From positions 1,742,858 through 1,806,857 of the forward strand of contig CP017950.1 of the NCBI GenBank assembly GCA_002838205.1: a stretch of 64,000 bases of DNA, read 5' to 3'. The notes beneath the pieces were generated by a model. It was not told the origin of the DNA and ran no database searches. It worked only from the letters and a program-made list of their open reading frames with translations. How positions within the stretch are numbered: the stretch's first letter is position 1; each line of letters opens with the position of its first letter. The position numbers and the translations under genes were made by a program. This document shows, one piece after another, positions 1-64,000 of the stretch. This stretch comes from Tenericutes bacterium MZ-XQ. Lineage in GTDB: Bacteria > Bacillota_I > Bacilli_A > Acholeplasmatales > Acholeplasmataceae.

Positions 1-501
1 TTTATCGAAGATTTAAGAAAAGCACTTTATGGTGCGAAAATCATGAGTTATACTCAAGGCTATGAACTCATGAAAGCTGCTGCTCACACATATAAATGGA
101 CTTTGAATTATGGTGGTATAGCTTTAATGTGGCGTGGAGGTTGTATCATCCGTTCAGTATTCTTAGATAAGATTAAACATGCGTTTGATAACAATCCTAA
201 CCTAACAAATCTACTTCTTGATGATTACTTTAAAGAAACGATGAATCGAGTGATCCCAAGTTTAAGAAAAGTTGTTTCTAAAGCCGTTTTACAGGGTATT
301 CCTGTACCGACATTGTCTGCAGCACTTGCATATTTTGATGGTTATACGACAGACCGTCTACCAGCAAATCTTCTTCAGGCACAAAGGGATTATTTTGGAG
401 CACACACTTATGAACGAACAGATAAAAAAAGAGGCGAGTTCTTCCATACCAACTGGACTGGAAAAGGCGGAACAACAACCTCAACGACTTATAACAAATA
501 A
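1..501 (+). CDS. gnd: 6-phosphogluconate dehydrogenase, C-terminal part (cut by window edge)
   Basis: The reading frame is open from base 1, so the start lies outside the window and only about the last 166 residues are present. They match the all-helical C-terminal domain of NADP-dependent 6-phosphogluconate dehydrogenase of the oxidative pentose phosphate pathway (6-phosphogluconate to ribulose 5-phosphate plus CO2). Seen directly are the IALMWRGGCIIRS segment, the ALAYFDGYTTDRLPANLLQAQRDYFGAHTYER segment (quoted in pieces: FDGYTTDRLP, QAQRDYFGAH) and the terminal FHTNWTG tail that reaches into the partner subunit's active site in this family. A strong hairpin terminator follows the stop directly, so the gene ends its transcription unit here. 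Family assignment is firm; cofactor preference cannot be judged from this part. Confidence 0.95.
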   Translation, partial: FIEDLRKALYGAKIMSYTQGYELMKAAAHTYKWTLNYGGIALMWRGGCIIRSVFLDKIKHAFDNNPNLTNLLLDDYFKETMNRVIPSLRKVVSKAVLQGIPVPTLSAALAYFDGYTTDRLPANLLQAQRDYFGAHTYERTDKKRGEFFHTNWTGKGGTTTSTTYNK

Positions 502-506
502 TTTAG

Positions 507-545
507 AAGCTTTACTTAAGAACCCTTAAGTGAAGCTTTTCTTTT
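507..545 (+). terminator. Rho-independent terminator of gnd
   Basis: AAGCTTTACTTAAG (507-520), loop AACC, then CTTAAGTGAAGCTT (525-538) forms a 14-bp stem with one G-U pair, followed by a T-rich tail. It starts six bases after the gnd stop codon. Confidence 0.9.
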
Positions 546-648
546 GATGACTTATTGTAATCATTAAAGCACATCTTCTATCATGAGATATCGTTTTTCA
601 TATGACAAGTTCTATGATATAATATAAAAAAGCTAAAGGAGGCAATGT

Positions 649-2376
649 ATGAAAAAAATCTTGTTATCAAGTACACTCTTTTTAATCACATTTTTACTTA
701 TGTCCTGCACACCAAAATTAGATCGCGGGATAAAACCTGAAATCTATGAAACAACAAGATCGATTACCCATGCATTAACTGAACATCAAAATGACTTTTT
801 TAAAGAACATATCATCTTAGATTTTGATCATACGGATGATGGATTTATCATTGAGTACTCTGACAAGAGTTACTATCCCGATAAAAAGTTAAGTTTAGTA
901 ACCGGTGATGAAACGCTATGGAGCATTGGCCCATATCTAAGACTAGATTATTCATTCATCGACGAAGATACACTTGTTATCAACTATCATGAAGATAGAT
1001 TTAGTTACGGTAGAATGTATATATCTATCGAAACAGGAGATATATCACATCATACAACATTTCCTTATATTGTTGGATATGGTGATGTAACTAGCGGATA
1101 CGTTTTAGTTAAATGGGCTTCAGATGAATATGATGGTCGATTTATCATTCAAAGAACTCATGATGATGGCATCGAGACAACATATCAGTTTACAACATAT
1201 TGGTTACATGATTTCATGCGTGTCGATCATAACAAGTTTATCATCATAGCTGAAGATCGCATACCTACTGATATTGGTGAAGATATTTATAAAAGACTAA
1301 TTATAATCAATGATGATGGTGATGTTCTTGAAGACCACCTTTTTGAAAAAAACGTATTAGTTGAGTATTTTGAACATGGATTTGCTGTTTTCTATGATTC
1401 AAAAACAGTTGTCCTTTATAATTATGATTTCGAAGAAGTCAATCGTTTAGCCGTCGATTCAAATCTCAACATCAAACTTAATTATGAAACGAATCATCTC
1501 AATGGTATCGTTCTTAAAAAAGTGGATTTTCCCGAAGAAAGCTATGTTTTTATAGATTTTGATGGCAACATCACCTATGAGTTCACATACCCCATTGATA
1601 CTGAAGAACCTTATCAATCATTTTATTATCCAATAGTTTCGTTTTCAAATGGTGATGTCATTGAACTCTTATATGACAATCATGGAACTACACTACAAAG
1701 AAAAAACCAATTGAACAACATACTATGGCAGTTTGAATTAGAAAGTGGTGTCTATCAAATAGGTGTATCTGATTCAACCATTATGATAGGTTTACAAGAA
1801 CCCTTTAATAAATTTCAAACTTACTCTTTTGATGGTGAGCAAATAAAAGATAGAGCACTTGAATGTAAGGGACTCATATCTTCTACTGATAGTACTTACA
1901 CCTGTATAGATTCAAACATCAAACAATATGATCTAGATGATGATTCAATCCTATGGGAAAACAGCGATTTAGCAGTTCCTTTTGGAATGAAAGAAACACC
2001 ATATGATTCATATATCGTTTCTTATATCGAAGACTATAATCCGAGTGAAACACTTCCATCTCTTAGTCCGATTAGAGCTGCACTTGTTTCTTATACAGGT
2101 GAGATTATAAAAACATTTGATGACTTTCATTTCTCACGATCTTTTATCTTTGACGATAGATTATTTATCATTGGTAGAAAAGATGATGACTTCAAACTCA
2201 TGGCATTTGAAGTTGATAATCAAGGTGAAATCATCAACACATATACAGTTGTAGATACTTACTATAAAGATGACTATATCTATGATGTCTTACTGGAAAA
2301 CAGTGAACTTGTGACATATCGGAGTATACATGAGCGCCACTATTGGTTTGAATATTCAAACTGGGATATCGAATAA
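649..2376 (+). CDS. large predicted lipoprotein of unknown function
   Basis: A 575-residue protein with a classical lipoprotein signal: two lysines, a hydrophobic stretch and the lipobox LLMSC, with the lipidated cysteine at about residue 20. It should be anchored on the outer face of the cytoplasmic membrane. The rest is rich in aspartate, tyrosine and alternating beta-strand-like segments of about 40-50 residues. This resembles a beta-propeller of the PQQ or WD type, but I do not recognise a named family. The start is supported by AAAGGAGG seven bases upstream and by a TATAAT box at 618-623. It is a single-gene unit bounded by terminators on both sides. The propeller fold is inference; the lipoprotein call is well supported. 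Confidence 0.8.
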   Translation: MKKILLSSTLFLITFLLMSCTPKLDRGIKPEIYETTRSITHALTEHQNDFFKEHIILDFDHTDDGFIIEYSDKSYYPDKKLSLVTGDETLWSIGPYLRLDYSFIDEDTLVINYHEDRFSYGRMYISIETGDISHHTTFPYIVGYGDVTSGYVLVKWASDEYDGRFIIQRTHDDGIETTYQFTTYWLHDFMRVDHNKFIIIAEDRIPTDIGEDIYKRLIIINDDGDVLEDHLFEKNVLVEYFEHGFAVFYDSKTVVLYNYDFEEVNRLAVDSNLNIKLNYETNHLNGIVLKKVDFPEESYVFIDFDGNITYEFTYPIDTEEPYQSFYYPIVSFSNGDVIELLYDNHGTTLQRKNQLNNILWQFELESGVYQIGVSDSTIMIGLQEPFNKFQTYSFDGEQIKDRALECKGLISSTDSTYTCIDSNIKQYDLDDDSILWENSDLAVPFGMKETPYDSYIVSYIEDYNPSETLPSLSPIRAALVSYTGEIIKTFDDFHFSRSFIFDDRLFIIGRKDDDFKLMAFEVDNQGEIINTYTVVDTYYKDDYIYDVLLENSELVTYRSIHERHYWFEYSNWDIE

Positions 2377-2402
2377 ATCATTTATATCATGAAAATAAAG
2401 AT

Positions 2403-2437
2403 CAAAAAAGAAGAACTTTTTATAGTTCTTCTTTTTG
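2403..2437. terminator. bidirectional terminator between converging genes
   Basis: AAAAAGAAGAAC, a short loop, then GTTCTTCTTTTT, with A-run on one side and T-run on the other. It sits between the rightward lipoprotein gene and the leftward GNAT gene and can serve both. Confidence 0.85.
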
Positions 2438-2455
2438 TATCATCGCATCTTCAAT

Positions 2456-2914
2456 TTATGATAATGATAAAACAAATATTTGGCAGGGATTCGCCTCATC
2501 CCATAATGTTTCAAGTACTTCAAACTCTAAAAAACCAACACTTTTATAAAATGCAACAGTTTGATCATAGTCATCATAAGTACCTTCTTTTACAGTCTTA
2601 ACTTGCATATACTTATATTGATTTTTAATTGCATAAGATTTTGCGGCTTCCATAAGTCTTTTGCCATATCCTTTGTGATGATATGCTTTTAAAACGCCCA
2701 TGCAATGAATCTCAACCGTGTACTTACTTGTTTCTCTTAGAGATATAAATCCAGCTACTGTTTGACCATCATAAGCAGCAAACATTGGATACTTACTACT
2801 ATTTTCTATGTACTTTTTAGTGTTTTCTTCAATACCAAACCAATCCGGCAAATCTAAAAGAACAAGTTCAGCTATATGCATACGTAATCTTTTATCTGTT
2901 ATTTCTTTAATCAT
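2456..2914 (-). CDS. GNAT family N-acetyltransferase
   Basis: A 152-residue protein of the GCN5-related N-acetyltransferase fold, cytoplasmic, transferring an acetyl group from acetyl-CoA to an unidentified amine. The diagnostic stretch is the beta4-alpha3 acetyl-CoA loop, seen as HHKGYGKRLMEAAKSYA after the strand EIHCMGVL. It is followed by KYMQVKTV and the typical YKSVGFLEFE end strand. The start ATG is preceded by GGAG at a normal distance. Length is usual for a single-domain GNAT. It shares no operon; the substrate is unknown. Confidence 0.85.
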   Translation of the reverse strand: MIKEITDKRLRMHIAELVLLDLPDWFGIEENTKKYIENSSKYPMFAAYDGQTVAGFISLRETSKYTVEIHCMGVLKAYHHKGYGKRLMEAAKSYAIKNQYKYMQVKTVKEGTYDDYDQTVAFYKSVGFLEFEVLETLWDEANPCQIFVLSLS

Positions 2915-2986
2915 AGTTTACTCCAATCGTATCATTTGATCCCTATTTATATGTCAATAAATTTTTAATCTTTAAGTGTAAGTAAC

Positions 2987-4276
2987 TTAACCAAGAAGAT
3001 CCTCAATTGTATGCGTACTATCTAGAAGGTACTCATCGATATATGATGGGACTTCTAAGTTTATTGTTTCCATGAAATCACAAAAAGATGCATAATCTGT
3101 AGGAATTTCAATTGACCCTCCGAAGATAAGATTTTTGATGTTCATAAATTCTGTTTCGTTAAAATCTTCATAATTTGAAAAGTCTATGCGAATATCTCCA
3201 TGAATAGAACTCCCTCCTTTAAAGCTTCCAGCAAAATAGCTTTCTAGAATGGATTCAACAGTGGTTGCTAAATCAAGATTAAACAGTGATAATATTGACT
3301 CTGAACCATTTGTATAACTTCCAGGAGCTAATATCATTTTCACATCTGTATCGCTTACGTTATTTTCAATGATTGTATATTCACTATCTTCAAATGTATA
3401 TATCAATTGAGCTCCTAAATCAATTGCTTTTTGTGCATATCGGGTTCTTAATAACAACGATGGACTATAATAATTTTTATATATTGTCTTATGAATTGTA
3501 ACATCTACATTTAGCTGTTTTGCTGCATAATAAGCACCCGCAAGAAAACCCACACCTGATTCGATACTTTGATAACTATCTACATTTAAGTAACCTAAGT
3601 TATCAAATCCCTCATAAACCGCGCTATATCCAGCCATAAATCCACTAAGTTCATGAGGATACTTTGTCGAGACTGTGTTTGATAATGTCACAGGTTCACT
3701 ATAAAAAGCATTTTCTTTTGGTTCATCTCCAATTAACACAAAGAAAATATCAGGATATGTTTGCTGAGCTTCATAAACAGCCTCTGAATGATAAACCCCC
3801 GATGTTAAAATGATCATTTTTGCTCCATCTTGAATTGCATCTTCAATGGCATACATTGTGACAAATGGTTCATATGGATCAGTTTCTGATGTATCATAGA
3901 TCTTATACAAGCGGTTGTTTTGAACTGAATACTCATCAACTTTCTGAATAATTGCATCATACTGATTATCATTAGGATTACCAAGAACAGCAATGGATAA
4001 AGAAGGTTCAAATTTCCCGTATAGAGTTATATCTTCTTCTAAGTTAACACTTTCCACTAATGTTTCATATGATTGTTCTTTGTACCATCCTTCAAACACA
4101 TACCAGTCATGCTCTACTTGAGGTAATAAAAAATCTTCTCCCTTATTTACTTCTACACTGTCTATCGTAATATCGTTATATTCTAAAACCATAAAATGCA
4201 CTGATACTTTCTGCTCCATACAAGAAACCAATAAAAGCATCAATGAAAATAATACAAGTATTTTTATTTTCTTCAT
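2987..4276 (-). CDS. BMP-type solute-binding lipoprotein with an N-terminal InlB-like repeat
   Basis: 429 residues. A signal peptide ends in the lipobox LLVSC, so the protein is membrane-anchored. Residues about 25-90 contain a beta-grasp repeat of the Listeria/Bacteroides (InlB B-repeat) type, recognisable by the FEGWYKE and ITLYGKFE strands. Residues about 93-400 resemble the periplasmic-binding-protein fold of the basic membrane protein family (PnrA/BmpA/Med), which binds nucleosides; the start SIAVLGNPND and the GFMAGYSA and GVGFLAGAYYAAKQL segments fit. No ABC transporter genes are adjacent, so the protein may supply a transporter encoded elsewhere or act as a sensor. GGGGAGTTAGAC precedes the ATG. 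The domain pairing is unusual; ligand identity is inference. Confidence 0.7.
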   Translation of the reverse strand: MKKIKILVLFSLMLLLVSCMEQKVSVHFMVLEYNDITIDSVEVNKGEDFLLPQVEHDWYVFEGWYKEQSYETLVESVNLEEDITLYGKFEPSLSIAVLGNPNDNQYDAIIQKVDEYSVQNNRLYKIYDTSETDPYEPFVTMYAIEDAIQDGAKMIILTSGVYHSEAVYEAQQTYPDIFFVLIGDEPKENAFYSEPVTLSNTVSTKYPHELSGFMAGYSAVYEGFDNLGYLNVDSYQSIESGVGFLAGAYYAAKQLNVDVTIHKTIYKNYYSPSLLLRTRYAQKAIDLGAQLIYTFEDSEYTIIENNVSDTDVKMILAPGSYTNGSESILSLFNLDLATTVESILESYFAGSFKGGSSIHGDIRIDFSNYEDFNETEFMNIKNLIFGGSIEIPTDYASFCDFMETINLEVPSYIDEYLLDSTHTIEDLLG

Positions 4277-4349
4277 GTCTAACTCCCCTTTTTATGTATC
4301 TCTTTATGTAAAAAATCAAACTTCTTATTACATAGTAACATCTACATTA

Positions 4350-7300
4350 TTACACAAAGTTCTTAATAATACTTGGTTTTGGAATTAGTTTCCATGATTT
4401 TTCTTCTTTGTGTTTTTTTCTAAACCAAAATAGTTGTTCACCAATATCAACTAAATAAAACCAATCCTCTTTTCCAGTAACCGAAACATGTTTGCCCGAA
4501 AGAAGATCATTCTTGATATCATCAGGTAAAAGATTAAATAGATATTTTGCATCAATGTAGGCGCTATATCCTATAATTAATTTTTTTCGATGCTTTTCAT
4601 TAGATAGGCTCTGTACAAATTCGTTTATACTAGATTGATAATCCATGCTAAAAACTGAATTCTTAAAACCATCAAAATCAAAATCGTCATCGATTATTGA
4701 TGCTTTATATATCAAATCTAGAACTTTCATTACACCTAATAAACTCGTCATCTTACTCATTTTAATAATTTTATAATGTATTACTTTAGTTAGTTCGTCA
4801 TCAGAAGCGGTTTTAATAAAGTCAAGATTCCATATATCTTCATCAAATAATTTTTTTACACTTACCTCAACTAGGTCATCATCATTGAACATATTAGGTA
4901 AGTGTTTATTTATTTTCTTTAATACCATCTCATTCTCTGGCTGTTTTATACTCTCGATGTTTTGTAGAATATAGTAAGAGAGTTTGCTATTTAAATCAAC
5001 AACTTTATTTGCAGTAATATATTCTATCAATGTATTCACATTATTAATCGATTTCATCAATCTATTGTAGACTAGCAAATCAGAGTAAAACGCTTTATTA
5101 ACAATATCACTCAATTTTTCAATACTGAAACAAACATGATTACATGATATCAGACTAATACCCACATCAACTCTTAAGTTAGGATTATTTAATAATTCAG
5201 TAATAGATTCGCTTGTCTCATTTCTTTTTATATCTCCAAAAATCAAAACATCAGTCACAAAAACGTTAATTTCTTGGTCTACATATTTCTTTAAATCATT
5301 AAAATTATTTTGAAGTATTACATCATATGTAGGTGTAACATCACTATTTAGTATATTTTGTAAAATTTGTCTCAAAACGTCATAGTTTAATGAATATAGC
5401 CTATTCTGAAAAATATACTCAATTAGTTTATTGTTATCAGTAGAATCATCCAATTTACTTATCTTTAAATCTAGCAATAATAGATTGTTTTTGAAGTTGT
5501 CTAAAATATGTTGGTCTTGGATTTCTGAGTTATACAACAATATCCTGCTAAAATTATTTAATTTTAACTTCATATCCGTTGATATTAGAACATTAATGTT
5601 TTTATTGATATTATACATAAGGATATAATTTAAAAGTATATCATTCAATTCCAAATCATCATCATATTTTGCTAAAAGTAAATCCAAAAGTTCATAGTAA
5701 TTGCTTAATAAGAATATTGTGATTTTTTCTGGGTTCGTCGTCACCAATAAGTACTCTTTTAGAAATGATAGCCTATCCAAATCTACAAAATCAGAAAAGA
5801 GCAATGTAAGAATCTGGATATTATCAGTGTCGAACAAATAATCAAATAAACTATAGTTTAGAACAACCTTTTTTCTAAAGTCATCTGGTTTCATAACTTT
5901 AAGAATGCCCTCGAAGTCACATAAAACTAAGTCCGACCTTAGATTTTCATCAGAAAATAAAGCCTGGATAAATCTTCGATCCGACTCAGTTCTCCTACCT
6001 TCAACAAAGTAATTCATATATATTTCATAATCTTCCTCAATATATCCGTTTTTCAATAGAAATAATAGTATCTCAGGAATTTTATTTTTAATATCTTTAA
6101 TATATGACTCTTTGCTTTCTATAGTTTCCTTTTTTATTGCAATATCATATGATAACTCTGCATATCTTTCACGAATAGAATCAGAAGGCATTGATTTAAT
6201 CATTTCTGCTAATCTCATATTTTCCAACCTTGAAATTTCATTCTGTAATTTGTGTATCTTGGAAGCAACTGTGTTCCTATCTTTTATGGTAACAGAATAC
6301 CACTTGCTTTCACCCTTTTTTAGAATACTTTCAACACTGTCATCAAAATTGATTAAAGCTCCTCTATTATTCTCTCTATAGTATTTACCTTTTAGCTTCC
6401 CGAGTATACCATTGCTGGTAGAGGTCGAATATCTATCTATGTGAGTCGTTGATTTTTCCGTCTCATATATATAGAACTCTTGACTTGGACGACTAATCCT
6501 ATAATGCTGTGAAATTAATTGATCTAAAAGGGGTTCACTTAATCCAAAAGTATCCAAATAGTTTTTTTCTTTTTGAAGAATCTCCAAATCAGCCATCAAC
6601 TCATCTTTTTTATAAGACTTGAAAATCTGACTTTGCTTAATCAAGGTATATACTAAACCCTTGTTGTCATATAACAACGTATAATCCATTGGCATATAGT
6701 TTTTATAGACAATCATTGCAAACAACTTGTCAATGTAATATTTGTTTTGAATATTTTTAAAACTCACACCTTGATGTTCATTTATGGATTTTAATGTAAT
6801 AAGATATTCATTGACTATATTTTTTAAGGTTCTCATATCAGTGATATAAAATGATAGCCTATCTAAAAACTCTGTACTTGGTTCTATCGATAATTTTTTT
6901 ACATTTTGTTTATCAATTGATTTGAACAATATATCATTATCTTTTAAGTAATCACTTAAGATGCCAGAAGTATTATAACTTGATGATTTCGGAATAATTG
7001 GTATTACCAAATCAAAAAACTTGGTCTTTCGATTACTCTTATTCTCTTCTTCGATTAGATAATCATTCACCGCATATATGAACGTTATCTTTTTGTTAAT
7101 GTTCTCATTATCGTTTAATAATATGTTTAACTCTCTAAGCGCACTAAATATACTAATCTCTCTATATCTATCAATGTCTTCAATAATAACAATACTCTTT
7201 TCTGTAGCTTTAAAGAAATATATTAACTCCTCAATATATTTATCAAAAGTAGACTCTTCTTCTAGATTACTCATTACAAAAGTACCAAACTTAGTATCTA

Positions 7301-8369
7301 CCTTTTTTATTTTTATAGGAGAACTTTTAATAATCAGGAATATAAATACAAAGAATAAAGGCAAAAGATTAAAATAAATATTATCTATATCGATTCTCAA
7401 ATTATTATCGAAAAAATTATTATTTAATAGTAAGACAAGTATAAAGTACACTAAGTATGAAAAAACCACGTTGATTCCAACTGATTTTGCAGACATAGTT
7501 TTTTTAACATAAGAACTTTTCATTAGTTTACTTGGATTAACTTTATAGAATAAGTGTTTTATGATTTTTAGTTGGAGAATATTCAAAATATTGTCTGACT
7601 CAGTTACATCATCGAAGTGAGCTAAAGATATATTTACATAGTCATGAATATTGAACTTATTTAAATACGATCCAATTATACTACTTTTACCTCCTCCATA
7701 AATACTTGTAATTGCAATATTTTTTATATTCTCGTCATTAACACCGTAGTTAATCATATCAAAATATGGTGAATCAATTATGTCTTTCTTCGGTGAAAGA
7801 GCTAAATAATCTTCAAATTTTTTTGTACTTCCTTTCTTTTTTTTGGTTTTAAAACTTGAAAATCGATTGAAAATAAGCATAATAAAAATATCCATGAAAA
7901 CAATAAATGCTATAGAGTTTCTTAAACCAGATATATTACTTATTTCGAAATAATCAATTTCTGCTAGTATATATACAATTGCAATTACTGAAAACATCCC
8001 TAACTTATCAATTGGATAATATTGATTGATATTCTTTGCGAAAAAGAAATCAAAATAACCAATAAGCAAAAATAAAATAGTTTCAATAATAATTGCGTTT
8101 GTTAAATTTACTCCCAACTCAACCAATATAAATGACATAATCATGAATAAAAGAAACGCTTCCACAACCTCCATTAAATAAAAACGTAACCCAAAATCAA
8201 CCCTTTTCCTTTCGATAGTAACAAACTTCATAAATACTATGAAAATTAAACTCAAAACAGTCAATATCTCCATGTAATCTGATATAAAATTAATAGGATC
8301 TGTCAAATCTTTGTTAACCACAATGATAAAAATACAAATGTAAAGCCATTTAAAATGGTAATATTTCAT
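4350..8369 (-). CDS. YobI/KAP-like P-loop ATPase with membrane segments
   Basis: A 1339-residue protein. Residues 1 to about 175 contain roughly six hydrophobic segments. A P-loop domain follows, with Walker A GGGKSSI near residue 228 and Walker B VIIEDIDRY near 395. Two further hydrophobic segments (about 300-350) are inserted within the ATPase domain, a hallmark of KAP-type NTPases. The last 700 residues are helical and leucine/asparagine-rich without a recognised domain. The architecture fits the YobI-like P-loop ATPase family, which occurs in bacterial conflict loci; that role is inference here because no partner gene is adjacent. AGGAGG precedes the start, with a TATAAT box on the minus strand at 8447-8452. 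Low-complexity, very AT-rich coding suggests an accessory gene. Confidence 0.7.
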   Translation of the reverse strand: MKYYHFKWLYICIFIIVVNKDLTDPINFISDYMEILTVLSLIFIVFMKFVTIERKRVDFGLRFYLMEVVEAFLLFMIMSFILVELGVNLTNAIIIETILFLLIGYFDFFFAKNINQYYPIDKLGMFSVIAIVYILAEIDYFEISNISGLRNSIAFIVFMDIFIMLIFNRFSSFKTKKKKGSTKKFEDYLALSPKKDIIDSPYFDMINYGVNDENIKNIAITSIYGGGKSSIIGSYLNKFNIHDYVNISLAHFDDVTESDNILNILQLKIIKHLFYKVNPSKLMKSSYVKKTMSAKSVGINVVFSYLVYFILVLLLNNNFFDNNLRIDIDNIYFNLLPLFFVFIFLIIKSSPIKIKKVDTKFGTFVMSNLEEESTFDKYIEELIYFFKATEKSIVIIEDIDRYREISIFSALRELNILLNDNENINKKITFIYAVNDYLIEEENKSNRKTKFFDLVIPIIPKSSSYNTSGILSDYLKDNDILFKSIDKQNVKKLSIEPSTEFLDRLSFYITDMRTLKNIVNEYLITLKSINEHQGVSFKNIQNKYYIDKLFAMIVYKNYMPMDYTLLYDNKGLVYTLIKQSQIFKSYKKDELMADLEILQKEKNYLDTFGLSEPLLDQLISQHYRISRPSQEFYIYETEKSTTHIDRYSTSTSNGILGKLKGKYYRENNRGALINFDDSVESILKKGESKWYSVTIKDRNTVASKIHKLQNEISRLENMRLAEMIKSMPSDSIRERYAELSYDIAIKKETIESKESYIKDIKNKIPEILLFLLKNGYIEEDYEIYMNYFVEGRRTESDRRFIQALFSDENLRSDLVLCDFEGILKVMKPDDFRKKVVLNYSLFDYLFDTDNIQILTLLFSDFVDLDRLSFLKEYLLVTTNPEKITIFLLSNYYELLDLLLAKYDDDLELNDILLNYILMYNINKNINVLISTDMKLKLNNFSRILLYNSEIQDQHILDNFKNNLLLLDLKISKLDDSTDNNKLIEYIFQNRLYSLNYDVLRQILQNILNSDVTPTYDVILQNNFNDLKKYVDQEINVFVTDVLIFGDIKRNETSESITELLNNPNLRVDVGISLISCNHVCFSIEKLSDIVNKAFYSDLLVYNRLMKSINNVNTLIEYITANKVVDLNSKLSYYILQNIESIKQPENEMVLKKINKHLPNMFNDDDLVEVSVKKLFDEDIWNLDFIKTASDDELTKVIHYKIIKMSKMTSLLGVMKVLDLIYKASIIDDDFDFDGFKNSVFSMDYQSSINEFVQSLSNEKHRKKLIIGYSAYIDAKYLFNLLPDDIKNDLLSGKHVSVTGKEDWFYLVDIGEQLFWFRKKHKEEKSWKLIPKPSIIKNFV

Positions 8370-8612
8370 ATCTTCATTCCCTCCTAATTAAAAACACAGT
8401 CCTATTGAGAGAACTGCATTCCCTCCCCCTATGGTCTTTTATTTATATTATATCATGCCTATTTATAAATAACAGGTCATTTATGCCAAAATAAAAAGAA
8501 AAAAGGTCCAGTTTTTAATGCTTTTTTAACCATTTGCTGTAATCACTTTGATAGTCCCCGTTTAATAATAAAACTGTGTTCAAGATAAATACTGATTTTG
8601 TATAACTCATAA

Positions 8613-8641
8613 TTGAATAATAACCTTACGTTTGGTAAAAT
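8613..8641 (+). promoter_or_regulatory. promoter of the IS-A transposase
   Basis: TTGAAT at 8613-8618 and TAAAAT at 8636-8641 are separated by exactly 17 bases. The expected start of transcription is near 8648, the first base of the structured leader. Confidence 0.7.
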
Positions 8642-8647
8642 GATTAT

Positions 8648-8792
8648 GCCAAACAAGAATAGTGAATCGAATACCTTTTAAGTTGATGTCTTTAATCAAC
8701 CAGCTTGGACACTATTTCTTGTTTGGCGATAAGAAAGTTCCTATTCAAGCTGGTTGCTTAAGGACATTTATCATTTAAGGAGTCTACCAAAC
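8648..8792 (+). promoter_or_regulatory. pseudoknot-forming leader of the IS-A transposase
   Basis: Arm A (8648-8664, GCCAAACAAGAATAGTG) is complementary to A' (8710-8727) over 17 base pairs with one bulged T. Arm C (8692-8707, TTAATCAACCAGCTTG) is complementary to C' (8746-8761) over 15 of 16 positions. The order A-C-A'-C' makes the helices cross, which is an H-type pseudoknot or a pair of exclusive structures. C' ends 15 bases before the AAGGAG ribosome site (8777-8782). IS-B carries the same arrangement with a different C helix. Control of transposase translation is inference. Confidence 0.65.
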
Positions 8793-9839
8793 ATGAATCA
8801 AGCTATAACACCAGAAACATTGTACCCAATCATTCAAACTTTATGTGCTGATGATTATAATGAACTGCTTAAGAAAATGCAGCTGAATCAAAAGATAATC
8901 AATGATGCTGCGAATGCTCTTCATAAAATCATCTTTAGAGAGCGTCGAGTTCCTAACGGATATGTTAGAAACGGTAAGACACCTACTGGTCGTCAAAAGT
9001 ATCTCAATCCTCAAACCAGTAGATCTATTTCAGATACCCATCATTCCATCGTTCGTTACTCCAAGAAGTCATATGAACAGTGGTTGATGTTTATCAAATG
9101 TATGCTCTATGGTCTATCTTTAAGAAAGAGTGCATCTGAAGTTGGGATTTCAACGACTACTGCCTTTGCGTGGCGTCATAAAGTCATCGAAGCGATGAAA
9201 GACTATCAGGAAGTTGTCAAACTGTCTGGGGAAATAGAGATTGATGAAACTTATTTTCTTCTTAACATGAAGGGTCCTTGGAAAGGTAAACAAATGCCAA
9301 GATCTGCTAAGAAGAAAGGTGAACCCGCCGTTTTACGTGGTGTTTCTAATGAACATGTTTGTGTTCTTATCGCACTTGATGAAAATGATCAGGTTTTAAC
9401 GAAGGTCGTTGGTCAAGGAAATCCGTGGAAAGATGATATCTTCGATGCCATTAAAGGTAAGGTTAAAGCGGGTAGTCATATCACATCAGATAGTAAATCA
9501 TCTTATTTTGATATTGCTCATCAATTAGAATGTTCAGTTACACAAATTCCTTCTGGTGAACACACCAAAGATGAATACAGTTTAGGAGTTATTAATAATT
9601 ATCATAGTGAATTAAAAACCTGGTTTAGAAGATTTAGAGGCGTATCTACGAAACATTTAGAGGGTTACTTGATGTGGTTTAGGTTCATGAAGTATTTAAA
9701 GTATCAATTGGAGTATGACAAGCACTTAAATGCGGCATTAAAATATGTCATATCAAACCATGTTTCAATCAAATCAAGTGATATTCATCAAAGAGATTGG
9801 CCTATTGATATTTTTAAGCCATATCAGTATTTATCTTGA
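8793..9839 (+). CDS. IS1595-family (ISXO2-like) transposase of IS-A
   Basis: 348 residues from the ATG at 8793, chosen because AAGGAG lies ten bases upstream; an in-frame TTG at 8754 would fall inside the structured leader. A helix-turn-helix (SLRKSASEVGISTTTAFAWRHK) is followed by the RNase-H-fold catalytic domain: EIDETY, ITSDSK, then the family's NNYHSELKTW and FRGVSTKHLEGYL blocks. The N-terminal region that is normally a zinc ribbon is recognisable (NGKTPTGRQKY...) but its cysteines are missing, so it cannot bind zinc. The stop codon lies within the right inverted repeat. The product should cut and rejoin IS-A ends. Confidence 0.92.
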   Translation: MNQAITPETLYPIIQTLCADDYNELLKKMQLNQKIINDAANALHKIIFRERRVPNGYVRNGKTPTGRQKYLNPQTSRSISDTHHSIVRYSKKSYEQWLMFIKCMLYGLSLRKSASEVGISTTTAFAWRHKVIEAMKDYQEVVKLSGEIEIDETYFLLNMKGPWKGKQMPRSAKKKGEPAVLRGVSNEHVCVLIALDENDQVLTKVVGQGNPWKDDIFDAIKGKVKAGSHITSDSKSSYFDIAHQLECSVTQIPSGEHTKDEYSLGVINNYHSELKTWFRRFRGVSTKHLEGYLMWFRFMKYLKYQLEYDKHLNAALKYVISNHVSIKSSDIHQRDWPIDIFKPYQYLS

Positions 9840-10657
9840 ACACAGTTAATAATAAAAGGAATGTTTGATATAAACGCCAAGACTGGAGCCCATATAAATA
9901 CTGGAATAATAATCCAAATCACAGGCCAATAAAATGCTTCTTTAGTTACTGGATGTACTTTAAAAAAATCAAAAACAAAAATATCAAATATAACTGCAAC
10001 ATTTTGATAATGATCTGGTATCCCAAAGACAAATGATGAGTTTCTAATATTGACATCATAAAAAGTATATGGGTTTATCCATCCAAGTAATAACAAAACA
10101 AACTCATTAATGAAAATGAGTGTTAATGTCATGACAACCATGGCTGAAAAATAGGCTATGCGTTTAAAACTAAAAACATGAAGTTTAAAATATCCCATTA
10201 AAAATGGTGCTAAAAATATGACTAAATGCGCGTAATAAAATCTAACGACATCAAAACTAAATGCATCTTTTCTCCCAAAATAAATACTATCAAAAGTATC
10301 AAAAATTGCTTCTGTTGGATAAAGATATGCTGCAAGTCCTGATGCAATACCCATCACAAGCATATAGTCTCTTAAAACCTTATTTTTTGATAGAAACAGA
10401 AACGGAAATATCAGTGTTGATATCGCGCATATATTTTCAAATGTTACTTTTCTAATCGATCCAGGGAATAACTCATTATATGGTGGAAACAGTAATTTTA
10501 AGAAATGCAGGACAAATGCTGAGACCAAAAGTCCCATAATAAATTTATTTTTAAAAGCATCACTTTTTGTCTTTAAAAAACAAATGGATCCAATAGTGAT
10601 GAGTCCTGCTAAAACAAAATATAAATAGTAATAAAAATTACCAATCTCAACATACAT
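9824..10657 (-). CDS. multi-pass membrane protein of the YwaF/TMEM164 type, 3' end replaced by IS-A
   Basis: 277 residues with about seven hydrophobic segments, resembling bacterial YwaF-like (TIGR02206/TMEM164) proteins of unknown function. The last codons (NCVQDKY and the TGA stop) come from the IS-A right end. Removing IS-A and one copy of the 8-bp duplication restores the frame across the junction as ...IPFIIKRGLSK followed by TGA. Insertion therefore swapped only the last few residues (NCVQDKY for KRGLSK), and the protein may still work. It lies nine bases downstream of the GH17 gene and is probably cotranscribed with it. Two other genes of this style lie in the window (17308-17976 and 25350-26057). 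Family assignment is moderate. Confidence 0.6.
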   Translation of the reverse strand: MYVEIGNFYYYLYFVLAGLITIGSICFLKTKSDAFKNKFIMGLLVSAFVLHFLKLLFPPYNELFPGSIRKVTFENICAISTLIFPFLFLSKNKVLRDYMLVMGIASGLAAYLYPTEAIFDTFDSIYFGRKDAFSFDVVRFYYAHLVIFLAPFLMGYFKLHVFSFKRIAYFSAMVVMTLTLIFINEFVLLLLGWINPYTFYDVNIRNSSFVFGIPDHYQNVAVIFDIFVFDFFKVHPVTKEAFYWPVIWIIIPVFIWAPVLAFISNIPFIINCVQDKY

Positions 10658-10666
10658 ATCTCTACC

Positions 10667-11554
10667 TTACTTTAACTTTCTATTGACATCATATATACCC
10701 CAATGCTTCTCTGGTTCATCCGGGTCATTTGATCCTTTCCATGGCTCATCGAATGCTTCAAAGAAAAAGATGGTGACTTGATCTTTTTCACTCCAAGCTT
10801 GCATTTCTTTTAAATATCTTTTTTGGTTTTCAACATTTGCAATCTCTGCTTTGATTTGTCTAGAACTTGCAGTTGGCCAACCAGCTTCAGTAATAATCAC
10901 TTGTTTATCTTTGTAAAATTCAGAGATTTCTCTATAATCCTCTTTTGAAACATCAGTTGCATCTTCAATATCCTTATTTAACCATGCTGGATATGTATGT
11001 AAACTAATCACATCAACTGCTTTTGCGACTTCTTTTAATTTGGGAATCCAATAAAAAAAGTTTTCACAGTATGTTACAAGCTGTGTCGTATGTTTTTTAA
11101 GTTCATTCACAAAATATAAAACTCTATCTGGACTTACTAAATTTTCATTCCACTCTGGTACTGCTTCATTACCAGCAGATACTGCAACAATAATATCTTT
11201 ATATGCATTTGCTAGTTTAATCAGTTCTTTTAGACTATGTTCATTGTAAGCAATATTCTTTTTAATCTCTTCTTCGGTTAAAAGTCCACCCCACTCACAA
11301 TCAGGATTTGATATTTCTCCTAATAAATCAATACCTAACATAACTTTTAAAGATAGATGATGATCTTTGATGACTTTCAACGCTGTTTGAGCGTGTTCAC
11401 TTGGATCATACATTCTAATATAATCGTAATCTTTTTCTAAAATCAATAAATCTTCTTTTATCTCTTCATATGTCGGATATGTTTTTGTATGTGGACTTTG
11501 TCCTTCGCGATATCCAGAATAACAAATGGCTTTGCCATATGGTAGTTTTTTCAT
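10667..11554 (-). CDS. glycoside hydrolase family 17-like beta-1,3-glucanase
   Basis: 295 residues forming a TIM barrel of the GH17 type, the family of endo- and exo-beta-1,3-glucanases. The acid/base site is visible as VSAGNEAVPE (glutamate after asparagine) near residue 130, and the nucleophile strand as VIITEAGWPT near residue 222. FFFEAFDEPWKG follows, as in fungal and bacterial GH17 enzymes. There is no signal peptide, so the enzyme appears cytoplasmic and would act on imported oligosaccharides. A TATAAT box lies upstream near 11586-11592 on the minus strand. The GH5 enzyme further upstream suggests joint use of beta-glucans such as laminarin fragments. The substrate is inference. Confidence 0.82.
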   Translation of the reverse strand: MKKLPYGKAICYSGYREGQSPHTKTYPTYEEIKEDLLILEKDYDYIRMYDPSEHAQTALKVIKDHHLSLKVMLGIDLLGEISNPDCEWGGLLTEEEIKKNIAYNEHSLKELIKLANAYKDIIVAVSAGNEAVPEWNENLVSPDRVLYFVNELKKHTTQLVTYCENFFYWIPKLKEVAKAVDVISLHTYPAWLNKDIEDATDVSKEDYREISEFYKDKQVIITEAGWPTASSRQIKAEIANVENQKRYLKEMQAWSEKDQVTIFFFEAFDEPWKGSNDPDEPEKHWGIYDVNRKLK

Positions 11555-11622
11555 ATTTTAATACCTCTTTACTCGTTTCTTCCATTATATCAAAAACATG
11601 GGTATTCGCATATGGCTATATG

Positions 11623-11648
11623 AAAAAAAACACCTACTAAAAGGTGCT
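11623..11648 (-). terminator. terminator downstream of the GH5 gene
   Basis: Read leftward, AAAGCACCT, loop TTTAGT, AGGTGTTTT forms a nine-pair stem with one G-U, followed by eight Ts. It lies between the GH5 gene and the promoter of the GH17 gene. Confidence 0.8.
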
Positions 11649-11657
11649 TTAAATTAG

Positions 11658-11835
11658 GTATTCCCCATATATATACTAACAATGAAATACATTAAATAAT
11701 TTAAATCTTCGACATTAAACCTGTTAAATCTTTAAAACATAAAACATAAAACTTATTTTAAATCTATTGAGTTCGTAAATCCCTAAACAATATCTTCAAT
11801 TCAGTTAAAACTAAAAATCTATATATGGGGAATAC
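11658..11835. repeat. long-range 16-bp inverted repeat between the two glucanase genes
   Basis: GTATTCCCCATATATA (11658-11673) recurs as its exact reverse complement at 11820-11835, with 146 AT-rich bases between. There is no reading frame inside and no obvious target duplication outside. It could be a small non-autonomous element or an RNA structure in the GH5 3' untranslated region. Together with the terminator this accounts for the 320-bp gene-free stretch 11555-11878. Confidence 0.5.
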
Positions 11836-11878
11836 ACTTATATCTTACCACATAATTTTTAGATTGCAATATTTTTGA

Positions 11879-12880
11879 CTATAAAAATTTTGAAGGCAGA
11901 ATTGATGCTGCAACTAAACGTTTTAAATCCCATTCTCTATGTGATTCTCTATCAATCTTTAAGTTCCAAAAAAAGTAGCCATATGCTTGTTCGTAAAGAT
12001 ATAACTGTGCATTCGCAAATGCTTTATAATAGAGTTCTTTTTCAAAATCATCTTTGGAGTCAAAATCTCTTAGACCAACAGACCATTCACCAACAATAAC
12101 ATCAACGTATTTTGAAATCTTCTTAATCATGGACAATCGATCTTTTAAGATTAAATCCATGTGTTTCTTTAGGGGAACATTGTGATATCTATCATCAAAA
12201 ACATGATATAAATGCAAGTCGAATAAAACATTTTCTTTACCTTTAAAGAAATCTTTAAAAGCATCATCTTTTGGTCTAAAGGCATCATGAAATACAATCG
12301 GTTTATCTGTGATTTTTCTAAGTTCTTGATAAGCATTCTCATAAAATCTAAGAATGATATTTAAATCAATTGTTACAAACGGCTCATTTAATACTTCAAT
12401 GCCATAAAAGGATTCATATGGATGAAACTCTTGAACTAAGGTTTTTAAAACATCAACAGTTTGATCAATGTTTTTTTGATCTTTATGCCATTCCATTACA
12501 TTTTGAATACCCCCATTATCAAATCCATTTTGACATCCAGGTGCTGTATGCAAATCTAAAAGAATGTTGATTCCATACTTTATCGCCCACTTAAACGCTT
12601 GATGGATATATGCTCTCGATTCAACATATAAATCAGTACCTTGATACCACCAAGGCACTGGTAATCTTACATCCTTGATACCTATTTTGTTTAAGTATTT
12701 AAAATCTTCTTCAGTTATAAATGTTTCATAATGCTTTATCAACTTTTCTTTAGCATTTGGCATTTGTTTCATAAAACATGTTTCATCATGACATCCATCC
12801 AAATCTTCGAAAAGAGCTGGTTTCATCCAATACTCTAAAACGAACCATCCACCTAAGTTTACACCTCTGATTTTTGCCAT
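11879..12880 (-). CDS. glycoside hydrolase family 5 enzyme, exo-beta-1,3-glucanase-like
   Basis: 333 residues. The start RGVNLGGWFVLE, then DVRLPVPWW, LLDLHTAPGCQNGFDNGG, the acid/base strand GIEVLNEPF (near residue 164) and the nucleophile strand VIVGEWSVG (near residue 268) are the GH5 signatures typical of exo-1,3-beta-glucanases related to yeast Exg1. No signal peptide is present, so action is probably cytoplasmic. The ATG follows the TAG stop of the preceding gene directly, with AGGAG inside that gene, so translation is probably coupled. It is last in a run with exonuclease III and a DUF2161 gene, an odd combination with no clear functional link. Substrate class is well supported, exact specificity is not. 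Confidence 0.85.
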   Translation of the reverse strand: MAKIRGVNLGGWFVLEYWMKPALFEDLDGCHDETCFMKQMPNAKEKLIKHYETFITEEDFKYLNKIGIKDVRLPVPWWYQGTDLYVESRAYIHQAFKWAIKYGINILLDLHTAPGCQNGFDNGGIQNVMEWHKDQKNIDQTVDVLKTLVQEFHPYESFYGIEVLNEPFVTIDLNIILRFYENAYQELRKITDKPIVFHDAFRPKDDAFKDFFKGKENVLFDLHLYHVFDDRYHNVPLKKHMDLILKDRLSMIKKISKYVDVIVGEWSVGLRDFDSKDDFEKELYYKAFANAQLYLYEQAYGYFFWNLKIDRESHREWDLKRLVAASILPSKFL

Positions 12881-13555
12881 CTACTTGTTCTCCTGTAATT
12901 GATTTTTTAAACTACTAATCTCTATTTTACCTTTTTCTGTTAACTGATAAATACCTCGATCAACTCTTTCAAAATAGCCATCATAGTTTTTTTGTAAAAT
13001 AGATGCTGCTTTTTCTATACCTGTAGACTCTTTGATTGCTTTTGGTGAAGCTTGCTGGTGTTTCATTAAATAGCTTCCAATGTCAATGACGAGTTCTTTA
13101 TATCTTGTGATTTTTTTACCTCTAGTGCCACCAATATTCTGTTTGTTTTTCCTAAGTTTAAACTCTTGATCAATGTTTTCTAATCTTTTTTTGTATCTAC
13201 TACGGCTTTTATTTCGATCAAACGGAACAGCTTCTATAATGACTTCTGCAGTTTCATGATCAACAACGATAAGTCCAACTTCCAATCTTTTAAGTAGATG
13301 TGTGAAATTTCTATATAGGCTTTTTGATTGATAGATTGCACTTTTCGGAACTGCAATATAAACTTGATCTAAGACTTTCTGTCTATCAATCGCCTGATAT
13401 ATCAGCTTTAAAGAAATTTTAGTTTTAAGTTCAACTCCAATCATCATGTCTTTATGATATGCTAAAACGTCGATATCTTTAATTTCTCCTTTAACATCAA
13501 ACCCTTGTGATAATAATAATTCTTTTACAGGTATAAAAAGTTCGGTTTCTTTCAT
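12881..13555 (-). CDS. DUF2161-like PD-(D/E)XK nuclease-fold protein
   Basis: 224 residues. The N-terminal half shows a restriction-endonuclease-like core: DIDVLAY supplies the acidic residue and GVELKTK the E-x-K motif, followed by a helix and the strand QVYIAVP. The remainder has a basic linker (about 115-150) and a winged-helix-like C-terminus (PKAIKESTGIEKAASILQKNYDGYFERVDRGIYQLTEKG, seen in parts). This fits the DUF2161 family of putative PD-(D/E)XK phosphodiesterases. Its ATG overlaps the stop of the exonuclease III gene by four bases, implying cotranslation and perhaps a shared role in DNA processing. Catalytic activity is inferred from motifs only. Confidence 0.65.
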   Translation of the reverse strand: MKETELFIPVKELLLSQGFDVKGEIKDIDVLAYHKDMMIGVELKTKISLKLIYQAIDRQKVLDQVYIAVPKSAIYQSKSLYRNFTHLLKRLEVGLIVVDHETAEVIIEAVPFDRNKSRSRYKKRLENIDQEFKLRKNKQNIGGTRGKKITRYKELVIDIGSYLMKHQQASPKAIKESTGIEKAASILQKNYDGYFERVDRGIYQLTEKGKIEISSLKNQLQENK

Positions 13556-14313
13556 ATGAGTTCATCCTTAACTATAAGTCCTACAGGACAATGATTACTG
13601 CCTAATACTTGATCATAGATCATACTGTCATCAACCTTATTCATTAGTCTTTTACTGACAATAAAATAATCGATTCTCCATCCGATGTTCTTTAATCTAG
13701 CTTGAAACATATAACTCCACCATGTATATTTCACTGTATTCGGGTATAGACTTCTAAATGTATCTATAAAGCCACTTTCTAAAAGTTTTGACATCTTACC
13801 TCTTTCCTCATCTGTAAAGCCTGGATTTCTTTTATTAGACTCCGGATTCTTTAAATCCATTGGCATATGTGCAACATTTAGATCTCCGGTATAAATCACA
13901 GGTTTAATCGCATCTAGCGAAGTTAAATATGCTCTCATTTGATCTTCAAAATCCATACGTTCATCCAATCTAAGTAACTCTCTTTTAGCGTTTGGAACAT
14001 AACAGTTCACAAAGTAAAAATGATCATATGCTAAAGTGATGACACGTCCCTCATGATTATAGCCTTCACCAAATAATCCGTAAGTTACAGATAGTGGTTT
14101 TTTCTTTGTGTAAATTAACGTTCCTGAATAACCTTTTTTATCTGCATCATTCCAGTATTCGTAATAACCATCAAAACTCCAAGATTTTTGCGACTCTTGC
14201 ATTTTTGTTTCTTGAATCGCAAAAATATCTGCATCTTCTGATCTAAAAAAATCTTCAAAGCCTTTTTGCATTGCTGCTCTAAGTCCATTTACATTCCAAC
14301 TGATGAATTTCAA
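13552..14313 (-). CDS. xth: exodeoxyribonuclease III / AP endonuclease
   Basis: 253 residues, the normal length of the ExoIII/APE1 family. It removes nucleotides from 3' ends and cuts at abasic sites during base excision repair. All family blocks are visible: KFISWNVNGLRA at the start, FAIQETKMQ with the metal-binding glutamate, YSGTLIYTKK, the NCYVPNA strand, TGDLNVAH with the catalytic aspartate and asparagine, and GWRIDYFIVSKRL followed by GSNHCPVGL with the catalytic histidine. It lies 15 bases after the SEC-C gene and overlaps the next gene by four bases. Confidence 0.95.
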   Translation of the reverse strand: MKFISWNVNGLRAAMQKGFEDFFRSEDADIFAIQETKMQESQKSWSFDGYYEYWNDADKKGYSGTLIYTKKKPLSVTYGLFGEGYNHEGRVITLAYDHFYFVNCYVPNAKRELLRLDERMDFEDQMRAYLTSLDAIKPVIYTGDLNVAHMPMDLKNPESNKRNPGFTDEERGKMSKLLESGFIDTFRSLYPNTVKYTWWSYMFQARLKNIGWRIDYFIVSKRLMNKVDDSMIYDQVLGSNHCPVGLIVKDELI

Positions 14314-14328
14314 GTTGCCACATCCTTT

Positions 14329-15966
14329 TTAAGCTTCTGATCTAATAATTTTTAGTATATCTTTTCTATTTTTAGCAATTGGCATTTCCTTTGTTTCATG
14401 ATATATAGTTTTTTTCATAGTTGATCCAATCGTCACGTTAAACGGGTTAATATGAACCAAATATGTTAATACATCTGACAATGGAACTAACTTAAACTTT
14501 ATAATCATTGGAAAATCTCTTGAATCCAAATTTAAAGAAATACCAGAAATAATACCAGAAATATGTAAAATCACATGGTTTTTGATATCCATGACTACTA
14601 ATTTTTGATCTTCGTATGTGATCGCAATACCTTCTATATCATATGCACTTTTTATACCATCAAAAATATCTCTTGAATCTTCATCCATTTTGTATCGTTC
14701 TTGATAAATTGTGAAAATTTCATTGTCTTCATACAACAAATCTCTTAATTTAAAATATGTGTTATCATCTAATTGATCAAATACTTTAAGAGGATCTTTA
14801 TAATGTTTGACGACTCTATATTTTTCATTAACTAAGTATAGTAAATCATAATAAACCTCATAGAATAAATCTCCACGTTCAGGATGAAGAATAGCTTGAT
14901 TATTAACCAAAACATCTTCGTTTGCACAACAGTCTTCGATATTTTTATTACTTCCACATGGACATTTAAGTACTTCTTTTACATATTCATTATAGAAATC
15001 ATTTTTGAAATTTTTATCATTTAATTTTTCTATCAAATCTCTATCAACAACTTCAATAGGATCTCCTTTAAATATCCATCTTGGTAGTTTCACAATAACA
15101 CTATTGTATAATTTTATAGTTTGATCGATATCACCAATAATATCCAAAATCCTATTTATAATATGTTTAAAGGAAAACTCAGTAAAATCATTATTCGCAA
15201 AATGTAAGTCCCTGATTAAATATTCAAGTGAAAATCCGTCGTCTTTTGCGTTCTTTTTAAGGATATCATAAAAAGCATTTTGTGTTGGTTCTAATAAGTT
15301 TAGCCCATTTTTCCCAATTGATTTATACATTTCAAAAGTGTATGGATAGACAGGATGATAATCCCTATATACTTCTCCACTATGATAAAACTCTGGAATG
15401 ACAAACTCAATTTCTTCACTTAAATAGTCTTCATATAGATCGATAAAGAGCTTTGGCAAGAAATAAAGAGCTTCTTCAAAACTTAACTCTATGTCATTTG
15501 GCTTAAGTTGTGAATATATATTTGAAAGATTGTTTTTATCAATTGCTCCTCTAACTTGCATAACTCCTTTAATAAAATAATAAATGTCCTCTAACTCATA
15601 ATCTAATTTTGTAATTTCTTTCTTCTTAATTAAATGCTCTAAGGCGTCTGGAACTTTATAAGTTCTCAAATCTTCATTATAGTAAAGCAAAAACATGTCA
15701 ACTGCTTCTTGGGCCATACGATGATCTTTTAATGTGAAATGCTTAAATTCAATCTCTCGATTAAGCAATTTTTTTAAAAATTGATAGATTTCTGGTCTCA
15801 CATATCCATACAAATGGTCCTTATTTGTGTTTAGTTCTTGATATAATCTAAACACCATCTTTTTTCTAGTTATCTTATCATAGTCACTGTCATCCATAAC
15901 AATATGATGAAATACTGCATAAACATTTTCTTTTGGAATCTTATTTATAAAATCTAGCTTTTCCAT
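14329..15966 (-). CDS. SEC-C motif protein of unknown function
   Basis: 545 residues, mostly helical, without a membrane segment. The only recognised element is a SEC-C zinc-binding motif near residue 337: LKCPCGSNKNIEDCC, the same type of small zinc finger as at the end of SecA. Otherwise I see no known catalytic motif. It heads the leftward run with exonuclease III, the DUF2161 gene and the GH5 gene. Some large SEC-C proteins occur in accessory loci, but a function is not assigned here. Confidence 0.6.
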   Translation of the reverse strand: MEKLDFINKIPKENVYAVFHHIVMDDSDYDKITRKKMVFRLYQELNTNKDHLYGYVRPEIYQFLKKLLNREIEFKHFTLKDHRMAQEAVDMFLLYYNEDLRTYKVPDALEHLIKKKEITKLDYELEDIYYFIKGVMQVRGAIDKNNLSNIYSQLKPNDIELSFEEALYFLPKLFIDLYEDYLSEEIEFVIPEFYHSGEVYRDYHPVYPYTFEMYKSIGKNGLNLLEPTQNAFYDILKKNAKDDGFSLEYLIRDLHFANNDFTEFSFKHIINRILDIIGDIDQTIKLYNSVIVKLPRWIFKGDPIEVVDRDLIEKLNDKNFKNDFYNEYVKEVLKCPCGSNKNIEDCCANEDVLVNNQAILHPERGDLFYEVYYDLLYLVNEKYRVVKHYKDPLKVFDQLDDNTYFKLRDLLYEDNEIFTIYQERYKMDEDSRDIFDGIKSAYDIEGIAITYEDQKLVVMDIKNHVILHISGIISGISLNLDSRDFPMIIKFKLVPLSDVLTYLVHINPFNVTIGSTMKKTIYHETKEMPIAKNRKDILKIIRSEA

Positions 15967-16115
15967 TTAAACAGAGCCCTTACCTTTTTATTTTCATTAT
16001 ACATAAGATCAAGATAAAATGAAACTTATAATGATGAGTTTATCGAGTGCAACTCACTAATCTATAAATATGATGAAAAAAATGGTATAATTTTAATACT
16101 TAGATTAGGGAGTTG

Positions 16116-16460
16116 ATGGTTTTGAAAAAAAGAGTAATTAGCGGTCTTATCATAGGTGCTATTTTAGGTCTTGTCTGCATCGGCGGAGCATATCTTCGTA
16201 TGCCTAATCAAAATGATCCGGTATACTTGTTTTCACTTTGGTATAACAGAGTACTTATGGGATTAGTGATTGGTATTTTAGGTAGAGCTAAAACGATCAA
16301 ATTTACAATACTACGAGGGTTTATTTTAGGTGGTTTGATTTCATATGCCTTTTATGCAACCACAGGTCATCAAGATTTAATCAGCTTTTTAGCTGGATTT
16401 ATATACGGTATCATCATAGACTTAGCACTATACAAATTAGACAAAAAAAGAGGATTATAA
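16116..16460 (+). CDS. small membrane protein
   Basis: About 114 residues with three to four hydrophobic segments (near 6-25, 42-58, 66-82 and 90-106). The start could be ATG 16116 or TTG 16122: AGGGAG at 16106-16112 is closer than usual to the ATG and well spaced for the TTG. A TATAAT box lies at 16086-16091. It is followed after two bases by the purine nucleoside phosphorylase gene and is probably cotranscribed. The family is not recognised; a link to nucleoside handling is only suggested by position. Confidence 0.6.
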   Translation: MVLKKRVISGLIIGAILGLVCIGGAYLRMPNQNDPVYLFSLWYNRVLMGLVIGILGRAKTIKFTILRGFILGGLISYAFYATTGHQDLISFLAGFIYGIIIDLALYKLDKKRGL

Positions 16461-16462
16461 TC

Positions 16463-17278
16463 ATGGATTATCAAAAGATGCTTGAAGCAAAAGATTACAT
16501 TGAACCAAAATTAAAACAAAAACCATGCATAGGTATGATTTTAGGATCGGGATTAGGAAATTTAGTCGATCAAATGACTGACGTCACTGAAATACCATTT
16601 TCTAATATACCTTACTTTAAAACTACTTCTGCAGTTGGACATCAAGGTGTGATAGCTGCTGGATACTTAGAAGGAATTTATGTGATTGCACTCAAGGGTA
16701 GATATCATTATTATGAAGGTCATACATTAAGTGAAGTAACGTTTCCTGTTAGAGTTTTAAAACTACTTGGTGTAGAAACATTGATCATCACAAACAGTTG
16801 TGGTGCAGTGAATAAATCTTTTAATCCAGGTGAACTTATGTTGATTACTGATCACTTAAACTTAACAGGAAATAATCCATTAATTGGAGAAAACATTGCA
16901 GAGCTTGGTCCTAGATTTCCAGATGCCTCTGAAATATATACAAAATCTTTAAGAGAGCTTGCTTTAAAAGTAGCCTTGGATCTAAATATTAAAGTCAACC
17001 AAGGTGTTTATGCCTGGTGGACTGGACCTTCATATGAGACACCAGCAGAAATAAAGATGATTAGAACTTTAGGTGCTGATGCAGTTGGTATGTCCACTGT
17101 TCCTGAAAGCTTAGTCGCATCTCACATGAACATGAAAGTTTTAGGGATTTCTTGTTTGACGAATATGGCTTCAGGAATTCTTGATCAAAAGCTAACTCAT
17201 GATGAAGTCATTGAAGTTGCAGGAAAGGCAAATGCATCATTTTCAAAATTAATCATACATATTATCAAAAGTATATAG
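16463..17278 (+). CDS. punA: purine nucleoside phosphorylase (inosine/guanosine type)
   Basis: 271 residues, matching trimeric purine nucleoside phosphorylases of the PNP/MTAP family, which split inosine and guanosine with phosphate into base and ribose 1-phosphate. Visible landmarks are GMILGSGLGNLVD (phosphate-binding loop), GRYHYYEGH, ITNSCGAVN, GVYAWWTGPSYETPAEI and DAVGMSTVPE, all in the family order. Asparagine in the late CLTNMASG block agrees with 6-oxopurine specificity. It is the second gene of a two-gene unit ending in a strong terminator. With the deoxynucleoside kinase nearby it fits nucleoside salvage, expected in an organism with reduced biosynthesis. Confidence 0.93.
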   Translation: MDYQKMLEAKDYIEPKLKQKPCIGMILGSGLGNLVDQMTDVTEIPFSNIPYFKTTSAVGHQGVIAAGYLEGIYVIALKGRYHYYEGHTLSEVTFPVRVLKLLGVETLIITNSCGAVNKSFNPGELMLITDHLNLTGNNPLIGENIAELGPRFPDASEIYTKSLRELALKVALDLNIKVNQGVYAWWTGPSYETPAEIKMIRTLGADAVGMSTVPESLVASHMNMKVLGISCLTNMASGILDQKLTHDEVIEVAGKANASFSKLIIHIIKSI

Positions 17279-17280
17279 AA

Positions 17281-17305
17281 AACACCTTTTTCAAGGTGTT
17301 TTTTT
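17281..17305. terminator. terminator after purine nucleoside phosphorylase
   Basis: AACACCTT, loop TTTC, AAGGTGTT, followed by five more Ts; it begins three bases after the stop codon. The converging membrane protein gene ends at 17308 and may share it. Confidence 0.85.
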
Positions 17306-17307
17306 AC

Positions 17308-17976
17308 TTATGTGATTTGATATTTCTTAAACACAATAAAATTAAGAAACGCATATATCTTAATTACCCAATAGTATAAAACAAATAAAACAACAATGTT
17401 AAAGACTTGAACAAAACTTAGAATCCTTCCTGAGACTCTATTATTTAAATCTAGTAGTAATACAATGAAATTTGATGGATCAAATGTAATTGCATAACTA
17501 ATGACTACAACATAGATTGTATAAAACAAAGTATAATACATAATCAATTTCATATCACTTTTTTTATAGTTATGAAAGGTCATTAAAAATAAACTTCCCA
17601 AAAATAAAAATAGATGGTTGATTAGTGCTGCAATCGTTAAATATACTCCATGATTGATAAATGACCCATCACCCATGAATGGAAACGCAATTAAGTATCC
17701 AAAACCTGACAAGCATGCTACAAATCCAGCTAAACCATAAAACCGTTTTATTTTAAAGACAATCACGATGGAAAATATAAAATAAGCGATTGCTGAGTAT
17801 TCAATCGGTATTTTCGTTAATTCTCCTCTATAGAAATAAACCATGTATTCAACTACTTTATAGATAAGCATAATGATACTAATCAACCATAGTACTTGAC
17901 GTTTCTTTCTTATATTAAGCAGCAAAAAAGAGACGATGATTAATGATATGCTTAATAACAAGCCATAAACGTTCAT
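17308..17976 (-). CDS. seven-segment membrane protein, possibly YwaF/TMEM164-like
   Basis: 222 residues with about seven hydrophobic helices. Its layout (short N-terminal segment, a charged loop KRFYGL after helix 3, and a central polar pair near GDGSFINHGVYL followed by a histidine-containing helix) is like the YwaF-type proteins at 9824-10657 and 25350-26057, but motif similarity is weak. The function is unknown. It is a single-gene unit facing the phosphorylase gene, with the shared terminator at its 3' side. Confidence 0.5.
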   Translation of the reverse strand: MNVYGLLLSISLIIVSFLLLNIRKKRQVLWLISIIMLIYKVVEYMVYFYRGELTKIPIEYSAIAYFIFSIVIVFKIKRFYGLAGFVACLSGFGYLIAFPFMGDGSFINHGVYLTIAALINHLFLFLGSLFLMTFHNYKKSDMKLIMYYTLFYTIYVVVISYAITFDPSNFIVLLLDLNNRVSGRILSFVQVFNIVVLFVLYYWVIKIYAFLNFIVFKKYQIT

Positions 17977-18031
17977 GAATCTACCTCCATGTGAGTTAAC
18001 TATATTATAGTCTATATAATCAGTTTAAACA

Positions 18032-18065
18032 ATAAAAAAACCTCTTAAACTAAAGAGGTTTTTTG
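18032..18065. terminator. bidirectional terminator overlapping the kinase stop codon
   Basis: AACCTCTT, a short loop and AAGAGGTT, flanked by an A-run and a T-run. The TAA stop of the leftward deoxynucleoside kinase gene lies in the stem at 18045-18047. Confidence 0.85.
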
Positions 18066-18668
18066 ATCTTGAACTTTTTTAATTTCAACCAAACTCATTT
18101 CAAATACTTCATCTTCTGTTTTACCAGAAGTATTTAAGATCACATATGGAATATCATACACTGAGCATTGTGCAGTTATTTTTGTCACATAATCTTTTAA
18201 CAAACTCTTGAAGTAGGCTTCGTTTTTATCAAAGTTTTCGATTTCTTGTTCTCTACCTCTCGATAAAACTCGGTCTCTAAAGTTTTCCCAATCAACATCT
18301 AAAATGATATATATATCAGGTTTCTTGATTTGATTCATATATGCATGAAACACACCGTTATACATGTTCATAATCGTAGGCATTTTTTTTAGGTTGTGTT
18401 GAGCAAATAGCCAGTGTTCAACTAAATCACGATCAACGATAAAATTACCATTATATTTTTGTTGGTTCAGCCAATGATTATGAATAAAATAAATTTGAAG
18501 CAGCATCTCTACATCATTTTTTTGTTCATAAAGCCATTTTAATAATGTATTAAAGACTTCATCATCTTTTTCAAACTCTTCCATTACGGGAATGTTTAAT
18601 GCTTCTCCTAATCGTTTAACCAATGTTGATTTTCCTGAGGCAATCATACCTCCAACTGATATCTTCAT
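18045..18668 (-). CDS. deoxynucleoside kinase
   Basis: 207 residues from the ATG at 18668, chosen because GAGGA lies nine bases upstream; earlier in-frame ATGs at 18695 and 18686 lack a ribosome site. It belongs to the deoxynucleoside kinase family (deoxyadenosine/deoxyguanosine/deoxycytidine kinases), which phosphorylates deoxynucleosides with ATP. The P-loop GGMIASGKST is at residues 6-15. IVDRDLVEH corresponds to the family's DR-S/E substrate motif, YIILDVDWENFRDRVLSRGRE holds the LID-like arginines and FDKNEAYFKSL follows. With the neighbouring phosphorylase it supports salvage of nucleosides. Base preference cannot be assigned. Confidence 0.88.
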   Translation of the reverse strand: MKISVGGMIASGKSTLVKRLGEALNIPVMEEFEKDDEVFNTLLKWLYEQKNDVEMLLQIYFIHNHWLNQQKYNGNFIVDRDLVEHWLFAQHNLKKMPTIMNMYNGVFHAYMNQIKKPDIYIILDVDWENFRDRVLSRGREQEIENFDKNEAYFKSLLKDYVTKITAQCSVYDIPYVILNTSGKTEDEVFEMSLVEIKKVQDQKTSLV

Positions 18669-18777
18669 TCTTTTTATCCTCTTCATTTCCAACATTAAAA
18701 ATAATGTTTACTATGAAAATAATATCATCTAAGATGAGTTATTGTCAATTCATATAAAAAACTTTTAAAAATATTGC

Positions 18778-20112
18778 TTAATATTTTTTCGATGACCTAG
18801 ATTTTGAAAACTTTTCATCATATTTCTTTTTCGATTTCGTTTTTTTATACGATGATTCTTTTTTATACTTATCGTCTGAAAATGATTTTTTTCTTGTGTT
18901 TTTTGATCCCCGTCTTGATTGAGAGACTTGCTGAGTTTTAATGATTTTTAACTCGTTTTTAGTCTCATTAACCCTAATAGTCGTATGAAAGGGTTGATCT
19001 GTGATTACAGGTATTTGAATCTGATTAGTTTTTTCGATTGCTTTTAATAAATGCGCTTCATCTTGAGAACAAAATGAGATAGCTACTCCTGTTTTTTTAG
19101 CTCTACCCGTTCTCCCAATTCTATGCACATAAGTTTCTGGAGATTCAGGTAGATCATAATTGATCACATGAGATAACTCATCTACATCAATGCCACGTGC
19201 AGCGATATCAGTAGCAACTAACACTCTTAACTGTTTAGCTTTGAAGTTGTTTAAAGCTTTTTGTCTCATATTTTGTGATTTATTACCATGAATAGCATCA
19301 GCTTTAACACCATAGGATAGTAATTCTTTAACTAACTTATTTGCACCATGCTTTGTTCTTGTAAAAACTAAAACAGATTTCATTTTTGGATCGACGAGTA
19401 AGTCAATTAATAAACGTGTCTTATCTTTTTTCGTTACAAAATATAGGCTATGATCTATAATATCTAACATTGCTTCTGGTGGTGTGATTTCTATTCTGAT
19501 TGGATTGGTTAAAAGCTCATTAGCAAATGATAATATCTCTTTTGGTAATGTTGCAGAAAACATCATCGTTTGATGCATGTTTTTTACAAATGACACAATT
19601 TTTCTCACATCTTTGATAAAGCCCATATCTAGCATATGATCTGCTTCATCTAAAACCAAATACTTCACAAAATCGAGTTTAACTAAACCTTGGTTTATTA
19701 AGTCTAATAATCTACCTGGTGTAGCAACTAATATATCCACACCTTTTCTTATGGCTACTTCTTGACTTCTTTGTGATACCCCGCCATAAATCACTTCTGT
19801 TTTCAAACCCATATGTCTTGAGTACCCTCTAAAGCTATCTTTGATTTGCTCTGCCAACTCTCTTGTTGGTGCTAAAATTAAAGCTCTAATATATTTTTTA
19901 TCATATGGTAGCTTGTCTTCATAAAGTCCCTGAATGATTGGTATAGAAAAAGCTGCAGTTTTACCAGTACCTGTTTGCGCACTTGCTAGTACATCTTTTT
20001 GCTTCAAAAGCACAGGGATCGCCTGCTCTTGAATCGGCGAAGGTATATCATAACCTTCTTGTTCAACTGCTTTAAGTATTTCTGGGATAATTCCTAAATT
20101 TTTAAATGACAT
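18778..20112 (-). CDS. DEAD-box ATP-dependent RNA helicase
   Basis: 444 residues. All DEAD-box motifs are in order: the Q motif (PSPIQEQAIP), I (AQTGTGKT), Ia (PTRELAEQ), II (DEAD within LVLDEADHMLD), III (SAT), IV (VLVFTRTK), V (VATDIAARGID) and VI (HRIGRTGR). The last 70 residues are a lysine/serine-rich basic tail suitable for RNA binding. It is closest in style to the RhlE/CshA enzymes used in ribosome assembly and RNA decay at low temperature. The gene has a 145-nt leader containing a terminator hairpin, implying control by readthrough. Confidence 0.95.
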   Translation of the reverse strand: MSFKNLGIIPEILKAVEQEGYDIPSPIQEQAIPVLLKQKDVLASAQTGTGKTAAFSIPIIQGLYEDKLPYDKKYIRALILAPTRELAEQIKDSFRGYSRHMGLKTEVIYGGVSQRSQEVAIRKGVDILVATPGRLLDLINQGLVKLDFVKYLVLDEADHMLDMGFIKDVRKIVSFVKNMHQTMMFSATLPKEILSFANELLTNPIRIEITPPEAMLDIIDHSLYFVTKKDKTRLLIDLLVDPKMKSVLVFTRTKHGANKLVKELLSYGVKADAIHGNKSQNMRQKALNNFKAKQLRVLVATDIAARGIDVDELSHVINYDLPESPETYVHRIGRTGRAKKTGVAISFCSQDEAHLLKAIEKTNQIQIPVITDQPFHTTIRVNETKNELKIIKTQQVSQSRRGSKNTRKKSFSDDKYKKESSYKKTKSKKKYDEKFSKSRSSKKY

Positions 20113-20157
20113 TTTTTCTCCTTGTGTCCGCTTTTAATGAATAATTTGCTTTATTCC

Positions 20158-20196
20158 ATAAAAAAAAGCGTTGTGATAGAGCTAAACAACGCTTTT
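20158..20196 (-). terminator. terminator hairpin inside the helicase leader (attenuator)
   Basis: Read leftward, AAAAGCGTTGT, a 12-base loop, ACAACGCTTTT, then a run of Ts. It lies between the helicase promoter and its start codon, about 45 bases before the ATG. Most transcripts should stop here unless the hairpin is prevented. Confidence 0.8.
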
Positions 20197-20263
20197 AAAC
20201 TTCTTTGTTAAGTTTGCGGTATATAACTATAGCTTCTTGTTCTTTGTATTTAGAAGCATACTT

Positions 20264-20292
20264 ATCATATCATAGAAATGAATAATTTACAA
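20264..20292 (-). promoter_or_regulatory. promoter of the DEAD-box helicase gene
   Basis: On the minus strand TTGTAA (20292-20287) and TATGAT (20269-20264) are 17 bases apart. The start would fall near 20257, giving a leader of about 145 nt. Confidence 0.65.
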
Positions 20293-20317
20293 TTGTTTGA
20301 TTTACTTAAAAAACACA

Positions 20318-20346
20318 TTGCATAATGAAGAAATTTCCTTTATAAT
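20318..20346 (+). promoter_or_regulatory. promoter of the B12 operon
   Basis: TTGCAT at 20318-20323 and TATAAT at 20341-20346 with a 17-base spacer, giving a start near 20353, just before the riboswitch. Confidence 0.75.
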
Positions 20347-20367
20347 GAAATTAACTTAATAAGAATT

Positions 20368-20602
20368 GTTGGTGTATTTTTATACATAACAGGGAATCAA
20401 GTTAAATGCTTGAGCTGTCCCAGCAACCGTGATACAGACGAAATGCAAATAACCACTGCTTATAGCGGGAAGGTGCATAGTAGGATGAAGTTTAGCCGGT
20501 AGACCTACCAATACATTCGAATGAGTAACAGTCTTCTGGGATTAAAGAGTGTAAATAACTTCTTTTTTGTTATTTGCCATGTCCCAGTGACATGGTTTTT
20601 TT
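20368..20602 (+). promoter_or_regulatory. cobalamin (AdoCbl-type) riboswitch with terminator
   Basis: The conserved blocks of the cobalamin riboswitch appear in order: GGTG at 20371, AGGGAATC, GAGCTGTCCCAGCAACCGT, CCACTG, GGGAAGGTGC, GGATGAAG, the B12-box-like AGCCGGTAGACCTACC, and GTCTTCTGGGATT near 20531-20543. Downstream is a terminator, CCATGTC (20577-20583) and GACATGG (20589-20595) with seven Ts, preceded by a small AAATAAC/GTTATTT hairpin. The expected behaviour is transcription-off when cobalamin binds. It controls the three genes that follow. The aptamer call rests on established family sequence; switching direction is inferred from the terminator. Confidence 0.95.
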
Positions 20603-20626
20603 ATACAAAAAAAGAGGAGATTAAAG

Positions 20627-22063
20627 ATGAAAAAGACCTTAGTTTTACTGCTTGTTGTTTTGAGTGTTCTTACACTTGCTGGGTGTCAAGATGAAGAACA
20701 AGAGGTTACTGATACTGTTAAACCTGTAATCAGTGGCATGGAAGATATGGTTTTAACTTTAGGAGATGAAGCGCCAAATTGGTTAGATGGTGTAACTGCA
20801 ACAGATGATGTCGATGGAAATGTCACTGTCACTGTGGACGCATCAGCTGTGATTTTAACTGAAGCAGGCATTTACGATGTCATCTATTCTGCAGAAGATG
20901 AAGCAGGTAATTTAGAATCAGTAACCATTAAAGTTACTGTCAATAATCCTGAAGTAGATGCTTTTTATGTATCTCTTCTAGATTTAGAAGGAAGCACACT
21001 GATGAATGAAACCATTGAATTTGATGCTTCTAACGAAACACCAATCATTGAACTGATTGATGCTGTTGTTGAATTAGATTATACTGTCTTTGATTTTGGG
21101 ACAATGATACATGGTGTTGGTGGTCATTATCCAAAAGAGTATGGCGCAAGCTATAACTATTATTATCAAATCATCGTTGATGGCACTCCGATTATGACTG
21201 GACTTGATCAAGTTGTTTATGAAGATGATATGACCATTGAATTTGTAGAAACTTCTACATTATCAGCATTTGACCAACAAGTTGATGATTTTATATATGA
21301 TTTTATTGAAACACATATGGATACATACATCACTGATAGTGCTGTAGATTACAATGTCTTATCCGCAGTTTATCAACTTAATATGAGAAATTATATCGAT
21401 TTAGATGTCACTTCACGATATACATATGAAAATATATCAATCACGCAAGAATCATTTGCAGATTTATCTGTTGGCAATCTTATGAAACTTGCAATTTATA
21501 TGACAATTGAGCATCTAGATACAACACCTTTAAAAGATCATTTACTCACACTAGATGTGACAAATGCTTATGAACTTACTTCATACCTTCAAGCATTATC
21601 AATGCTTGGCGAGACTGATCAAGATGCAGCTTTATCACTCATTAATCATACATTAGAAGATCCTGATTTTATCGGTATGTCTTATACTGCATTATATGGT
21701 TATGAAGCTTTAGATGGTTTTGATACTTACATGACAAGTTCATATACGTATATCGAAACGACTTTATCAGAAGATGGCATTGTTTCTTGGGGTAATGCTA
21801 ACGCATCTTCTACAGCACAACTTATTTTGGGATTGGTTGCTCAAGGTATCAATCCACAAGATGAAGCTTATCAAACAAACACTATTGGTCTTGTAGAAGC
21901 TTTAATGGCTTATGAACTCAATGGTGGTTTTAAATGGATGATCACTGATGAAAATCCTGATTTGATGTTTTCAACACCTCAAGCATTCAGTGCATTAGTT
22001 GCTTATAAACTATCAAGAGATATTTGGGGATTTCCAGCAACACATTTATTTGATTTAGACTAA
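20627..22063 (+). CDS. transcobalamin-like lipoprotein (Ig-like, DUF4430-like and helical-barrel domains)
   Basis: 478 residues. A signal peptide ends in the lipobox LTLAGC, so the protein is anchored outside the membrane. Residues about 30-105 form an Ig-like DUF5011-type domain (GDEAPNWLDGVTATDDVDG...). Residues about 110-210 resemble the DUF4430/transcobalamin beta domain, with the YNYYYQIIVDGTPIMTGLDQ block. Residues about 215-475 are an alpha-helical repeat of the prenyltransferase/terpene-cyclase style, ending in TPQAFSALVAYKL. Transcobalamin and intrinsic factor combine just such an alpha-barrel and beta domain to bind B12, here in the opposite order. The riboswitch and the ECF S-component behind it support cobalamin or cobinamide capture. 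Domain calls are moderate, ligand is inference. Confidence 0.72.
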   Translation: MKKTLVLLLVVLSVLTLAGCQDEEQEVTDTVKPVISGMEDMVLTLGDEAPNWLDGVTATDDVDGNVTVTVDASAVILTEAGIYDVIYSAEDEAGNLESVTIKVTVNNPEVDAFYVSLLDLEGSTLMNETIEFDASNETPIIELIDAVVELDYTVFDFGTMIHGVGGHYPKEYGASYNYYYQIIVDGTPIMTGLDQVVYEDDMTIEFVETSTLSAFDQQVDDFIYDFIETHMDTYITDSAVDYNVLSAVYQLNMRNYIDLDVTSRYTYENISITQESFADLSVGNLMKLAIYMTIEHLDTTPLKDHLLTLDVTNAYELTSYLQALSMLGETDQDAALSLINHTLEDPDFIGMSYTALYGYEALDGFDTYMTSSYTYIETTLSEDGIVSWGNANASSTAQLILGLVAQGINPQDEAYQTNTIGLVEALMAYELNGGFKWMITDENPDLMFSTPQAFSALVAYKLSRDIWGFPATHLFDLD

Positions 22064-22082
22064 ATAAAAAAGGAGGACTTTT

Positions 22083-22547
22083 ATGAAACCAATTGTTATC
22101 AAACTTATATTAACTGTTGCGGTCCTCCTTTTTGGTTTTTTAATTATAGAATTTGTATTTGATAGAGATTTAATTCATGAAGCGGGAGACATTGAACTTA
22201 TCATTATGAATGAAGATCAAGAAGTTTTGTTTCATGAGATTCTTCCTTATGAAGAAAATGAATCATTTTTTGAAATTTTAAATGAACGCTTCACACTGAC
22301 ATGTGCAAATCAATTTTATCAACCAGATAACACTTGCTCATTCACTTTCAATGTAATGGGTCAAGAAAATCATGTGATTTTAGGTATTAAATCTGAAAGT
22401 TTTGAGATTATGACTGACTGGGACAACACTTTCTTAAACATAGAGGTTTACGATGGAGAAACTTACATCGATGCCAATCAAGGATTTGATATGATTCAGC
22501 TTGAAAACATAGATAAGATTAGAATTCTTGTGGATGATGCGAGGTAA
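22083..22547 (+). CDS. membrane-anchored beta-domain protein of the B12 operon
   Basis: 154 residues: one N-terminal transmembrane segment (about 5-26) followed by about 125 extracytoplasmic residues. Strands such as GDIELIIMNEDQEVLF, then ENESFFEILNERF, resemble the start of a DUF4430-like domain. A pair of cysteines (near 75 and 83) may form a disulfide. AGGAGG precedes the ATG. It sits between the transcobalamin-like lipoprotein and the ECF S-component, 19 and 4 bases away, so all three are surely one operon under the riboswitch. A second half-site for cobalamin binding or a docking subunit are both possible; neither is shown by sequence. Confidence 0.6.
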   Translation: MKPIVIKLILTVAVLLFGFLIIEFVFDRDLIHEAGDIELIIMNEDQEVLFHEILPYEENESFFEILNERFTLTCANQFYQPDNTCSFTFNVMGQENHVILGIKSESFEIMTDWDNTFLNIEVYDGETYIDANQGFDMIQLENIDKIRILVDDAR

Positions 22548-22551
22548 ATGA

Positions 22552-23109
22552 ATGAAAATAACACAAAAAAAGACAATTAAAGACTTAACCATTGTCGTGG
22601 TTGCAGCATCCATTCTTTTTGTGCAGCAACTGGCACTATCTTTTATTCCAAACGTTCAGTTTTCTATTCTTTTAGTAGTTTTATATACAAGAGTCTTAGG
22701 ATTTAAGAAAACTGCATTGATTGTAACCATTCATGTGATTGCGGTAAATCTGTTTTCACCCATGGGTCCTGTATCCCCTGTACTGATGCCAGCGATGTAT
22801 TTGGCTTGGATACTGATTCCTATCTTACTGACTACCCTACTGAAAAAACTTAATTCCGCAATATCACTTTCAATATTTGGTTTTGTTTATGGATTCATCT
22901 ATGGTTGGATATTTATTCCGTTTACTGTATGGTTTTTAGATAGTCCATTCTTACCTTATTTAATATGGGATATCCCATTTGAAATCATTATGGCGATTTC
23001 AAATATGTTATCAATCTTGTGGTTATATGAACCACTAAAAAAAGCATTGATTCATCAACTCGATCAAACACATCATAGACATATAGAGAAAAACTCAGCA
23101 ACCAGCTGA
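22552..23109 (+). CDS. ECF transporter S-component, probably for cobalamin
   Basis: 185 residues with six hydrophobic helices and no ATP-binding motif, the layout of substrate-specific S-components of energy-coupling factor importers. The first helix starts after a polar N-terminus (KDLTIVVVAASILFVQQLAL), where S-components dock on EcfT. Known B12-type S-components such as CbrT of lactobacilli are similar in size. The riboswitch and the B12-capture-like genes in the same operon make cobalamin or a precursor the likely substrate. The EcfA/EcfA'/EcfT energising module is not in the window, as usual for group II ECF systems. Its stop codon lies inside the terminator stem. Confidence 0.8.
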   Translation: MKITQKKTIKDLTIVVVAASILFVQQLALSFIPNVQFSILLVVLYTRVLGFKKTALIVTIHVIAVNLFSPMGPVSPVLMPAMYLAWILIPILLTTLLKKLNSAISLSIFGFVYGFIYGWIFIPFTVWFLDSPFLPYLIWDIPFEIIMAISNMLSILWLYEPLKKALIHQLDQTHHRHIEKNSATS

Positions 23110-23117
23110 GTTTTTTT
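23089..23117. terminator. terminator of the B12 operon
   Basis: AAAACTCAGC, loop AACCA, GCTGAGTTTT plus three Ts. It overlaps the last codons and the TGA of the S-component gene and also faces the converging phosphotransferase gene. Confidence 0.88.
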
Positions 23118-24012
23118 ATACCTTAATATTTTGATATGATTTATAAAATGCCATCATCCAATGATACTGCTCTTCAAAAAATGTCTCTGCTTGATCATCT
23201 AAACCTTGAGCATCAAAAATAGTTGCAATAATCTCAAAATGTCTAACGGGTATCATTGCTAACATATGTTTAATCAATTTTGAATCTATAAAATTTTGCT
23301 GCTTTAATATGTCTATTGTTTTCATTAAATCAACTTCATGAAATTGATTAAAATGAGTTTGATCAAAAAATGTAATGTAATCCACAAGAGGACTTAATAT
23401 GCCACAAGCATCAAAATCAAATATGATCGCTCGATGATCTTTATTGATGATGATATTTCCTGTATGCATATCTCCATGATAAAAACCCTTATCTAAGCTA
23501 TCTACCACATTAAAAAAGTAAGCACCTAACATTTTCATTTCCATTAATCTTTGATTGTTAAACGATACTTCCTTTAAAAGATGGATATATCGATCAATAA
23601 AAAATGAGTGATCTCTAATTGTTAACTCATATGGGTATGATTTCATGATTTGGTGTATTTCAAAGATGGACTGTAAAATTAGTTTTTCGTGCTTTACTTT
23701 TTCGGCTTGCTCGCCATTTATATATTCATATAGAATACCAATCTCATCATCAATAACGACATATGGTTCTTTTAATAAAGTTAGATAAACCTTAGGTACT
23801 GGACCTTTATGTTCATCTATATATCTCATAACATTTAAAGATACTAATGCAGAAGCAGTATTGTTTTTACGATAGATTTTAAACATATATGTCTGCTCTT
23901 GAGTCTTAATCAGATAAACTCTACCAATCATATCTCGAAATAGTTCTATATGATTGATATCTATTCCATATCCATCTTCAATAAGTTTCCTTAATATATC
24001 ATCATTTCTCAT
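23116..24012 (-). CDS. aminoglycoside phosphotransferase/choline kinase-like kinase
   Basis: 298 residues with the protein-kinase-like APH fold. The catalytic loop is HGDMHTGNII (near residue 178; aspartate as base, asparagine for metal) and the metal aspartate lies in IIFDFDACG (near 196). The N-terminal strand MFKIYRKN carries the ATP-binding lysine. This family phosphorylates hydroxyls on small molecules (aminoglycosides, choline, homoserine, fructosamine), and the sequence does not identify which. It overlaps the upstream pyridoxamine-oxidase-like gene by four bases, so they form one unit. Resistance function should not be assumed. Confidence 0.8.
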   Translation of the reverse strand: MRNDDILRKLIEDGYGIDINHIELFRDMIGRVYLIKTQEQTYMFKIYRKNNTASALVSLNVMRYIDEHKGPVPKVYLTLLKEPYVVIDDEIGILYEYINGEQAEKVKHEKLILQSIFEIHQIMKSYPYELTIRDHSFFIDRYIHLLKEVSFNNQRLMEMKMLGAYFFNVVDSLDKGFYHGDMHTGNIIINKDHRAIIFDFDACGILSPLVDYITFFDQTHFNQFHEVDLMKTIDILKQQNFIDSKLIKHMLAMIPVRHFEIIATIFDAQGLDDQAETFFEEQYHWMMAFYKSYQNIKV

Positions 24013-24422
24013 GATAATTGAAAATCTTGATTTCTATTAGCTATATAAGCTCTTCCATGTGTTACTGTAAACTTTAAAACACAATAATCTTGATCATTGA
24101 TGCCTAAATGATAAAACTGTTCATCACCGTTTAACCAAATTCTGGTTTTAATATCAATGTCATCTAATACTTCTACTTTTCCAATTAAAGAAATACCTGT
24201 AAAAGTACTTGGATTATACATATAAATGCTACCAATCTGATTTTTTTGAAAAGATTTAACTTTGTTTGAAGATGTGTTTGTTGAAAAATAAAAAAAATGC
24301 TCTTGTTCTACTAATCTAGGTTTAAGCATGGCTTTACTTACTGGAAATCCCTTTTCGTCGATATAACTAATGATTGTTTTTGCTTGATGGTCATCAACCA
24401 TCTTCCTGATGATGTCTTTCAT
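24009..24422 (-). CDS. pyridoxamine 5'-phosphate oxidase-like flavin-binding protein
   Basis: 137 residues of the split-barrel FMN-binding fold found in general stress protein 26 and related short PNPOx-like proteins. Typical stretches are KTIISYIDEKGFPVSKAM at the start, FFYFSTNTSSNKVKSFQKN and GSIYMYNP, followed by a VEVLDD strand. Length agrees with the short family rather than true PdxH. It probably reduces or protects a flavin-dependent substrate in the cytoplasm. Its stop overlaps the start of the APH-type kinase gene. The substrate is unknown. Confidence 0.78.
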   Translation of the reverse strand: MKDIIRKMVDDHQAKTIISYIDEKGFPVSKAMLKPRLVEQEHFFYFSTNTSSNKVKSFQKNQIGSIYMYNPSTFTGISLIGKVEVLDDIDIKTRIWLNGDEQFYHLGINDQDYCVLKFTVTHGRAYIANRNQDFQLS

Positions 24423-24507
24423 AATTTCTCCTTAATTGTAATGATAATTTTTTTATAGCAATTCTAAGATTAAATCCTTTGAATCAATATATATCATAAA
24501 ACTATAT

Positions 24508-25347
24508 TTATATGTTCACGGACTTCATTTTTTCAAAAACTTTGTCATAATCATGATCTAAATGAAATACATGATAATCAATCTTTATAGATTTCATAAT
24601 CTCTTGTTCTATATGTTGGCGATATTCTTCATATGCCAACATACCTTCTTTTCCTAAAAACCCAAGTTCTTTCCCAAATTTAGTGCGTTCTAAATATAAA
24701 ACAACTTCATCAATCCAATCTCTATATTTACTTGGATCATCAGTTCTTCTTTCTTCAATGGTTTTATCTAGTGTTTGTTCAATGTGATCTTGATAAATGT
24801 AAAACATCATTGGATTCATATCTAGTAATGGACTCATGAGTTTAACAAAATAAGCAATGATTTCATTTGGATTCATATTTTGGTTTAAGATAAGCTCATT
24901 GATATGATTTTGTAAAAATACGCACTCAAAAATATATAAAACATGCTCTTCATGATGATTTAAAAAATAGGTGTACTTCTTTTGATAAGCTTTTTTAAAT
25001 GTTTCTAAGTTATCTTCTCTATATATTTCATATCTTTTTAAATCATCATAAAACGCATTTGTAATTTTTTCATGCCTTATTTTTGTATAAGCAATCATGT
25101 AAACATCGTCTTCAATTCTTGTATGCTTGATGATTTCATCTTTGAATAATGGGTATTTTTTTATGATTGCTTCATATGTTTCTTTGTCTGTATATGTACA
25201 CCACGCAAGAGATATTGGATGTAGATCACCTTCTGAATATTGAATGACTTTTATACCTTTAGACTCATAATGGGCTTTTAATTTTCTTGCATATGTTGTT
25301 TTACCACTTCCTGGTAACCCTTCAATAAATAGTATTTGATGTTTCAT
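24508..25347 (-). CDS. P-loop kinase-like protein of unknown substrate
   Basis: 279 residues from the ATG at 25347; the in-frame ATG twelve bases earlier overlaps the GGAGGT ribosome site and is rejected. A Walker A motif GLPGSGKTTYARKL lies at residues 8-21, followed by the strand VIQYSEGD. YIFECVFLQNHINEL may be the Walker B strand. These features are shared with small-molecule and nucleotide kinases of the zeta-toxin/adenylylsulfate-kinase type, but I do not recognise a named family. The gene directly follows the YwaF-like gene with a three-base gap or overlap and should be cotranscribed. Confidence 0.65.
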   Translation of the reverse strand: MKHQILFIEGLPGSGKTTYARKLKAHYESKGIKVIQYSEGDLHPISLAWCTYTDKETYEAIIKKYPLFKDEIIKHTRIEDDVYMIAYTKIRHEKITNAFYDDLKRYEIYREDNLETFKKAYQKKYTYFLNHHEEHVLYIFECVFLQNHINELILNQNMNPNEIIAYFVKLMSPLLDMNPMMFYIYQDHIEQTLDKTIEERRTDDPSKYRDWIDEVVLYLERTKFGKELGFLGKEGMLAYEEYRQHIEQEIMKSIKIDYHVFHLDHDYDKVFEKMKSVNI

Positions 25348-25349
25348 GC

Positions 25350-26057
25350 CTACCTCCATGACTTAACTTCTATCAACTTTAATTTGTGTTTATATTTTGT
25401 CCATAACCATAGGAAAATAAAATGTGTTGGGAATAGCAAATAGCCAAACCCAATAAAATCAAATATAGTTCCCGCTAGAGCTGGTTCGTATATATACATT
25501 GCATCTGGATATCCAAGTTTTGCAATCAAGAATATACCGATGGTTAAATATCCCATAATACCAATAGCTAGTAGATAATATTTTTTCAAATCTGGTTTAA
25601 CAAATTGTGTACCGATCATCACAATAATCAAAAATAACATCATTGTATGGTGTAACAATCCAGTAATTGTTGGCAAAAAGAAAAACGAGTCATCTTGAAC
25701 CAAAAAATCTGGATATATTAGTGTCAAGGTTGCCCCAACAAAGCCTACATATATCGTTGCATGAAACCATGGATGGTCTTTTTTAAAAATAAGTCCACCG
25801 ATAGAAATTGCTAATGATGAAATACCACAATAGCTATATGGTAAGAATCTAAGCCAATCACCATCCTCAAGTAATAATACAACTGTTACTCGGTTAAATA
25901 GAATTAAAAAAAGCAAAACAGCAGATAATAAACGGATAAGTTTATATAGCTGTTCTTCTGTTTTAAGTCTTTTATAAATCAACAAATAACTTAAAACTCC
26001 AAACAATATAGCTAGCGCAACATAAAGTAAATGTTGCCACCCAAATATTTCTACCAT
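25350..26057 (-). CDS. YwaF/TMEM164-family integral membrane protein
   Basis: 235 residues with seven hydrophobic helices. It matches the TIGR02206/YwaF style closely: a short N-terminus with FGWQHLLYV, the FLPYSYCGISSLAIS helix (the family's leucine-proline-rich polar helix 3), the central WFHATIYVGFVGATLTLIYPDF block, then GLLHHTMMLF with paired histidines. Eukaryotic TMEM164 members of this superfamily are acyltransferases, but bacterial functions are unknown. The P-loop gene follows within three bases. Confidence 0.75.
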   Translation of the reverse strand: MVEIFGWQHLLYVALAILFGVLSYLLIYKRLKTEEQLYKLIRLLSAVLLFLILFNRVTVVLLLEDGDWLRFLPYSYCGISSLAISIGGLIFKKDHPWFHATIYVGFVGATLTLIYPDFLVQDDSFFFLPTITGLLHHTMMLFLIIVMIGTQFVKPDLKKYYLLAIGIMGYLTIGIFLIAKLGYPDAMYIYEPALAGTIFDFIGFGYLLFPTHFIFLWLWTKYKHKLKLIEVKSWR

Positions 26058-26144
26058 ATATACCTCTTTAATCCTTGTAATTTTATTTTATTTTAACACA
26101 ACAGTCTAAAAAAATATACCCTGTATTTGGTTATAGTATTTGCT

Positions 26145-26200
26145 TTGACATTTCAAATATTTATTGTTATACTTATATATACATTAAGGTATACCTTAAT
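26145..26200 (+). promoter_or_regulatory. promoter and palindromic operator of the ZIP transporter gene
   Basis: TTGACA (26145-26150), 17 bases, TATACT (26168-26173); expected start near 26180. Immediately downstream is a perfect 18-bp palindrome, ATTAAGGTATACCTTAAT (26183-26200), ending before the AGGAGG ribosome site. A repressor bound there would block transcription. The shape fits a DtxR/MntR-type metal-responsive regulator; that assignment is inference. Confidence 0.75.
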
Positions 26201-26215
26201 TTATAGGAGGCCATC

Positions 26216-27001
26216 ATGGACAATTTATTATTAGCATTTTTAGTCACCTTATTTGCTGGTTTATCTACGGGTATCGGTAGTTTTTTCGCATTTAGGAAAA
26301 GAACAAACACAAACTTCCTTTCATTTGCCTTAGGTTTGAGTGCAGGAGTTATGATATATGTTTCATTTGTAGATATTTTCCCAAAAGCTTTAGATGCTCT
26401 TTCTCAAGTCTTTTCAGAAGACAGAGCTTATTTATATACTACAATCGCATTTTTCTTAGGTATTGGATTAATCGCATTGATTGACTTCTTGATTCCTAAA
26501 GAAAGTAATCCTCATGAACTTCAAGGACAAGGTGATGATGAATCTAAAAGAAAAACACTGCTTAGAATGGGGTTATTTACTGCACTTGCGATTGCAATTC
26601 ATAATTTCCCTGAAGGATTAGCTACTTTTGTAGCAACCATCTCTGATGCTGAATTAGGTATTAGTATTGCGGTTGCGATTGCGATTCATAATATTCCTGA
26701 AGGTATTGCGGTTGCAATTCCAATTTATCATGCGACTGGATCAAAGAAAAAAGCGATGTTTTGGACATTTTTCTCAGGACTTGCTGAGCCACTAGGTGCA
26801 GTGATTGGTTTTGTATTATTAAGATCTGTCTTTAACGATACGACTTTTGGTTTCTTATTTGCTGCTGTGGCTGGGATTATGATCTACATCTCACTAGATG
26901 AACTACTTCCATCTGCTGAGAAGTATGGGAAACATCATTTATCGATTATCGGTTTAGTTACTGGTATGATGATTATGGCATTAAGCTTAATATTACTGTA
27001 A
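26216..27001 (+). CDS. zupT: ZIP-family divalent metal transporter
   Basis: 261 residues with about eight hydrophobic helices. The two metal-site helices carry HNFPEGLATF (near residue 128) and HNIPEGIAVA (near 160), the HNxPEG signatures of the ZupT branch of ZIP transporters, which take up zinc, iron or manganese. An acidic loop before the first metal helix (about 98-112) is also typical. AGGAGG lies seven bases before the ATG. It is a single-gene unit with its own terminator. The palindrome in its promoter suggests repression by metal. Confidence 0.93.
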   Translation: MDNLLLAFLVTLFAGLSTGIGSFFAFRKRTNTNFLSFALGLSAGVMIYVSFVDIFPKALDALSQVFSEDRAYLYTTIAFFLGIGLIALIDFLIPKESNPHELQGQGDDESKRKTLLRMGLFTALAIAIHNFPEGLATFVATISDAELGISIAVAIAIHNIPEGIAVAIPIYHATGSKKKAMFWTFFSGLAEPLGAVIGFVLLRSVFNDTTFGFLFAAVAGIMIYISLDELLPSAEKYGKHHLSIIGLVTGMMIMALSLILL

Positions 27002-27016
27002 CAATCTTTATAAAAC

Positions 27017-27043
27017 AAAAGGCCATTTTCATCTGGCCTTTTT
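27017..27043 (+). terminator. terminator of the ZIP transporter gene
   Basis: AAAAGGCCA, short loop, TGGCCTTTTT. The leftward serine hydrolase gene ends at 27067 and may use the same hairpin. Confidence 0.88.
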
Positions 27044-27066
27044 GCTTATTATCATTAGTGAAATGC

Positions 27067-28101
27067 TTAGTCATTTAACCATTTAGCCATTTTGACTAAT
27101 ATTTGAAAACTAAGTCTTCTCGTTTTTGGTGTACCTAAATTAATGACATATACATCTTTATAGACTGGATCATAGAATGCATGACAACTTGAAAAGCCTA
27201 ATCCTCCATAAAGTTTAGGATAGTTTCTCATCCATGGCACTAAGCGTTTAAAATCGATTTCAATCATTCCGAGTCCATATCTCATGATGCCGTGAAATGA
27301 CTGTTTTGCATCCATCATTTGATCAAGTGATTCTTGAGATATTAAATCATTTGAAAAAAGGTGTTTTAGAAAGATCGCTAAATCTTTTGTTGTTGTCTGT
27401 AATCCTCCACCAGAATAATCACAACTTAAACTATTATAAAGATGGGTATCTTGACCTTTGAAAACAAGAGGTGCAAGCGAATGTCTATCATAGTTCTCGT
27501 CATAAAACGCCAAAGCAGTGTCTTTTAATCCAAAAGGTATAATTATTTTTTCTTTTAAAATATCTGCATATGGTTTTTGATATAGACTTTCTAATATGAG
27601 TCCTAGAAGTACATAACCAGTATCGGTATATAACATTTTTTTACCTGGATAACCAACAGCTTTTTGATTTTTTCTTGTAAAATCAATTAATTCTAATGGT
27701 GTATAAATATGGTCTTTATCACTCATAACCTCATTAAGAAAATGACGATGATTTATGGTTTTACCCTCGAAGTAATCATTAACTCCAGATGTATGGTTTA
27801 ACAATTGCTTTATAATTACTTGATTTTTATAATCTATATCTTTATATACAAATAGATTTTCTAATATTTTTGACTCTAATACGTTACTTATTTTCGTCTC
27901 TAAGCTACATAGTTTTTCTTCAATTGCCATAAAAACAAGGGTTGCACAAAAAAGCTTTCCAATACTTGCGCTGTGGTATCTTTGATCTTTATATGTATCT
28001 GCATATTGATACACCAGATTTTTCCTAGGGCTTTCCATATAAATTTGAAGTGTTGGAACTTTATTCTTAACTTTGTCAAAATACTGATCATATATTTTCA
28101 T
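27067..28101 (-). CDS. beta-lactamase-fold serine hydrolase (second paralog)
   Basis: 344 residues with the class C beta-lactamase/DD-peptidase fold. The nucleophile motif SxxK is seen as SIGK (near residue 46), the second motif as YTD in YTDTGYVLL (near 159), and a later glycine-rich strand GLGF (near 300) may mark the third site. There is no signal peptide, so it is probably a cytoplasmic esterase or peptidase-like enzyme rather than an antibiotic-resistance enzyme. It lies one base after the first paralog, and both follow the TetR gene in one operon. Confidence 0.82.
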   Translation of the reverse strand: MKIYDQYFDKVKNKVPTLQIYMESPRKNLVYQYADTYKDQRYHSASIGKLFCATLVFMAIEEKLCSLETKISNVLESKILENLFVYKDIDYKNQVIIKQLLNHTSGVNDYFEGKTINHRHFLNEVMSDKDHIYTPLELIDFTRKNQKAVGYPGKKMLYTDTGYVLLGLILESLYQKPYADILKEKIIIPFGLKDTALAFYDENYDRHSLAPLVFKGQDTHLYNSLSCDYSGGGLQTTTKDLAIFLKHLFSNDLISQESLDQMMDAKQSFHGIMRYGLGMIEIDFKRLVPWMRNYPKLYGGLGFSSCHAFYDPVYKDVYVINLGTPKTRRLSFQILVKMAKWLND

Positions 28102-28102
28102 T

Positions 28103-29200
28103 TCAATTCTCCTTATTAAAACTATTCGCAGCTTTAAACTCTTTTCTATACATTTTTATCATCTTTATTATCGCTTTAAATGCTTGACCATGGCCAAATC
28201 CGCTTGTTTGATTGATTGTACCTGTGAAATAAAGTTTTGTATCTTCATCATAAAATGCGAAGGCTCCAGTTTGCCCCCAAAAGCCTAAAACATTTTTTAT
28301 CGGAAATTTTAATGACATAAATCTCGGAACCCATAACTTTTCCATACCTGTTCCAAAATAGAATTGTCCAGGAAAGAAAATCATTCGATAATTTTGTTTT
28401 AATTCTTGAACTTGTTCTTTTGGGAAGTAAAAGCCATTAAAGAATGCTTTGATAAAAACCATGACATCACTAGCTTTTGCAACAATACCACCTTCTGCTG
28501 GAACACTAGCCATATATTTAGGTATGTTTATTTTTCTGGTTTTAAAATAAATTGGAGCTATGTCTTTTTTTGAATCCTCTTTAAAAACAAAAGTATGTTT
28601 TAAATCCAAAGGTTTAAATAAGTATTGCTCAAATACTTGATCAATAGACATATCTGTAACATGCTCTATGATTTGTCCTAATATTTTAAAGTTAGTATCT
28701 GAGTAATTCACTTTTTTTGCCTGTCCTGGTTTAAACAATGGTTTTAATGTTTTAACTCTATCCATTGCTTTTATAAATGTCCAAGCTGTATCTTTTTGTT
28801 CCAACTCATCAACAGCTTTAGAACCCGAGACATCATAATAATAGTAATCTTTTAAGCCTGACTGGTTACATAATAAGTGTCTAATCGTAATGAACTCTGT
28901 GTAATCAACATCTCTAAGCACATGCAATCTTTTGAGTTCATCCTTACGAAAAAAAGATGTGATTGAATCATCAAGACTTAATTTATTTAAGTTTCTAAGG
29001 ATTATGATCATTGCTGTAACATACAGTTTGGTCACACTAGCAATGTAGTAGTAATCATCCTTGTTTAAATTTCCAGATGATCCAAGCATCGATAAGTGAT
29101 TTTCTTCACTCTCAACATTAAATATCGCTCCATAAACTGCTTTATGATTGATCATGCCATCAGTTATTTTTGTAAATCCAGATTTGAAAAACTCCTGCAT
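28103..29200 (-). CDS. beta-lactamase-fold serine hydrolase (first paralog)
   Basis: 365 residues, same fold as the following gene. SVTK (near residue 56) is the SxxK nucleophile motif, NYSDTNFKILG (near 165) the tyrosine motif. No signal peptide is present. The two hydrolases share order of motifs and spacing, consistent with tandem duplication. The gene starts three bases after the TetR stop codon, so expression should follow the TetR promoter. The natural ester or peptide substrate is unknown. Confidence 0.82.
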   Translation of the reverse strand: MQEFFKSGFTKITDGMINHKAVYGAIFNVESEENHLSMLGSSGNLNKDDYYYIASVTKLYVTAMIIILRNLNKLSLDDSITSFFRKDELKRLHVLRDVDYTEFITIRHLLCNQSGLKDYYYYDVSGSKAVDELEQKDTAWTFIKAMDRVKTLKPLFKPGQAKKVNYSDTNFKILGQIIEHVTDMSIDQVFEQYLFKPLDLKHTFVFKEDSKKDIAPIYFKTRKINIPKYMASVPAEGGIVAKASDVMVFIKAFFNGFYFPKEQVQELKQNYRMIFFPGQFYFGTGMEKLWVPRFMSLKFPIKNVLGFWGQTGAFAFYDEDTKLYFTGTINQTSGFGHGQAFKAIIKMIKMYRKEFKAANSFNKEN

Positions 29201-29203
29201 AAA

Positions 29204-29773
29204 CTAACTCCTCTTTTTTAATATTTGTAGTTGAGCAAGATCGTGACCTAACTCAATATATAACTCTTGCATCTCATCTTTTGTGATGAAACTTGGTAAT
29301 TGTTCATTAGCGACTAATGTTTGAAACCCTATTTGTAAAGCTTTCATTTTTAAAATTAGTATCTTACGCTCTTTCATGGATAATTTTGATACAAGAGGAT
29401 CATCTTTTAAACTTTCAATCATTTGATTTTCCGTGCTTTCATAAGAACCAATATAAGGATTTGGATTTAAGATAAGTTCTCTAAAAAATACTGGATATCG
29501 ATCTGCAAAAACAAAACCTGCTCTACCTATGCTTTCATACAAATTGGATGTTTGTTGCTCTCTTAAGATATCTTTAGAGATTGCAAAAACTTTTTCTACT
29601 ACAGCATCAATCAGTTCTTGGATGTTTTCGAAATTAAAGTATATCGGAGCTACCGATCCCTTTATTTTTTTTGCAACTGTTCTTGCAGTAATCGCTGAAA
29701 AGCCTTTTTCTTTAGCAATTTCAAATGCTGCATCGATGATTTCTTCTTTAGTAAATTTAGATTCAAATGGCAT
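29204..29773 (-). CDS. TetR-family repressor
   Basis: 189 residues from the ATG at 29773, chosen because GGAGGTGTAAG precedes it; a longer frame from 29821 would run through the promoter. The first 50 residues form a TetR helix-turn-helix: FTKEEIIDAAFEIAKEKGFSAITARTVAKKI, then APIYFNFENIQELI (in place of the usual YYHF). The C-terminal ligand domain is not informative. The gene leads the operon with two serine hydrolases, so it probably represses them and itself through the 29788-29803 operator. The ligand is unknown. Confidence 0.85.
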   Translation of the reverse strand: MPFESKFTKEEIIDAAFEIAKEKGFSAITARTVAKKIKGSVAPIYFNFENIQELIDAVVEKVFAISKDILREQQTSNLYESIGRAGFVFADRYPVFFRELILNPNPYIGSYESTENQMIESLKDDPLVSKLSMKERKILILKMKALQIGFQTLVANEQLPSFITKDEMQELYIELGHDLAQLQILKKRS

Positions 29774-29787
29774 CTTACACCTCCATG

Positions 29788-29831
29788 TATAACACATGTT
29801 ATATATTAATACATTTTTCATTTTTTGTCAA
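29788..29831 (-). promoter_or_regulatory. promoter with TetR-type operator
   Basis: On the minus strand TTGACA (29831-29826) and TAATAT (29808-29803) are 17 bases apart. Just downstream TATAACA and TGTTATA form a perfect inverted repeat with a 2-base spacer (29788-29803), overlapping the predicted transcription start. This is the expected place for autorepression. Confidence 0.75.
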
Positions 29832-29850
29832 CTTTTTTTCAATTTTTTTT

Positions 29851-30048
29851 CTGACGTTTGGTGAAAAAAGTTGATGGAAATCCTTATTATACTTTTACAA
29901 GGCTATTAAATCTCTACGGTGTTTTAAAAAAATAATGAGTTAACTTAAATATATACGATGCTCAACAAAAATAGCGTTGTAAAACCAATAAATCAAAGAA
30001 AATATTGTGAAAGCATCCGCTATGTCAACTTTTCACACCAAACGTCAG
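29851..30048. mobile_element. 198-bp MITE with IS-B-type ends
   Basis: Terminal inverted repeats of 24 bp with two mismatches start CTGACGTTTGGTG on both sides; those 13 bases are identical to the ends of IS-B (34417-35589). The flanks are T-runs (29843-29850 and 30049-30057), compatible with an 8-9 bp target duplication but not provable in a homopolymer. There is no reading frame inside. It lies between the TetR promoter and the terminator of the GNAT gene. It was probably mobilised by an IS-B-like transposase. Confidence 0.85.
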
Positions 30049-30057
30049 TTTTTTTTT

Positions 30058-30092
30058 AACAAAAAAGCAACCCTTTATAAAGAGTTGCTTAC
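30058..30092 (-). terminator. terminator of the ABC exporter/GNAT operon
   Basis: Read leftward, AAGCAAC, loop, GTTGCTT followed by six Ts. It overlaps the TAA of the GNAT gene. Confidence 0.82.
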
Positions 30093-30709
30093 TTATAACA
30101 AATGAGCCACACATCATTACCTCTAAATCCTAATTTTTCATATAATACTTTAGGATTTTTTTCGTTATCTAGATGTCCAGATACAGTAATGAAATCTGCT
30201 TTTTCTTGTAGGATTGCGATTAAACTTTTCAAAATTTCTCTGCCATAGCCTAATCCTTGATACTTAGGATCCACCTGTATCCATTCGATAATGCCTTCTT
30301 TTAAATCTTCATCAAAATCAGCAATACCACTGGCTATGATGTTTTGATTTTCTTCAATTTTTATCCAAGCTTTTGGATAAAAGACTGAAGTTGATTTCCA
30401 CCTTTCGATATCTTTTGCAGATACTTTAATATTCTCATGATGATAACATTGATTGATATGCTTGACTATGACTTCTATATCTTTTTCTATATTTATCTCT
30501 AAAACCTTATTCGATTTTTCATACGTGTCATCTAAATGATGAATCATTCTAAAGAATTTATCTACGCTTTTGTATATACTTAAATCTACTTGATCTTCAA
30601 AATGATAGATGTCTATCCCGGGATGCTTCCCAATCATCAAATGTTTCCAGTAGGGTATAGATAGAGTTTTACAGGGACTTTTTAAATATCTTTCTTTTAA
30701 ATTCATCAT
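30089..30709 (-). CDS. GNAT-like acetyltransferase
   Basis: 206 residues. The C-terminal 90 residues carry the GNAT core: WIQVDPKYQGLGYGREILKSLIAIL (acetyl-CoA loop QGLGYG), FITVSGHLDN and YEKLGFRGNDVW. The first 100 residues are less typical and may bind the substrate. It follows the ABC permease gene by two bases and ends the operon. It may modify the compound that the exporter handles, but this is position-based inference. Confidence 0.8.
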   Translation of the reverse strand: MMNLKERYLKSPCKTLSIPYWKHLMIGKHPGIDIYHFEDQVDLSIYKSVDKFFRMIHHLDDTYEKSNKVLEINIEKDIEVIVKHINQCYHHENIKVSAKDIERWKSTSVFYPKAWIKIEENQNIIASGIADFDEDLKEGIIEWIQVDPKYQGLGYGREILKSLIAILQEKADFITVSGHLDNEKNPKVLYEKLGFRGNDVWLICYK

Positions 30710-30711
30710 AT

Positions 30712-31515
30712 CTATGCAGTAATATCCTTTTTTCTATAAAAGAACCAAGCAAATCCAAAAGATACACCAATAATAAGTATAGAGATAAGTAAATATAAAG
30801 GTTTAATCATTTCATCATTAACAATAGTCACTGCATTAATATACTCATAAGGTGTGATATATTTTAAATATTCAAACTCTTCTGTCAGTTTACTAATCAA
30901 ATCTATCACATACATTCCAATTACTATACCTAAAGCAATACTTAATACTTTTCTTGACTTAGTGACAAACACACTGATTAAAAATGACAAGCTTGCAAAG
31001 ATCATTTGTAAAATAAATGGTGCATAAGAGAAAAGCAACCATACAACAACATTTAAATCACCATAGATACTAAATGCAATGAGTAATACGATACATACAA
31101 GTGTATTGAGTAAAAATAAATTGAGCGCAACCACTAATCCTTTACCAACCAAAATACGGTCTCTACTAATTGGTTTTGATAATAAAAACTCAACAGTCTT
31201 ATCATCTTCTTCTTTTGAAAGAATTGAGCCACCTAGTATTGCTGCATAACTACCACCAATTAAATTAACAAATAAATAGCCCTCAACACCAAACCATCCA
31301 TAAAAATCACTCATATCAAGTCCGCCTTCTCCCATACCAAAGGCTTCTAAAAACTCTTCTGGATAGACACTAAGTAATTCTTCTAACTGAGAAAATGCAT
31401 CTTTAAATGCAGGATATAACAGTAACATAAGCGCAGCCATACCCGCAACAATCGATGCCCATAATATTAAACTCTTGAAATTTCTTTTGAATTCAGTGAC
31501 AACTAATCTTTTCAT
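30712..31515 (-). CDS. ABC-2-type transporter permease
   Basis: 267 residues with six membrane segments and a large first outer loop, the ABC-2 permease layout. SKEEDDKTVEFLLSKPISRDRILVGK is the diagnostic segment (EEDDKTVEFLLSKP) seen in drug, lantibiotic or polysaccharide exporters. Its start overlaps the ATPase stop by four bases, so the two make one exporter. The substrate is not predictable; a self-protection or lipid role is possible. Confidence 0.88.
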   Translation of the reverse strand: MKRLVVTEFKRNFKSLILWASIVAGMAALMLLLYPAFKDAFSQLEELLSVYPEEFLEAFGMGEGGLDMSDFYGWFGVEGYLFVNLIGGSYAAILGGSILSKEEDDKTVEFLLSKPISRDRILVGKGLVVALNLFLLNTLVCIVLLIAFSIYGDLNVVVWLLFSYAPFILQMIFASLSFLISVFVTKSRKVLSIALGIVIGMYVIDLISKLTEEFEYLKYITPYEYINAVTIVNDEMIKPLYLLISILIIGVSFGFAWFFYRKKDITA

Positions 31516-32387
31516 GATAGATCCTCTCTTTCATAATAATGCATGAAGATCTCTTCTAAAGCTGGTTCAGTAATGGTTACATCCTCAACTTTATGTGTTG
31601 CCAATAATGTAATAAGCGACTTCATATCACCCGTATATACAAATGAAATAAACCCATTTAATCTTTCAACACTTAACATGTTGTCTGTTACATCAATATC
31701 ATCTTGGGTTTTTATTCTCACCTTTTTAGCTCTTGTTTTTAAAATATCATCAATAGTTTCAACTTTGATTAGTTTCCCTTCTTTAATGATACCTACACGA
31801 TCACAAATACGTTGTACTTCACTTAAATTATGTGATGAAAAGAAAATGGTTGTACCATTTTTTCGCTCAGATTCTAAAAACTGAAAAAACATGTTTTGCA
31901 TAAGTGGATCAAGTCCAGATGTTGGTTCATCTAAAATCAAAATCTTAGGATGCGTCGCAAGTGCTGCAACTATCGCCACCTTCTTTTTATTTCCAAAAGA
32001 TAAATCCTCGATCTTTCTTGTTAAGTCTAACTCTAGTTTATCAACCAATATATCCATAAATGGTTGATCGATTTCTCCGTGAAATCCGCAAGAATATTCA
32101 ATAAAATCTTTGACATACATATCCCCATAAAAATTAACTTCACTTGGAATATACCCAACCATTTTTCTAATCTCAATTGTATCGGATACGATATCTAATC
32201 CATTGACACTGGCTGTTCCACTTGTTGGAAAAATTAGATTTAACAAAGTTCTAACAGTGGTGGATTTCCCAGCTCCATTAGGACCAATAAATCCAAAGAT
32301 TTCTCCTTCTTTAATCTCTAAAGAAACATCCAAAATCCCTCTTGCATGTTTTTTGTAATATTTTGTTAGTGCATCAAGTTTTATCAT
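31512..32387 (-). CDS. ABC transporter ATP-binding protein
   Basis: 291 residues. Walker A GPNGAGKST (near residue 38), the Q-loop in GYIPSE, signature LSFGNKKKVAI (a variant of LSGGQ), Walker B ILILDEPTSG, and the switch histidine in SSHNLSEV are all present. The C-terminal 80 residues form the extra domain common in export ATPases of the CcmA/YxlF type. AGGAGG precedes the ATG and a TATAAT box lies about 25 bases upstream of it. It leads the three-gene operon ending at 30089. Activity should power the adjacent permease. Confidence 0.92.
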   Translation of the reverse strand: MIKLDALTKYYKKHARGILDVSLEIKEGEIFGFIGPNGAGKSTTVRTLLNLIFPTSGTASVNGLDIVSDTIEIRKMVGYIPSEVNFYGDMYVKDFIEYSCGFHGEIDQPFMDILVDKLELDLTRKIEDLSFGNKKKVAIVAALATHPKILILDEPTSGLDPLMQNMFFQFLESERKNGTTIFFSSHNLSEVQRICDRVGIIKEGKLIKVETIDDILKTRAKKVRIKTQDDIDVTDNMLSVERLNGFISFVYTGDMKSLITLLATHKVEDVTITEPALEEIFMHYYEREDLS

Positions 32388-32424
32388 AGAAAACCTCCTA
32401 TGTGTTTGAGTCTATTATATCACT

Positions 32425-33252
32425 CTATAGTAATTCTTTAAACAACGTATAACATTTATACCCTTTCGGATAATCATCCATTTCAAAAACAACCTTATAT
32501 CCAAGTTTTTCATAAAAAGGTCTTGCCTGAAAATCTGTTGTTCCTAACTCTAAAAACTGTATCCCTCTAGTTTTTGCTTCCTCTTCAACTAGCTTCATAA
32601 GCATACTTCCGATTTTTTGGTTTTTAAATGCCGGATCTACTGCAAGTCTGGAAATGTAAATCGTCTTTTCATATATTTCTCCAGATACACCACCAACACA
32701 AACATCACCTTCTAATGCTATATACATGAAATCGTCAGTTTTATCTTTGAGATTATGTTTCTTTTCAAATGCTTCTTCTTTTTGATCAAGTTCTTTTTGA
32801 TAAATCTCATGAGGTTTATCACTTATAATCACCTCTAAACTCGTTTTTGTGCTTTCTTTATATGATGTCAATACAGCATAATAAAACTCATCATATTCTC
32901 CGAGTTTTTCTAATTTCTTTTGATGGGTAAAACCTACACTCATAAAATCATCATATCTTTCTTTAATTGGGCTAAAGAACTTAATACCTAAGTACTCATG
33001 TTGGATTTGATGCCATACATTGGTAATGAGCACCTTTAATGTGTCTAAATCTTTATAATGAACTTTACTCATCGATGCCCAGTTCCATCCACAAGATAAA
33101 GCAATACCTCCAATGAGTTCATTTTCATCTACGATATATACATATAAATTTTTAAACTCAACTTTGCCTGTAAATCTTTCATTATGGCCTCTTAAATGTT
33201 TAATGAGATCTTGTTCGTATTTTTTCTCATAATCATTGATATATTTAATCAT
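32425..33252 (-). CDS. GNAT acetyltransferase with two-part architecture
   Basis: 275 residues. The C-terminal half is a clear GNAT domain: ISRLAVDPAFKNQKIGSMLMKLVEEEAK (acetyl-CoA loop NQKIGS), FLELGTTDFQARPFYEKLGYK. The first 130 residues look like a second, degenerate GNAT fold (ELIGGIALSCGWNW... and FMSVGFTHQKKLEKLG), so the protein may be a tandem GNAT with one active half. A single-gene unit in the same direction as the ABC operon. Its substrate is unknown. Confidence 0.8.
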   Translation of the reverse strand: MIKYINDYEKKYEQDLIKHLRGHNERFTGKVEFKNLYVYIVDENELIGGIALSCGWNWASMSKVHYKDLDTLKVLITNVWHQIQHEYLGIKFFSPIKERYDDFMSVGFTHQKKLEKLGEYDEFYYAVLTSYKESTKTSLEVIISDKPHEIYQKELDQKEEAFEKKHNLKDKTDDFMYIALEGDVCVGGVSGEIYEKTIYISRLAVDPAFKNQKIGSMLMKLVEEEAKTRGIQFLELGTTDFQARPFYEKLGYKVVFEMDDYPKGYKCYTLFKELL

Positions 33253-33394
33253 TTTAACTGCTCCTTTGTGTATCTACACATAGTTTAACAGTAAAATTTC
33301 TATTTTTCTATATTTTTTATATTTTAAAACAAAAATAAGTATGATAAAATAATTCTTGGTGAAACGCCAAAAATCACGAAAGAAGGAGATTGAC

Positions 33395-33424
33395 ATGGAT
33401 ATTACTACTTTCTTAATTAACTAA
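33395..33424 (+). CDS. nine-codon leader ORF upstream of the GT8 gene
   Basis: ATG GAT ATT ACT ACT TTC TTA ATT AAC TAA encodes MDITTFLIN. It has an unusually good ribosome site, AAGGAG at 33383-33388, six bases before the ATG, stronger than that of the glycosyltransferase gene 27 bases downstream. It could be a leader peptide that couples or tunes translation, or a small peptide product. Only the ribosome site and frame support it. Confidence 0.4.
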   Translation: MDITTFLIN

Positions 33425-33450
33425 AAAACTTAATCAAGGAAGTGATCAAT

Positions 33451-34410
33451 ATGCATAAAAATGCCTTTGTGACCTTCGTGATGTTAAATGACAAGTATGT
33501 TCCTGGAGCACTCGTTTTTGCGCATGCTTTAAGAAAACAAAAAGTACATGCAGATATTATTTGTATGATAACTCCTGATGTCTCTAATAGAGCAAAACAA
33601 CAACTCAGCCTAGTTTTTGATGATGTTATTGTTGTTCCTCCTTTAATCATTTATCACGAAGATCGTCATAAACGACAAGATCGCCCTTTCCTATTTACAA
33701 AGTTTCAAGCACTTCGTTTAGGTAAAGACGGTGATTTAAACAAAGGCTACGAAAAAATAGTGATTGCTGATGCGGATATCCTTCCCATTGGTGATTATCA
33801 ATCTCTTTTAGATCTACCTGCTCCAGCAGGCATCATTAATGAATCTAAGCATCACTGTGTAATCTCAAGTGATGGTACATATATGAAAGAACAAAAATAT
33901 AAAAATAAGTATGAATGGCATTGGCATTATATCTATCGGTCGTGTCCACATGGTTTTATCATTCCTAAGAAGATTACTGATCGTGTATATCACAACAAAG
34001 ATAACTTAGGTGTGAATACCTGTCTATGTAGAATCAATCCAAGCATGACTGATTATTATTCAATATTGTCAGATATGAAGAACAAGGACATTATGAATCA
34101 AGTTTCAAAATTTCCATGGCCAGAAATGCAATACCTTACACTTAAGTATAGTGGGTTTTGGCATAACATTGATTTGAAATATGCTAGTTTTAATGGTTAT
34201 CCAGACATAGATATTTTAAATGGCACCCATTTTGCTGGACTAAAACCATGGCAAATCGAACATCCATCAGTTAAGCATTATGCAAAATTCAAAGATTATC
34301 AATTGTTTTTTCAAATTTTTTTAGAGATGATGGATAATAATCCTGATTTAAAAAAATACATTAAACTTAATAGATTAAATGAGACATATCAATCGTGGCT
34401 TATACGTTAA
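33451..34410 (+). CDS. glycosyltransferase family 8-like protein
   Basis: 319 residues from the ATG at 33451, with AAGGA ten bases upstream. The N-terminus FVTFVMLNDKYVPGALVFAHALRKQ and the metal-binding DxD motif in IVIADADILP (near residue 107) match GT8 enzymes of the glycogenin/galactosyltransferase group, which use UDP-sugars. A late FAGLKPWQIEHP stretch supplies the family's second metal-binding region (histidine before it in NGTHFAG). It is predicted cytoplasmic. The stop codon TAA is part of the 9-bp target duplication made by IS-B, which now separates the gene from its original terminator at 35592-35620. Confidence 0.85.
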   Translation: MHKNAFVTFVMLNDKYVPGALVFAHALRKQKVHADIICMITPDVSNRAKQQLSLVFDDVIVVPPLIIYHEDRHKRQDRPFLFTKFQALRLGKDGDLNKGYEKIVIADADILPIGDYQSLLDLPAPAGIINESKHHCVISSDGTYMKEQKYKNKYEWHWHYIYRSCPHGFIIPKKITDRVYHNKDNLGVNTCLCRINPSMTDYYSILSDMKNKDIMNQVSKFPWPEMQYLTLKYSGFWHNIDLKYASFNGYPDIDILNGTHFAGLKPWQIEHPSVKHYAKFKDYQLFFQIFLEMMDNNPDLKKYIKLNRLNETYQSWLIR

Positions 34411-34519
34411 AAAAAGCTGACGTTTGGTGCATAGTGTTGTTAAATTTTTCTGATAAATCATTAACAAGGGCGAATATTAAACTTTTTATTTTGAGTGGAA
34501 TTTTCCAAAACTAAAATGT

Positions 34520-34635
34520 TATAATGAACGTGCCAAACAAATAAACTAAGGAACCGCAAAAGCGAGTATTTTACCCTGGTTTGTTTGGCGACTTTCCTTA
34601 GTTGGGTGAAATACTCGCTTTTGTGGTCTAAGGAG
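34520..34635 (+). promoter_or_regulatory. promoter and switch-like leader of the IS-B transposase
   Basis: TATAAT is at 34520-34525 (no good -35 box); six bases later, at the expected start, arm A begins: GCCAAACAAA (34532-34541), pairing with TTTGTTTGGC (34580-34589). Arm B AACTAAGGAA (34544-34553) pairs with TTCCTTAGTT (34594-34603). Arm C (34554-34576) pairs with C' (34604-34626) over 23 continuous positions including two G-U pairs. Order A-B-C-A'-B'-C' makes all three cross. B' can also pair with the ribosome site CTAAGGAG (34628-34635). Confidence 0.65.
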
Positions 34636-34639
34636 TATT

Positions 34640-35566
34640 ATGCCCAAGTTCAAAATATGTTCACTTTGTGGTACAGTTAATTCTACAATCAAGCATGGTC
34701 GTACTAAGAATGGTAAACCGAGATTTAAGTGTAAATCTTGTATGGGAACTTTTATACAAGACGAATCTACAACAAGTTACTTAAATAATAGTGATTACAT
34801 CTTCAAAAGATTTATTGGATTTATGATTGATGATGTAACTTTAGAAGTAATCGCAAGAAACCTAAGCATTGATATAAAGACAGCTTTATATTATCGATAC
34901 CTTATCTTCGAATCTTTAAGAGATTACCAAGATGAGGTATTTTTGAATGGAACTATTCTAGTAGATGAGACTTTCGTCAGAATAAGTGATAAAAGATATA
35001 AACTGGTTAGACGTGATGGTAAGGGGATTAGAGGGATTTCATTTAATCATCTTTGCGTGATTACTTTGATAAGTTTAGAAGGAATAACTATAGCTAAAGT
35101 GTCATCAAGAGGAAACGCTTCACCAAAAAAGTTTATTGATTTATGTACAAAAAACATTGGAGAAGTGACTAAATTTATCCATGATGGATCGGTAATACAG
35201 AAACAATTTATGCGTCAATTTAGTGTCCCTAATTATGATGCACGCAGAGAATGTGATGGAAAATACAATACACTTTTAGTAGATTCATTACATAGCAATA
35301 TAAAAAGATACTTATTCAAGCACGCAGGATATCGTCTAAAAAATCTACAACATTACATGAATTTTTTCGTTTATAGATATAATCATACGCCTAAATCAAA
35401 ACACATTAACAGTCGTCAAATTATTGAAAGCAGGAATTCTATGATTGATGATTTATACAGAAGAGTTAAAAAGATAAAAAAGAGAATCACTTATAGAAAT
35501 TTCCAAAGTGATCCTGGAATTACGGATGTACTAGAATCAGTGAGTAGTGATTATTATGAAAAATAA
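34640..35566 (+). CDS. IS1595-like transposase of IS-B
   Basis: 308 residues. An N-terminal zinc ribbon is intact (CSLCGTV... then CKSC, residues 7-34), unlike that of IS-A. A helix-turn-helix-like region follows (TLEVIARNLSIDIKTALYYRY), then the RNase-H-fold catalytic domain with LVDETFVRI, FIHDGSVI and the VDSLHSNIKRYLF...YRLKNLQHYMNFF block typical of ISXO2-type enzymes. The ATG is only four bases after AAGGAG, which is tight, and the leader helix C' ends just before that site. The stop codon TAA is the first three bases of the right inverted repeat. Confidence 0.88.
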   Translation: MPKFKICSLCGTVNSTIKHGRTKNGKPRFKCKSCMGTFIQDESTTSYLNNSDYIFKRFIGFMIDDVTLEVIARNLSIDIKTALYYRYLIFESLRDYQDEVFLNGTILVDETFVRISDKRYKLVRRDGKGIRGISFNHLCVITLISLEGITIAKVSSRGNASPKKFIDLCTKNIGEVTKFIHDGSVIQKQFMRQFSVPNYDARRECDGKYNTLLVDSLHSNIKRYLFKHAGYRLKNLQHYMNFFVYRYNHTPKSKHINSRQIIESRNSMIDDLYRRVKKIKKRITYRNFQSDPGITDVLESVSSDYYEK

Positions 35567-35591
35567 CAACACTATGCACCAAACGTCAGTA

Positions 35592-35620
35592 AAAAAAGAC
35601 TTTTTTTGAAAGTCTTTTTT
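35592..35620. terminator. bidirectional terminator, originally of the GT8 gene
   Basis: AAAAAAGACTTT, a T-rich loop, AAAGTCTTTTTT. It lies three bases past the IS-B right end and just after the histidine kinase stop on the other strand. IS-B has split it from the GT8 gene. Confidence 0.85.
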
Positions 35621-35622
35621 CA

Positions 35623-36855
35623 TTATCTAGTAAACATTACTTTTATTATTGTACCTTCATTTAACTTACTTTCAATTTCTATATGACCATGATTTTTAGT
35701 TATGATATCATTAACAATATTAAGACCAATACCACTGCCCTTTGCATGATATTTATTTGCATTTTCTCCTCGATAAACACCTTTAAATATATGCTTAATT
35801 GTTTGCTCGTCCATGCCTATGCCGTTGTCTTTAACAATGAATTCTTTTTTTGATGTGCTCGTTTTAACAAAAATAGTCTTTCCCTCTTCAGAATAATAAA
35901 ATGCATTAAACACAAGATTTTCAACGATTCTTTTGATTTCATCATCTGATATGTCAATACTTAAAGGTTCTAAATCCATATCTAATTTTATTGATTTAGA
36001 AGAGAAGATATCTTTATAATGCGTAAGTTGTTTCAAAATCATCGGACTCACATCATGTCGATATTGAAGCTGATCAATGTCCATCTCAATCATTTTAGGA
36101 ATTAAGTTTTCTATAGATTTAATCTCATCAGCGATTTCTTTTCCTACTGAATCATCAAGTATAAGTTTCTTTTGTGTCAAAGCTTCTAAATATATTGATA
36201 GAGCTGTTAAAGGTGTTTTTAAATCATGCGCTAGTGTTTTAATGTAGTCTTGATAAACTTGTTGATGCTTCTTTTCTCTATGAATAGCATCAATAAGCAG
36301 TTTATTGACTTCACCTAATTCTTCAAAATAAAAATCTTGATCCTCATGAATGACATGAGATAAATCAGTGAGAATCGCTTGATTTTGTTTTCTTAAGTAT
36401 TTTGAGAAAAGCAACGTCCCAATCCCAAAAAGTAATATTGAGAAAATATTAATAAGGATAAAGCCCACTGAATACTCTTGACTTAAATAAGATGCTTGAT
36501 AGTTCGTATAAACTTCCCCCACATATAAATCATCGTAATAAACAGACTGATATTGTTCGTTAACATGAACTTCTATATTTGCATAAATGATTTGTTCTAG
36601 ATTATTGATATAGACGATTTCAACTTGATGATTATGAACATAATGTTCCAAGTAAGCTGTCAAAACAGTTTCATCTTCTTGAGCACTTAAATGTGCAATC
36701 ATAGAAACCAAACTTTCTTGTTTTCGACTTGTCTCTTGTTGGTATTGAACAGATGAAATGATAAAGATTACTAGATTAAACAATACTAAAACAGACGCAA
36801 ACACAAAAACAACATAATAAAATATCTTTTTACTTAAAAGCTCTTTAATGGTCAT
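35623..36855 (-). CDS. two-component sensor histidine kinase
   Basis: 410 residues. Two transmembrane helices (about 11-34 and 130-150) enclose an outer domain of about 95 residues that contains no recognised fold. The phosphorylation helix has TLAHDLKTPLTAL with the phospho-accepting histidine near residue 212. The ATPase domain shows NLVFNAFYYS (N box), DNGIGMD (G1), and GSGIGLNIV (G2). It overlaps the response regulator by eleven bases, the usual arrangement. The signal is unknown; the copper genes and the SHOCT protein nearby make envelope or metal stress a possibility. Confidence 0.93.
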   Translation of the reverse strand: MTIKELLSKKIFYYVVFVFASVLVLFNLVIFIISSVQYQQETSRKQESLVSMIAHLSAQEDETVLTAYLEHYVHNHQVEIVYINNLEQIIYANIEVHVNEQYQSVYYDDLYVGEVYTNYQASYLSQEYSVGFILINIFSILLFGIGTLLFSKYLRKQNQAILTDLSHVIHEDQDFYFEELGEVNKLLIDAIHREKKHQQVYQDYIKTLAHDLKTPLTALSIYLEALTQKKLILDDSVGKEIADEIKSIENLIPKMIEMDIDQLQYRHDVSPMILKQLTHYKDIFSSKSIKLDMDLEPLSIDISDDEIKRIVENLVFNAFYYSEEGKTIFVKTSTSKKEFIVKDNGIGMDEQTIKHIFKGVYRGENANKYHAKGSGIGLNIVNDIITKNHGHIEIESKLNEGTIIKVMFTR

Positions 36856-37528
36856 CTATTTCACCTACAAACTCATAACCTACTCCATAATGTGTTTTGA
36901 TATACGATGCTTCTTGATTTCTATCAATTTTTTTTCTAATATTTTTAACAAATGCATCAATGACACGATCATAAGCATCACTATCCCTGAAACAGGTCTC
37001 AATCATTTTTTCTCTTGAAAAAACCACTCGAGGATGTTGTGCTAAAAATAATAGAATATCAAACTCATATTCTGTTAATTTAATTGTTCTATCTTGTTTA
37101 ACCACTTCTCTTTTAAGTGGATAAATTATTAAATCTTGTTTATTAAATGATATGACATTTGGCTTTGTTTTCTTGATTCTTGATTCAACATTTCTTAATC
37201 GCGCCATAACTTCATCAGCTGAAAAAGGTTTAGTTACATAATCATCAGCACCTAAAGATAAAACATCTATTTTACCTTCAATATCTATTTTTGCAGAAAT
37301 AACCATGATATAAATATCACTTATTGCTCTTATTTTCTTAAGTAGAGTTTCACCCTGCATATTTGGTAACATTAAATCCAAAATAATTGCATCAAAAGAT
37401 TCACTCTCTAAAAATACGAGCGCTTCTTCAGCACTTTTAGCTTGCTTAACCTCGTGATGTTGTCCTCTAGCGAACAATGCTAACAAATCACTTATTTTTT
37501 TATAGTCTTCTACAATTAATAGTTTCAT
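36845..37528 (-). CDS. OmpR-family response regulator
   Basis: 227 residues from the ATG at 37528, which has AAAGGTGAAG in front; an ATG 18 bases earlier is part of that ribosome site. The receiver domain holds the acidic pair in IVEDYKK, the phospho-aspartate in IILDLMLPN (near residue 51) and the lysine in DDYVTKPF. The C-terminal winged helix (about 130-225) shows LTEYEFDILLFLAQHP and the VIDAFVKNIRKKI recognition helix. It is first in a two-gene unit with its kinase and has a TATAAT box directly upstream near 37546-37551. Confidence 0.93.
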   Translation of the reverse strand: MKLLIVEDYKKISDLLALFARGQHHEVKQAKSAEEALVFLESESFDAIILDLMLPNMQGETLLKKIRAISDIYIMVISAKIDIEGKIDVLSLGADDYVTKPFSADEVMARLRNVESRIKKTKPNVISFNKQDLIIYPLKREVVKQDRTIKLTEYEFDILLFLAQHPRVVFSREKMIETCFRDSDAYDRVIDAFVKNIRKKIDRNQEASYIKTHYGVGYEFVGEIDDH

Positions 37529-37563
37529 ATACTTCACCTTTACCATTATTATACATTGAAGAT

Positions 37564-37592
37564 AGAAAAAAGACGAAGGATATCCTCGTCTG
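37564..37592 (-). terminator. terminator between the 179-residue protein gene and the response regulator gene
   Basis: Near-palindrome AGACGAAGGATATCCTCGTCT (written as AGACGAAGG, ATA, TCCTCGTCT) with one bulge and a T-run on the leftward strand. It separates the SHOCT unit from the two-component unit. Confidence 0.75.
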
Positions 37593-37598
37593 ATTTTC

Positions 37599-38138
37599 TT
37601 AAATTTCTAATAGAATGTCTTTTTTTATATTTTGGTACTCATCCAAAATCTCTTGATCTGTTAGATCATCAAAGCTAATTTCAGATAGTTTTTCAATCAT
37701 GAGTTGATCCATAATTTCTTGTGTTTCAATCGATTGATGGATATATGTCCATTCATATGATTCATATTCATCGTCATTATAGTTACCATGACAAACACCA
37801 CCATAATTTCGTCCCATCATTTGATATCTTGGATATCCATTATACACATCATAGTTTTTCGCTAAATCAAGCTTGATTTCATCAAGTTTTTCAACAGTCA
37901 TGTCTTCAATTAATGTTTTCTCTTTGTAAGCATTTATAAATGCTAAATCAAGTAATGCTTGATCTTCATCACCTAAGTGTATATATACAAACTCATAATT
38001 ATTCGTTTCTTCATTGTCATACATATAAGGGTAATCATTATAGTTCTCACTATTGTTTGCATAAAGTTTAGGGCCATATATTGCTATACCTAAAAGGATA
38101 ATCAATCCTATCATTATTAATATGATTCTACTTTTCAT
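37599..38138 (-). CDS. membrane-anchored protein of unknown function, tyrosine/aspartate-rich
   Basis: 179 residues. One N-terminal hydrophobic helix (about 5-25) could be a signal anchor or signal peptide ending near YANN. The rest is extracytoplasmic, acidic and helical, with a lone-cysteine region MMGRNYGGVCHGNYND near the middle that could bind a metal. The EFVYIHLGDEDQALLDLAF and YEWTYIHQSIETQEIMDQLM segments are similar, suggesting an internal repeat of about 85 residues. It is cotranscribed with the SHOCT-domain gene one base upstream. The family is related in style to DUF2202-type four-helix proteins, but not firmly. Confidence 0.55.
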   Translation of the reverse strand: MKSRIILIMIGLIILLGIAIYGPKLYANNSENYNDYPYMYDNEETNNYEFVYIHLGDEDQALLDLAFINAYKEKTLIEDMTVEKLDEIKLDLAKNYDVYNGYPRYQMMGRNYGGVCHGNYNDDEYESYEWTYIHQSIETQEIMDQLMIEKLSEISFDDLTDQEILDEYQNIKKDILLEI

Positions 38139-38139
38139 A

Positions 38140-38469
38140 TCACATCTTCTCCTTTAGTTTATTTTTTAATGTCTCATACTCTTCGATGGTTATTTCACCT
38201 TTTGCGAGTCTTGATTTTAATTTTGATATGTAATCTTCTTGGTCTCGTTCTTTACGATTATCTAATGAACTAATCACAAAAACAATCACAATAATCCAAA
38301 ATATACCCATACCAATCATGCCAAATGGCATCATCCATCCTCCAAACATATGTCCTGAGTAAGGCATATAATCATTAGGCGCTATATAAGGATAAACCAA
38401 CCATAATATAGCTATAATAATTGCTAAAGCAATAAATGCGATGATTAAGTTTAATATTTTTTTATTCAT
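38140..38469 (-). CDS. membrane protein with a C-terminal SHOCT domain
   Basis: 109 residues. Two hydrophobic helices (about 7-28 and 48-70) separated by a methionine/glycine/histidine-rich loop (YSGHMFGGWMMPFGM), which is a plausible soft-metal-binding stretch. The last 32 residues are a SHOCT domain: ISKLKSRLAKGEITIEEYETLKNKL, a short oligomerisation helix pair. The gene lies divergently from the copper chaperone/CueP operon across a 145-bp gap, so a role in copper handling is reasonable inference. Confidence 0.75.
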   Translation of the reverse strand: MNKKILNLIIAFIALAIIIAILWLVYPYIAPNDYMPYSGHMFGGWMMPFGMIGMGIFWIIVIVFVISSLDNRKERDQEDYISKLKSRLAKGEITIEEYETLKNKLKEKM

Positions 38470-38564
38470 TTACTTCACCTCTGCTTAAAGTTTAGCATAT
38501 GATTGTGAATGAAATATGAATATCGTAAATTATAGTTTTTCGTGCAAAATCTTAGGAATTACTG

Positions 38565-38595
38565 TATACTATATGTGCACCCCCTATGGAGGGGG
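38565..38595 (+). promoter_or_regulatory. copper operon promoter with CsoR-like operator
   Basis: TATACT at 38565-38570 is followed by CCCCCT-ATGG-AGGGGG (38580-38595), an inverted repeat with a 4-base spacer over the expected start site. G/C-run palindromes of this kind are typical binding sites for CsoR-type copper sensors (B. subtilis copZA). AAGGAGG then precedes the first gene. Confidence 0.72.
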
Positions 38596-38614
38596 ATAAA
38601 AGGAGGAAATATAT

Positions 38615-38827
38615 ATGGATATGGAAAAACATATGAGTATAAAGGGCATTACTTGTGCAGGTTGTTTAAACCGGATTGATCAAGGTTTAAAAGCATTAGG
38701 TGTATTCAAGTTTGATTATGATTTTGTTAATCACGATGCTTTAATTTTTTATGATGATGAAGATACTTCTATAGATGAAATCATTAAAACCATAAATGAT
38801 ATGGGTTATGAGGCTAATAGCATATGA
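38615..38827 (+). CDS. HMA-domain copper chaperone-like protein
   Basis: 70 residues, one heavy-metal-associated domain. The metal loop is GITCAGC (canonical GMTCxxC), at residues 11-17, inside the ferredoxin-like beta-alpha-beta fold (IDEIIKTINDMGYEA at the end). It resembles CopZ-type chaperones, which carry Cu(I) between proteins in the cytoplasm. It overlaps the CueP gene by four bases and sits behind a CsoR-like operator, so both are probably induced by copper. No copper ATPase is in the window. Confidence 0.85.
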   Translation: MDMEKHMSIKGITCAGCLNRIDQGLKALGVFKFDYDFVNHDALIFYDDEDTSIDEIIKTINDMGYEANSI

Positions 38828-39384
38828 TAAAAAAAGGCATAGGTATATTAGGCATATCACTCATAATTGTTTTAATTAGTGTACTGATATCTAACAGTTT
38901 ACAAAATAGCAATGAATCTTTACTAGAGAAATATGATCTGAGTGATAAATCCACAGAAAAACTTGTTGAATATCTAGAAAATAGACTCGATGAACCTTCT
39001 GGTCTTAGCGCAATCATTAACGGTGAGTCTTTAATCATTCAAGATCATAAGGATCAAATGACCATTGACTTAGAAAATGATTTATTCTATCTATCCATGG
39101 CTCCATATTTTGATCAAACTCATCCATGTGGTATACATAACTTAATCACATGTAGAGGAGAACTAAAAAATGAGTCATTCAACGTTTTAATCACCGATGC
39201 ATTAACACAAGAGATAATCGTTGATAAAATAATGACTAGTTATAACAATGGCTTTATTGGTGTTTGGTTACCAAAAGATAGACAATTAACTATTCAGATT
39301 ACAAAAGATGGTTATCAGGCTACTGCAAATATATCAACATTCGAAAACAGCAACACTTGTTTAACTACTCTTAAACTAACTTAA
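38824..39384 (+). CDS. CueP-family extracytoplasmic copper-binding protein
   Basis: 186 residues. A signal anchor (residues about 5-24) precedes an extracytoplasmic domain. The conserved CueP core is clear: FYLSMAPYFDQTHPCGIHNLITCRGEL (in pieces: APYFDQTHPC, NLITCRGEL), then NNGFIGVWLPKDRQLTIQI and the terminal NTCLTTLKL. The cysteines in THPCGIH, ITCRGE and NTCLTT are the copper ligands known from Salmonella CueP. It probably buffers copper outside the membrane and works with the HMA chaperone encoded just before it. Presence in a Mollicute-like genome is uncommon. Confidence 0.9.
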   Translation: MIKKGIGILGISLIIVLISVLISNSLQNSNESLLEKYDLSDKSTEKLVEYLENRLDEPSGLSAIINGESLIIQDHKDQMTIDLENDLFYLSMAPYFDQTHPCGIHNLITCRGELKNESFNVLITDALTQEIIVDKIMTSYNNGFIGVWLPKDRQLTIQITKDGYQATANISTFENSNTCLTTLKLT

Positions 39385-39392
39385 TATAAAGA

Positions 39393-39428
39393 TAAAAGCA
39401 GCAATCTGATTGTGGATTGCTGCTTTTA
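39393..39428. terminator. bidirectional terminator between CueP and the Xre regulator
   Basis: TAAAAGCAGCAATC, eight-base loop, GATTGCTGCTTTTA: a 14-bp perfect stem. Both converging genes end beside it. Confidence 0.9.
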
Positions 39429-39429
39429 T

Positions 39430-40644
39430 TTATTTAATTACAATATTTTCATTTTTATATTTGTTTACATTCCAAATCCACTGGTTCATATACGAAAATG
39501 ATAACTCATAATGTGTATATTCGATATCTTCAATTGAAATCATATCCTGACCATTATAATTCCAAATAATCTCAACTCTAATATCAACATGTTCGTTAGA
39601 TGATTGATCATCTACAATTAACATCGGTTGTTGATCATCTAGTTGATTCAAATCAAAACTGTAATTCATGTTGCCTTTTGAAGTCATCTGCCCTTCAGCA
39701 AACAAAACATCTTCAATATATATTTTTATGATGGGTTTAGTTTCAAGTTCTACATGAAATTTCTTAGTGACTTTAATTGTCGTCTCATATTGAATTTGAT
39801 TTTGACCCTCTTGTTCAAACGATCTTAAATAAAACATATTATCAGTCCAGTCATTTGAGACCAGGGTCATTTCATCAACATAACCCATTTCTTCAATGAG
39901 TAGTCTGTTTTGAATTATTGATAATCCTGTCAAAACTATACATCCGATAAAAACAAAAGCTAAAGGTTTCTCAAGTCTTTTATATATTTTATTAAATCCA
40001 GGATACCTTTCTTCTTTTTCTTTCTTAACATCAAAAAGTAAAACACCAACGATACCAGAAACAAGGATAAGTAATACAAGGATGTATAAAAAGATCATGG
40101 AAAATGTATGTAGATAAAAAATCAATAAAATCATGAGATGACCTACAAGAAGCATAGCGTTAACTACCAAGTAACCTACATAACTCTTATAAATGTTTTT
40201 TCCTGTAAACATATGCTTATAGCTAATTAAATATATATAAATAAACATGGAAGCTAAGATTGCAATAATCATTCTTGAATAGACATCACCAGGAACATCT
40301 GCCAAATCAAAGAAACTAGTGACTAACCCAAAAGATGTTCCAACCATGACTAAAAAACCATAGACCCATGCCATTAATAATAAGAAAGCTGGAATACCCA
40401 TCAATAATAATGGAACTTTTTGAAACTTATTGATACTCTCTTGTTCTTTTTCTTTAATTAATGAATCCAAACTCACTTCTAATGCATCTGCAATATTAAC
40501 CAAATTATAAACGTCTGGCATAGATTCATTTCTTTCCCACTTGCTAATGGCTTGTCTAGAAACACCAAGTTTTTCAGCCAGTTCTTCTTGTGACAGATGT
40601 TTTTCTTTTCTTAATGCTGCTATTTTTTGTCCCAAATCTCTCAT
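39430..40644 (-). CDS. Xre-family regulator with membrane domain
   Basis: 404 residues from the ATG at 40644, preceded by GAGGAAG; an in-frame GTG lies nine bases earlier. Residues 1-65 are a clear Xre helix-turn-helix (KIAALRKEKHLSQEELAEKLGVSRQAISKWERNESMPD). About seven hydrophobic helices follow (residues 75-270), then an extracytoplasmic beta-rich domain of about 130 residues. Such membrane-tethered Xre proteins may read an envelope signal and act on a nearby promoter. A perfect inverted repeat next to its own -10 box suggests autoregulation. Confidence 0.85.
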   Translation of the reverse strand: MRDLGQKIAALRKEKHLSQEELAEKLGVSRQAISKWERNESMPDVYNLVNIADALEVSLDSLIKEKEQESINKFQKVPLLLMGIPAFLLLMAWVYGFLVMVGTSFGLVTSFFDLADVPGDVYSRMIIAILASMFIYIYLISYKHMFTGKNIYKSYVGYLVVNAMLLVGHLMILLIFYLHTFSMIFLYILVLLILVSGIVGVLLFDVKKEKEERYPGFNKIYKRLEKPLAFVFIGCIVLTGLSIIQNRLLIEEMGYVDEMTLVSNDWTDNMFYLRSFEQEGQNQIQYETTIKVTKKFHVELETKPIIKIYIEDVLFAEGQMTSKGNMNYSFDLNQLDDQQPMLIVDDQSSNEHVDIRVEIIWNYNGQDMISIEDIEYTHYELSFSYMNQWIWNVNKYKNENIVIK

Positions 40645-40668
40645 GTTTATCACTTCCTCACAAGTTCT

Positions 40669-40686
40669 ATTATACGGAAAGTCCGT
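40669..40686 (-). promoter_or_regulatory. promoter and operator of the Xre gene
   Basis: TATAAT on the minus strand at 40674-40669 is abutted by ACGGA-AAG-TCCGT (40674-40686), a perfect 5-3-5 inverted repeat placed between the -10 and -35 positions. Xre proteins often bind such short repeats. Confidence 0.6.
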
Positions 40687-40760
40687 TTAAGAACAAGCAT
40701 TTTTTGATATACTTTCACGCAACTAGAGGTTGCAAACCGACTTTTTCTATAAAAAACATC

Positions 40761-40790
40761 AAAAAAACAACCACATTCATGTGATTGTTT
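40761..40790 (-). terminator. terminator of the 291-residue membrane protein gene
   Basis: Read leftward, AAACAATCACA, loop TGAA, TGTGGTTGTTT plus four Ts; 11 pairs with one G-U. Confidence 0.82.
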
Positions 40791-40811
40791 CAAGTGTAAT
40801 CTAATGTTTTG

Positions 40812-41687
40812 TTAATTAACTATACCTTTAATCTCTTCAAGCATCTTTATGTCTTCATCCACAATCTTTTTAATATCTTCTAACTCATCATTCATATATT
40901 TCTTGACATATGGTAATCTTTGTTTTTTAATATCTATCGCAATTTCAAGCTTATTATCAATCACCGCAATATCAACTGAAGACACAAATGAAAATGCATG
41001 TATATATTGATATAAATCAGTAAAGAATGATGGAGGAGTTAGTTCATCATGACTAGAAAAACTTCCTTCTAGATATTTTTCTTGATGAACAAAATGTTTT
41101 GGATCATGACCATCTTTTCTTTGGATATCCTTAAGTGCATCAATCATCCTATCACTCATTCCCTTTTTATCTTTATATATGAAGTCTTTATATGCATAAG
41201 GCATCATGATATAAAGACCTTTAAAATAATACGTTTTTGTTCTTTTTTCCCCAAAGATGTTATAAGCCTCAGCATGAAACATCTGGATCTGATCATCTGT
41301 GAGCTCATAATCTACATCTATGTTTGAATAACTCGGTACTAAATGCCACGAACTTAAATTAAAATCATCACTTTGATATTGATATGTTGCATCTTGATTC
41401 AGGTTATACTGATCCGCATGATATTGATAGACTACATCAATGCTATTTTTCACTTTGATCTTATAGTTTCTTGTCGCATGAAGTGCAGTCATAAAAAGTG
41501 TGATGATCAATAAAATAAACGAGAAAAATATAATAAGTACACCTGGAGTTAATAGCTGATCCTGTTCAATCAAAATGAAAACAAGTCCAGCAACTAGCAT
41601 CAACACAATGATGAGCCATTGATATCTTAATGTTTTGTGTCGAGTTGTCTTATCTTTTAGTTTTACAGTTTCAAATAAGCTTTCCAT
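40812..41687 (-). CDS. membrane protein with two helices and a soluble tail, DUF3137-like
   Basis: 291 residues from the ATG at 41687 (AAAGGGGTGTGATT in front; the longer frame from 41723 has no ribosome site). Two transmembrane helices near residues 27-45 and 52-75 are followed by a 215-residue cytoplasmic part of mixed strands and a helical end. Layout and size are like the protein at 42502-43374, which may be a distant paralog. The style resembles DUF3137-type galanin-like membrane proteins; I cannot assign function. Confidence 0.55.
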   Translation of the reverse strand: MESLFETVKLKDKTTRHKTLRYQWLIIVLMLVAGLVFILIEQDQLLTPGVLIIFFSFILLIITLFMTALHATRNYKIKVKNSIDVVYQYHADQYNLNQDATYQYQSDDFNLSSWHLVPSYSNIDVDYELTDDQIQMFHAEAYNIFGEKRTKTYYFKGLYIMMPYAYKDFIYKDKKGMSDRMIDALKDIQRKDGHDPKHFVHQEKYLEGSFSSHDELTPPSFFTDLYQYIHAFSFVSSVDIAVIDNKLEIAIDIKKQRLPYVKKYMNDELEDIKKIVDEDIKMLEEIKGIVN

Positions 41688-41789
41688 AATCACACCCCTT
41701 TGATTGTCTTCATGATATGTCAATATTACAATATTGTCAAATCAAAAACAAAAAAACCATATGTTAAAAACACATGGTTATATCATTTG

Positions 41790-42383
41790 TTAAAAAACAA
41801 TACCTGGAATACTTCTTACTTTAATATTGATACGAAATCTAGTAATAACATCATCTGTTGTATAGATACTAATAGTGACTTTAGAACGTGTGTATTTATA
41901 AGTGACTGAATCTCCATGAATAAAGGTTTCATCCAAATCATAGTGATATTCTTTTAAAATTTCTGATAGTTCCTCTTCAAGCATTTGATCATGAACTCTC
42001 ATGCCAAATAAATGATAATCAGGATCTGTAGTTTCAATTCTTGTTACATATCCATAATCACTAATCATGTTAGGATATGATGTAATATCATACATAGTTG
42101 CTGGATTTGTTTCACTATATTCATGGATATTAAAATATTCTTCGTCTTCCATAAATGGTGGAGGCAACTCAATATCATAGATGATATCCATACCAAATCC
42201 TGGTAAAACATTATATTGGTCCCAGTCTTCATCACTTAGCTGATATAAAAGATCGATACCAAACTCACTATGTGTGTTTAAATCATAAACCGTATCCTTT
42301 TCAATCATTTTTGGTATCAGCATAAGTCCCACAATAGCAAGTGCAACCGAAATCATACCAATGACCAATAATCTTTTTTTCAT
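41790..42383 (-). CDS. signal-anchored protein of unknown function
   Basis: 197 residues. One N-terminal hydrophobic helix (about 5-25) and an acidic extracytoplasmic domain with no cysteine and no recognised motif. The final strands (HGDSVTYKYTRSKVTISIYTTDDVITRFRINIKV, seen as three beta segments) suggest a beta sandwich end. It stands alone between two membrane-protein genes in the same direction, each with its own ribosome site. Function unknown. Confidence 0.55.
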   Translation of the reverse strand: MKKRLLVIGMISVALAIVGLMLIPKMIEKDTVYDLNTHSEFGIDLLYQLSDEDWDQYNVLPGFGMDIIYDIELPPPFMEDEEYFNIHEYSETNPATMYDITSYPNMISDYGYVTRIETTDPDYHLFGMRVHDQMLEEELSEILKEYHYDLDETFIHGDSVTYKYTRSKVTISIYTTDDVITRFRINIKVRSIPGIVF

Positions 42384-42501
42384 TTGGTACCTCCAATCGT
42401 CTACATTGTTAGATACAATGATGACAATGAAATAATAATTATGTTCAAAATAAGAAGAAAAATTTTTTACTATCTGTTTGATTAAGCATGCTTATCATGA
42501 A

Positions 42502-43374
42502 TCAAATCGCTTCAAGTTGATTGACAAATTTAATCTCGTTGATGATATCAGCTTGATACTGATTGAGAAGTTCAATACTTAATGGCTTTTTCTTTCTGAT
42601 TGGATGTTTCTTATACCAAATACCTAAGTGCATGCCCTCATGATTTATACTCAAATAAAGATGTCTATATCGTTCATCTTTTTTAAGTGATTCCATTAAT
42701 CTAAGATATAGTCGGTCAATATCTTTTAAATCCTGTTCGTTTGGTTTGTACACTTTAAGAGTTGATTCAACAGCAAGTTTCTGAAATTTTACACCTTTTA
42801 ATTTAGGTGAACCTGTTGTTCTAATTTGTAAATCAGTCTGACCCTGTTTTTCTAAATAAATGTAGCTTCCATCAAAATGAGTGACTTGACTATTTCCGTT
42901 AGATGTTGTCATAGTCATATCACAAATCGAATAAGGATATTGATCAGATGAATAACCACTTAAGCATCTTTTTGTAGATATAGATGCATACTTTGTAAAT
43001 AAACCACCTTTTTGATTTATGGTTTTATCTGATTTTGGATATGCTTTATAAGTTAAAAACAAACCCTCTTCATCATTGATTTTTTGGACAATACTCGGAA
43101 ACACATATTCAAAATAAGGTTTTTCGCTGGTAAAAGATAAGGTGATCATCAATCCTATAGCCATGGTCAAAGCTGTCGTACCAAAAATAAAGAAAAATAC
43201 CCATTTGATTTCATCATCTACAGCATATACTTGAAACAAAATCATAACTATTCCTAAGAAGATCAAAGAAACAAATAATAATATGCTCCATATCATAGTT
43301 AGTTTTTTTCTTCTGATTTTTTGTTTTTGATTAAACTCTTTTTTTAACGCTTCATATTCGTGTGTTTTATACAT
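42502..43374 (-). CDS. membrane protein with two helices and a soluble tail
   Basis: 290 residues from the ATG at 43374, with GGAG eight bases before; the frame opens further upstream without a ribosome site. Two helices (about 25-45 and 55-75) follow a basic helical N-terminus (EYEALKKEFNQKQKIRRKK). The soluble remainder ends in a helix (NQYQADIINEIKFVNQLEAI). The plan matches the gene at 40812-41687. No family is recognised with confidence. Confidence 0.55.
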   Translation of the reverse strand: MYKTHEYEALKKEFNQKQKIRRKKLTMIWSILLFVSLIFLGIVMILFQVYAVDDEIKWVFFFIFGTTALTMAIGLMITLSFTSEKPYFEYVFPSIVQKINDEEGLFLTYKAYPKSDKTINQKGGLFTKYASISTKRCLSGYSSDQYPYSICDMTMTTSNGNSQVTHFDGSYIYLEKQGQTDLQIRTTGSPKLKGVKFQKLAVESTLKVYKPNEQDLKDIDRLYLRLMESLKKDERYRHLYLSINHEGMHLGIWYKKHPIRKKKPLSIELLNQYQADIINEIKFVNQLEAI

Positions 43375-43413
43375 ATAATCTCCATTCGTCATTGATTGAG
43401 AAATATTTTAACT

Positions 43414-43854
43414 TTAATAAACTTTCTCCATCATATAAAAACCTAAATCCTCTAGTTGATTGACAATCATAAACCCTAGTTTTTTATATAGGGTGATTGC
43501 GACATCATTGTTCATTTCAACGCCAAGTTCAATGGCATGAATCCCAACTTCTCTTTTTTCAAATATTTCATTCATCAGGTATTTGCCGTATCCTTTGCCT
43601 TGATGATCTTTATGGATACAGATCGCATGAATATGAAGTCTATGATCTCTGGTTTCAATCCAATAAAAGCCAATAGGTTTTTCATTTTCTTTAAGTATAT
43701 AAACTTCTCCAGTTTTTTTCATCATATGTTTAAACTCATCTAACGATAGCTTCATCATATCTAGCACTTTATAAATATATGACGCTGTCGTTTCAAGCAT
43801 GAGCTCAAATGCCCAGTCGTAATCGTTTGCTGTGCTGATTCTTTTGATTTCCAT
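43414..43854 (-). CDS. GNAT family N-acetyltransferase
   Basis: 146 residues from the ATG at 43854, chosen for AGAGGTGG six to seven bases before it. The acetyl-CoA loop KDHQGKGYGKYLMNEIF follows the strand RLHIHAICI; ELGVEMNNDVAITLYKKLGF is the usual end region. It follows the hydrolase gene at 43869 after 14 bases and is likely cotranscribed. Substrate unknown. Confidence 0.85.
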   Translation of the reverse strand: MEIKRISTANDYDWAFELMLETTASYIYKVLDMMKLSLDEFKHMMKKTGEVYILKENEKPIGFYWIETRDHRLHIHAICIHKDHQGKGYGKYLMNEIFEKREVGIHAIELGVEMNNDVAITLYKKLGFMIVNQLEDLGFYMMEKVY

Positions 43855-43868
43855 AAAAAACCACCTCT

Positions 43869-45245
43869 TTATGAGATTTTTTTGATTTCTTCCCAAGTTG
43901 TAAAATCTAAAGAAGCATCCAAATCATTTTTTAGATGTAAATCAAAAAAGTAATTAATGATTTCTTTTTGCATATCCACTAAATAAGTGGTTTCAAGTGA
44001 TCCCGTATATCCGATGGTAGACATCAGTGGTGATAATATATATGCCATAGTAAAATCTCCGTGTGTGGTTCCATCAATTTGATATAAGCTAGCATCACTA
44101 CTATTTTCAATTAAATCATATAAATCAATATTATTGGGTCCTTCTTCCCAAGACTCTGATCTTAAAAAGATTGAAGGCATGGACAATCCTTTTTCAATCT
44201 CTGATGCAACAATAGGTTCTACCCACGCATCAAGACCAATGACCGCACCAACTCTTACATCATTAAGTGCAACCGCAACATCTGCCCCACCGCCTGTTGA
44301 ATGACCGATGAGTCCTATATGATCTAAATCCAATTTATTGTTTAAAAATGATTCAGCATCGTTATTTAATATTTCGATATAATCAAGCATAAATGAAACA
44401 TCACCTGCATACGTATAAACAAGTTGATTTGCGTCATCTAAAAAGTTATCATTATCATCTCTTGGAGGTAGTGCATCTTTATTTTGGTATATAAAACGAC
44501 CATAGATATTGGTTGCGACCGAACCATATGTATGATCAATTGATATCACAATATATCCTCTACTTGCAAGTTCTTCTGCAAGATCAGTGTGAAGATTCAT
44601 AAATCCACCCCATCCATGAGAGATGAGCACAACAGGATATTGATCTTGGACATCGCTAATCGCTTTGATTTGATATGCGTTCGAGTCTATATATTGTGTT
44701 TGATCTAAAATAAAACTTGGTAGACCCACGCTTTTCGCAAGCCCTCTTGCAATATTTTTTCCACCACTTAACCATGGCATGATATCTGCATCACCAACAT
44801 CATCTACTGGATACCACATTTGATATGTAAACTCTCGATATCCGATACCAGATCTATATCGCTCTTCTCTACTCATGTCTTCAACAGATTCAACATAGGT
44901 TCCAATCTGATATGTTCCAGATGGTTCAGGCATATCCAAGATTGGAAACATATAAAGTGTTAAGACGAATAAAAAAATCATCACTGAATTAAATACAATC
45001 CATATTCTTTTTAATCGGATATTGGTGTAGTAATGAAAATAAATAGATATAAATAATAATAGAGTTACGATATAAGCAATCACAAAAGGCCATCTCGTTG
45101 GATATAATCCTTCTTGAATCATATAGATTGCTGGCATAGACCACAAAAAAGCTTTGATATAGATATTATCTATTTTTTTATTGTAAATAAATAATCCCAA
45201 CTGAATCAAAAGCATTATTATAATAACAATTTCAAATACGATCAT
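43869..45245 (-). CDS. alpha/beta hydrolase, platelet-activating-factor acetylhydrolase-like, with membrane N-terminus
   Basis: 458 residues. The first 125 hold four hydrophobic helices. The catalytic domain (about 170-455) shows VVLISHGWGG, then GYIVISIDHTYGS, the nucleophile elbow GLIGHSTGG (serine near residue 295), GAVIGLDAWVEP and a late histidine in GTTHGDFT. That pattern matches PAF-acetylhydrolase/group VII phospholipase A2 enzymes, which cleave short or oxidised acyl chains from lipids. The membrane domain suggests it acts on membrane lipids, with the catalytic part either inside or outside. Substrate is inferred from family only. Confidence 0.8.
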   Translation of the reverse strand: MIVFEIVIIIMLLIQLGLFIYNKKIDNIYIKAFLWSMPAIYMIQEGLYPTRWPFVIAYIVTLLLFISIYFHYYTNIRLKRIWIVFNSVMIFLFVLTLYMFPILDMPEPSGTYQIGTYVESVEDMSREERYRSGIGYREFTYQMWYPVDDVGDADIMPWLSGGKNIARGLAKSVGLPSFILDQTQYIDSNAYQIKAISDVQDQYPVVLISHGWGGFMNLHTDLAEELASRGYIVISIDHTYGSVATNIYGRFIYQNKDALPPRDDNDNFLDDANQLVYTYAGDVSFMLDYIEILNNDAESFLNNKLDLDHIGLIGHSTGGGADVAVALNDVRVGAVIGLDAWVEPIVASEIEKGLSMPSIFLRSESWEEGPNNIDLYDLIENSSDASLYQIDGTTHGDFTMAYILSPLMSTIGYTGSLETTYLVDMQKEIINYFFDLHLKNDLDASLDFTTWEEIKKIS

Positions 45246-45286
45246 GTAAATCCCCCTTATATAGGTTTATGTGATTTTTCATACCC

Positions 45287-46225
45287 CTATTTTATCATAT
45301 AATTCTGATACAAATCATGCTTATAGACTTTTAAAACCTTTAATACCCTGTATGTATTAAATGGACAGGGTTGATTCGTTTTAGTGTATCTAAAGTGATG
45401 AAGTCCTGGTGCTTTTCGATCAGCTTTAATTCTTCCATATGCATCAAGCCTGTTCATAAGCATAATCAAGCCTTCTTCCATCTTTTGATCGTAAGGTATA
45501 TCTAAATCAACAAAGACAGTTAAAGCTCTTAAAAGGTCATATTTCCATCCATATGGAAAAGGATAGCTAAGCATATCTTTATGAATGATTTCATTTGTAT
45601 GAACAGATCGAAATAACCGTTTAGATAAGATATATGAAACACCTTTTGGAATCATTTGATAGATGTCATCAATTCTATATGTATATCCATGCATGATATA
45701 TGCATGAAATGCTTCTAAAACACTTAAAGTCGTATGAAGAGATGATTGTTTAGGTTTTGGTTTTCTTTCCCATGCACAGTTCCATCCACCATCAGCCATT
45801 GGATATTCTAAAATATAGTCAATCATATCAAAGATTCTAGCATCTTTAAAGTGCGCTGTCGCGGCAATCCTTACCATCATCGCAACCACACACATATCTT
45901 GATGTCTATACTTTCTCATCAATCCTTTTTCTTTCCACATCTCATCAAACAATATGGTAATCGCCTTATGAATCCTCATATCAATTAAGTTAGCTCCTAA
46001 TTGACATAACTCTAATAAAGTATAATGTGTTGATGTATATTTAGGTGAATAAACACCTTCACCCCAAAGATGTGTCTTGTGATCATAAAGATTCATGAGT
46101 CTTAGCCCATAACCTTCTTTTAATATCTTATTTTTTAAACTTGGATCATCTTCACCTAAAAGATCTCTTTTGACAAGATAATGTAGTGATACATCATGAT
46201 TCTTCATCCATAACAATATATCCAT
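45287..46225 (-). CDS. helical-repeat protein resembling prenyltransferase/squalene cyclase fold
   Basis: 312 residues, soluble. Repeats of the alpha/alpha barrel type are suggested by MADGGWNCAWERKPKPKQSSLHTTLSVLEAF (DGGWNC is like the QW-type turn), then PYGWKYDLLRALTVFVDL and the ends DAYGRIKADRKAPGLHHFRYTK. Proteins of this type often sit in the cytoplasm with no known catalytic role. It stands alone after the hydrolase gene. Whether it is an enzyme is not clear. Confidence 0.5.
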   Translation of the reverse strand: MDILLWMKNHDVSLHYLVKRDLLGEDDPSLKNKILKEGYGLRLMNLYDHKTHLWGEGVYSPKYTSTHYTLLELCQLGANLIDMRIHKAITILFDEMWKEKGLMRKYRHQDMCVVAMMVRIAATAHFKDARIFDMIDYILEYPMADGGWNCAWERKPKPKQSSLHTTLSVLEAFHAYIMHGYTYRIDDIYQMIPKGVSYILSKRLFRSVHTNEIIHKDMLSYPFPYGWKYDLLRALTVFVDLDIPYDQKMEEGLIMLMNRLDAYGRIKADRKAPGLHHFRYTKTNQPCPFNTYRVLKVLKVYKHDLYQNYMIK

Positions 46226-46271
46226 ATAGACACCACCCTACAAGATAAATTATATCTTATTTTTTTTATAA

Positions 46272-46310
46272 TTAAAAATAGAAGATGATTTTGATTAAAT
46301 CATCTTCTAC
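46272..46310 (-). terminator. terminator of the HD-GYP gene
   Basis: TAGAAGATGATTT (46279-46291) and AAATCATCTTCTA (46297-46309) form a 13-bp perfect stem with a T-run on the leftward strand. Confidence 0.85.
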
Positions 46311-46340
46311 ATTATAAATCATTGATCTTATTGAGTTTAG

Positions 46341-49037
46341 TTACGACTCACTTTCTAACACTTCGTTAATAAATACGTCTACAAGTTTAGGATCAAACTG
46401 TGTTCCTGAACATCGACGGAGTTCAGCAATAGCATCCTGAGCTTTCATCGCTTTTCTATAAGGTCTATCTGAAGTCATTGCTTCATAAGCATCCGCAATA
46501 CAAATAATCCTAGAGAATAGTGGTATATCTTCACCTGATAACCCTTTTGGATATCCTTTACCATCCCATCTTTCATGATGCGTTAATGCATAGTCAGCTA
46601 AGTTGGAATATTTATCAGCAGATTTTAAGATTTGATAACCATTAATGGTGTGATTCTTCATGATCACCCATTCTTCATCAGTTAACTTGCCTGGTTTCTT
46701 TAAAATATGATCTGGTATCGTAATCTTACCAATATCATGCATACGACCAGCAAATTCTAACTCTAATTTTTCTTGTTGTGTCAGATTTAATTTTTCTCCC
46801 ATGGATAAACAATAATGGCTCACTCGATCCGAATGATCTCTTTCAGCTTCATATTTATCTTTTAGAGAATCAAAAAGTGCCATAATCACTTGATTTCTAG
46901 AACTTTGATTATGCAATGTTTTTTGAGCATACATATCATTTTCAGCTTCAATAAGTACATCATCAATGTTCTGTGATTCACTTGTTTTTATAGCTGTACC
47001 ACAAGATGCTGATAAAGGTATATCTTTGATCTTGATGGTTGCTAGCTTATCAAAAACTTGATCTTTTAAATCATTTAATTTTTCAGGATCTGATTTCGCA
47101 AAAACAACAGCAAACTCATCACTACCGATTCTTGCAATAAACGAATGATCTTTACATGAAGTTGATAAAAGTTTAGCAAATGTTAATATGGCTTCATCTC
47201 CAACATCATGTCCATATGTATCATTGATCAGTTTTAAGCCGTCAATATCAATCATCGATATGCTTAAAGGATAGTATTTCTCTTGATCAAGTTTTCTGAT
47301 TACAGTATCAAAATATGTTCTATTTGGAAGACCGGTTAATACATCATGTTTACTTGCATAATTAATTTTTTGTTCACTGATTTTGCGTTCCGTTATATCC
47401 ATTAAAAAGCCTTCTATAAACCACTGATGATCTTGTTCAAAGACATGTCCTTTTTCCCAGATCCAAACTCTAGAACCATCTTTTTTTATCATCTCATATT
47501 CAATACTACATGGTTGATTACGCTCTTTAGCTTCTTCATAAGCGTTAACAACATATTCTCTATATTTAGGAACAATTAAATCATTGAAGGCAACTGACTT
47601 GTTTTCAACAATCTCAGAAGGTTTATATCCAGTTAACTCTTCACATCGATCTGACATATAAAGCATTGTCCAAAATTCATCAAATCTACATTGATAAGAT
47701 ACGCCTGGTAAATTAGCTATTATTCTGCTTTTTTCTTGTTCTTTTTTGATGAGTTCTTTTTCGTTTTTGACTCTTTCAGTAATATCTTCAGCAACAACAA
47801 CAAACTGGTTTCCCTTATATGGATATGTAACTACTCTATAATATTTATCCAGTGCTCTAGAATAGTCTTCAATAATAACGGTTTTTTGTTTCTTAACTAC
47901 ATCTGAGTAAGCATCAAACCACGATGACTCAATGTCAGGCAGAACTTCTGTTACACATTTACCAACTATGTCTTTTCTTTTTAGTCCAGTCATTTCTTCA
48001 TATCGATCATTGATACTTAAAAACTTATAGTCAATGCCTTTTCCTTGATCATCAAAAATCATTTCTCTTAAATTAAAACCTAATGGCATTTCTTGGATAA
48101 GTTTACTCCACTGATTTTCTAATGACTTTTGTAATTTTTGTTGATTGACGATATCCGTCACATCTCTAAACTCAACAACTCTTATTTGTTTTCCTTGATA
48201 TGGCATATTTCTAGCTTCTAATTTGAGTGGATATGATTCTCCATTTTTTCTTACCCCTATAGCTTCATAAGGTTTTTCATCGCCAGACTTAATATGATCA
48301 TTGATGTTATCATGATCTTTTGGATGAATTAGAGTATAAGTATTCGCACCTATTAATTCTTCTAAACTATATCCTGTAATATTAGATAACTCTTGATTAC
48401 AATCTAAAATAATACCTTGATCGTGTATTAATAATCCACTAAATGAAGCATCATGAAGAATTTTAAATCGTTGCTCACTCTCATATAAAGTTTGATTAAT
48501 AAGGTGAATTTCTTTTCTCGCTTTCTTATTTTTGATTGCTAAAAATGATGTGACAGCAATCGCTAGCCCCATCAATGTGATCGTTATAATAATGAGTGTT
48601 CTGTTTCTATTTTGAGTGATGACATAATCTGTTTGATCGATAATGATTGAATATAAGTATGTCTCTCCTTCAATCTCTACAGGATAAGAGTAAACATAAA
48701 CTGTTCTTATATCACCACTTGCAATTTTATGTTTAAAAATAAAAAAATTTCTTTCTTCTTCTAGCGCCCTTTGTCTTTCTTCAGATACTTCTTGAGCAGA
48801 AAGTGTATTGATATCATCAATATTCATTGCGAGTAAGGTTTCCATAGGATATCCATAAAAATCGACTGCTGCTTGATTTGCATAATAAATATCTCCAGTT
48901 AATGGATGGATAATGAGCATGATGGATTGATGATTATCAAATAAATTTTCATAATCAATGTCATCAATTGCATATGTTTTAAATCCAACTTGTAAAAAAG
49001 ATAACAAAAGCAGTATAACAATGAGTGTCTTTTTCAT
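46341..49037 (-). CDS. membrane PAS-GGDEF-HD-GYP signalling protein
   Basis: 898 residues from the ATG at 49037, where GGAGGATTCC precedes a signal peptide (MKKTLIVILLLLSF); an open frame runs 162 bases further upstream without a start signal. Order: signal peptide 1-24, extracytoplasmic PAS-like domain about 30-140, membrane helix 147-168, three cytoplasmic PAS domains about 190-565, GGDEF domain about 570-725 and HD-GYP domain about 735-898. The GGDEF site reads GSDEF. The HD-GYP site has HDIGKI and HHERWDGKGYP, so hydrolysis of cyclic di-GMP or a related dinucleotide is likely. The signal sensed is unknown. Confidence 0.9.
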   Translation of the reverse strand: MKKTLIVILLLLSFLQVGFKTYAIDDIDYENLFDNHQSIMLIIHPLTGDIYYANQAAVDFYGYPMETLLAMNIDDINTLSAQEVSEERQRALEEERNFFIFKHKIASGDIRTVYVYSYPVEIEGETYLYSIIIDQTDYVITQNRNRTLIIITITLMGLAIAVTSFLAIKNKKARKEIHLINQTLYESEQRFKILHDASFSGLLIHDQGIILDCNQELSNITGYSLEELIGANTYTLIHPKDHDNINDHIKSGDEKPYEAIGVRKNGESYPLKLEARNMPYQGKQIRVVEFRDVTDIVNQQKLQKSLENQWSKLIQEMPLGFNLREMIFDDQGKGIDYKFLSINDRYEEMTGLKRKDIVGKCVTEVLPDIESSWFDAYSDVVKKQKTVIIEDYSRALDKYYRVVTYPYKGNQFVVVAEDITERVKNEKELIKKEQEKSRIIANLPGVSYQCRFDEFWTMLYMSDRCEELTGYKPSEIVENKSVAFNDLIVPKYREYVVNAYEEAKERNQPCSIEYEMIKKDGSRVWIWEKGHVFEQDHQWFIEGFLMDITERKISEQKINYASKHDVLTGLPNRTYFDTVIRKLDQEKYYPLSISMIDIDGLKLINDTYGHDVGDEAILTFAKLLSTSCKDHSFIARIGSDEFAVVFAKSDPEKLNDLKDQVFDKLATIKIKDIPLSASCGTAIKTSESQNIDDVLIEAENDMYAQKTLHNQSSRNQVIMALFDSLKDKYEAERDHSDRVSHYCLSMGEKLNLTQQEKLELEFAGRMHDIGKITIPDHILKKPGKLTDEEWVIMKNHTINGYQILKSADKYSNLADYALTHHERWDGKGYPKGLSGEDIPLFSRIICIADAYEAMTSDRPYRKAMKAQDAIAELRRCSGTQFDPKLVDVFINEVLESES

Positions 49038-49297
49038 TATGGAATCCTCCAATATTTTGTAGAATTTACTAACAAATGATTTTATATGTGTTTGATACAT
49101 TTTACCATATATAGAAACAATTTTGAAGAATATATTATAGATATTTAATTTTTTATAAAAAATATAGATAAATAAATTGAAAATATCAACTATGACCATT
49201 TAAAGCCAAAAAAAGAAATGTAAATATTTTCGCGTAAATCAAGTTAATTTGTTTTTGTGACATTTATTTTACTCTAGATATATGACTTTATATATGT

Positions 49298-49367
49298 TAC
49301 AATGTTTAAGGACATAGACTTTTTTAATCCCCCAAACTCTTTAAAAAGGTCTGTGTCTATTTTTTTT
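49298..49367 (+). ncRNA. putative 58-nt small RNA 1 with C-rich loop (with its promoter)
   Basis: TGTTACAAT (extended -10, TACAAT 49298-49303) predicts a start at 49310, exactly the first base of an 18-pair uninterrupted stem (49310-49327 with 49341-49358, three G-U pairs). The loop is TCCCCCAAACTCT. Eight Ts follow (49360-49367). The next downstream element repeats the design. No reading frame is present. Existence is predicted from promoter plus terminator only. Confidence 0.55.
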
Positions 49368-49407
49368 CAAAAATACTTCAAAAACTATTTTATAATAAAA
49401 ATAAATA

Positions 49408-49480
49408 TGATACAATAAAAAAAGGAATACAAGTCCGCTCCCCTCCCCAAAATTGTGATGCGGTCTTGTATTCCTTTTTT
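49408..49480 (+). ncRNA. putative 58-nt small RNA 2 with C-rich loop (with its promoter)
   Basis: TGATACAAT (extended -10, TACAAT 49411-49416) predicts a start at 49423, next to a 15-pair stem with one mismatch (49424-49438 with 49460-49474). The 21-base loop starts TCCCCTCCCCAAAA. Six Ts follow. On the other strand the same hairpin lies downstream of the leftward promoter region, and the GNAT gene ends within its T-run, so it also terminates that gene. It may be only a terminator; the matching upstream element argues otherwise. Confidence 0.5.
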
Positions 49481-49997
49481 ATTTCATTTCTAGTTGATAG
49501 ATGATATGTTCATAAGGTTCATCTCTAAACCATTCCGTTTTTGTTCCCTGTGGTTTAAATCCGAATGCTGATACAAGTTTGATTGATGATTGATTGTCTT
49601 TATAAATCACAGCTTGTACATACTTTAGATCAAGTACTTCTTTCATATAAATCAGCATTGTCTCTAATGCTTCTTTCATATATCCTTGATGATTATATGG
49701 TTTTCTCAGATCGTATCCGATATCAATAGTCTTTAAATCGTTGTTGTAATTATGAAATCCGATTGTTCCAATTTTTTCATTTTCTTCATTCATTAAGATA
49801 TATCTGTGATTGTAATATTGAACTGTGTTTAAATAAAACTCAATCAGTTCTTTTGCTTCATCAAGATTTGTCAATGGTTCTGCATCGAATAGATATTGAT
49901 TGATGAAATCGTTAGAAAACTGTTGATACATGAAATCTATATCATCCATACTTATATGCTTTAGTGTTAATCTTTTAGTTTTTAGTTCTTTAAACAT
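49479..49997 (-). CDS. RimJ/RimL-type GNAT acetyltransferase
   Basis: 172 residues. TKRLTLKHISMDDIDFMYQQF at the start and the GYDLRKPYNHQGYMKEALETMLIYM acetyl-CoA loop region are typical of the RimJ/RimL subgroup that acetylates N-termini of ribosomal proteins or small amines. The YKDNQSSIKLVSAFGFKPQG block completes it. A ribosome site AAGGAGAATC precedes the ATG. Its target is unknown. Confidence 0.86.
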   Translation of the reverse strand: MFKELKTKRLTLKHISMDDIDFMYQQFSNDFINQYLFDAEPLTNLDEAKELIEFYLNTVQYYNHRYILMNEENEKIGTIGFHNYNNDLKTIDIGYDLRKPYNHQGYMKEALETMLIYMKEVLDLKYVQAVIYKDNQSSIKLVSAFGFKPQGTKTEWFRDEPYEHIIYQLEMK

Positions 49998-50128
49998 GTG
50001 ATTCTCCTTAATTTTTTTTATTTATATAATCAATACATCTCTTTTATTATAGCTTATTTCAAGATTTTTTATATGAGCAAAAAGAAAAGTATTTAAGCTT
50101 TGTAGCTTAAATACTCAAATGATTATTC

Positions 50129-50971
50129 TTATTCTATTGCAACATAGATATTCATGATTGTTCCAGTCATAGTAACAACCTTTTCTTCAAAGCAATCCAG
50201 TCCTAATCCTTTTTTTGGTGTATACTTTGATTCAAGCTCTGTGATCAACTTCTTCCATCCCATTGGAATCCTTTCAAAAGGATCTTTAAATGGATCATCG
50301 ATGGTGATCATCGCATATTTAGAACTTGGTATGTGATGTTTAATGATATCTGAATCATGATGTTTCTCAAATGTTTCTTTATCTACAACTAAGTAATACG
50401 CATATCCTCTTTTTCCTGAATCACTATCTGAAGCATCTACACTGATATCAATACCAATTTCTGTAAATGGATCGATATGGTTAAGGTGTTTATAATGAGT
50501 CATCTGCTCTATACTATCAATTTCTGGATGCTTACTAATCACTTTAGTCCCTAATGCATAATATGCATCACATTCAACAATTTTTAAATCTGATAAATAA
50601 TGGATCATGGTCATTCCTTTCTTTAAATCAAACTGAATTTTTTCAGGTATATGATAGTCTTGATGTTTTATCGATGATGGATTTAACTGAAAGACTTGTT
50701 TAAAAGCTCTTCTAAAACTTCTTTCTGATTGATAACCATACTTAAGTGCAACATCAATTACTCTTTCATCTTTGGATAGACAGTAGCGCGCATACTGCAT
50801 TTTTCTAAGACGTACGTAGTTAATAACTGATGAGCCTATGATTAAATCAAACATTCGATGAAGATAGAATCTAGAATAAGAAGAAACATCCGATAGTTCA
50901 TCTAATGTAAGATCATCTTCTATATGTGCTTCAATATAATCAATTAAATCTTGTATCATGAATTGTTTCAT
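50129..50971 (-). CDS. AraC-type regulator with GyrI-like effector domain
   Basis: 280 residues. Residues 5-100 contain two AraC helix-turn-helix motifs (TLDELSDVSSYSRFYLHRMF; VIDVALKYGYQSERSFRRAFKQVF). Residues about 120-280 are a GyrI-like/effector-binding domain of the Rob/SbmC style (AYYLVVDKETF, KYAMITIDDPFKDPFERIPMGW). Such proteins activate genes on binding small hydrophobic compounds. AGGGTAT sits upstream of the start. Targets are unknown; the gene is alone. Confidence 0.88.
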   Translation of the reverse strand: MKQFMIQDLIDYIEAHIEDDLTLDELSDVSSYSRFYLHRMFDLIIGSSVINYVRLRKMQYARYCLSKDERVIDVALKYGYQSERSFRRAFKQVFQLNPSSIKHQDYHIPEKIQFDLKKGMTMIHYLSDLKIVECDAYYALGTKVISKHPEIDSIEQMTHYKHLNHIDPFTEIGIDISVDASDSDSGKRGYAYYLVVDKETFEKHHDSDIIKHHIPSSKYAMITIDDPFKDPFERIPMGWKKLITELESKYTPKKGLGLDCFEEKVVTMTGTIMNIYVAIE

Positions 50972-51013
50972 ATCGTTATACCCTCCATGAAAAGTATACT
51001 AAAGGAATTCTAT

Positions 51014-51107
51014 AAAAAGGGGACAGATTGTGTACAAATAGTAATCTCGCTTAACTGCCATCATTGACCTTTTTTAGCCAACTAAGCTAGATATATATCC
51101 CCTTTTT
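51014..51107. repeat. 94-bp stretch bounded by 10-bp inverted repeats
   Basis: AAAAAGGGGA (51014-51023) recurs as TCCCCTTTTT at 51098-51107. Read leftward it ends in a T-run and could terminate the upstream bPH-like gene at 51157. The ends also resemble those of some small insertion-element remnants; no target duplication is visible. Confidence 0.4.
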
Positions 51108-51156
51108 AACAACTATCAAAAGTTAATGTGGATTTCCAAAAATAAGCTCACTGTAA

Positions 51157-52071
51157 TCATTTTTTCCTACTCTTCTTACTCAGCAAACTGTCTAAAAAAC
51201 TAGAATTATTATAAATCCAATAATTGATATAGAAAATTTTCTTGTTTTTATTATAGACTTTAAATCCATTAGGTGTTGAACGCAATGACAACTCTTCAAT
51301 CTTATATTTTTTTTCTTTATTAAAAATATTAATGTATATTAACTCTTTTGAAGATGATTTTACGCGGAAGTTTTTATATAATAACACAAATAGTACGCCT
51401 ACGATAAATGGAATGAACCCCATAATAAGCATGAAGATGTATCCAAAAATGATCTCTCCCTTTGATTCAGGAATCAATAGCATCCATATGGATAGGCCAA
51501 TACTAATCGATCCTAAAATAATAAAAGTAATTCCAGAATTCTTAGTATAAAAATTTCCACTAATGGTATCAGCATCATATTTATTTTCAATTTTATTTTG
51601 AGAAAAATATTTATTGATTGCTTCATACAAGATTATTGTGTTTGGATATCCGAAATTTATATAGTATTTCTTGTTTTTGTATTCAATAATAATGTTATTT
51701 CCATCTACGATATAACCTATCGAATCATATGGAATATCACGAGAACTAAAAAATGTTCTCTTAGTTAATTTGGACTTGTGAATAAATACTCTGTATCGAA
51801 AATCTATCCAAATAAATAATGCTCCAATTAATACATATGAAAAAAAGAATAAAATCGCATAAAATTTATCCTTTGAATCGCTCATAAATATTGATAACAA
51901 CAATACCATTAATGAACCAGTTAGTATAATAGCTACACCAATTGATTTCAATTTGTAAGGCAAATATATGACATCAGCTTTAACTTTTTCGTCGCTTTTT
52001 CTAATTTTCAAAAAATAACTAATTGAAATTAAGATTATTAAAAAACTAATTCCTCTATACAACCAGTCCAT
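51157..52071 (-). CDS. membrane protein with two bPH-like halves
   Basis: 304 residues. Two similar halves each comprise a pair of hydrophobic helices and a soluble beta-rich segment: first RYRVFIHKSKLTKRTFFSSRDIPYDSIGYI, then NFRVKSSSKELIYINIFNKEKKYKIEELSLRS (read in parts). Both look like bacterial PH (bPH-type) domains, which often bind membranes or partners. Serine- and lysine-rich low-GC coding fits an accessory gene. AAGGAGG is absent; a weaker GGAGGAAAT precedes the ATG. Function unknown. Confidence 0.55.
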   Translation of the reverse strand: MDWLYRGISFLIILISISYFLKIRKSDEKVKADVIYLPYKLKSIGVAIILTGSLMVLLLSIFMSDSKDKFYAILFFFSYVLIGALFIWIDFRYRVFIHKSKLTKRTFFSSRDIPYDSIGYIVDGNNIIIEYKNKKYYINFGYPNTIILYEAINKYFSQNKIENKYDADTISGNFYTKNSGITFIILGSISIGLSIWMLLIPESKGEIIFGYIFMLIMGFIPFIVGVLFVLLYKNFRVKSSSKELIYINIFNKEKKYKIEELSLRSTPNGFKVYNKNKKIFYINYWIYNNSSFLDSLLSKKSRKK

Positions 52072-52187
52072 ATAGTAATTTCCTCCATGAAAAAAAATAT
52101 ATAATGTAAAATCTATTTATATAAAACCAAAAAACCTTTAAAATAGGCTGATTTGCATTAAACAAACTTAGCGAAGGTGAAGACCCC

Positions 52188-52691
52188 TTATCGAAAATCT
52201 TGATTTTTATTATCTTCTAGTATCAGATCCATCGCTATTGCAATCTCAATCATGTGAATAAATTCTTTCTGATAAACATCAAAAGTCATACTGGTTTCTT
52301 CAATCTTAGCTATTCCAACTTCAATCCAATAGAAACAAAACATGAATTGTGATGGCAAGTAATGATTTTTAGGCAATTCAAGTTGAACACTAATAGGTGA
52401 AATATTCTTCCATTCATCGATAAGCTCTTTATCACAATCAGCAAGATAACGTAGTGAAAAAATTCCGTTTCTAAAAAAATAATCTCTTGGTTCCTTCTGG
52501 TTCTTTCTAAGATACGAGATTAGTTGTTTATCATTTGTGATGGACACAAAGTCTCCCTCTTCACGATAAAAAACATCTGTGTACATGTCATTAATTAAAT
52601 CAACAACATAGTCACCTTGACCATACATTTCAGGGTGTCGATAAAACTTCTTAATCAATTTCCTTGGTACATTAATCTCAATACTTTTCAT
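52188..52691 (-). CDS. hypothetical protein
   Basis: 167 residues, soluble, with an even mix of helices and strands and no motif I recognise. EINVPRKLIKKFYRHPEMYGQGDYVVDLI at the start has the look of a small alpha/beta protein. It is the last gene of the leftward island that runs from the window's right edge. Position suggests a helper of the neighbouring nuclease genes, but nothing in the sequence shows it. Confidence 0.5.
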   Translation of the reverse strand: MKSIEINVPRKLIKKFYRHPEMYGQGDYVVDLINDMYTDVFYREEGDFVSITNDKQLISYLRKNQKEPRDYFFRNGIFSLRYLADCDKELIDEWKNISPISVQLELPKNHYLPSQFMFCFYWIEVGIAKIEETSMTFDVYQKEFIHMIEIAIAMDLILEDNKNQDFR

Positions 52692-52772
52692 AAATATCTC
52701 CTTTTGGCTATTGTCAATAATTTACAGGATTTTCCTGTATTACCTTTTGTACCAAGGGATTATCTAACTTAA

Positions 52773-53609
52773 TTAATTTGAATTGAGCCCAAAGGCTCTA
52801 GTGCCTAATGTTTTTTTCCACCATGACTCACGATTTAAAACGAGTTGATCATCAGTTCTAGCGTTATAGTTTTCTAATATTGAATATTGAAAGTACTTTT
52901 TTATATAGTCAAATCCAAGTTCACTCACTATCTCTTTTAACATTTTGTTACCACCGTGACCATTAGAAACATAGTTTTTCCATCTTGATAAGAGCATACC
53001 AAAATTTGAAGTTGCTGAACCAACGTATTGATTTCCACTATTTGTATCAGTAATCAAGTAAACTGCTTTTTGATTTTCTAATGCAGCTATCCAATCACGT
53101 TTATTCCTAACTATAATCGTTTCCAATTGTGAATAGGTCAATCTTACATGATCATAACCTGGAAAATCATCACCATCAAATGTTGTAGGTAATATTTGTA
53201 CAACCTCTAACTGGTCAATAATCTCAGAAAGAAATCTACCTTGACCCTGATGATATTTATGATACTTAACAATAACACGGCCAAAATATTTACTATACTT
53301 CTCAACTGTAACGCCTTTAAAGTTTATGCCATGCTCGATGTTAAGGTCCTCAGTTACTTCTTTTATAGTTGTTAACAACCAAGAATCATATGATAGTCTC
53401 ATGAGACTGACTGCAAATTGACCTACTTTAAAATATCTTTGAGTCTCTCTCCAAAACAACCATTGGTTATCAATAACATCTGGATCCTTTTTGTATTCAT
53501 CCATAGGATTTGATCCTTCACGATTTAGTTGATTAAATTTTACTTTATATAGTTTTATTTCTTCACTAGACAAATTTAACAAATCATTAAGTAGTATTTG
53601 ATTCGGCAT
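52773..53609 (-). CDS. GIY-YIG family endonuclease-like protein
   Basis: 278 residues. Residues about 175-275 contain a GIY-YIG fold: VYLITDTNSGNQYVGSA (VYLI...QYVG instead of GIY...YIG), a basic helix with RWKNY (the catalytic arginine), and ESWWKKTLGTRAFGLN with the conserved metal-binding glutamate. The N-terminal 170 residues are a separate domain, possibly for target binding. It belongs to the leftward island and follows the RNase III-like gene. The nuclease activity is a motif-based expectation. Confidence 0.78.
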   Translation of the reverse strand: MPNQILLNDLLNLSSEEIKLYKVKFNQLNREGSNPMDEYKKDPDVIDNQWLFWRETQRYFKVGQFAVSLMRLSYDSWLLTTIKEVTEDLNIEHGINFKGVTVEKYSKYFGRVIVKYHKYHQGQGRFLSEIIDQLEVVQILPTTFDGDDFPGYDHVRLTYSQLETIIVRNKRDWIAALENQKAVYLITDTNSGNQYVGSATSNFGMLLSRWKNYVSNGHGGNKMLKEIVSELGFDYIKKYFQYSILENYNARTDDQLVLNRESWWKKTLGTRAFGLNSN

Positions 53610-53699
53610 TTATTTTCTCCTTGTTATCTAATTTAACAATAATAAGCACTATTAATGCTATATTTAGTATTTATTAATCTCCATTCCTGAATCTATATG

Positions 53700-53795
53700 C
53701 AAAAAAGTGCCTAACTAATGTGGTTATGATCGAAATGATATCTTAATTAGCATATCTTCTATACATAACATTTTAGCATAATTAGGCACTTATTA
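53700..53795 (-). terminator. extended terminator hairpin after the RNase III-like gene
   Basis: AAGTGCCTAA (53705-53714) pairs with TTAGGCACTT (53782-53791); inner segments also pair (ATGT with ACAT, ATAACC with CATA). Read leftward it ends in a run of six Ts. It spans most of the 219-bp gap between the two genes. Confidence 0.7.
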
Positions 53796-53828
53796 TATAA
53801 TCTTTTATGGTTTTGATCTTAACTAAGC

Positions 53829-54893
53829 TTAGTTTTTCTGATTCTTGTATTGATCTTTTAAACCATAGATATTGCAGATACAAAGGTATGCTGCATATTT
53901 TTTTGCTGTCTTTTTAGAAGTTGCATAAGCGGTCTCTTTAATTGCATGACTTCTTATTGTGCATGTAGCAACCCATCTAGGATGACCACCATGATCATAA
54001 CCCTGCTCTTCTGGCACATGATAATCCGGCATTGATATATATCCCTTTTGAGCCAATTCTTGAAGTGTATTGATCGAGTTTTCTAGTGTTAACTCCTCTG
54101 GTAATTCATCTCTCATCGTAAAAAGCTCATCATGTTGAGCAAGATAAATATAGGCTTCTTCTGCAACATTAGCTCTCGCTTCAGATTTATTATCACCTTC
54201 AGCATGAAAACTAATTTCACCTCTTGATGTCTCTAATACAAGAAATGCTATGAATCCGCCGTCATCTAATTCTTCAAACTCATATGTAGGGACTTCTCCA
54301 TTTTGTTTTTGGTTCCATTGCTGAACCAAACCTACATAATCATCATCTTCAGTAAATCCATTTGATAAGAAATGATCCATGTTGAGCATAAAGTTCACTG
54401 AGTTTTCAAGCTCATCAGGATTCCAATTAGAATCAATTGCGATTGCTCCTAAGATTGCTTCAAATAGATCTTCTTTAACTGAATCCTCATTTTCCTTATG
54501 TTGTTGGATATCTCCCTTACCCATTAAGAGATACTCGTTAAATCCTAGTTTATCAATTCGATGTGCAAGCATCTTTTTGTTTACTAGTTTTTTCTTAATG
54601 TTTGTTAAGTTACCTTCGCTTGTGTAAGTATCCACAACAAACTCATCATCATCTTTATCAAAATTAAAGTCTTCTAATTGTGATTTCGTATAACCATATC
54701 TATCTATTAATATTTTAGTCACATAGAAATCTAGTACTCTATCTCCGATAAACTCTAAAACCTCGTTGTTCTCACCACCATTTTCTTCTGAGTAAGAACG
54801 TCTGGTAAATGCTTGGCACAATAAATCAGTATTATTAAACCAATAGCTAATCTTTCTTTGAACCTCATTTAAGTGTTTGTTTAAATCTTTCAT
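53829..54893 (-). CDS. ribonuclease III-like protein with two dsRNA-binding domains
   Basis: 354 residues, longer than housekeeping RNase III (about 230). The catalytic domain keeps both signature segments: NEVLEFIGDRVLDF (Glu44/Glu47 and Asp51) and EDLFEAILGAI (Asp142, Glu145), with SEGNLTNIKKKLVN between, so all metal ligands are present. A dsRNA-binding domain follows at about 187-255 and a second, more divergent one at about 268-345, ending in KKTAKKYAAYLCICN. A second dsRBD is unusual in bacteria. It lies among nuclease and helicase genes rather than near ribosomal genes. A hairpin in its leader suggests self-regulation. Confidence 0.85.
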   Translation of the reverse strand: MKDLNKHLNEVQRKISYWFNNTDLLCQAFTRRSYSEENGGENNEVLEFIGDRVLDFYVTKILIDRYGYTKSQLEDFNFDKDDDEFVVDTYTSEGNLTNIKKKLVNKKMLAHRIDKLGFNEYLLMGKGDIQQHKENEDSVKEDLFEAILGAIAIDSNWNPDELENSVNFMLNMDHFLSNGFTEDDDYVGLVQQWNQKQNGEVPTYEFEELDDGGFIAFLVLETSRGEISFHAEGDNKSEARANVAEEAYIYLAQHDELFTMRDELPEELTLENSINTLQELAQKGYISMPDYHVPEEQGYDHGGHPRWVATCTIRSHAIKETAYATSKKTAKKYAAYLCICNIYGLKDQYKNQKN

Positions 54894-54934
54894 TTTTAAA
54901 CCCCTCCTTCTTATTTGTCAATAAAATAAACAAA

Positions 54935-54995
54935 AAGCCCATAAAGAAGGTATACCTATCCCACTAGAATAGACAGTTACCTTTTACATAGGCTT
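54935..54995 (-). promoter_or_regulatory. hairpin in the RNase III-like leader
   Basis: On the leftward strand AAGCCTATGTAAAAGGTA pairs with TACCTTCTTTATGGGCTT over 16 of 18 positions, with an inner CTAT/ATAG pairing. It lies about 40 bases upstream of the ATG. A double-stranded helix of this length is a possible substrate for the encoded enzyme; a terminator-like T-run (TTTTTG) follows it. Confidence 0.55.
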
Positions 54996-55163
54996 ATAAC
55001 TTTGCAAAATGTTTATATAAATCATCATCATTTAATAGATTCTCACTTGCATAAGAAAGATTAAATCGATTATGTTTTATATCCCAATTTTGAGACCGTC
55101 AAAGCCGTTTATTTCTTGACATTTTTATTATACTATTTTTTGATTGGTTTGACAATAGCAAAT

Positions 55164-55206
55164 AAAAAAGCGACATAAATTTAATGAATAATTAGTCGCT
55201 TTTTTT
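55164..55206 (-). terminator. terminator between the helicase fusion gene and the RNase III-like gene
   Basis: AAAAAAGCGAC, a 20-base loop, GTCGCTTTTTT: 11 pairs, T-run on both sides. With the leader hairpin this accounts for the 420-bp gene-free stretch 54894-55315; the rest of that stretch is AT-rich with nothing recognised. Confidence 0.82.
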
Positions 55207-55315
55207 CTAGAAAATTCCAAATTATAATATGTTAGAACCTTCATTTAAAATTAACTATCATGAATTTTCATCTCATCTCTATAACCTTGATAATTAAAGG
55301 ATACTATTACTAAGG

Positions 55316-58300
55316 TTATTTTTTTTGAAAAATAACTTCTGGGAGTATAATATAATATCCTTCCATTTTCTCTTTATCGAACCAATAGACAATATGATTC
55401 ACACTGATATTGCTTATGACATAATCTTTAGCAATTAGTTTTTCCATTTCCTCTTTACACTTATTTGAAAATTTCAATATTTTATTACCATCTTCACTAC
55501 AAACAACATCCTCAATAATTATTAGCTTTTCACCACTATGTAATTTGTTAATATTCTTTTGAGTGAACTTAAAATATCCCAATTGGACATCTTTGTGTGA
55601 AAGCTGATAAAGTAATCTTTCAGGATCATCATAAGCTTCTTTATTTTCGATAATCTCTATACCCTGATATAAACTAAAAATATTATGAGTAGTATGAATA
55701 GACAAACTGGTTTTTGCTCTTGTGATGCCAACATATAGCAATCTAAGTTCATCTTCTTGCAAGTATCCTTGCTTATTATAATAAATGATGACTTGATCAA
55801 ATTCTTTACCTTTTGCTTTGTGCAAAGTAGATACATAAACAACATTTTGATCAATAAAATCCTCATACCTAGATTCATTTATAAATTCGACAAAATCACT
55901 TATAAATGGTCTGTCATTTAATGACATAAACTGATATAAAACTTTAATAACCATATCCTTATGTTTACTCTTTTGAGTCTTGATATAATCATCTGCAATC
56001 CCTTGTACAATATCTTTGTCCATCATTGGTGTGTTGTGTCTTTTATTAATCATATCAAGTAAATCTTGAAACTCTATCATCTTATCAAGAGAGAAACCAT
56101 CTATTGATTGAATCAATTTTGCATGAACGCCATGTAAACCAAGTAATCCATAAATGATTGATGCTTCATCATTATTTCTTGTGAAAATTGCAGTTGTTCC
56201 TTCATTGTTTGATTTTAAATACTCATCGACAATAGCTTGATATGGTTGAGCACCATCCTCATATTTTATAACTTTTATATCTCCATCTATGCCTGATTGA
56301 GCTTTTATCTTTTTTGTTTTTATGCGATTTTTTATCATGCCCACAAAGTAATTTGAATATTCAACTATATTTTTTTTGCTTCTAAAGTTAGTCGTAAGTT
56401 CATACAAGCTTGCACCATCATCTACAAAATGTTGCATATATTCAGATGAAGACCCTCTAAACTCATAGATATTTTGGTCATCATCACCTACAGCAATCAC
56501 TCTTATTTCAGGATTATACTTAATCAGTGTCTGAATAAGTTCATATTCATCAGCTTTCATATCCTGTGCTTCATCAATCACTAAGACCATTTTTGTAATT
56601 TTTGATAAATCTACTTCATTTTCATTAATCAAATCTATAGCTTGTTTAACAACTTCTGAAGTCTTTTCAATGTTTCCCATTTGTCCGATAAGGTCGAAAG
56701 CATAACTATGAAATGTTTTAATGTCTATGTAATATGCCGTTTTGCCAATTAAATCTATTAATCTTGTTTTAAACTCACTGGCTGCTGCTCTTGAGAAGGT
56801 AAGCATTAATAGTTGTTCTGTTCGGATATCTTCTGTATAAATTATAGAAGCAAGTTTATGCACTAATAATTTTGTCTTTCCACTTCCAGGACCAGCACCT
56901 ACGACAATTTTTTGACTATCTTTATCTTGTATGATTCTAAATTGTTCTTGAGATAAGGATCCAAATAATTCAGTAAATTTATCTTTTGACATATTCCTAG
57001 ATACATCTTCTTTTCTTTTACCAGGAAAATATTTATTCAAGAAATCAACGTATTCCATTTGGAAGTAATCATCTACAAATTTTAAAGCATCTTTATAATT
57101 TTTTGTCATTTTATCTGCATATTCTCCAACAATATGAATTTGTTGAACTTTTGTTTTGTAAAATCGATCTAACTTTTCATAATCATCTTTTGTATATCGT
57201 TTTAGATTGTCAGTTTCTAAACGTGTGATTTTCATAGGTGCATATGTGACTAAAAACCCACCTTCAATTTTCAAAGCTTCAATACGCTTTAAATAGTAGA
57301 TTGAATCTTCGATATCATCAGTTGTATAGTTTTCACTTCTAAACATATTTTTATGCTTATTCACGTAATTATGTACATCAATAATTGAAAAATATACGCT
57401 AATTAAATCACTTTGCTTACTTTCTTTCTTATATACATCATGGTTCATTAAAAACTCAATAACATGCTCTGCAATTTCATGTAAGAAGTGCAATCTTGCT
57501 AAGATATTTTCTTTTAATGGAACTATTCTTAAAACATCATTACCTTGTTTCGATACTTTAATCATTTTTGTAATCGCTAAATAATTAATAAGACTTTTAA
57601 TGTCTTTTACATTAGATTTTAAGTTAGAATTTAATGCTTGCTCGTTCAATATTTTCAAATTGATTAATTTATCATCTTCATTAATGATTGGTATAACAAA
57701 ATCAATTAACTTTAAAAATCTCTCTTCAATTTTATTTGCAGCATTGAGTTCACTCTTCTTTTCAATATAGCAAACAAGATCTTTGAAATCTTCCAAAATA
57801 TTAGCTTCTTTTAGCTTTTGAACAATTGAAATCACATAGTGATGTTCCATACCTAGTTGATCAGCGACATAATCTAATCTTGTCTCTGATCCATCTTCAA
57901 GCTTACCTTTTGTGTGATATTCAGTAAGTAATCTTGATATAATTCTGACAGCGTTTTGAAAATCCAAGCCTTCATTAAATAAATGTGACGACTCTAGTTT
58001 TTTCTTCGCTTCTTCCATATTTTTTACAATCAGACTATTAGCATATACTCTAAAAACATTTTGCCCTCTTTTTAAATATCCTGTATCTTCGAGTGATGCA
58101 ATCGATGTTTTGACTCTAGTCTCGATATCTTGACCAGAATCGTCCCATCCTGAGGCTCTGGCTATTTCAAGTGCAGATTTTGATATTTCTTTTCTTTTAG
58201 AAGTAAGATTCTTTATACCCTGCCATACTTGATAGATTTCTTTTTGATAGATTTTAGTTGAGTTTAACAATGCAAAATGTTCTTCAAGATCATCTTTATG

Positions 58301-60094
58301 ATATAAAACATAGCAAACTGCATTAATGTGTTGATCTCTACCAGCTCGTCCAGCTTCCTGAACGTAGTTTTCAATAGAATCAGAAATATTATAATGAATG
58401 ACTGCTCCAACGTTACTCTTATCAACACCCATACCAAAAGCGGAAGTCGCGACCATAATTTGGGTTTGGTCACTCATAAATGAGTTTTGCTCGGATATTT
58501 TTTCATCTTTTTCCATGCCAGCATGAAATTTCGAGACCGAATATCCATCTTTAGTAAGTTTATCATGAAGTCTATCTACATATTTTCTTCTTGATGTGTA
58601 AATAATCGTTGGAACATCATGAACTTCTAATAAGTCTCTCAATTGTTTATATTTATCATCCTCATCTTCAACTTGTAAGACTTTATAAGATAAGTTCTTT
58701 CTTTGCGATGTTGATATAATATCAACCATTTCAATACCTAATTTATCCTTAAAATAGTCCTTAATATCTCTGATGACTTGTTTTTTGGCTGTTGCTGTAA
58801 AACAAGAAACTGGAATTTGTTTTTGGTTTTGTTTTTTTTCTTGTATGTTTTTAATAAAATCTCCAATATACAAATAATCAACTCTAAAGTCTTGACCCCA
58901 TGCTGAAAAACAGTGAGCTTCATCTATAACAAATCTTGTGATATCTCTTCCTAATAAAAGTTTTTCAATTGTAGTCGATCTTAATGCTTCAGGAGAAACA
59001 TATAAAATAGATACATCTCCTTCTTTTACTCTTCTTATCTCATTTTGTCTTTCAATAGGATCTAACAATCCATTAATTGTCGCTGAAGCTGTTATATTTT
59101 TATCTTCTAGATTATCCACCTGATCTTTCATTAAAGACTGTAGCGGTGAAATGACGACAGTAAGACTTCTTGTCATTTCTCCACGTAATAACGCTGGTAT
59201 TTGAAAGGTGACAGATTTTCCTCCACCTGTAGGAAATACTGCAAGTAATGAATCGTTTTTCATCGCATGAGATACTGCTAGTTCCTGGAGAGGTTGTCCA
59301 TCAAAATCCCTAAACTTTTCATATCCGAAAAATCTTTGTAATCCATTTGTTCCATTTAATGATTCATTGCAATAACTACATCCATGATTACATGGCGTTC
59401 CTCTTAAAATGATCATGCAAGTTTCAACAAAAGGAAACTGATGAATCACCCATTCAGGAAATAGTGAAGTAATGTTTGTCGTTTTTATTAAAGCTAAAGT
59501 ATATGCGAGTTCAGTTTTATGATTAGCAATCAAATCATCTAAATCAGCGTGCTCACATATATGATCTCTAAAATAACTTTTGATTAAATACTTCGGGTGT
59601 TTTTTCAAAGGACTGAACTTCATATAATGAAAAAAACCAGCAAACCCTATAGCATCATAAAGTAGATTATATAATATAACTTGCATATCAGCATCTAGTT
59701 TATGGAATGCTTCCACTTCACTGTAAAAAAGCTTCATAGCATTTTTAGAGTCATTCAGTGGATTGTTAGAATCTTCTGGTTTTAACTTATCTTCTTTCAT
59801 TAATGAATGATAAGGTTTGTTCGGAAAAAGAAGTGCAGACAATAGCAGTGTATCAATGATTTTAGATGAGTGAAAATCCATACCTCTAAACTGAAAATCA
59901 TTAATGAACTTTAAATCGTGAGAAACGATATTATGTCCACAATAAAAATCCGACTTTGAACAAAACTTTATAAACTTTTTTGCATCACTGTGATGAAATT
60001 CTTTCAGTTTATCGTTTACGGCTCCAAAATCATAGATTTTTTTAGTTTTTTTGTCAACCTCTAAATCAATAAATGTAATCATGTAATCCCCCAT
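55316..60094 (-). CDS. three-part fusion: DnaQ-like exonuclease, RecQ-like helicase and UvrD-like helicase
   Basis: 1592 residues. Residues 1-135: DEDD-type 3'-5' exonuclease with FIDLEV, GHNIVSHDLKFI, IDTLLLS and NDSKNAMKLF. Residues about 250-640: a RecQ-family DEAH helicase with PTGGGKSVTFQ (Walker A), VIDEAHCFSAWGQDF (Walker B), and FGMGVDKSNV and QEAGRAGRD (motifs V/VI); a CxxxCxxC cysteine cluster (near 230-242) precedes it. Residues about 1070-1500: a UvrD/Rep-type helicase with VVGAGPGSGKTKLL, VIDEAQD, ALLYVGITRAK. Such a combination could unwind and degrade DNA from both polarities. It heads the group of RNase III and GIY-YIG genes. A role in repair or in defence against foreign DNA is inference. 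Confidence 0.88.
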   Translation of the reverse strand: MGDYMITFIDLEVDKKTKKIYDFGAVNDKLKEFHHSDAKKFIKFCSKSDFYCGHNIVSHDLKFINDFQFRGMDFHSSKIIDTLLLSALLFPNKPYHSLMKEDKLKPEDSNNPLNDSKNAMKLFYSEVEAFHKLDADMQVILYNLLYDAIGFAGFFHYMKFSPLKKHPKYLIKSYFRDHICEHADLDDLIANHKTELAYTLALIKTTNITSLFPEWVIHQFPFVETCMIILRGTPCNHGCSYCNESLNGTNGLQRFFGYEKFRDFDGQPLQELAVSHAMKNDSLLAVFPTGGGKSVTFQIPALLRGEMTRSLTVVISPLQSLMKDQVDNLEDKNITASATINGLLDPIERQNEIRRVKEGDVSILYVSPEALRSTTIEKLLLGRDITRFVIDEAHCFSAWGQDFRVDYLYIGDFIKNIQEKKQNQKQIPVSCFTATAKKQVIRDIKDYFKDKLGIEMVDIISTSQRKNLSYKVLQVEDEDDKYKQLRDLLEVHDVPTIIYTSRRKYVDRLHDKLTKDGYSVSKFHAGMEKDEKISEQNSFMSDQTQIMVATSAFGMGVDKSNVGAVIHYNISDSIENYVQEAGRAGRDQHINAVCYVLYHKDDLEEHFALLNSTKIYQKEIYQVWQGIKNLTSKRKEISKSALEIARASGWDDSGQDIETRVKTSIASLEDTGYLKRGQNVFRVYANSLIVKNMEEAKKKLESSHLFNEGLDFQNAVRIISRLLTEYHTKGKLEDGSETRLDYVADQLGMEHHYVISIVQKLKEANILEDFKDLVCYIEKKSELNAANKIEERFLKLIDFVIPIINEDDKLINLKILNEQALNSNLKSNVKDIKSLINYLAITKMIKVSKQGNDVLRIVPLKENILARLHFLHEIAEHVIEFLMNHDVYKKESKQSDLISVYFSIIDVHNYVNKHKNMFRSENYTTDDIEDSIYYLKRIEALKIEGGFLVTYAPMKITRLETDNLKRYTKDDYEKLDRFYKTKVQQIHIVGEYADKMTKNYKDALKFVDDYFQMEYVDFLNKYFPGKRKEDVSRNMSKDKFTELFGSLSQEQFRIIQDKDSQKIVVGAGPGSGKTKLLVHKLASIIYTEDIRTEQLLMLTFSRAAASEFKTRLIDLIGKTAYYIDIKTFHSYAFDLIGQMGNIEKTSEVVKQAIDLINENEVDLSKITKMVLVIDEAQDMKADEYELIQTLIKYNPEIRVIAVGDDDQNIYEFRGSSSEYMQHFVDDGASLYELTTNFRSKKNIVEYSNYFVGMIKNRIKTKKIKAQSGIDGDIKVIKYEDGAQPYQAIVDEYLKSNNEGTTAIFTRNNDEASIIYGLLGLHGVHAKLIQSIDGFSLDKMIEFQDLLDMINKRHNTPMMDKDIVQGIADDYIKTQKSKHKDMVIKVLYQFMSLNDRPFISDFVEFINESRYEDFIDQNVVYVSTLHKAKGKEFDQVIIYYNKQGYLQEDELRLLYVGITRAKTSLSIHTTHNIFSLYQGIEIIENKEAYDDPERLLYQLSHKDVQLGYFKFTQKNINKLHSGEKLIIIEDVVCSEDGNKILKFSNKCKEEMEKLIAKDYVISNISVNHIVYWFDKEKMEGYYIILPEVIFQKK

Positions 60095-60217
60095 AAAAAA
60101 TTTTAACTGTTTTATTTTTATTATATGGTTTCTACTAAAAAAGCTTTATTATATATATTGTACGATTATAATAAATATTTCAATTTAGGTAAGCCCACCT
60201 ATTGTTTCTTTTATTAA

Positions 60218-61189
60218 TTAGATTATTGCATCATAATAAAACTTTGTAACATAATCTTGTTCAATTGACAAGATTAACTCTTTTTTCATTTTTTCATCCT
60301 CAATTATTCTCAACAAAGCATTATTTCTATTTTTTAACTTTTCAATGTAATCAATAGATGGCACAATATTTGATTTTCTACTGTTATTTGATTTACTTGT
60401 AAGGACAAGGTTCCAAATATCATCGCTATACATGAAAGACCATGGTATAACATGATCAACGCTTATATCACTGCTAACTAATTCCTGACCAGTATAAAAA
60501 TCAATCACAGCGTTTTCTTTAAACTGCTGAACCAGAACTTCTTTAAATTTCTTTAAATTTTTTCTCCTGATTTTATTATCGATAGAATTTTGAACTTTTG
60601 ATACAATTCTAGGAGATCGATTATATTTTTCTAATAATTGTGCCCACTTATAATTTATAACATGAATAAGCATAATGCTATATTCTTTTAGTATTTTAGC
60701 GTCAAGTATTGGTATACATATTTTAGTTTTCTTATCATCTAATTGATATATCTCATATACTTTTTTATTTGCATATTTATATCTCCAACAAACATCTAAT
60801 TTCAATGTTTTAGATATTTTATTAATCGTATTGGTATATAATTCTTGATTTTTATCAAAAAACGATTTTGCTTTGTCAAACCAAATAGGATTGGTTTTCT
60901 TTTCAATTAATTTATATTCTTCAATAACCTTGCTTACTATTGAATAAATAATGGGTGGTTTAGTATTATTAGAACTCTGTTTTAAATTAAAGAAAAATAC
61001 TTGATTCCAATAATATTTTAATATCTTCTCAGATATGCTATCAAAGGAGATTTCAATGTCGTTTTCACAATAAGAAAAATCCTCAAAAAGGATAGTCTCT
61101 ATGATCGCTCTTCCCCATGCGAGTTTATATGTATTGTCATTTGACATATATTGAATTATATCAAACCATTCTTGCAGATATTTATCCAA
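60218..61189 (-). CDS. HNH endonuclease-like protein
   Basis: 323 residues. The C-terminal part has an HNH/beta-beta-alpha metal motif: DFYTGQELVSSDISVDHVIPWSFMYSDDIWNLVLTSKSNNSRK, with DHVIPWS supplying the catalytic histidine and NLVL and NNSRK the later asparagine positions. The N-terminal 200 residues are a helical domain with no recognised motif. It sits 27 bases downstream of the MazG-like gene and 120 bases upstream of the fused helicase gene, so it is probably in the same island unit. It could be a restriction-type nuclease; no methyltransferase is present. Confidence 0.82.
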   Translation of the reverse strand: MDKYLQEWFDIIQYMSNDNTYKLAWGRAIIETILFEDFSYCENDIEISFDSISEKILKYYWNQVFFFNLKQSSNNTKPPIIYSIVSKVIEEYKLIEKKTNPIWFDKAKSFFDKNQELYTNTINKISKTLKLDVCWRYKYANKKVYEIYQLDDKKTKICIPILDAKILKEYSIMLIHVINYKWAQLLEKYNRSPRIVSKVQNSIDNKIRRKNLKKFKEVLVQQFKENAVIDFYTGQELVSSDISVDHVIPWSFMYSDDIWNLVLTSKSNNSRKSNIVPSIDYIEKLKNRNNALLRIIEDEKMKKELILSIEQDYVTKFYYDAII

Positions 61190-61215
61190 ATAAGCATCTC
61201 CCTAATCCCTATTTG

Positions 61216-61533
61216 CTATAACTTATTATATTTGTCTGCTTTTCCAAAAGCTTTATCTACTGGATATTTTTTTTCATTCTTCATGATTTTTTCATTGATA
61301 ATAGTTTTCATGTCTAATTCATAAGTTTCACACATATATAAGCAATAAGTCATTATATCTGCAATCTCGTCTTTTATATTTTCTATATCTGCTGAATCAT
61401 TTTTCCATTGAAAATTTTCTAAAAGTTCTGCTGCTTCTAAGACTATAGATTTAGCTATGTTTTCCGGTGTATGAAACTGTTTCCAATTTCTATCATCTCT
61501 AAATTTTATTAGTTTATCAATTATATCCTTCAT
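61216..61533 (-). CDS. MazG-like nucleotide pyrophosphohydrolase
   Basis: 105 residues, a single MazG-like domain. The metal-binding pattern is EAAELLENFQW followed by DEIADIMTYC (EExxE...D-type acidic clusters). Such proteins remove pyrophosphate from non-canonical nucleotides. It lies between the DUF2075 helicase gene and the HNH gene on the same strand, spaced by about 25 bases each, and pairs of MazG-like and DUF2075 genes are common in accessory loci. Confidence 0.85.
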   Translation of the reverse strand: MKDIIDKLIKFRDDRNWKQFHTPENIAKSIVLEAAELLENFQWKNDSADIENIKDEIADIMTYCLYMCETYELDMKTIINEKIMKNEKKYPVDKAFGKADKYNKL

Positions 61534-61557
61534 ATATCGTTTTACACTCTTTCTATA

Positions 61558-63147
61558 TTATTCATCGTTCGCAATAGTAAAATATTGTGCTAGATATTTT
61601 CTCATATTGTCATTCATTACATAAAAATGGACACCATATATACCTCTTGTAGCTAATGTGATATATATGTTTTTTATATACTTCAGTAATTGTTGATAAG
61701 TCGTGTTGCTTTTTCCATTTCTATCATAATATTTATCACGATAAATAACTATTTCGTTTGCTTTAAAATCATAGTCAATTTCTGAACCAATAATAACACC
61801 TACATAATTCAGTTCATATCCTTGTACTGTATGAATGCATCCTACTTCTTTTGCTGCATTGGGAGAATGAATGAAATTTTGTGACACAGTATTCCATTTA
61901 AGATGTATGTCGTCAATAATAATGTCATACTTTGATTTATCTTTTTTTGAAACCCATTCAAATGCATAACCACTTACAATGAGGGAAAGACCGTGTTCGC
62001 TTTCCTTTGTATAAATTGTTTTAGTAAATTCATCAAAATCATTTATAATGCTAGATTCATACCTATCAAATGATTTTCTTTCTTTTTGATGACCATTGAA
62101 AATATTTCGTATATAGTATATAAAATCCATCCCAGCTTTTACTCTAAACTGTGAATTTAAAGTGAAATTATATGTTGGCTTTAGATCGTTGAAATCAGCT
62201 CCATTCACATCAGATGGTCGAATAGACTGGTTTTCATCATAAAAGAGAATGATGTGTTTTGCTGCTAATTTAATCCAATCTAGTTCAGTACCTTGATTAG
62301 ATAAACCAAATTTTTCGTTTTGGAGATCCATTGATCTATAATTGGTTATATTTTTACGTTGTCTTAAGCGATGTGCTTCATCAACAAGTAAAATATCATA
62401 CTCATTAGGATTTAAATCCATAGGTCCGATTACCATAGATGATTTTAATCCATCCACATGTTTAAATGCTTTTTTTAAAGTGTTTCGAAGTGAAGTCATT
62501 GAAACAATCAAACCTATTTTATTAGTTTTTAGCTCTTCATCTTGTAAAAGGTATTTTGTTAGAAATGTTGCTAAAACTGTTTTACCTGAACCTGGTAACC
62601 CATTTATAAAATAAATACCTTGTTCTTGATTTTTATTTTTTTTAACAATGTCATCTCTGATAGTTTTCGTCACATCAAGTTGATCTTCACTTAATGCCTT
62701 GTAAGGTGAGAATTTGAAAATGTCTGAGTTTTCAATTTCAATCAAGTCTTTATTTGCTAAACTAATCTTTCTTAATTTATTCCAAATATCGCCTATCTTA
62801 TATTGATAATTGATTCTTTCATAGTAATCTGAGTTTACTAATCCTCCGGTTTTATTAGTAACTTTAAATTTGCCATCCGCAGACATATATTTAATTAATG
62901 AAGATTCTATGTCTAATGTTGCAGACTTATTGAAATCAGAATCAGATATTAATTGCAACTTATTAAAAAGTTGCTTTTCTGGATTATCATAATGTTGTTT
63001 CATCCTGGAGTGGAGATTATATGTTTCTCCAATGTATATTTCTTTATGATTATGTATCAAGTAAACAACCGGCCAGTTTTGGCCGTATTTTTCTGATTTT
63101 AATATTGAGATATCTTTTGGAAAATTAAACTCTTTTATTCTAAGCAT
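61558..63147 (-). CDS. GIY-YIG nuclease fused to a DUF2075-type helicase
   Basis: 529 residues. An N-terminal GIY-YIG-like domain (about 25-105) shows VVYLIHNHKEIYIGETYNL with RMKQH. A P-loop NTPase of the DUF2075 superfamily-1-like type follows, with GLPGSGKTVLATFL (Walker A, near 186), ILLVDEAHRLRQR (Walker B) and the late VQGYELNYVGVIIG helicase motif. DUF2075 proteins with GIY-YIG domains are widespread in bacterial accessory islands. A role in cutting and translocating foreign or damaged DNA is inferred from this. Confidence 0.87.
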   Translation of the reverse strand: MLRIKEFNFPKDISILKSEKYGQNWPVVYLIHNHKEIYIGETYNLHSRMKQHYDNPEKQLFNKLQLISDSDFNKSATLDIESSLIKYMSADGKFKVTNKTGGLVNSDYYERINYQYKIGDIWNKLRKISLANKDLIEIENSDIFKFSPYKALSEDQLDVTKTIRDDIVKKNKNQEQGIYFINGLPGSGKTVLATFLTKYLLQDEELKTNKIGLIVSMTSLRNTLKKAFKHVDGLKSSMVIGPMDLNPNEYDILLVDEAHRLRQRKNITNYRSMDLQNEKFGLSNQGTELDWIKLAAKHIILFYDENQSIRPSDVNGADFNDLKPTYNFTLNSQFRVKAGMDFIYYIRNIFNGHQKERKSFDRYESSIINDFDEFTKTIYTKESEHGLSLIVSGYAFEWVSKKDKSKYDIIIDDIHLKWNTVSQNFIHSPNAAKEVGCIHTVQGYELNYVGVIIGSEIDYDFKANEIVIYRDKYYDRNGKSNTTYQQLLKYIKNIYITLATRGIYGVHFYVMNDNMRKYLAQYFTIANDE

Positions 63148-63336
63148 GATACCTCCCCCTAAACTAACATTTCGAAAAATCCTTTTATATCTTTATTTCA
63201 ATCAATGATTTTTCTTGTTTTATATATAATAATTATGTTAAATCCATTTTACTATATAAAATAACTTATAACAAGTTCTTAATTGCTTATAAGCTAGCTA
63301 AAAATTATCCAGAGAAATTATGGGATAATTAGCATG

Positions 63337-63735
63337 TTAAAAGTCTAATCTATTTATTAGATGTTGTATCACTGGTATATCTGCTTGAGCAAAATCATAA
63401 TTTGTCATTTCTAAAAGCGTTAACCATTTACTATCAATATGTTCACTAATGTTTAAAGATCCAGAAACAACTTCACACTCATAGCAATGCATGGTTAGTA
63501 TAAATGAGTTATATTCATGCTTTACTGTTAAAATAAAATCATTAACTTTGATATCTGTGTTTAGTTCTTCTTTTATCTCCCTGATCAAAGCTTCTTGATG
63601 TGATTCACCCAGTTCTATTTTTCCACCCGGAAATTCCCATTTTTTTGCCAACTCCCCCTTATCAGCTCTTTGAGCACAAAATATCTTATCCTCTTTTCTA
63701 ATGATTGCTGCCACAACTTCTATACTTTTTTTCAT
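63337..63735 (-). CDS. Nudix hydrolase, 8-oxo-dGTPase-like
   Basis: 132 residues, the normal length for MutT-type enzymes. The Nudix box reads GKIELGESHQEALIREIKEELNTDI (the last glycine of the consensus is Asn), with FPGGK in front. CAQRADKGELAKKWEFPGG matches the MutT/YjhB (oxidised nucleotide) style. Its ATG overlaps the stop of the DUF3427 helicase gene by four bases; such pairs of DUF3427 helicase and Nudix genes recur in bacteria and suggest joint work on damaged or modified nucleotides. Confidence 0.88.
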   Translation of the reverse strand: MKKSIEVVAAIIRKEDKIFCAQRADKGELAKKWEFPGGKIELGESHQEALIREIKEELNTDIKVNDFILTVKHEYNSFILTMHCYECEVVSGSLNISEHIDSKWLTLLEMTNYDFAQADIPVIQHLINRLDF

Positions 63736-64000
63736 ATTTCAACCTCTGTAAGTTTAATGTATAGTCCCTCTGGAATAATCTGATCAAGTTTAAACAAAAA
63801 CCTAATTGGTTTGTTTCTCTCAAAACTAATTACATTCATTTTTCCCAAATAAGTTAATTCATTACTATACCCTTTATTTATACTTTCATTACTAGCAAAC
63901 TTTCTAACCAATAAATGAATATTTATATTTCTTTTTTGATGATTGATCAAATCCTTACCAACTGAGCTAACTTGACTAGTTGAGTTGGGTGATTCCCATT
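63732..64000 (-). CDS. C-terminal end of a DUF3427-type DEAD/DEAH helicase (cut by window edge)
   Basis: The frame is open to the right edge, giving about 89 residues starting WESPNSTSQVSS. The order matches the end of DUF3427: W.S.N.TS, then INIHLLVRKF (LFVRE-like), YLG, and NKPIRFLFKLDQIIPEGL. Complete members are large phospholipase-D-like/DEAD-box fusions. It overlaps the Nudix gene by four bases. The remaining part lies outside the window, so helicase motifs cannot be seen. Confidence 0.72.
   Translation of the reverse strand, partial: WESPNSTSQVSSVGKDLINHQKRNINIHLLVRKFASNESINKGYSNELTYLGKMNVISFERNKPIRFLFKLDQIIPEGLYIKLTEVEI

Follow-up and report, generated by a model that had tools for sequence, protein, structure and literature searches.

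The window, by which we mean the whole 64,000-nt stretch analysed, covers positions 1,742,858-1,806,857 of a 2.157-Mb single-contig genome (G000), which from its relatives and gene content appears to belong to an Acholeplasmataceae-like bacterium. Two short predicted transcription units lie in tandem on the plus strand, flanked on one side by a PAS-GGDEF-HD signalling gene (46341 to about 49052, minus strand) and on the other by a GNAT-like acetyltransferase gene (49479-49997, minus strand), the convergent neighbour of unit 2. An earlier note on this DNA had described a common plan for the two units, in which an extended -10 box is followed by a long stem with a C-rich loop (TCCCCCAAACTCT in unit 1, TCCCCTCCCC... 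in unit 2) and the transcript ends in a T-run some 58 nt from its expected start; we found all of these elements in place.

Unit 1 is a predicted RNA of 58 nt (49310-49367, plus strand) with an expected start at 49310, an 18-bp stem, the loop UCCCCCAAACUCU and a T8 tail. Its extended -10 box, TGTTACAAT (49295-49303, plus strand), was recognised in the sequence and by a promoter scan, and is missing in the sister species G001. Unit 2, with a predicted length of about 58 nt (49423-49480, plus strand) and an expected start at about 49423, has a stem of about 20 bp, the loop UCCCCUCCCCAAAAUUGUGAU and a T6 tail; its box, TGATACAAT (49408-49416, plus strand), was recognised in the same two ways. In the promoter scan the -35 matches were weak for both units, that of unit 1 being TAGATA with a 17-nt spacer. 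A direct repeat, TTCAAA-N5-TTCAAA (49366-49382, plus strand), precedes unit 2 and is possibly a regulator site; it is also found upstream of another C-rich RNA, type Y (see below), in both species. Judged by sequence, each unit has its own promoter and intrinsic terminator, is intergenic and contains no ORF. A convergent gene faces the units in G000 as well as in G001, thus their promoters serve nothing downstream.

Folding and rarity of the two units

The hairpin of unit 1 is strong on the plus strand only (-21.3 kcal/mol vs. -10.6 kcal/mol on the minus strand), and its folding energy has a z-score of -6.0. For unit 2 the z-score is -11.1; with neither unit did any of 200 shuffled sequences fold as well. 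The second hairpin is about equally stable on the two strands (-27.9 kcal/mol on the plus and -27.5 kcal/mol on the minus strand). Read on the minus strand (49418-49480), its stem ends at the stop codon of the GNAT gene and is followed by a T7 tail, and it can likely also terminate that gene.

The unusual feature of the locus is the combination of promoter box, stem and C-rich loop, not the promoter-like box alone. The promoter scan by itself was not significant, with 23 promoter-like sites in 3 kb where 22 were expected. As background for the hairpins we used 464 kb of G000 (the window and 20 sampled stretches), which contained 120 intergenic terminator-like hairpins. In five of these an extended -10 box lay no more than 15 nt upstream of the stem, and three had a C-rich loop; the two properties coincided only in units 1 and 2, which adjoin each other. 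The window contains the loop segment CCCCTCCCC of unit 2 a single time, and none of 100 shuffled versions contains it.

Conservation in the sister species

In G001 the signalling gene is retained (83% identity), and the gene on the other flank is FAD-dependent dehydrogenase-like, the GNAT gene being missing at the corresponding place. The segment 49369-49416, which leads into the promoter of unit 2 and includes it, is identical at 47 of 48 positions; in the intergenic sequence farther upstream only 120 of 228 positions are identical and there are many gaps. The loop of unit 2 (CCCCTCCCC; UCCCCUCCCC) is identical in the two species and thus offers a conserved single-stranded C-rich (UCCC) segment. 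The stem has diverged in a way that preserves the pairing: two pairs show compensatory changes, one mismatch is mended by a double change, and two further changes turn a G-C into a G-U pair on the plus strand, where the minus strand would have C-A, so that both strict one-side changes keep the plus-strand stem paired. Altogether 19 of 21 pairs are kept despite ten substitutions in the arms, for which a simple simulation that ignores mutation bias gave a P of about 0.001. Unit 1 is represented in G001 by an eroded 3' remnant that has neither a promoter nor a stable hairpin.

A covariance model of unit 2 matched, among 88 genomes of the family, only G000 and G001 as unit 2; a weak match in G002 turned out to be a terminator that follows a 4-alpha-glucanotransferase-like gene. 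Only G000 has a well-formed unit 1, probably a sibling of unit 2 that is younger or confined to this species. The search in related genomes for the pair and for covariation, which the earlier note had proposed, gave a divided answer: unit 2 recurs with a covarying stem, and the pair is not conserved.

The same note had reckoned with the case that relatives keep just the second hairpin, as terminator of the GNAT gene. Hairpin 2 alone is indeed what is conserved, yet it stands with its promoter beside a different gene. We consider it unlikely that this hairpin serves only the minus-strand gene (GNAT in G000, the FAD-dependent dehydrogenase in G001) as a plain intrinsic terminator, with an incidental plus-strand box and C-rich loop. 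On the minus strand it does abut the stop codon of GNAT and carry a T-run, and the structure on this strand is in both species nearly as stable as that on the plus strand (-27.5 kcal/mol in G000 and -24.2 kcal/mol in G001). However, a minus-strand terminator needs neither an almost identical 48-nt stretch beyond its T-run nor an invariant loop, the two G-U changes favour the plus strand, and unit 1, weak on the minus strand, would be left unexplained. Since the neighbouring gene has changed and the promoter was kept with the hairpin, hairpin 2 is not merely the GNAT terminator. The comparison shows, at the sequence level, that unit 2 and its promoter are conserved as a plus-strand unit independent of the neighbouring gene. 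The proposal of the earlier note that both units encode small RNAs thus holds up better for one than for the other: because promoter and loop are conserved, the stem covaries and the neighbouring gene has changed, unit 2 is likely a real plus-strand small RNA, and for the lineage-specific unit 1 the same status is plausible.

Possible targets of the C-rich loop

The analysis did not support the targets named in the earlier note. The first of them was GGGGGAGGG in the leader of a YobI-like gene (8421-8429, minus strand). This site can form eight pairs with the loop of unit 2 and is mostly unpaired and accessible. Its distance to the start codon, however, is 51 nt, and a comparable site in the leader was not found in the genome of G001. 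In a target prediction with the loop sequences, also put forward in that note, the duplex energies against 411 start regions, from a sample of about 20% of the genome, were no better than those of shuffled loops. The number of start regions at -12 kcal/mol or better was 21 for unit 1 (vs. 31 with shuffled loops) and 95 for unit 2 (vs. 90). These cofold estimates make no provision for kissing loops, and they could underestimate the pairing.

The 8-base complement of the unit 2 loop, GGGGAGGG, has four sites in G000, one of them being unit 2 itself. The other three are in the YobI-like leader, in the leader of a CoA-transferase gene, and on the strand opposite a C-rich hairpin linked to tmRNA. 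The CoA-transferase site is common to G000 and G001 and occurs as GGGGAGGGG in other genomes of the family. In nine family loci (L013, L014, L016, L018, L023, L025, L026, L083 and L084) the CoA-transferase leader begins with a G-rich hairpin (GGGGAGGG or GGGGAGGGG...CUCUCCCCUC), placed where the transcript is expected to start. We rejected this site as evidence of pairing with unit 2, because it is paired within its own hairpin and is present also in genomes without a match to unit 2.

These results bear on another reading, in which the two transcripts exist and bind a protein, for example an RNA-binding one, or serve as decoys, for example by sponging other RNAs, and do not pair with start regions of mRNAs. 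Such a role would agree with the lack of excess complementarity at start sites, and with the fact that the most complementary sites in the genome are few and two of them are linked to hairpins. We nevertheless regard it as rather improbable: the C-rich loops of small RNAs in low-GC Gram-positive bacteria are documented binding sites for mRNA (PMC4132741). By analogy with these RNAs, the units would most likely function through base pairing of their C-rich loops, either with G-rich leaders or with ribosome-binding sites.

Other RNAs with C-rich terminator loops

A scan of five genomes of the genus for C5 followed by a T-run identified a wider set of similar RNAs. Most matches of scans with a promoter-CCCC-T pattern were due to chance, since a reversed control gave similar counts. 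Type X, present in all five genomes, is located in G000 at C1:1289186-1289315 on the minus strand (L140; the others are L144, L146, L147 and L149), upstream of an OmpR-type response-regulator gene. It is about 130 nt long and consists of a promoter, a long 5' hairpin with a ACCUUUUUUG loop and a terminator with a C7 loop. In the five genomes the 5' hairpin has six pairs with compensatory changes, and the C-rich terminator is invariant across about 45 nt. With a covariance model of type X, relatives were detected in two further genera of this family. Some of these precede an OmpR-type response-regulator gene; a second group, two-hairpin RNAs of genus g3 (L175-L183, L186), lies between ABC-permease-like and esterase-like genes, about 50 nt before the latter. 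The g3 RNAs could be cis-acting leaders or small RNAs, and more generally, family members whose C-rich terminator stands before a gene on the same strand may be cis-acting leaders. Model R2 had one site in G000, outside the window.

Type Y is a stand-alone RNA (G000:915686 and G001:475394; L141 and L143), which has the upstream motif TTCAMA-N5-TTCAMA in common with unit 2. Genome-wide there are four sites of this motif in G000 and two in G001 (one and two with the reversed pattern), counts that are not far above the control for a pattern defined post hoc, after its sites had been seen. Both G001 sites are at the promoters of unit 2 and type Y. We also looked before the C-rich RNAs for a Rex-type operator (TTGTGAA-N4-TTCACAA) and dropped this candidate, as a good match was present at type Y only. 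Related C-rich-loop terminator hairpins follow the tmRNA (L155) and a tRNA-Thr (L103:2436-2483), and G003 and G004 also carry single-hairpin C-rich units with promoter-like boxes.

Types X, Y and Z of these Acholeplasmataceae-like bacteria resemble the two units in having a promoter, a terminator hairpin with a C-rich loop and a T-run, but they are 100-130 nt long and possess an additional 5' hairpin with a U-rich (ACCUUUU-like) loop. Units 1 and 2, with one hairpin each and without the ACCUUUU-loop hairpin, are not members of type X. The comparison of genomes shows that further predicted C-rich-loop terminator RNAs are conserved in the genus and in the family, which supports the design proposed in the earlier note. 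The family architecture, a 5' hairpin followed by a C-rich terminator, would also fit a single RNA of about 170 nt made of both hairpins by read-through of unit 1, but this is very unlikely, given that a strong stem followed by T8 closes unit 1, and that in G001, with unit 1 destroyed, unit 2 still has a promoter to itself.

Discussion

On balance we favour the interpretation that the locus encodes two very short separate RNAs whose C-rich loops pair with G-rich stretches of mRNAs, the second hairpin doubling as terminator of the opposite gene. Transcription would start at two separate plus-strand promoters, and each RNA would consist of hardly anything but its intrinsic terminator, whose long stem presents an open C-rich loop. 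The loop could make the first contact with G-rich stretches in the Shine-Dalgarno region or the leader of mRNAs, and the pairing may block translation or alter mRNA stability. Unit 2 might be controlled, together with type Y, by a regulator binding TTCAMA-N5-TTCAMA. On the minus strand the hairpin of unit 2 would serve the opposite gene.

In kind, the units resemble the known C-rich small RNAs of Gram-positive bacteria, here pared down to one terminator hairpin. UCCC motifs located in the loops of Listeria LhrC, that of the terminator included, bind the lapB leader, and the UCCC motif has also been reported at work in RNAIII, RsaE, SprD and FsrA (PMC4132741). LhrC1-5 are similar to the units in the UCCC motifs of their loops, including the terminator loop, in the presence of several homologous copies per genome, and in the way a C-rich loop meets the ribosome-binding region (PMC4132741). 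The differences are also clear: LhrC has two stem-loops and three CU-rich sites, each of our units is a single hairpin of about 58 nt, the sequences are unrelated, and the pairing targets of the units are putative. A C-rich unpaired stretch in a low-GC Gram-positive setting is likewise found in RsaE/RoxS, RsaA, SprD, FsrA and IsrR of Staphylococcus and Bacillus. The C-rich stretch of these RNAs has been proposed or shown to bind Shine-Dalgarno sequences. They are longer than units 1 and 2 and have a different structure. We found little literature on small RNAs of Acholeplasma-like bacteria.

More tentatively, the Acholeplasmataceae may possess an undescribed network of C-rich-loop terminator RNAs, which would range from two-hairpin molecules down to the single-hairpin, 58-nt terminator-only form of this tandem pair, be partly under one shared regulator (TTCAMA-N5-TTCAMA) and act on G-rich leaders. 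If this is true, a regulatory RNA can shrink to nothing more than a terminator hairpin with an active loop, and the UCCC-type regulation by C-rich RNAs of Staphylococcus, Listeria and Bacillus also reaches low-GC bacteria on the Mollicutes side. The conserved loci would then form a ready list for testing.

Searches of Rfam at gathering and relaxed thresholds gave no family for the units of the window or their relatives, nor was there a match to the wider set at the loci scanned (for type X L140 and L144). No sequence or structure match to LhrC was found; apart from chance-level matches at the relaxed threshold, Rfam detected in the window only a cobalamin riboswitch. This riboswitch (RF00174, E = 3e-19) is located at positions 20353-20526 on the plus strand.
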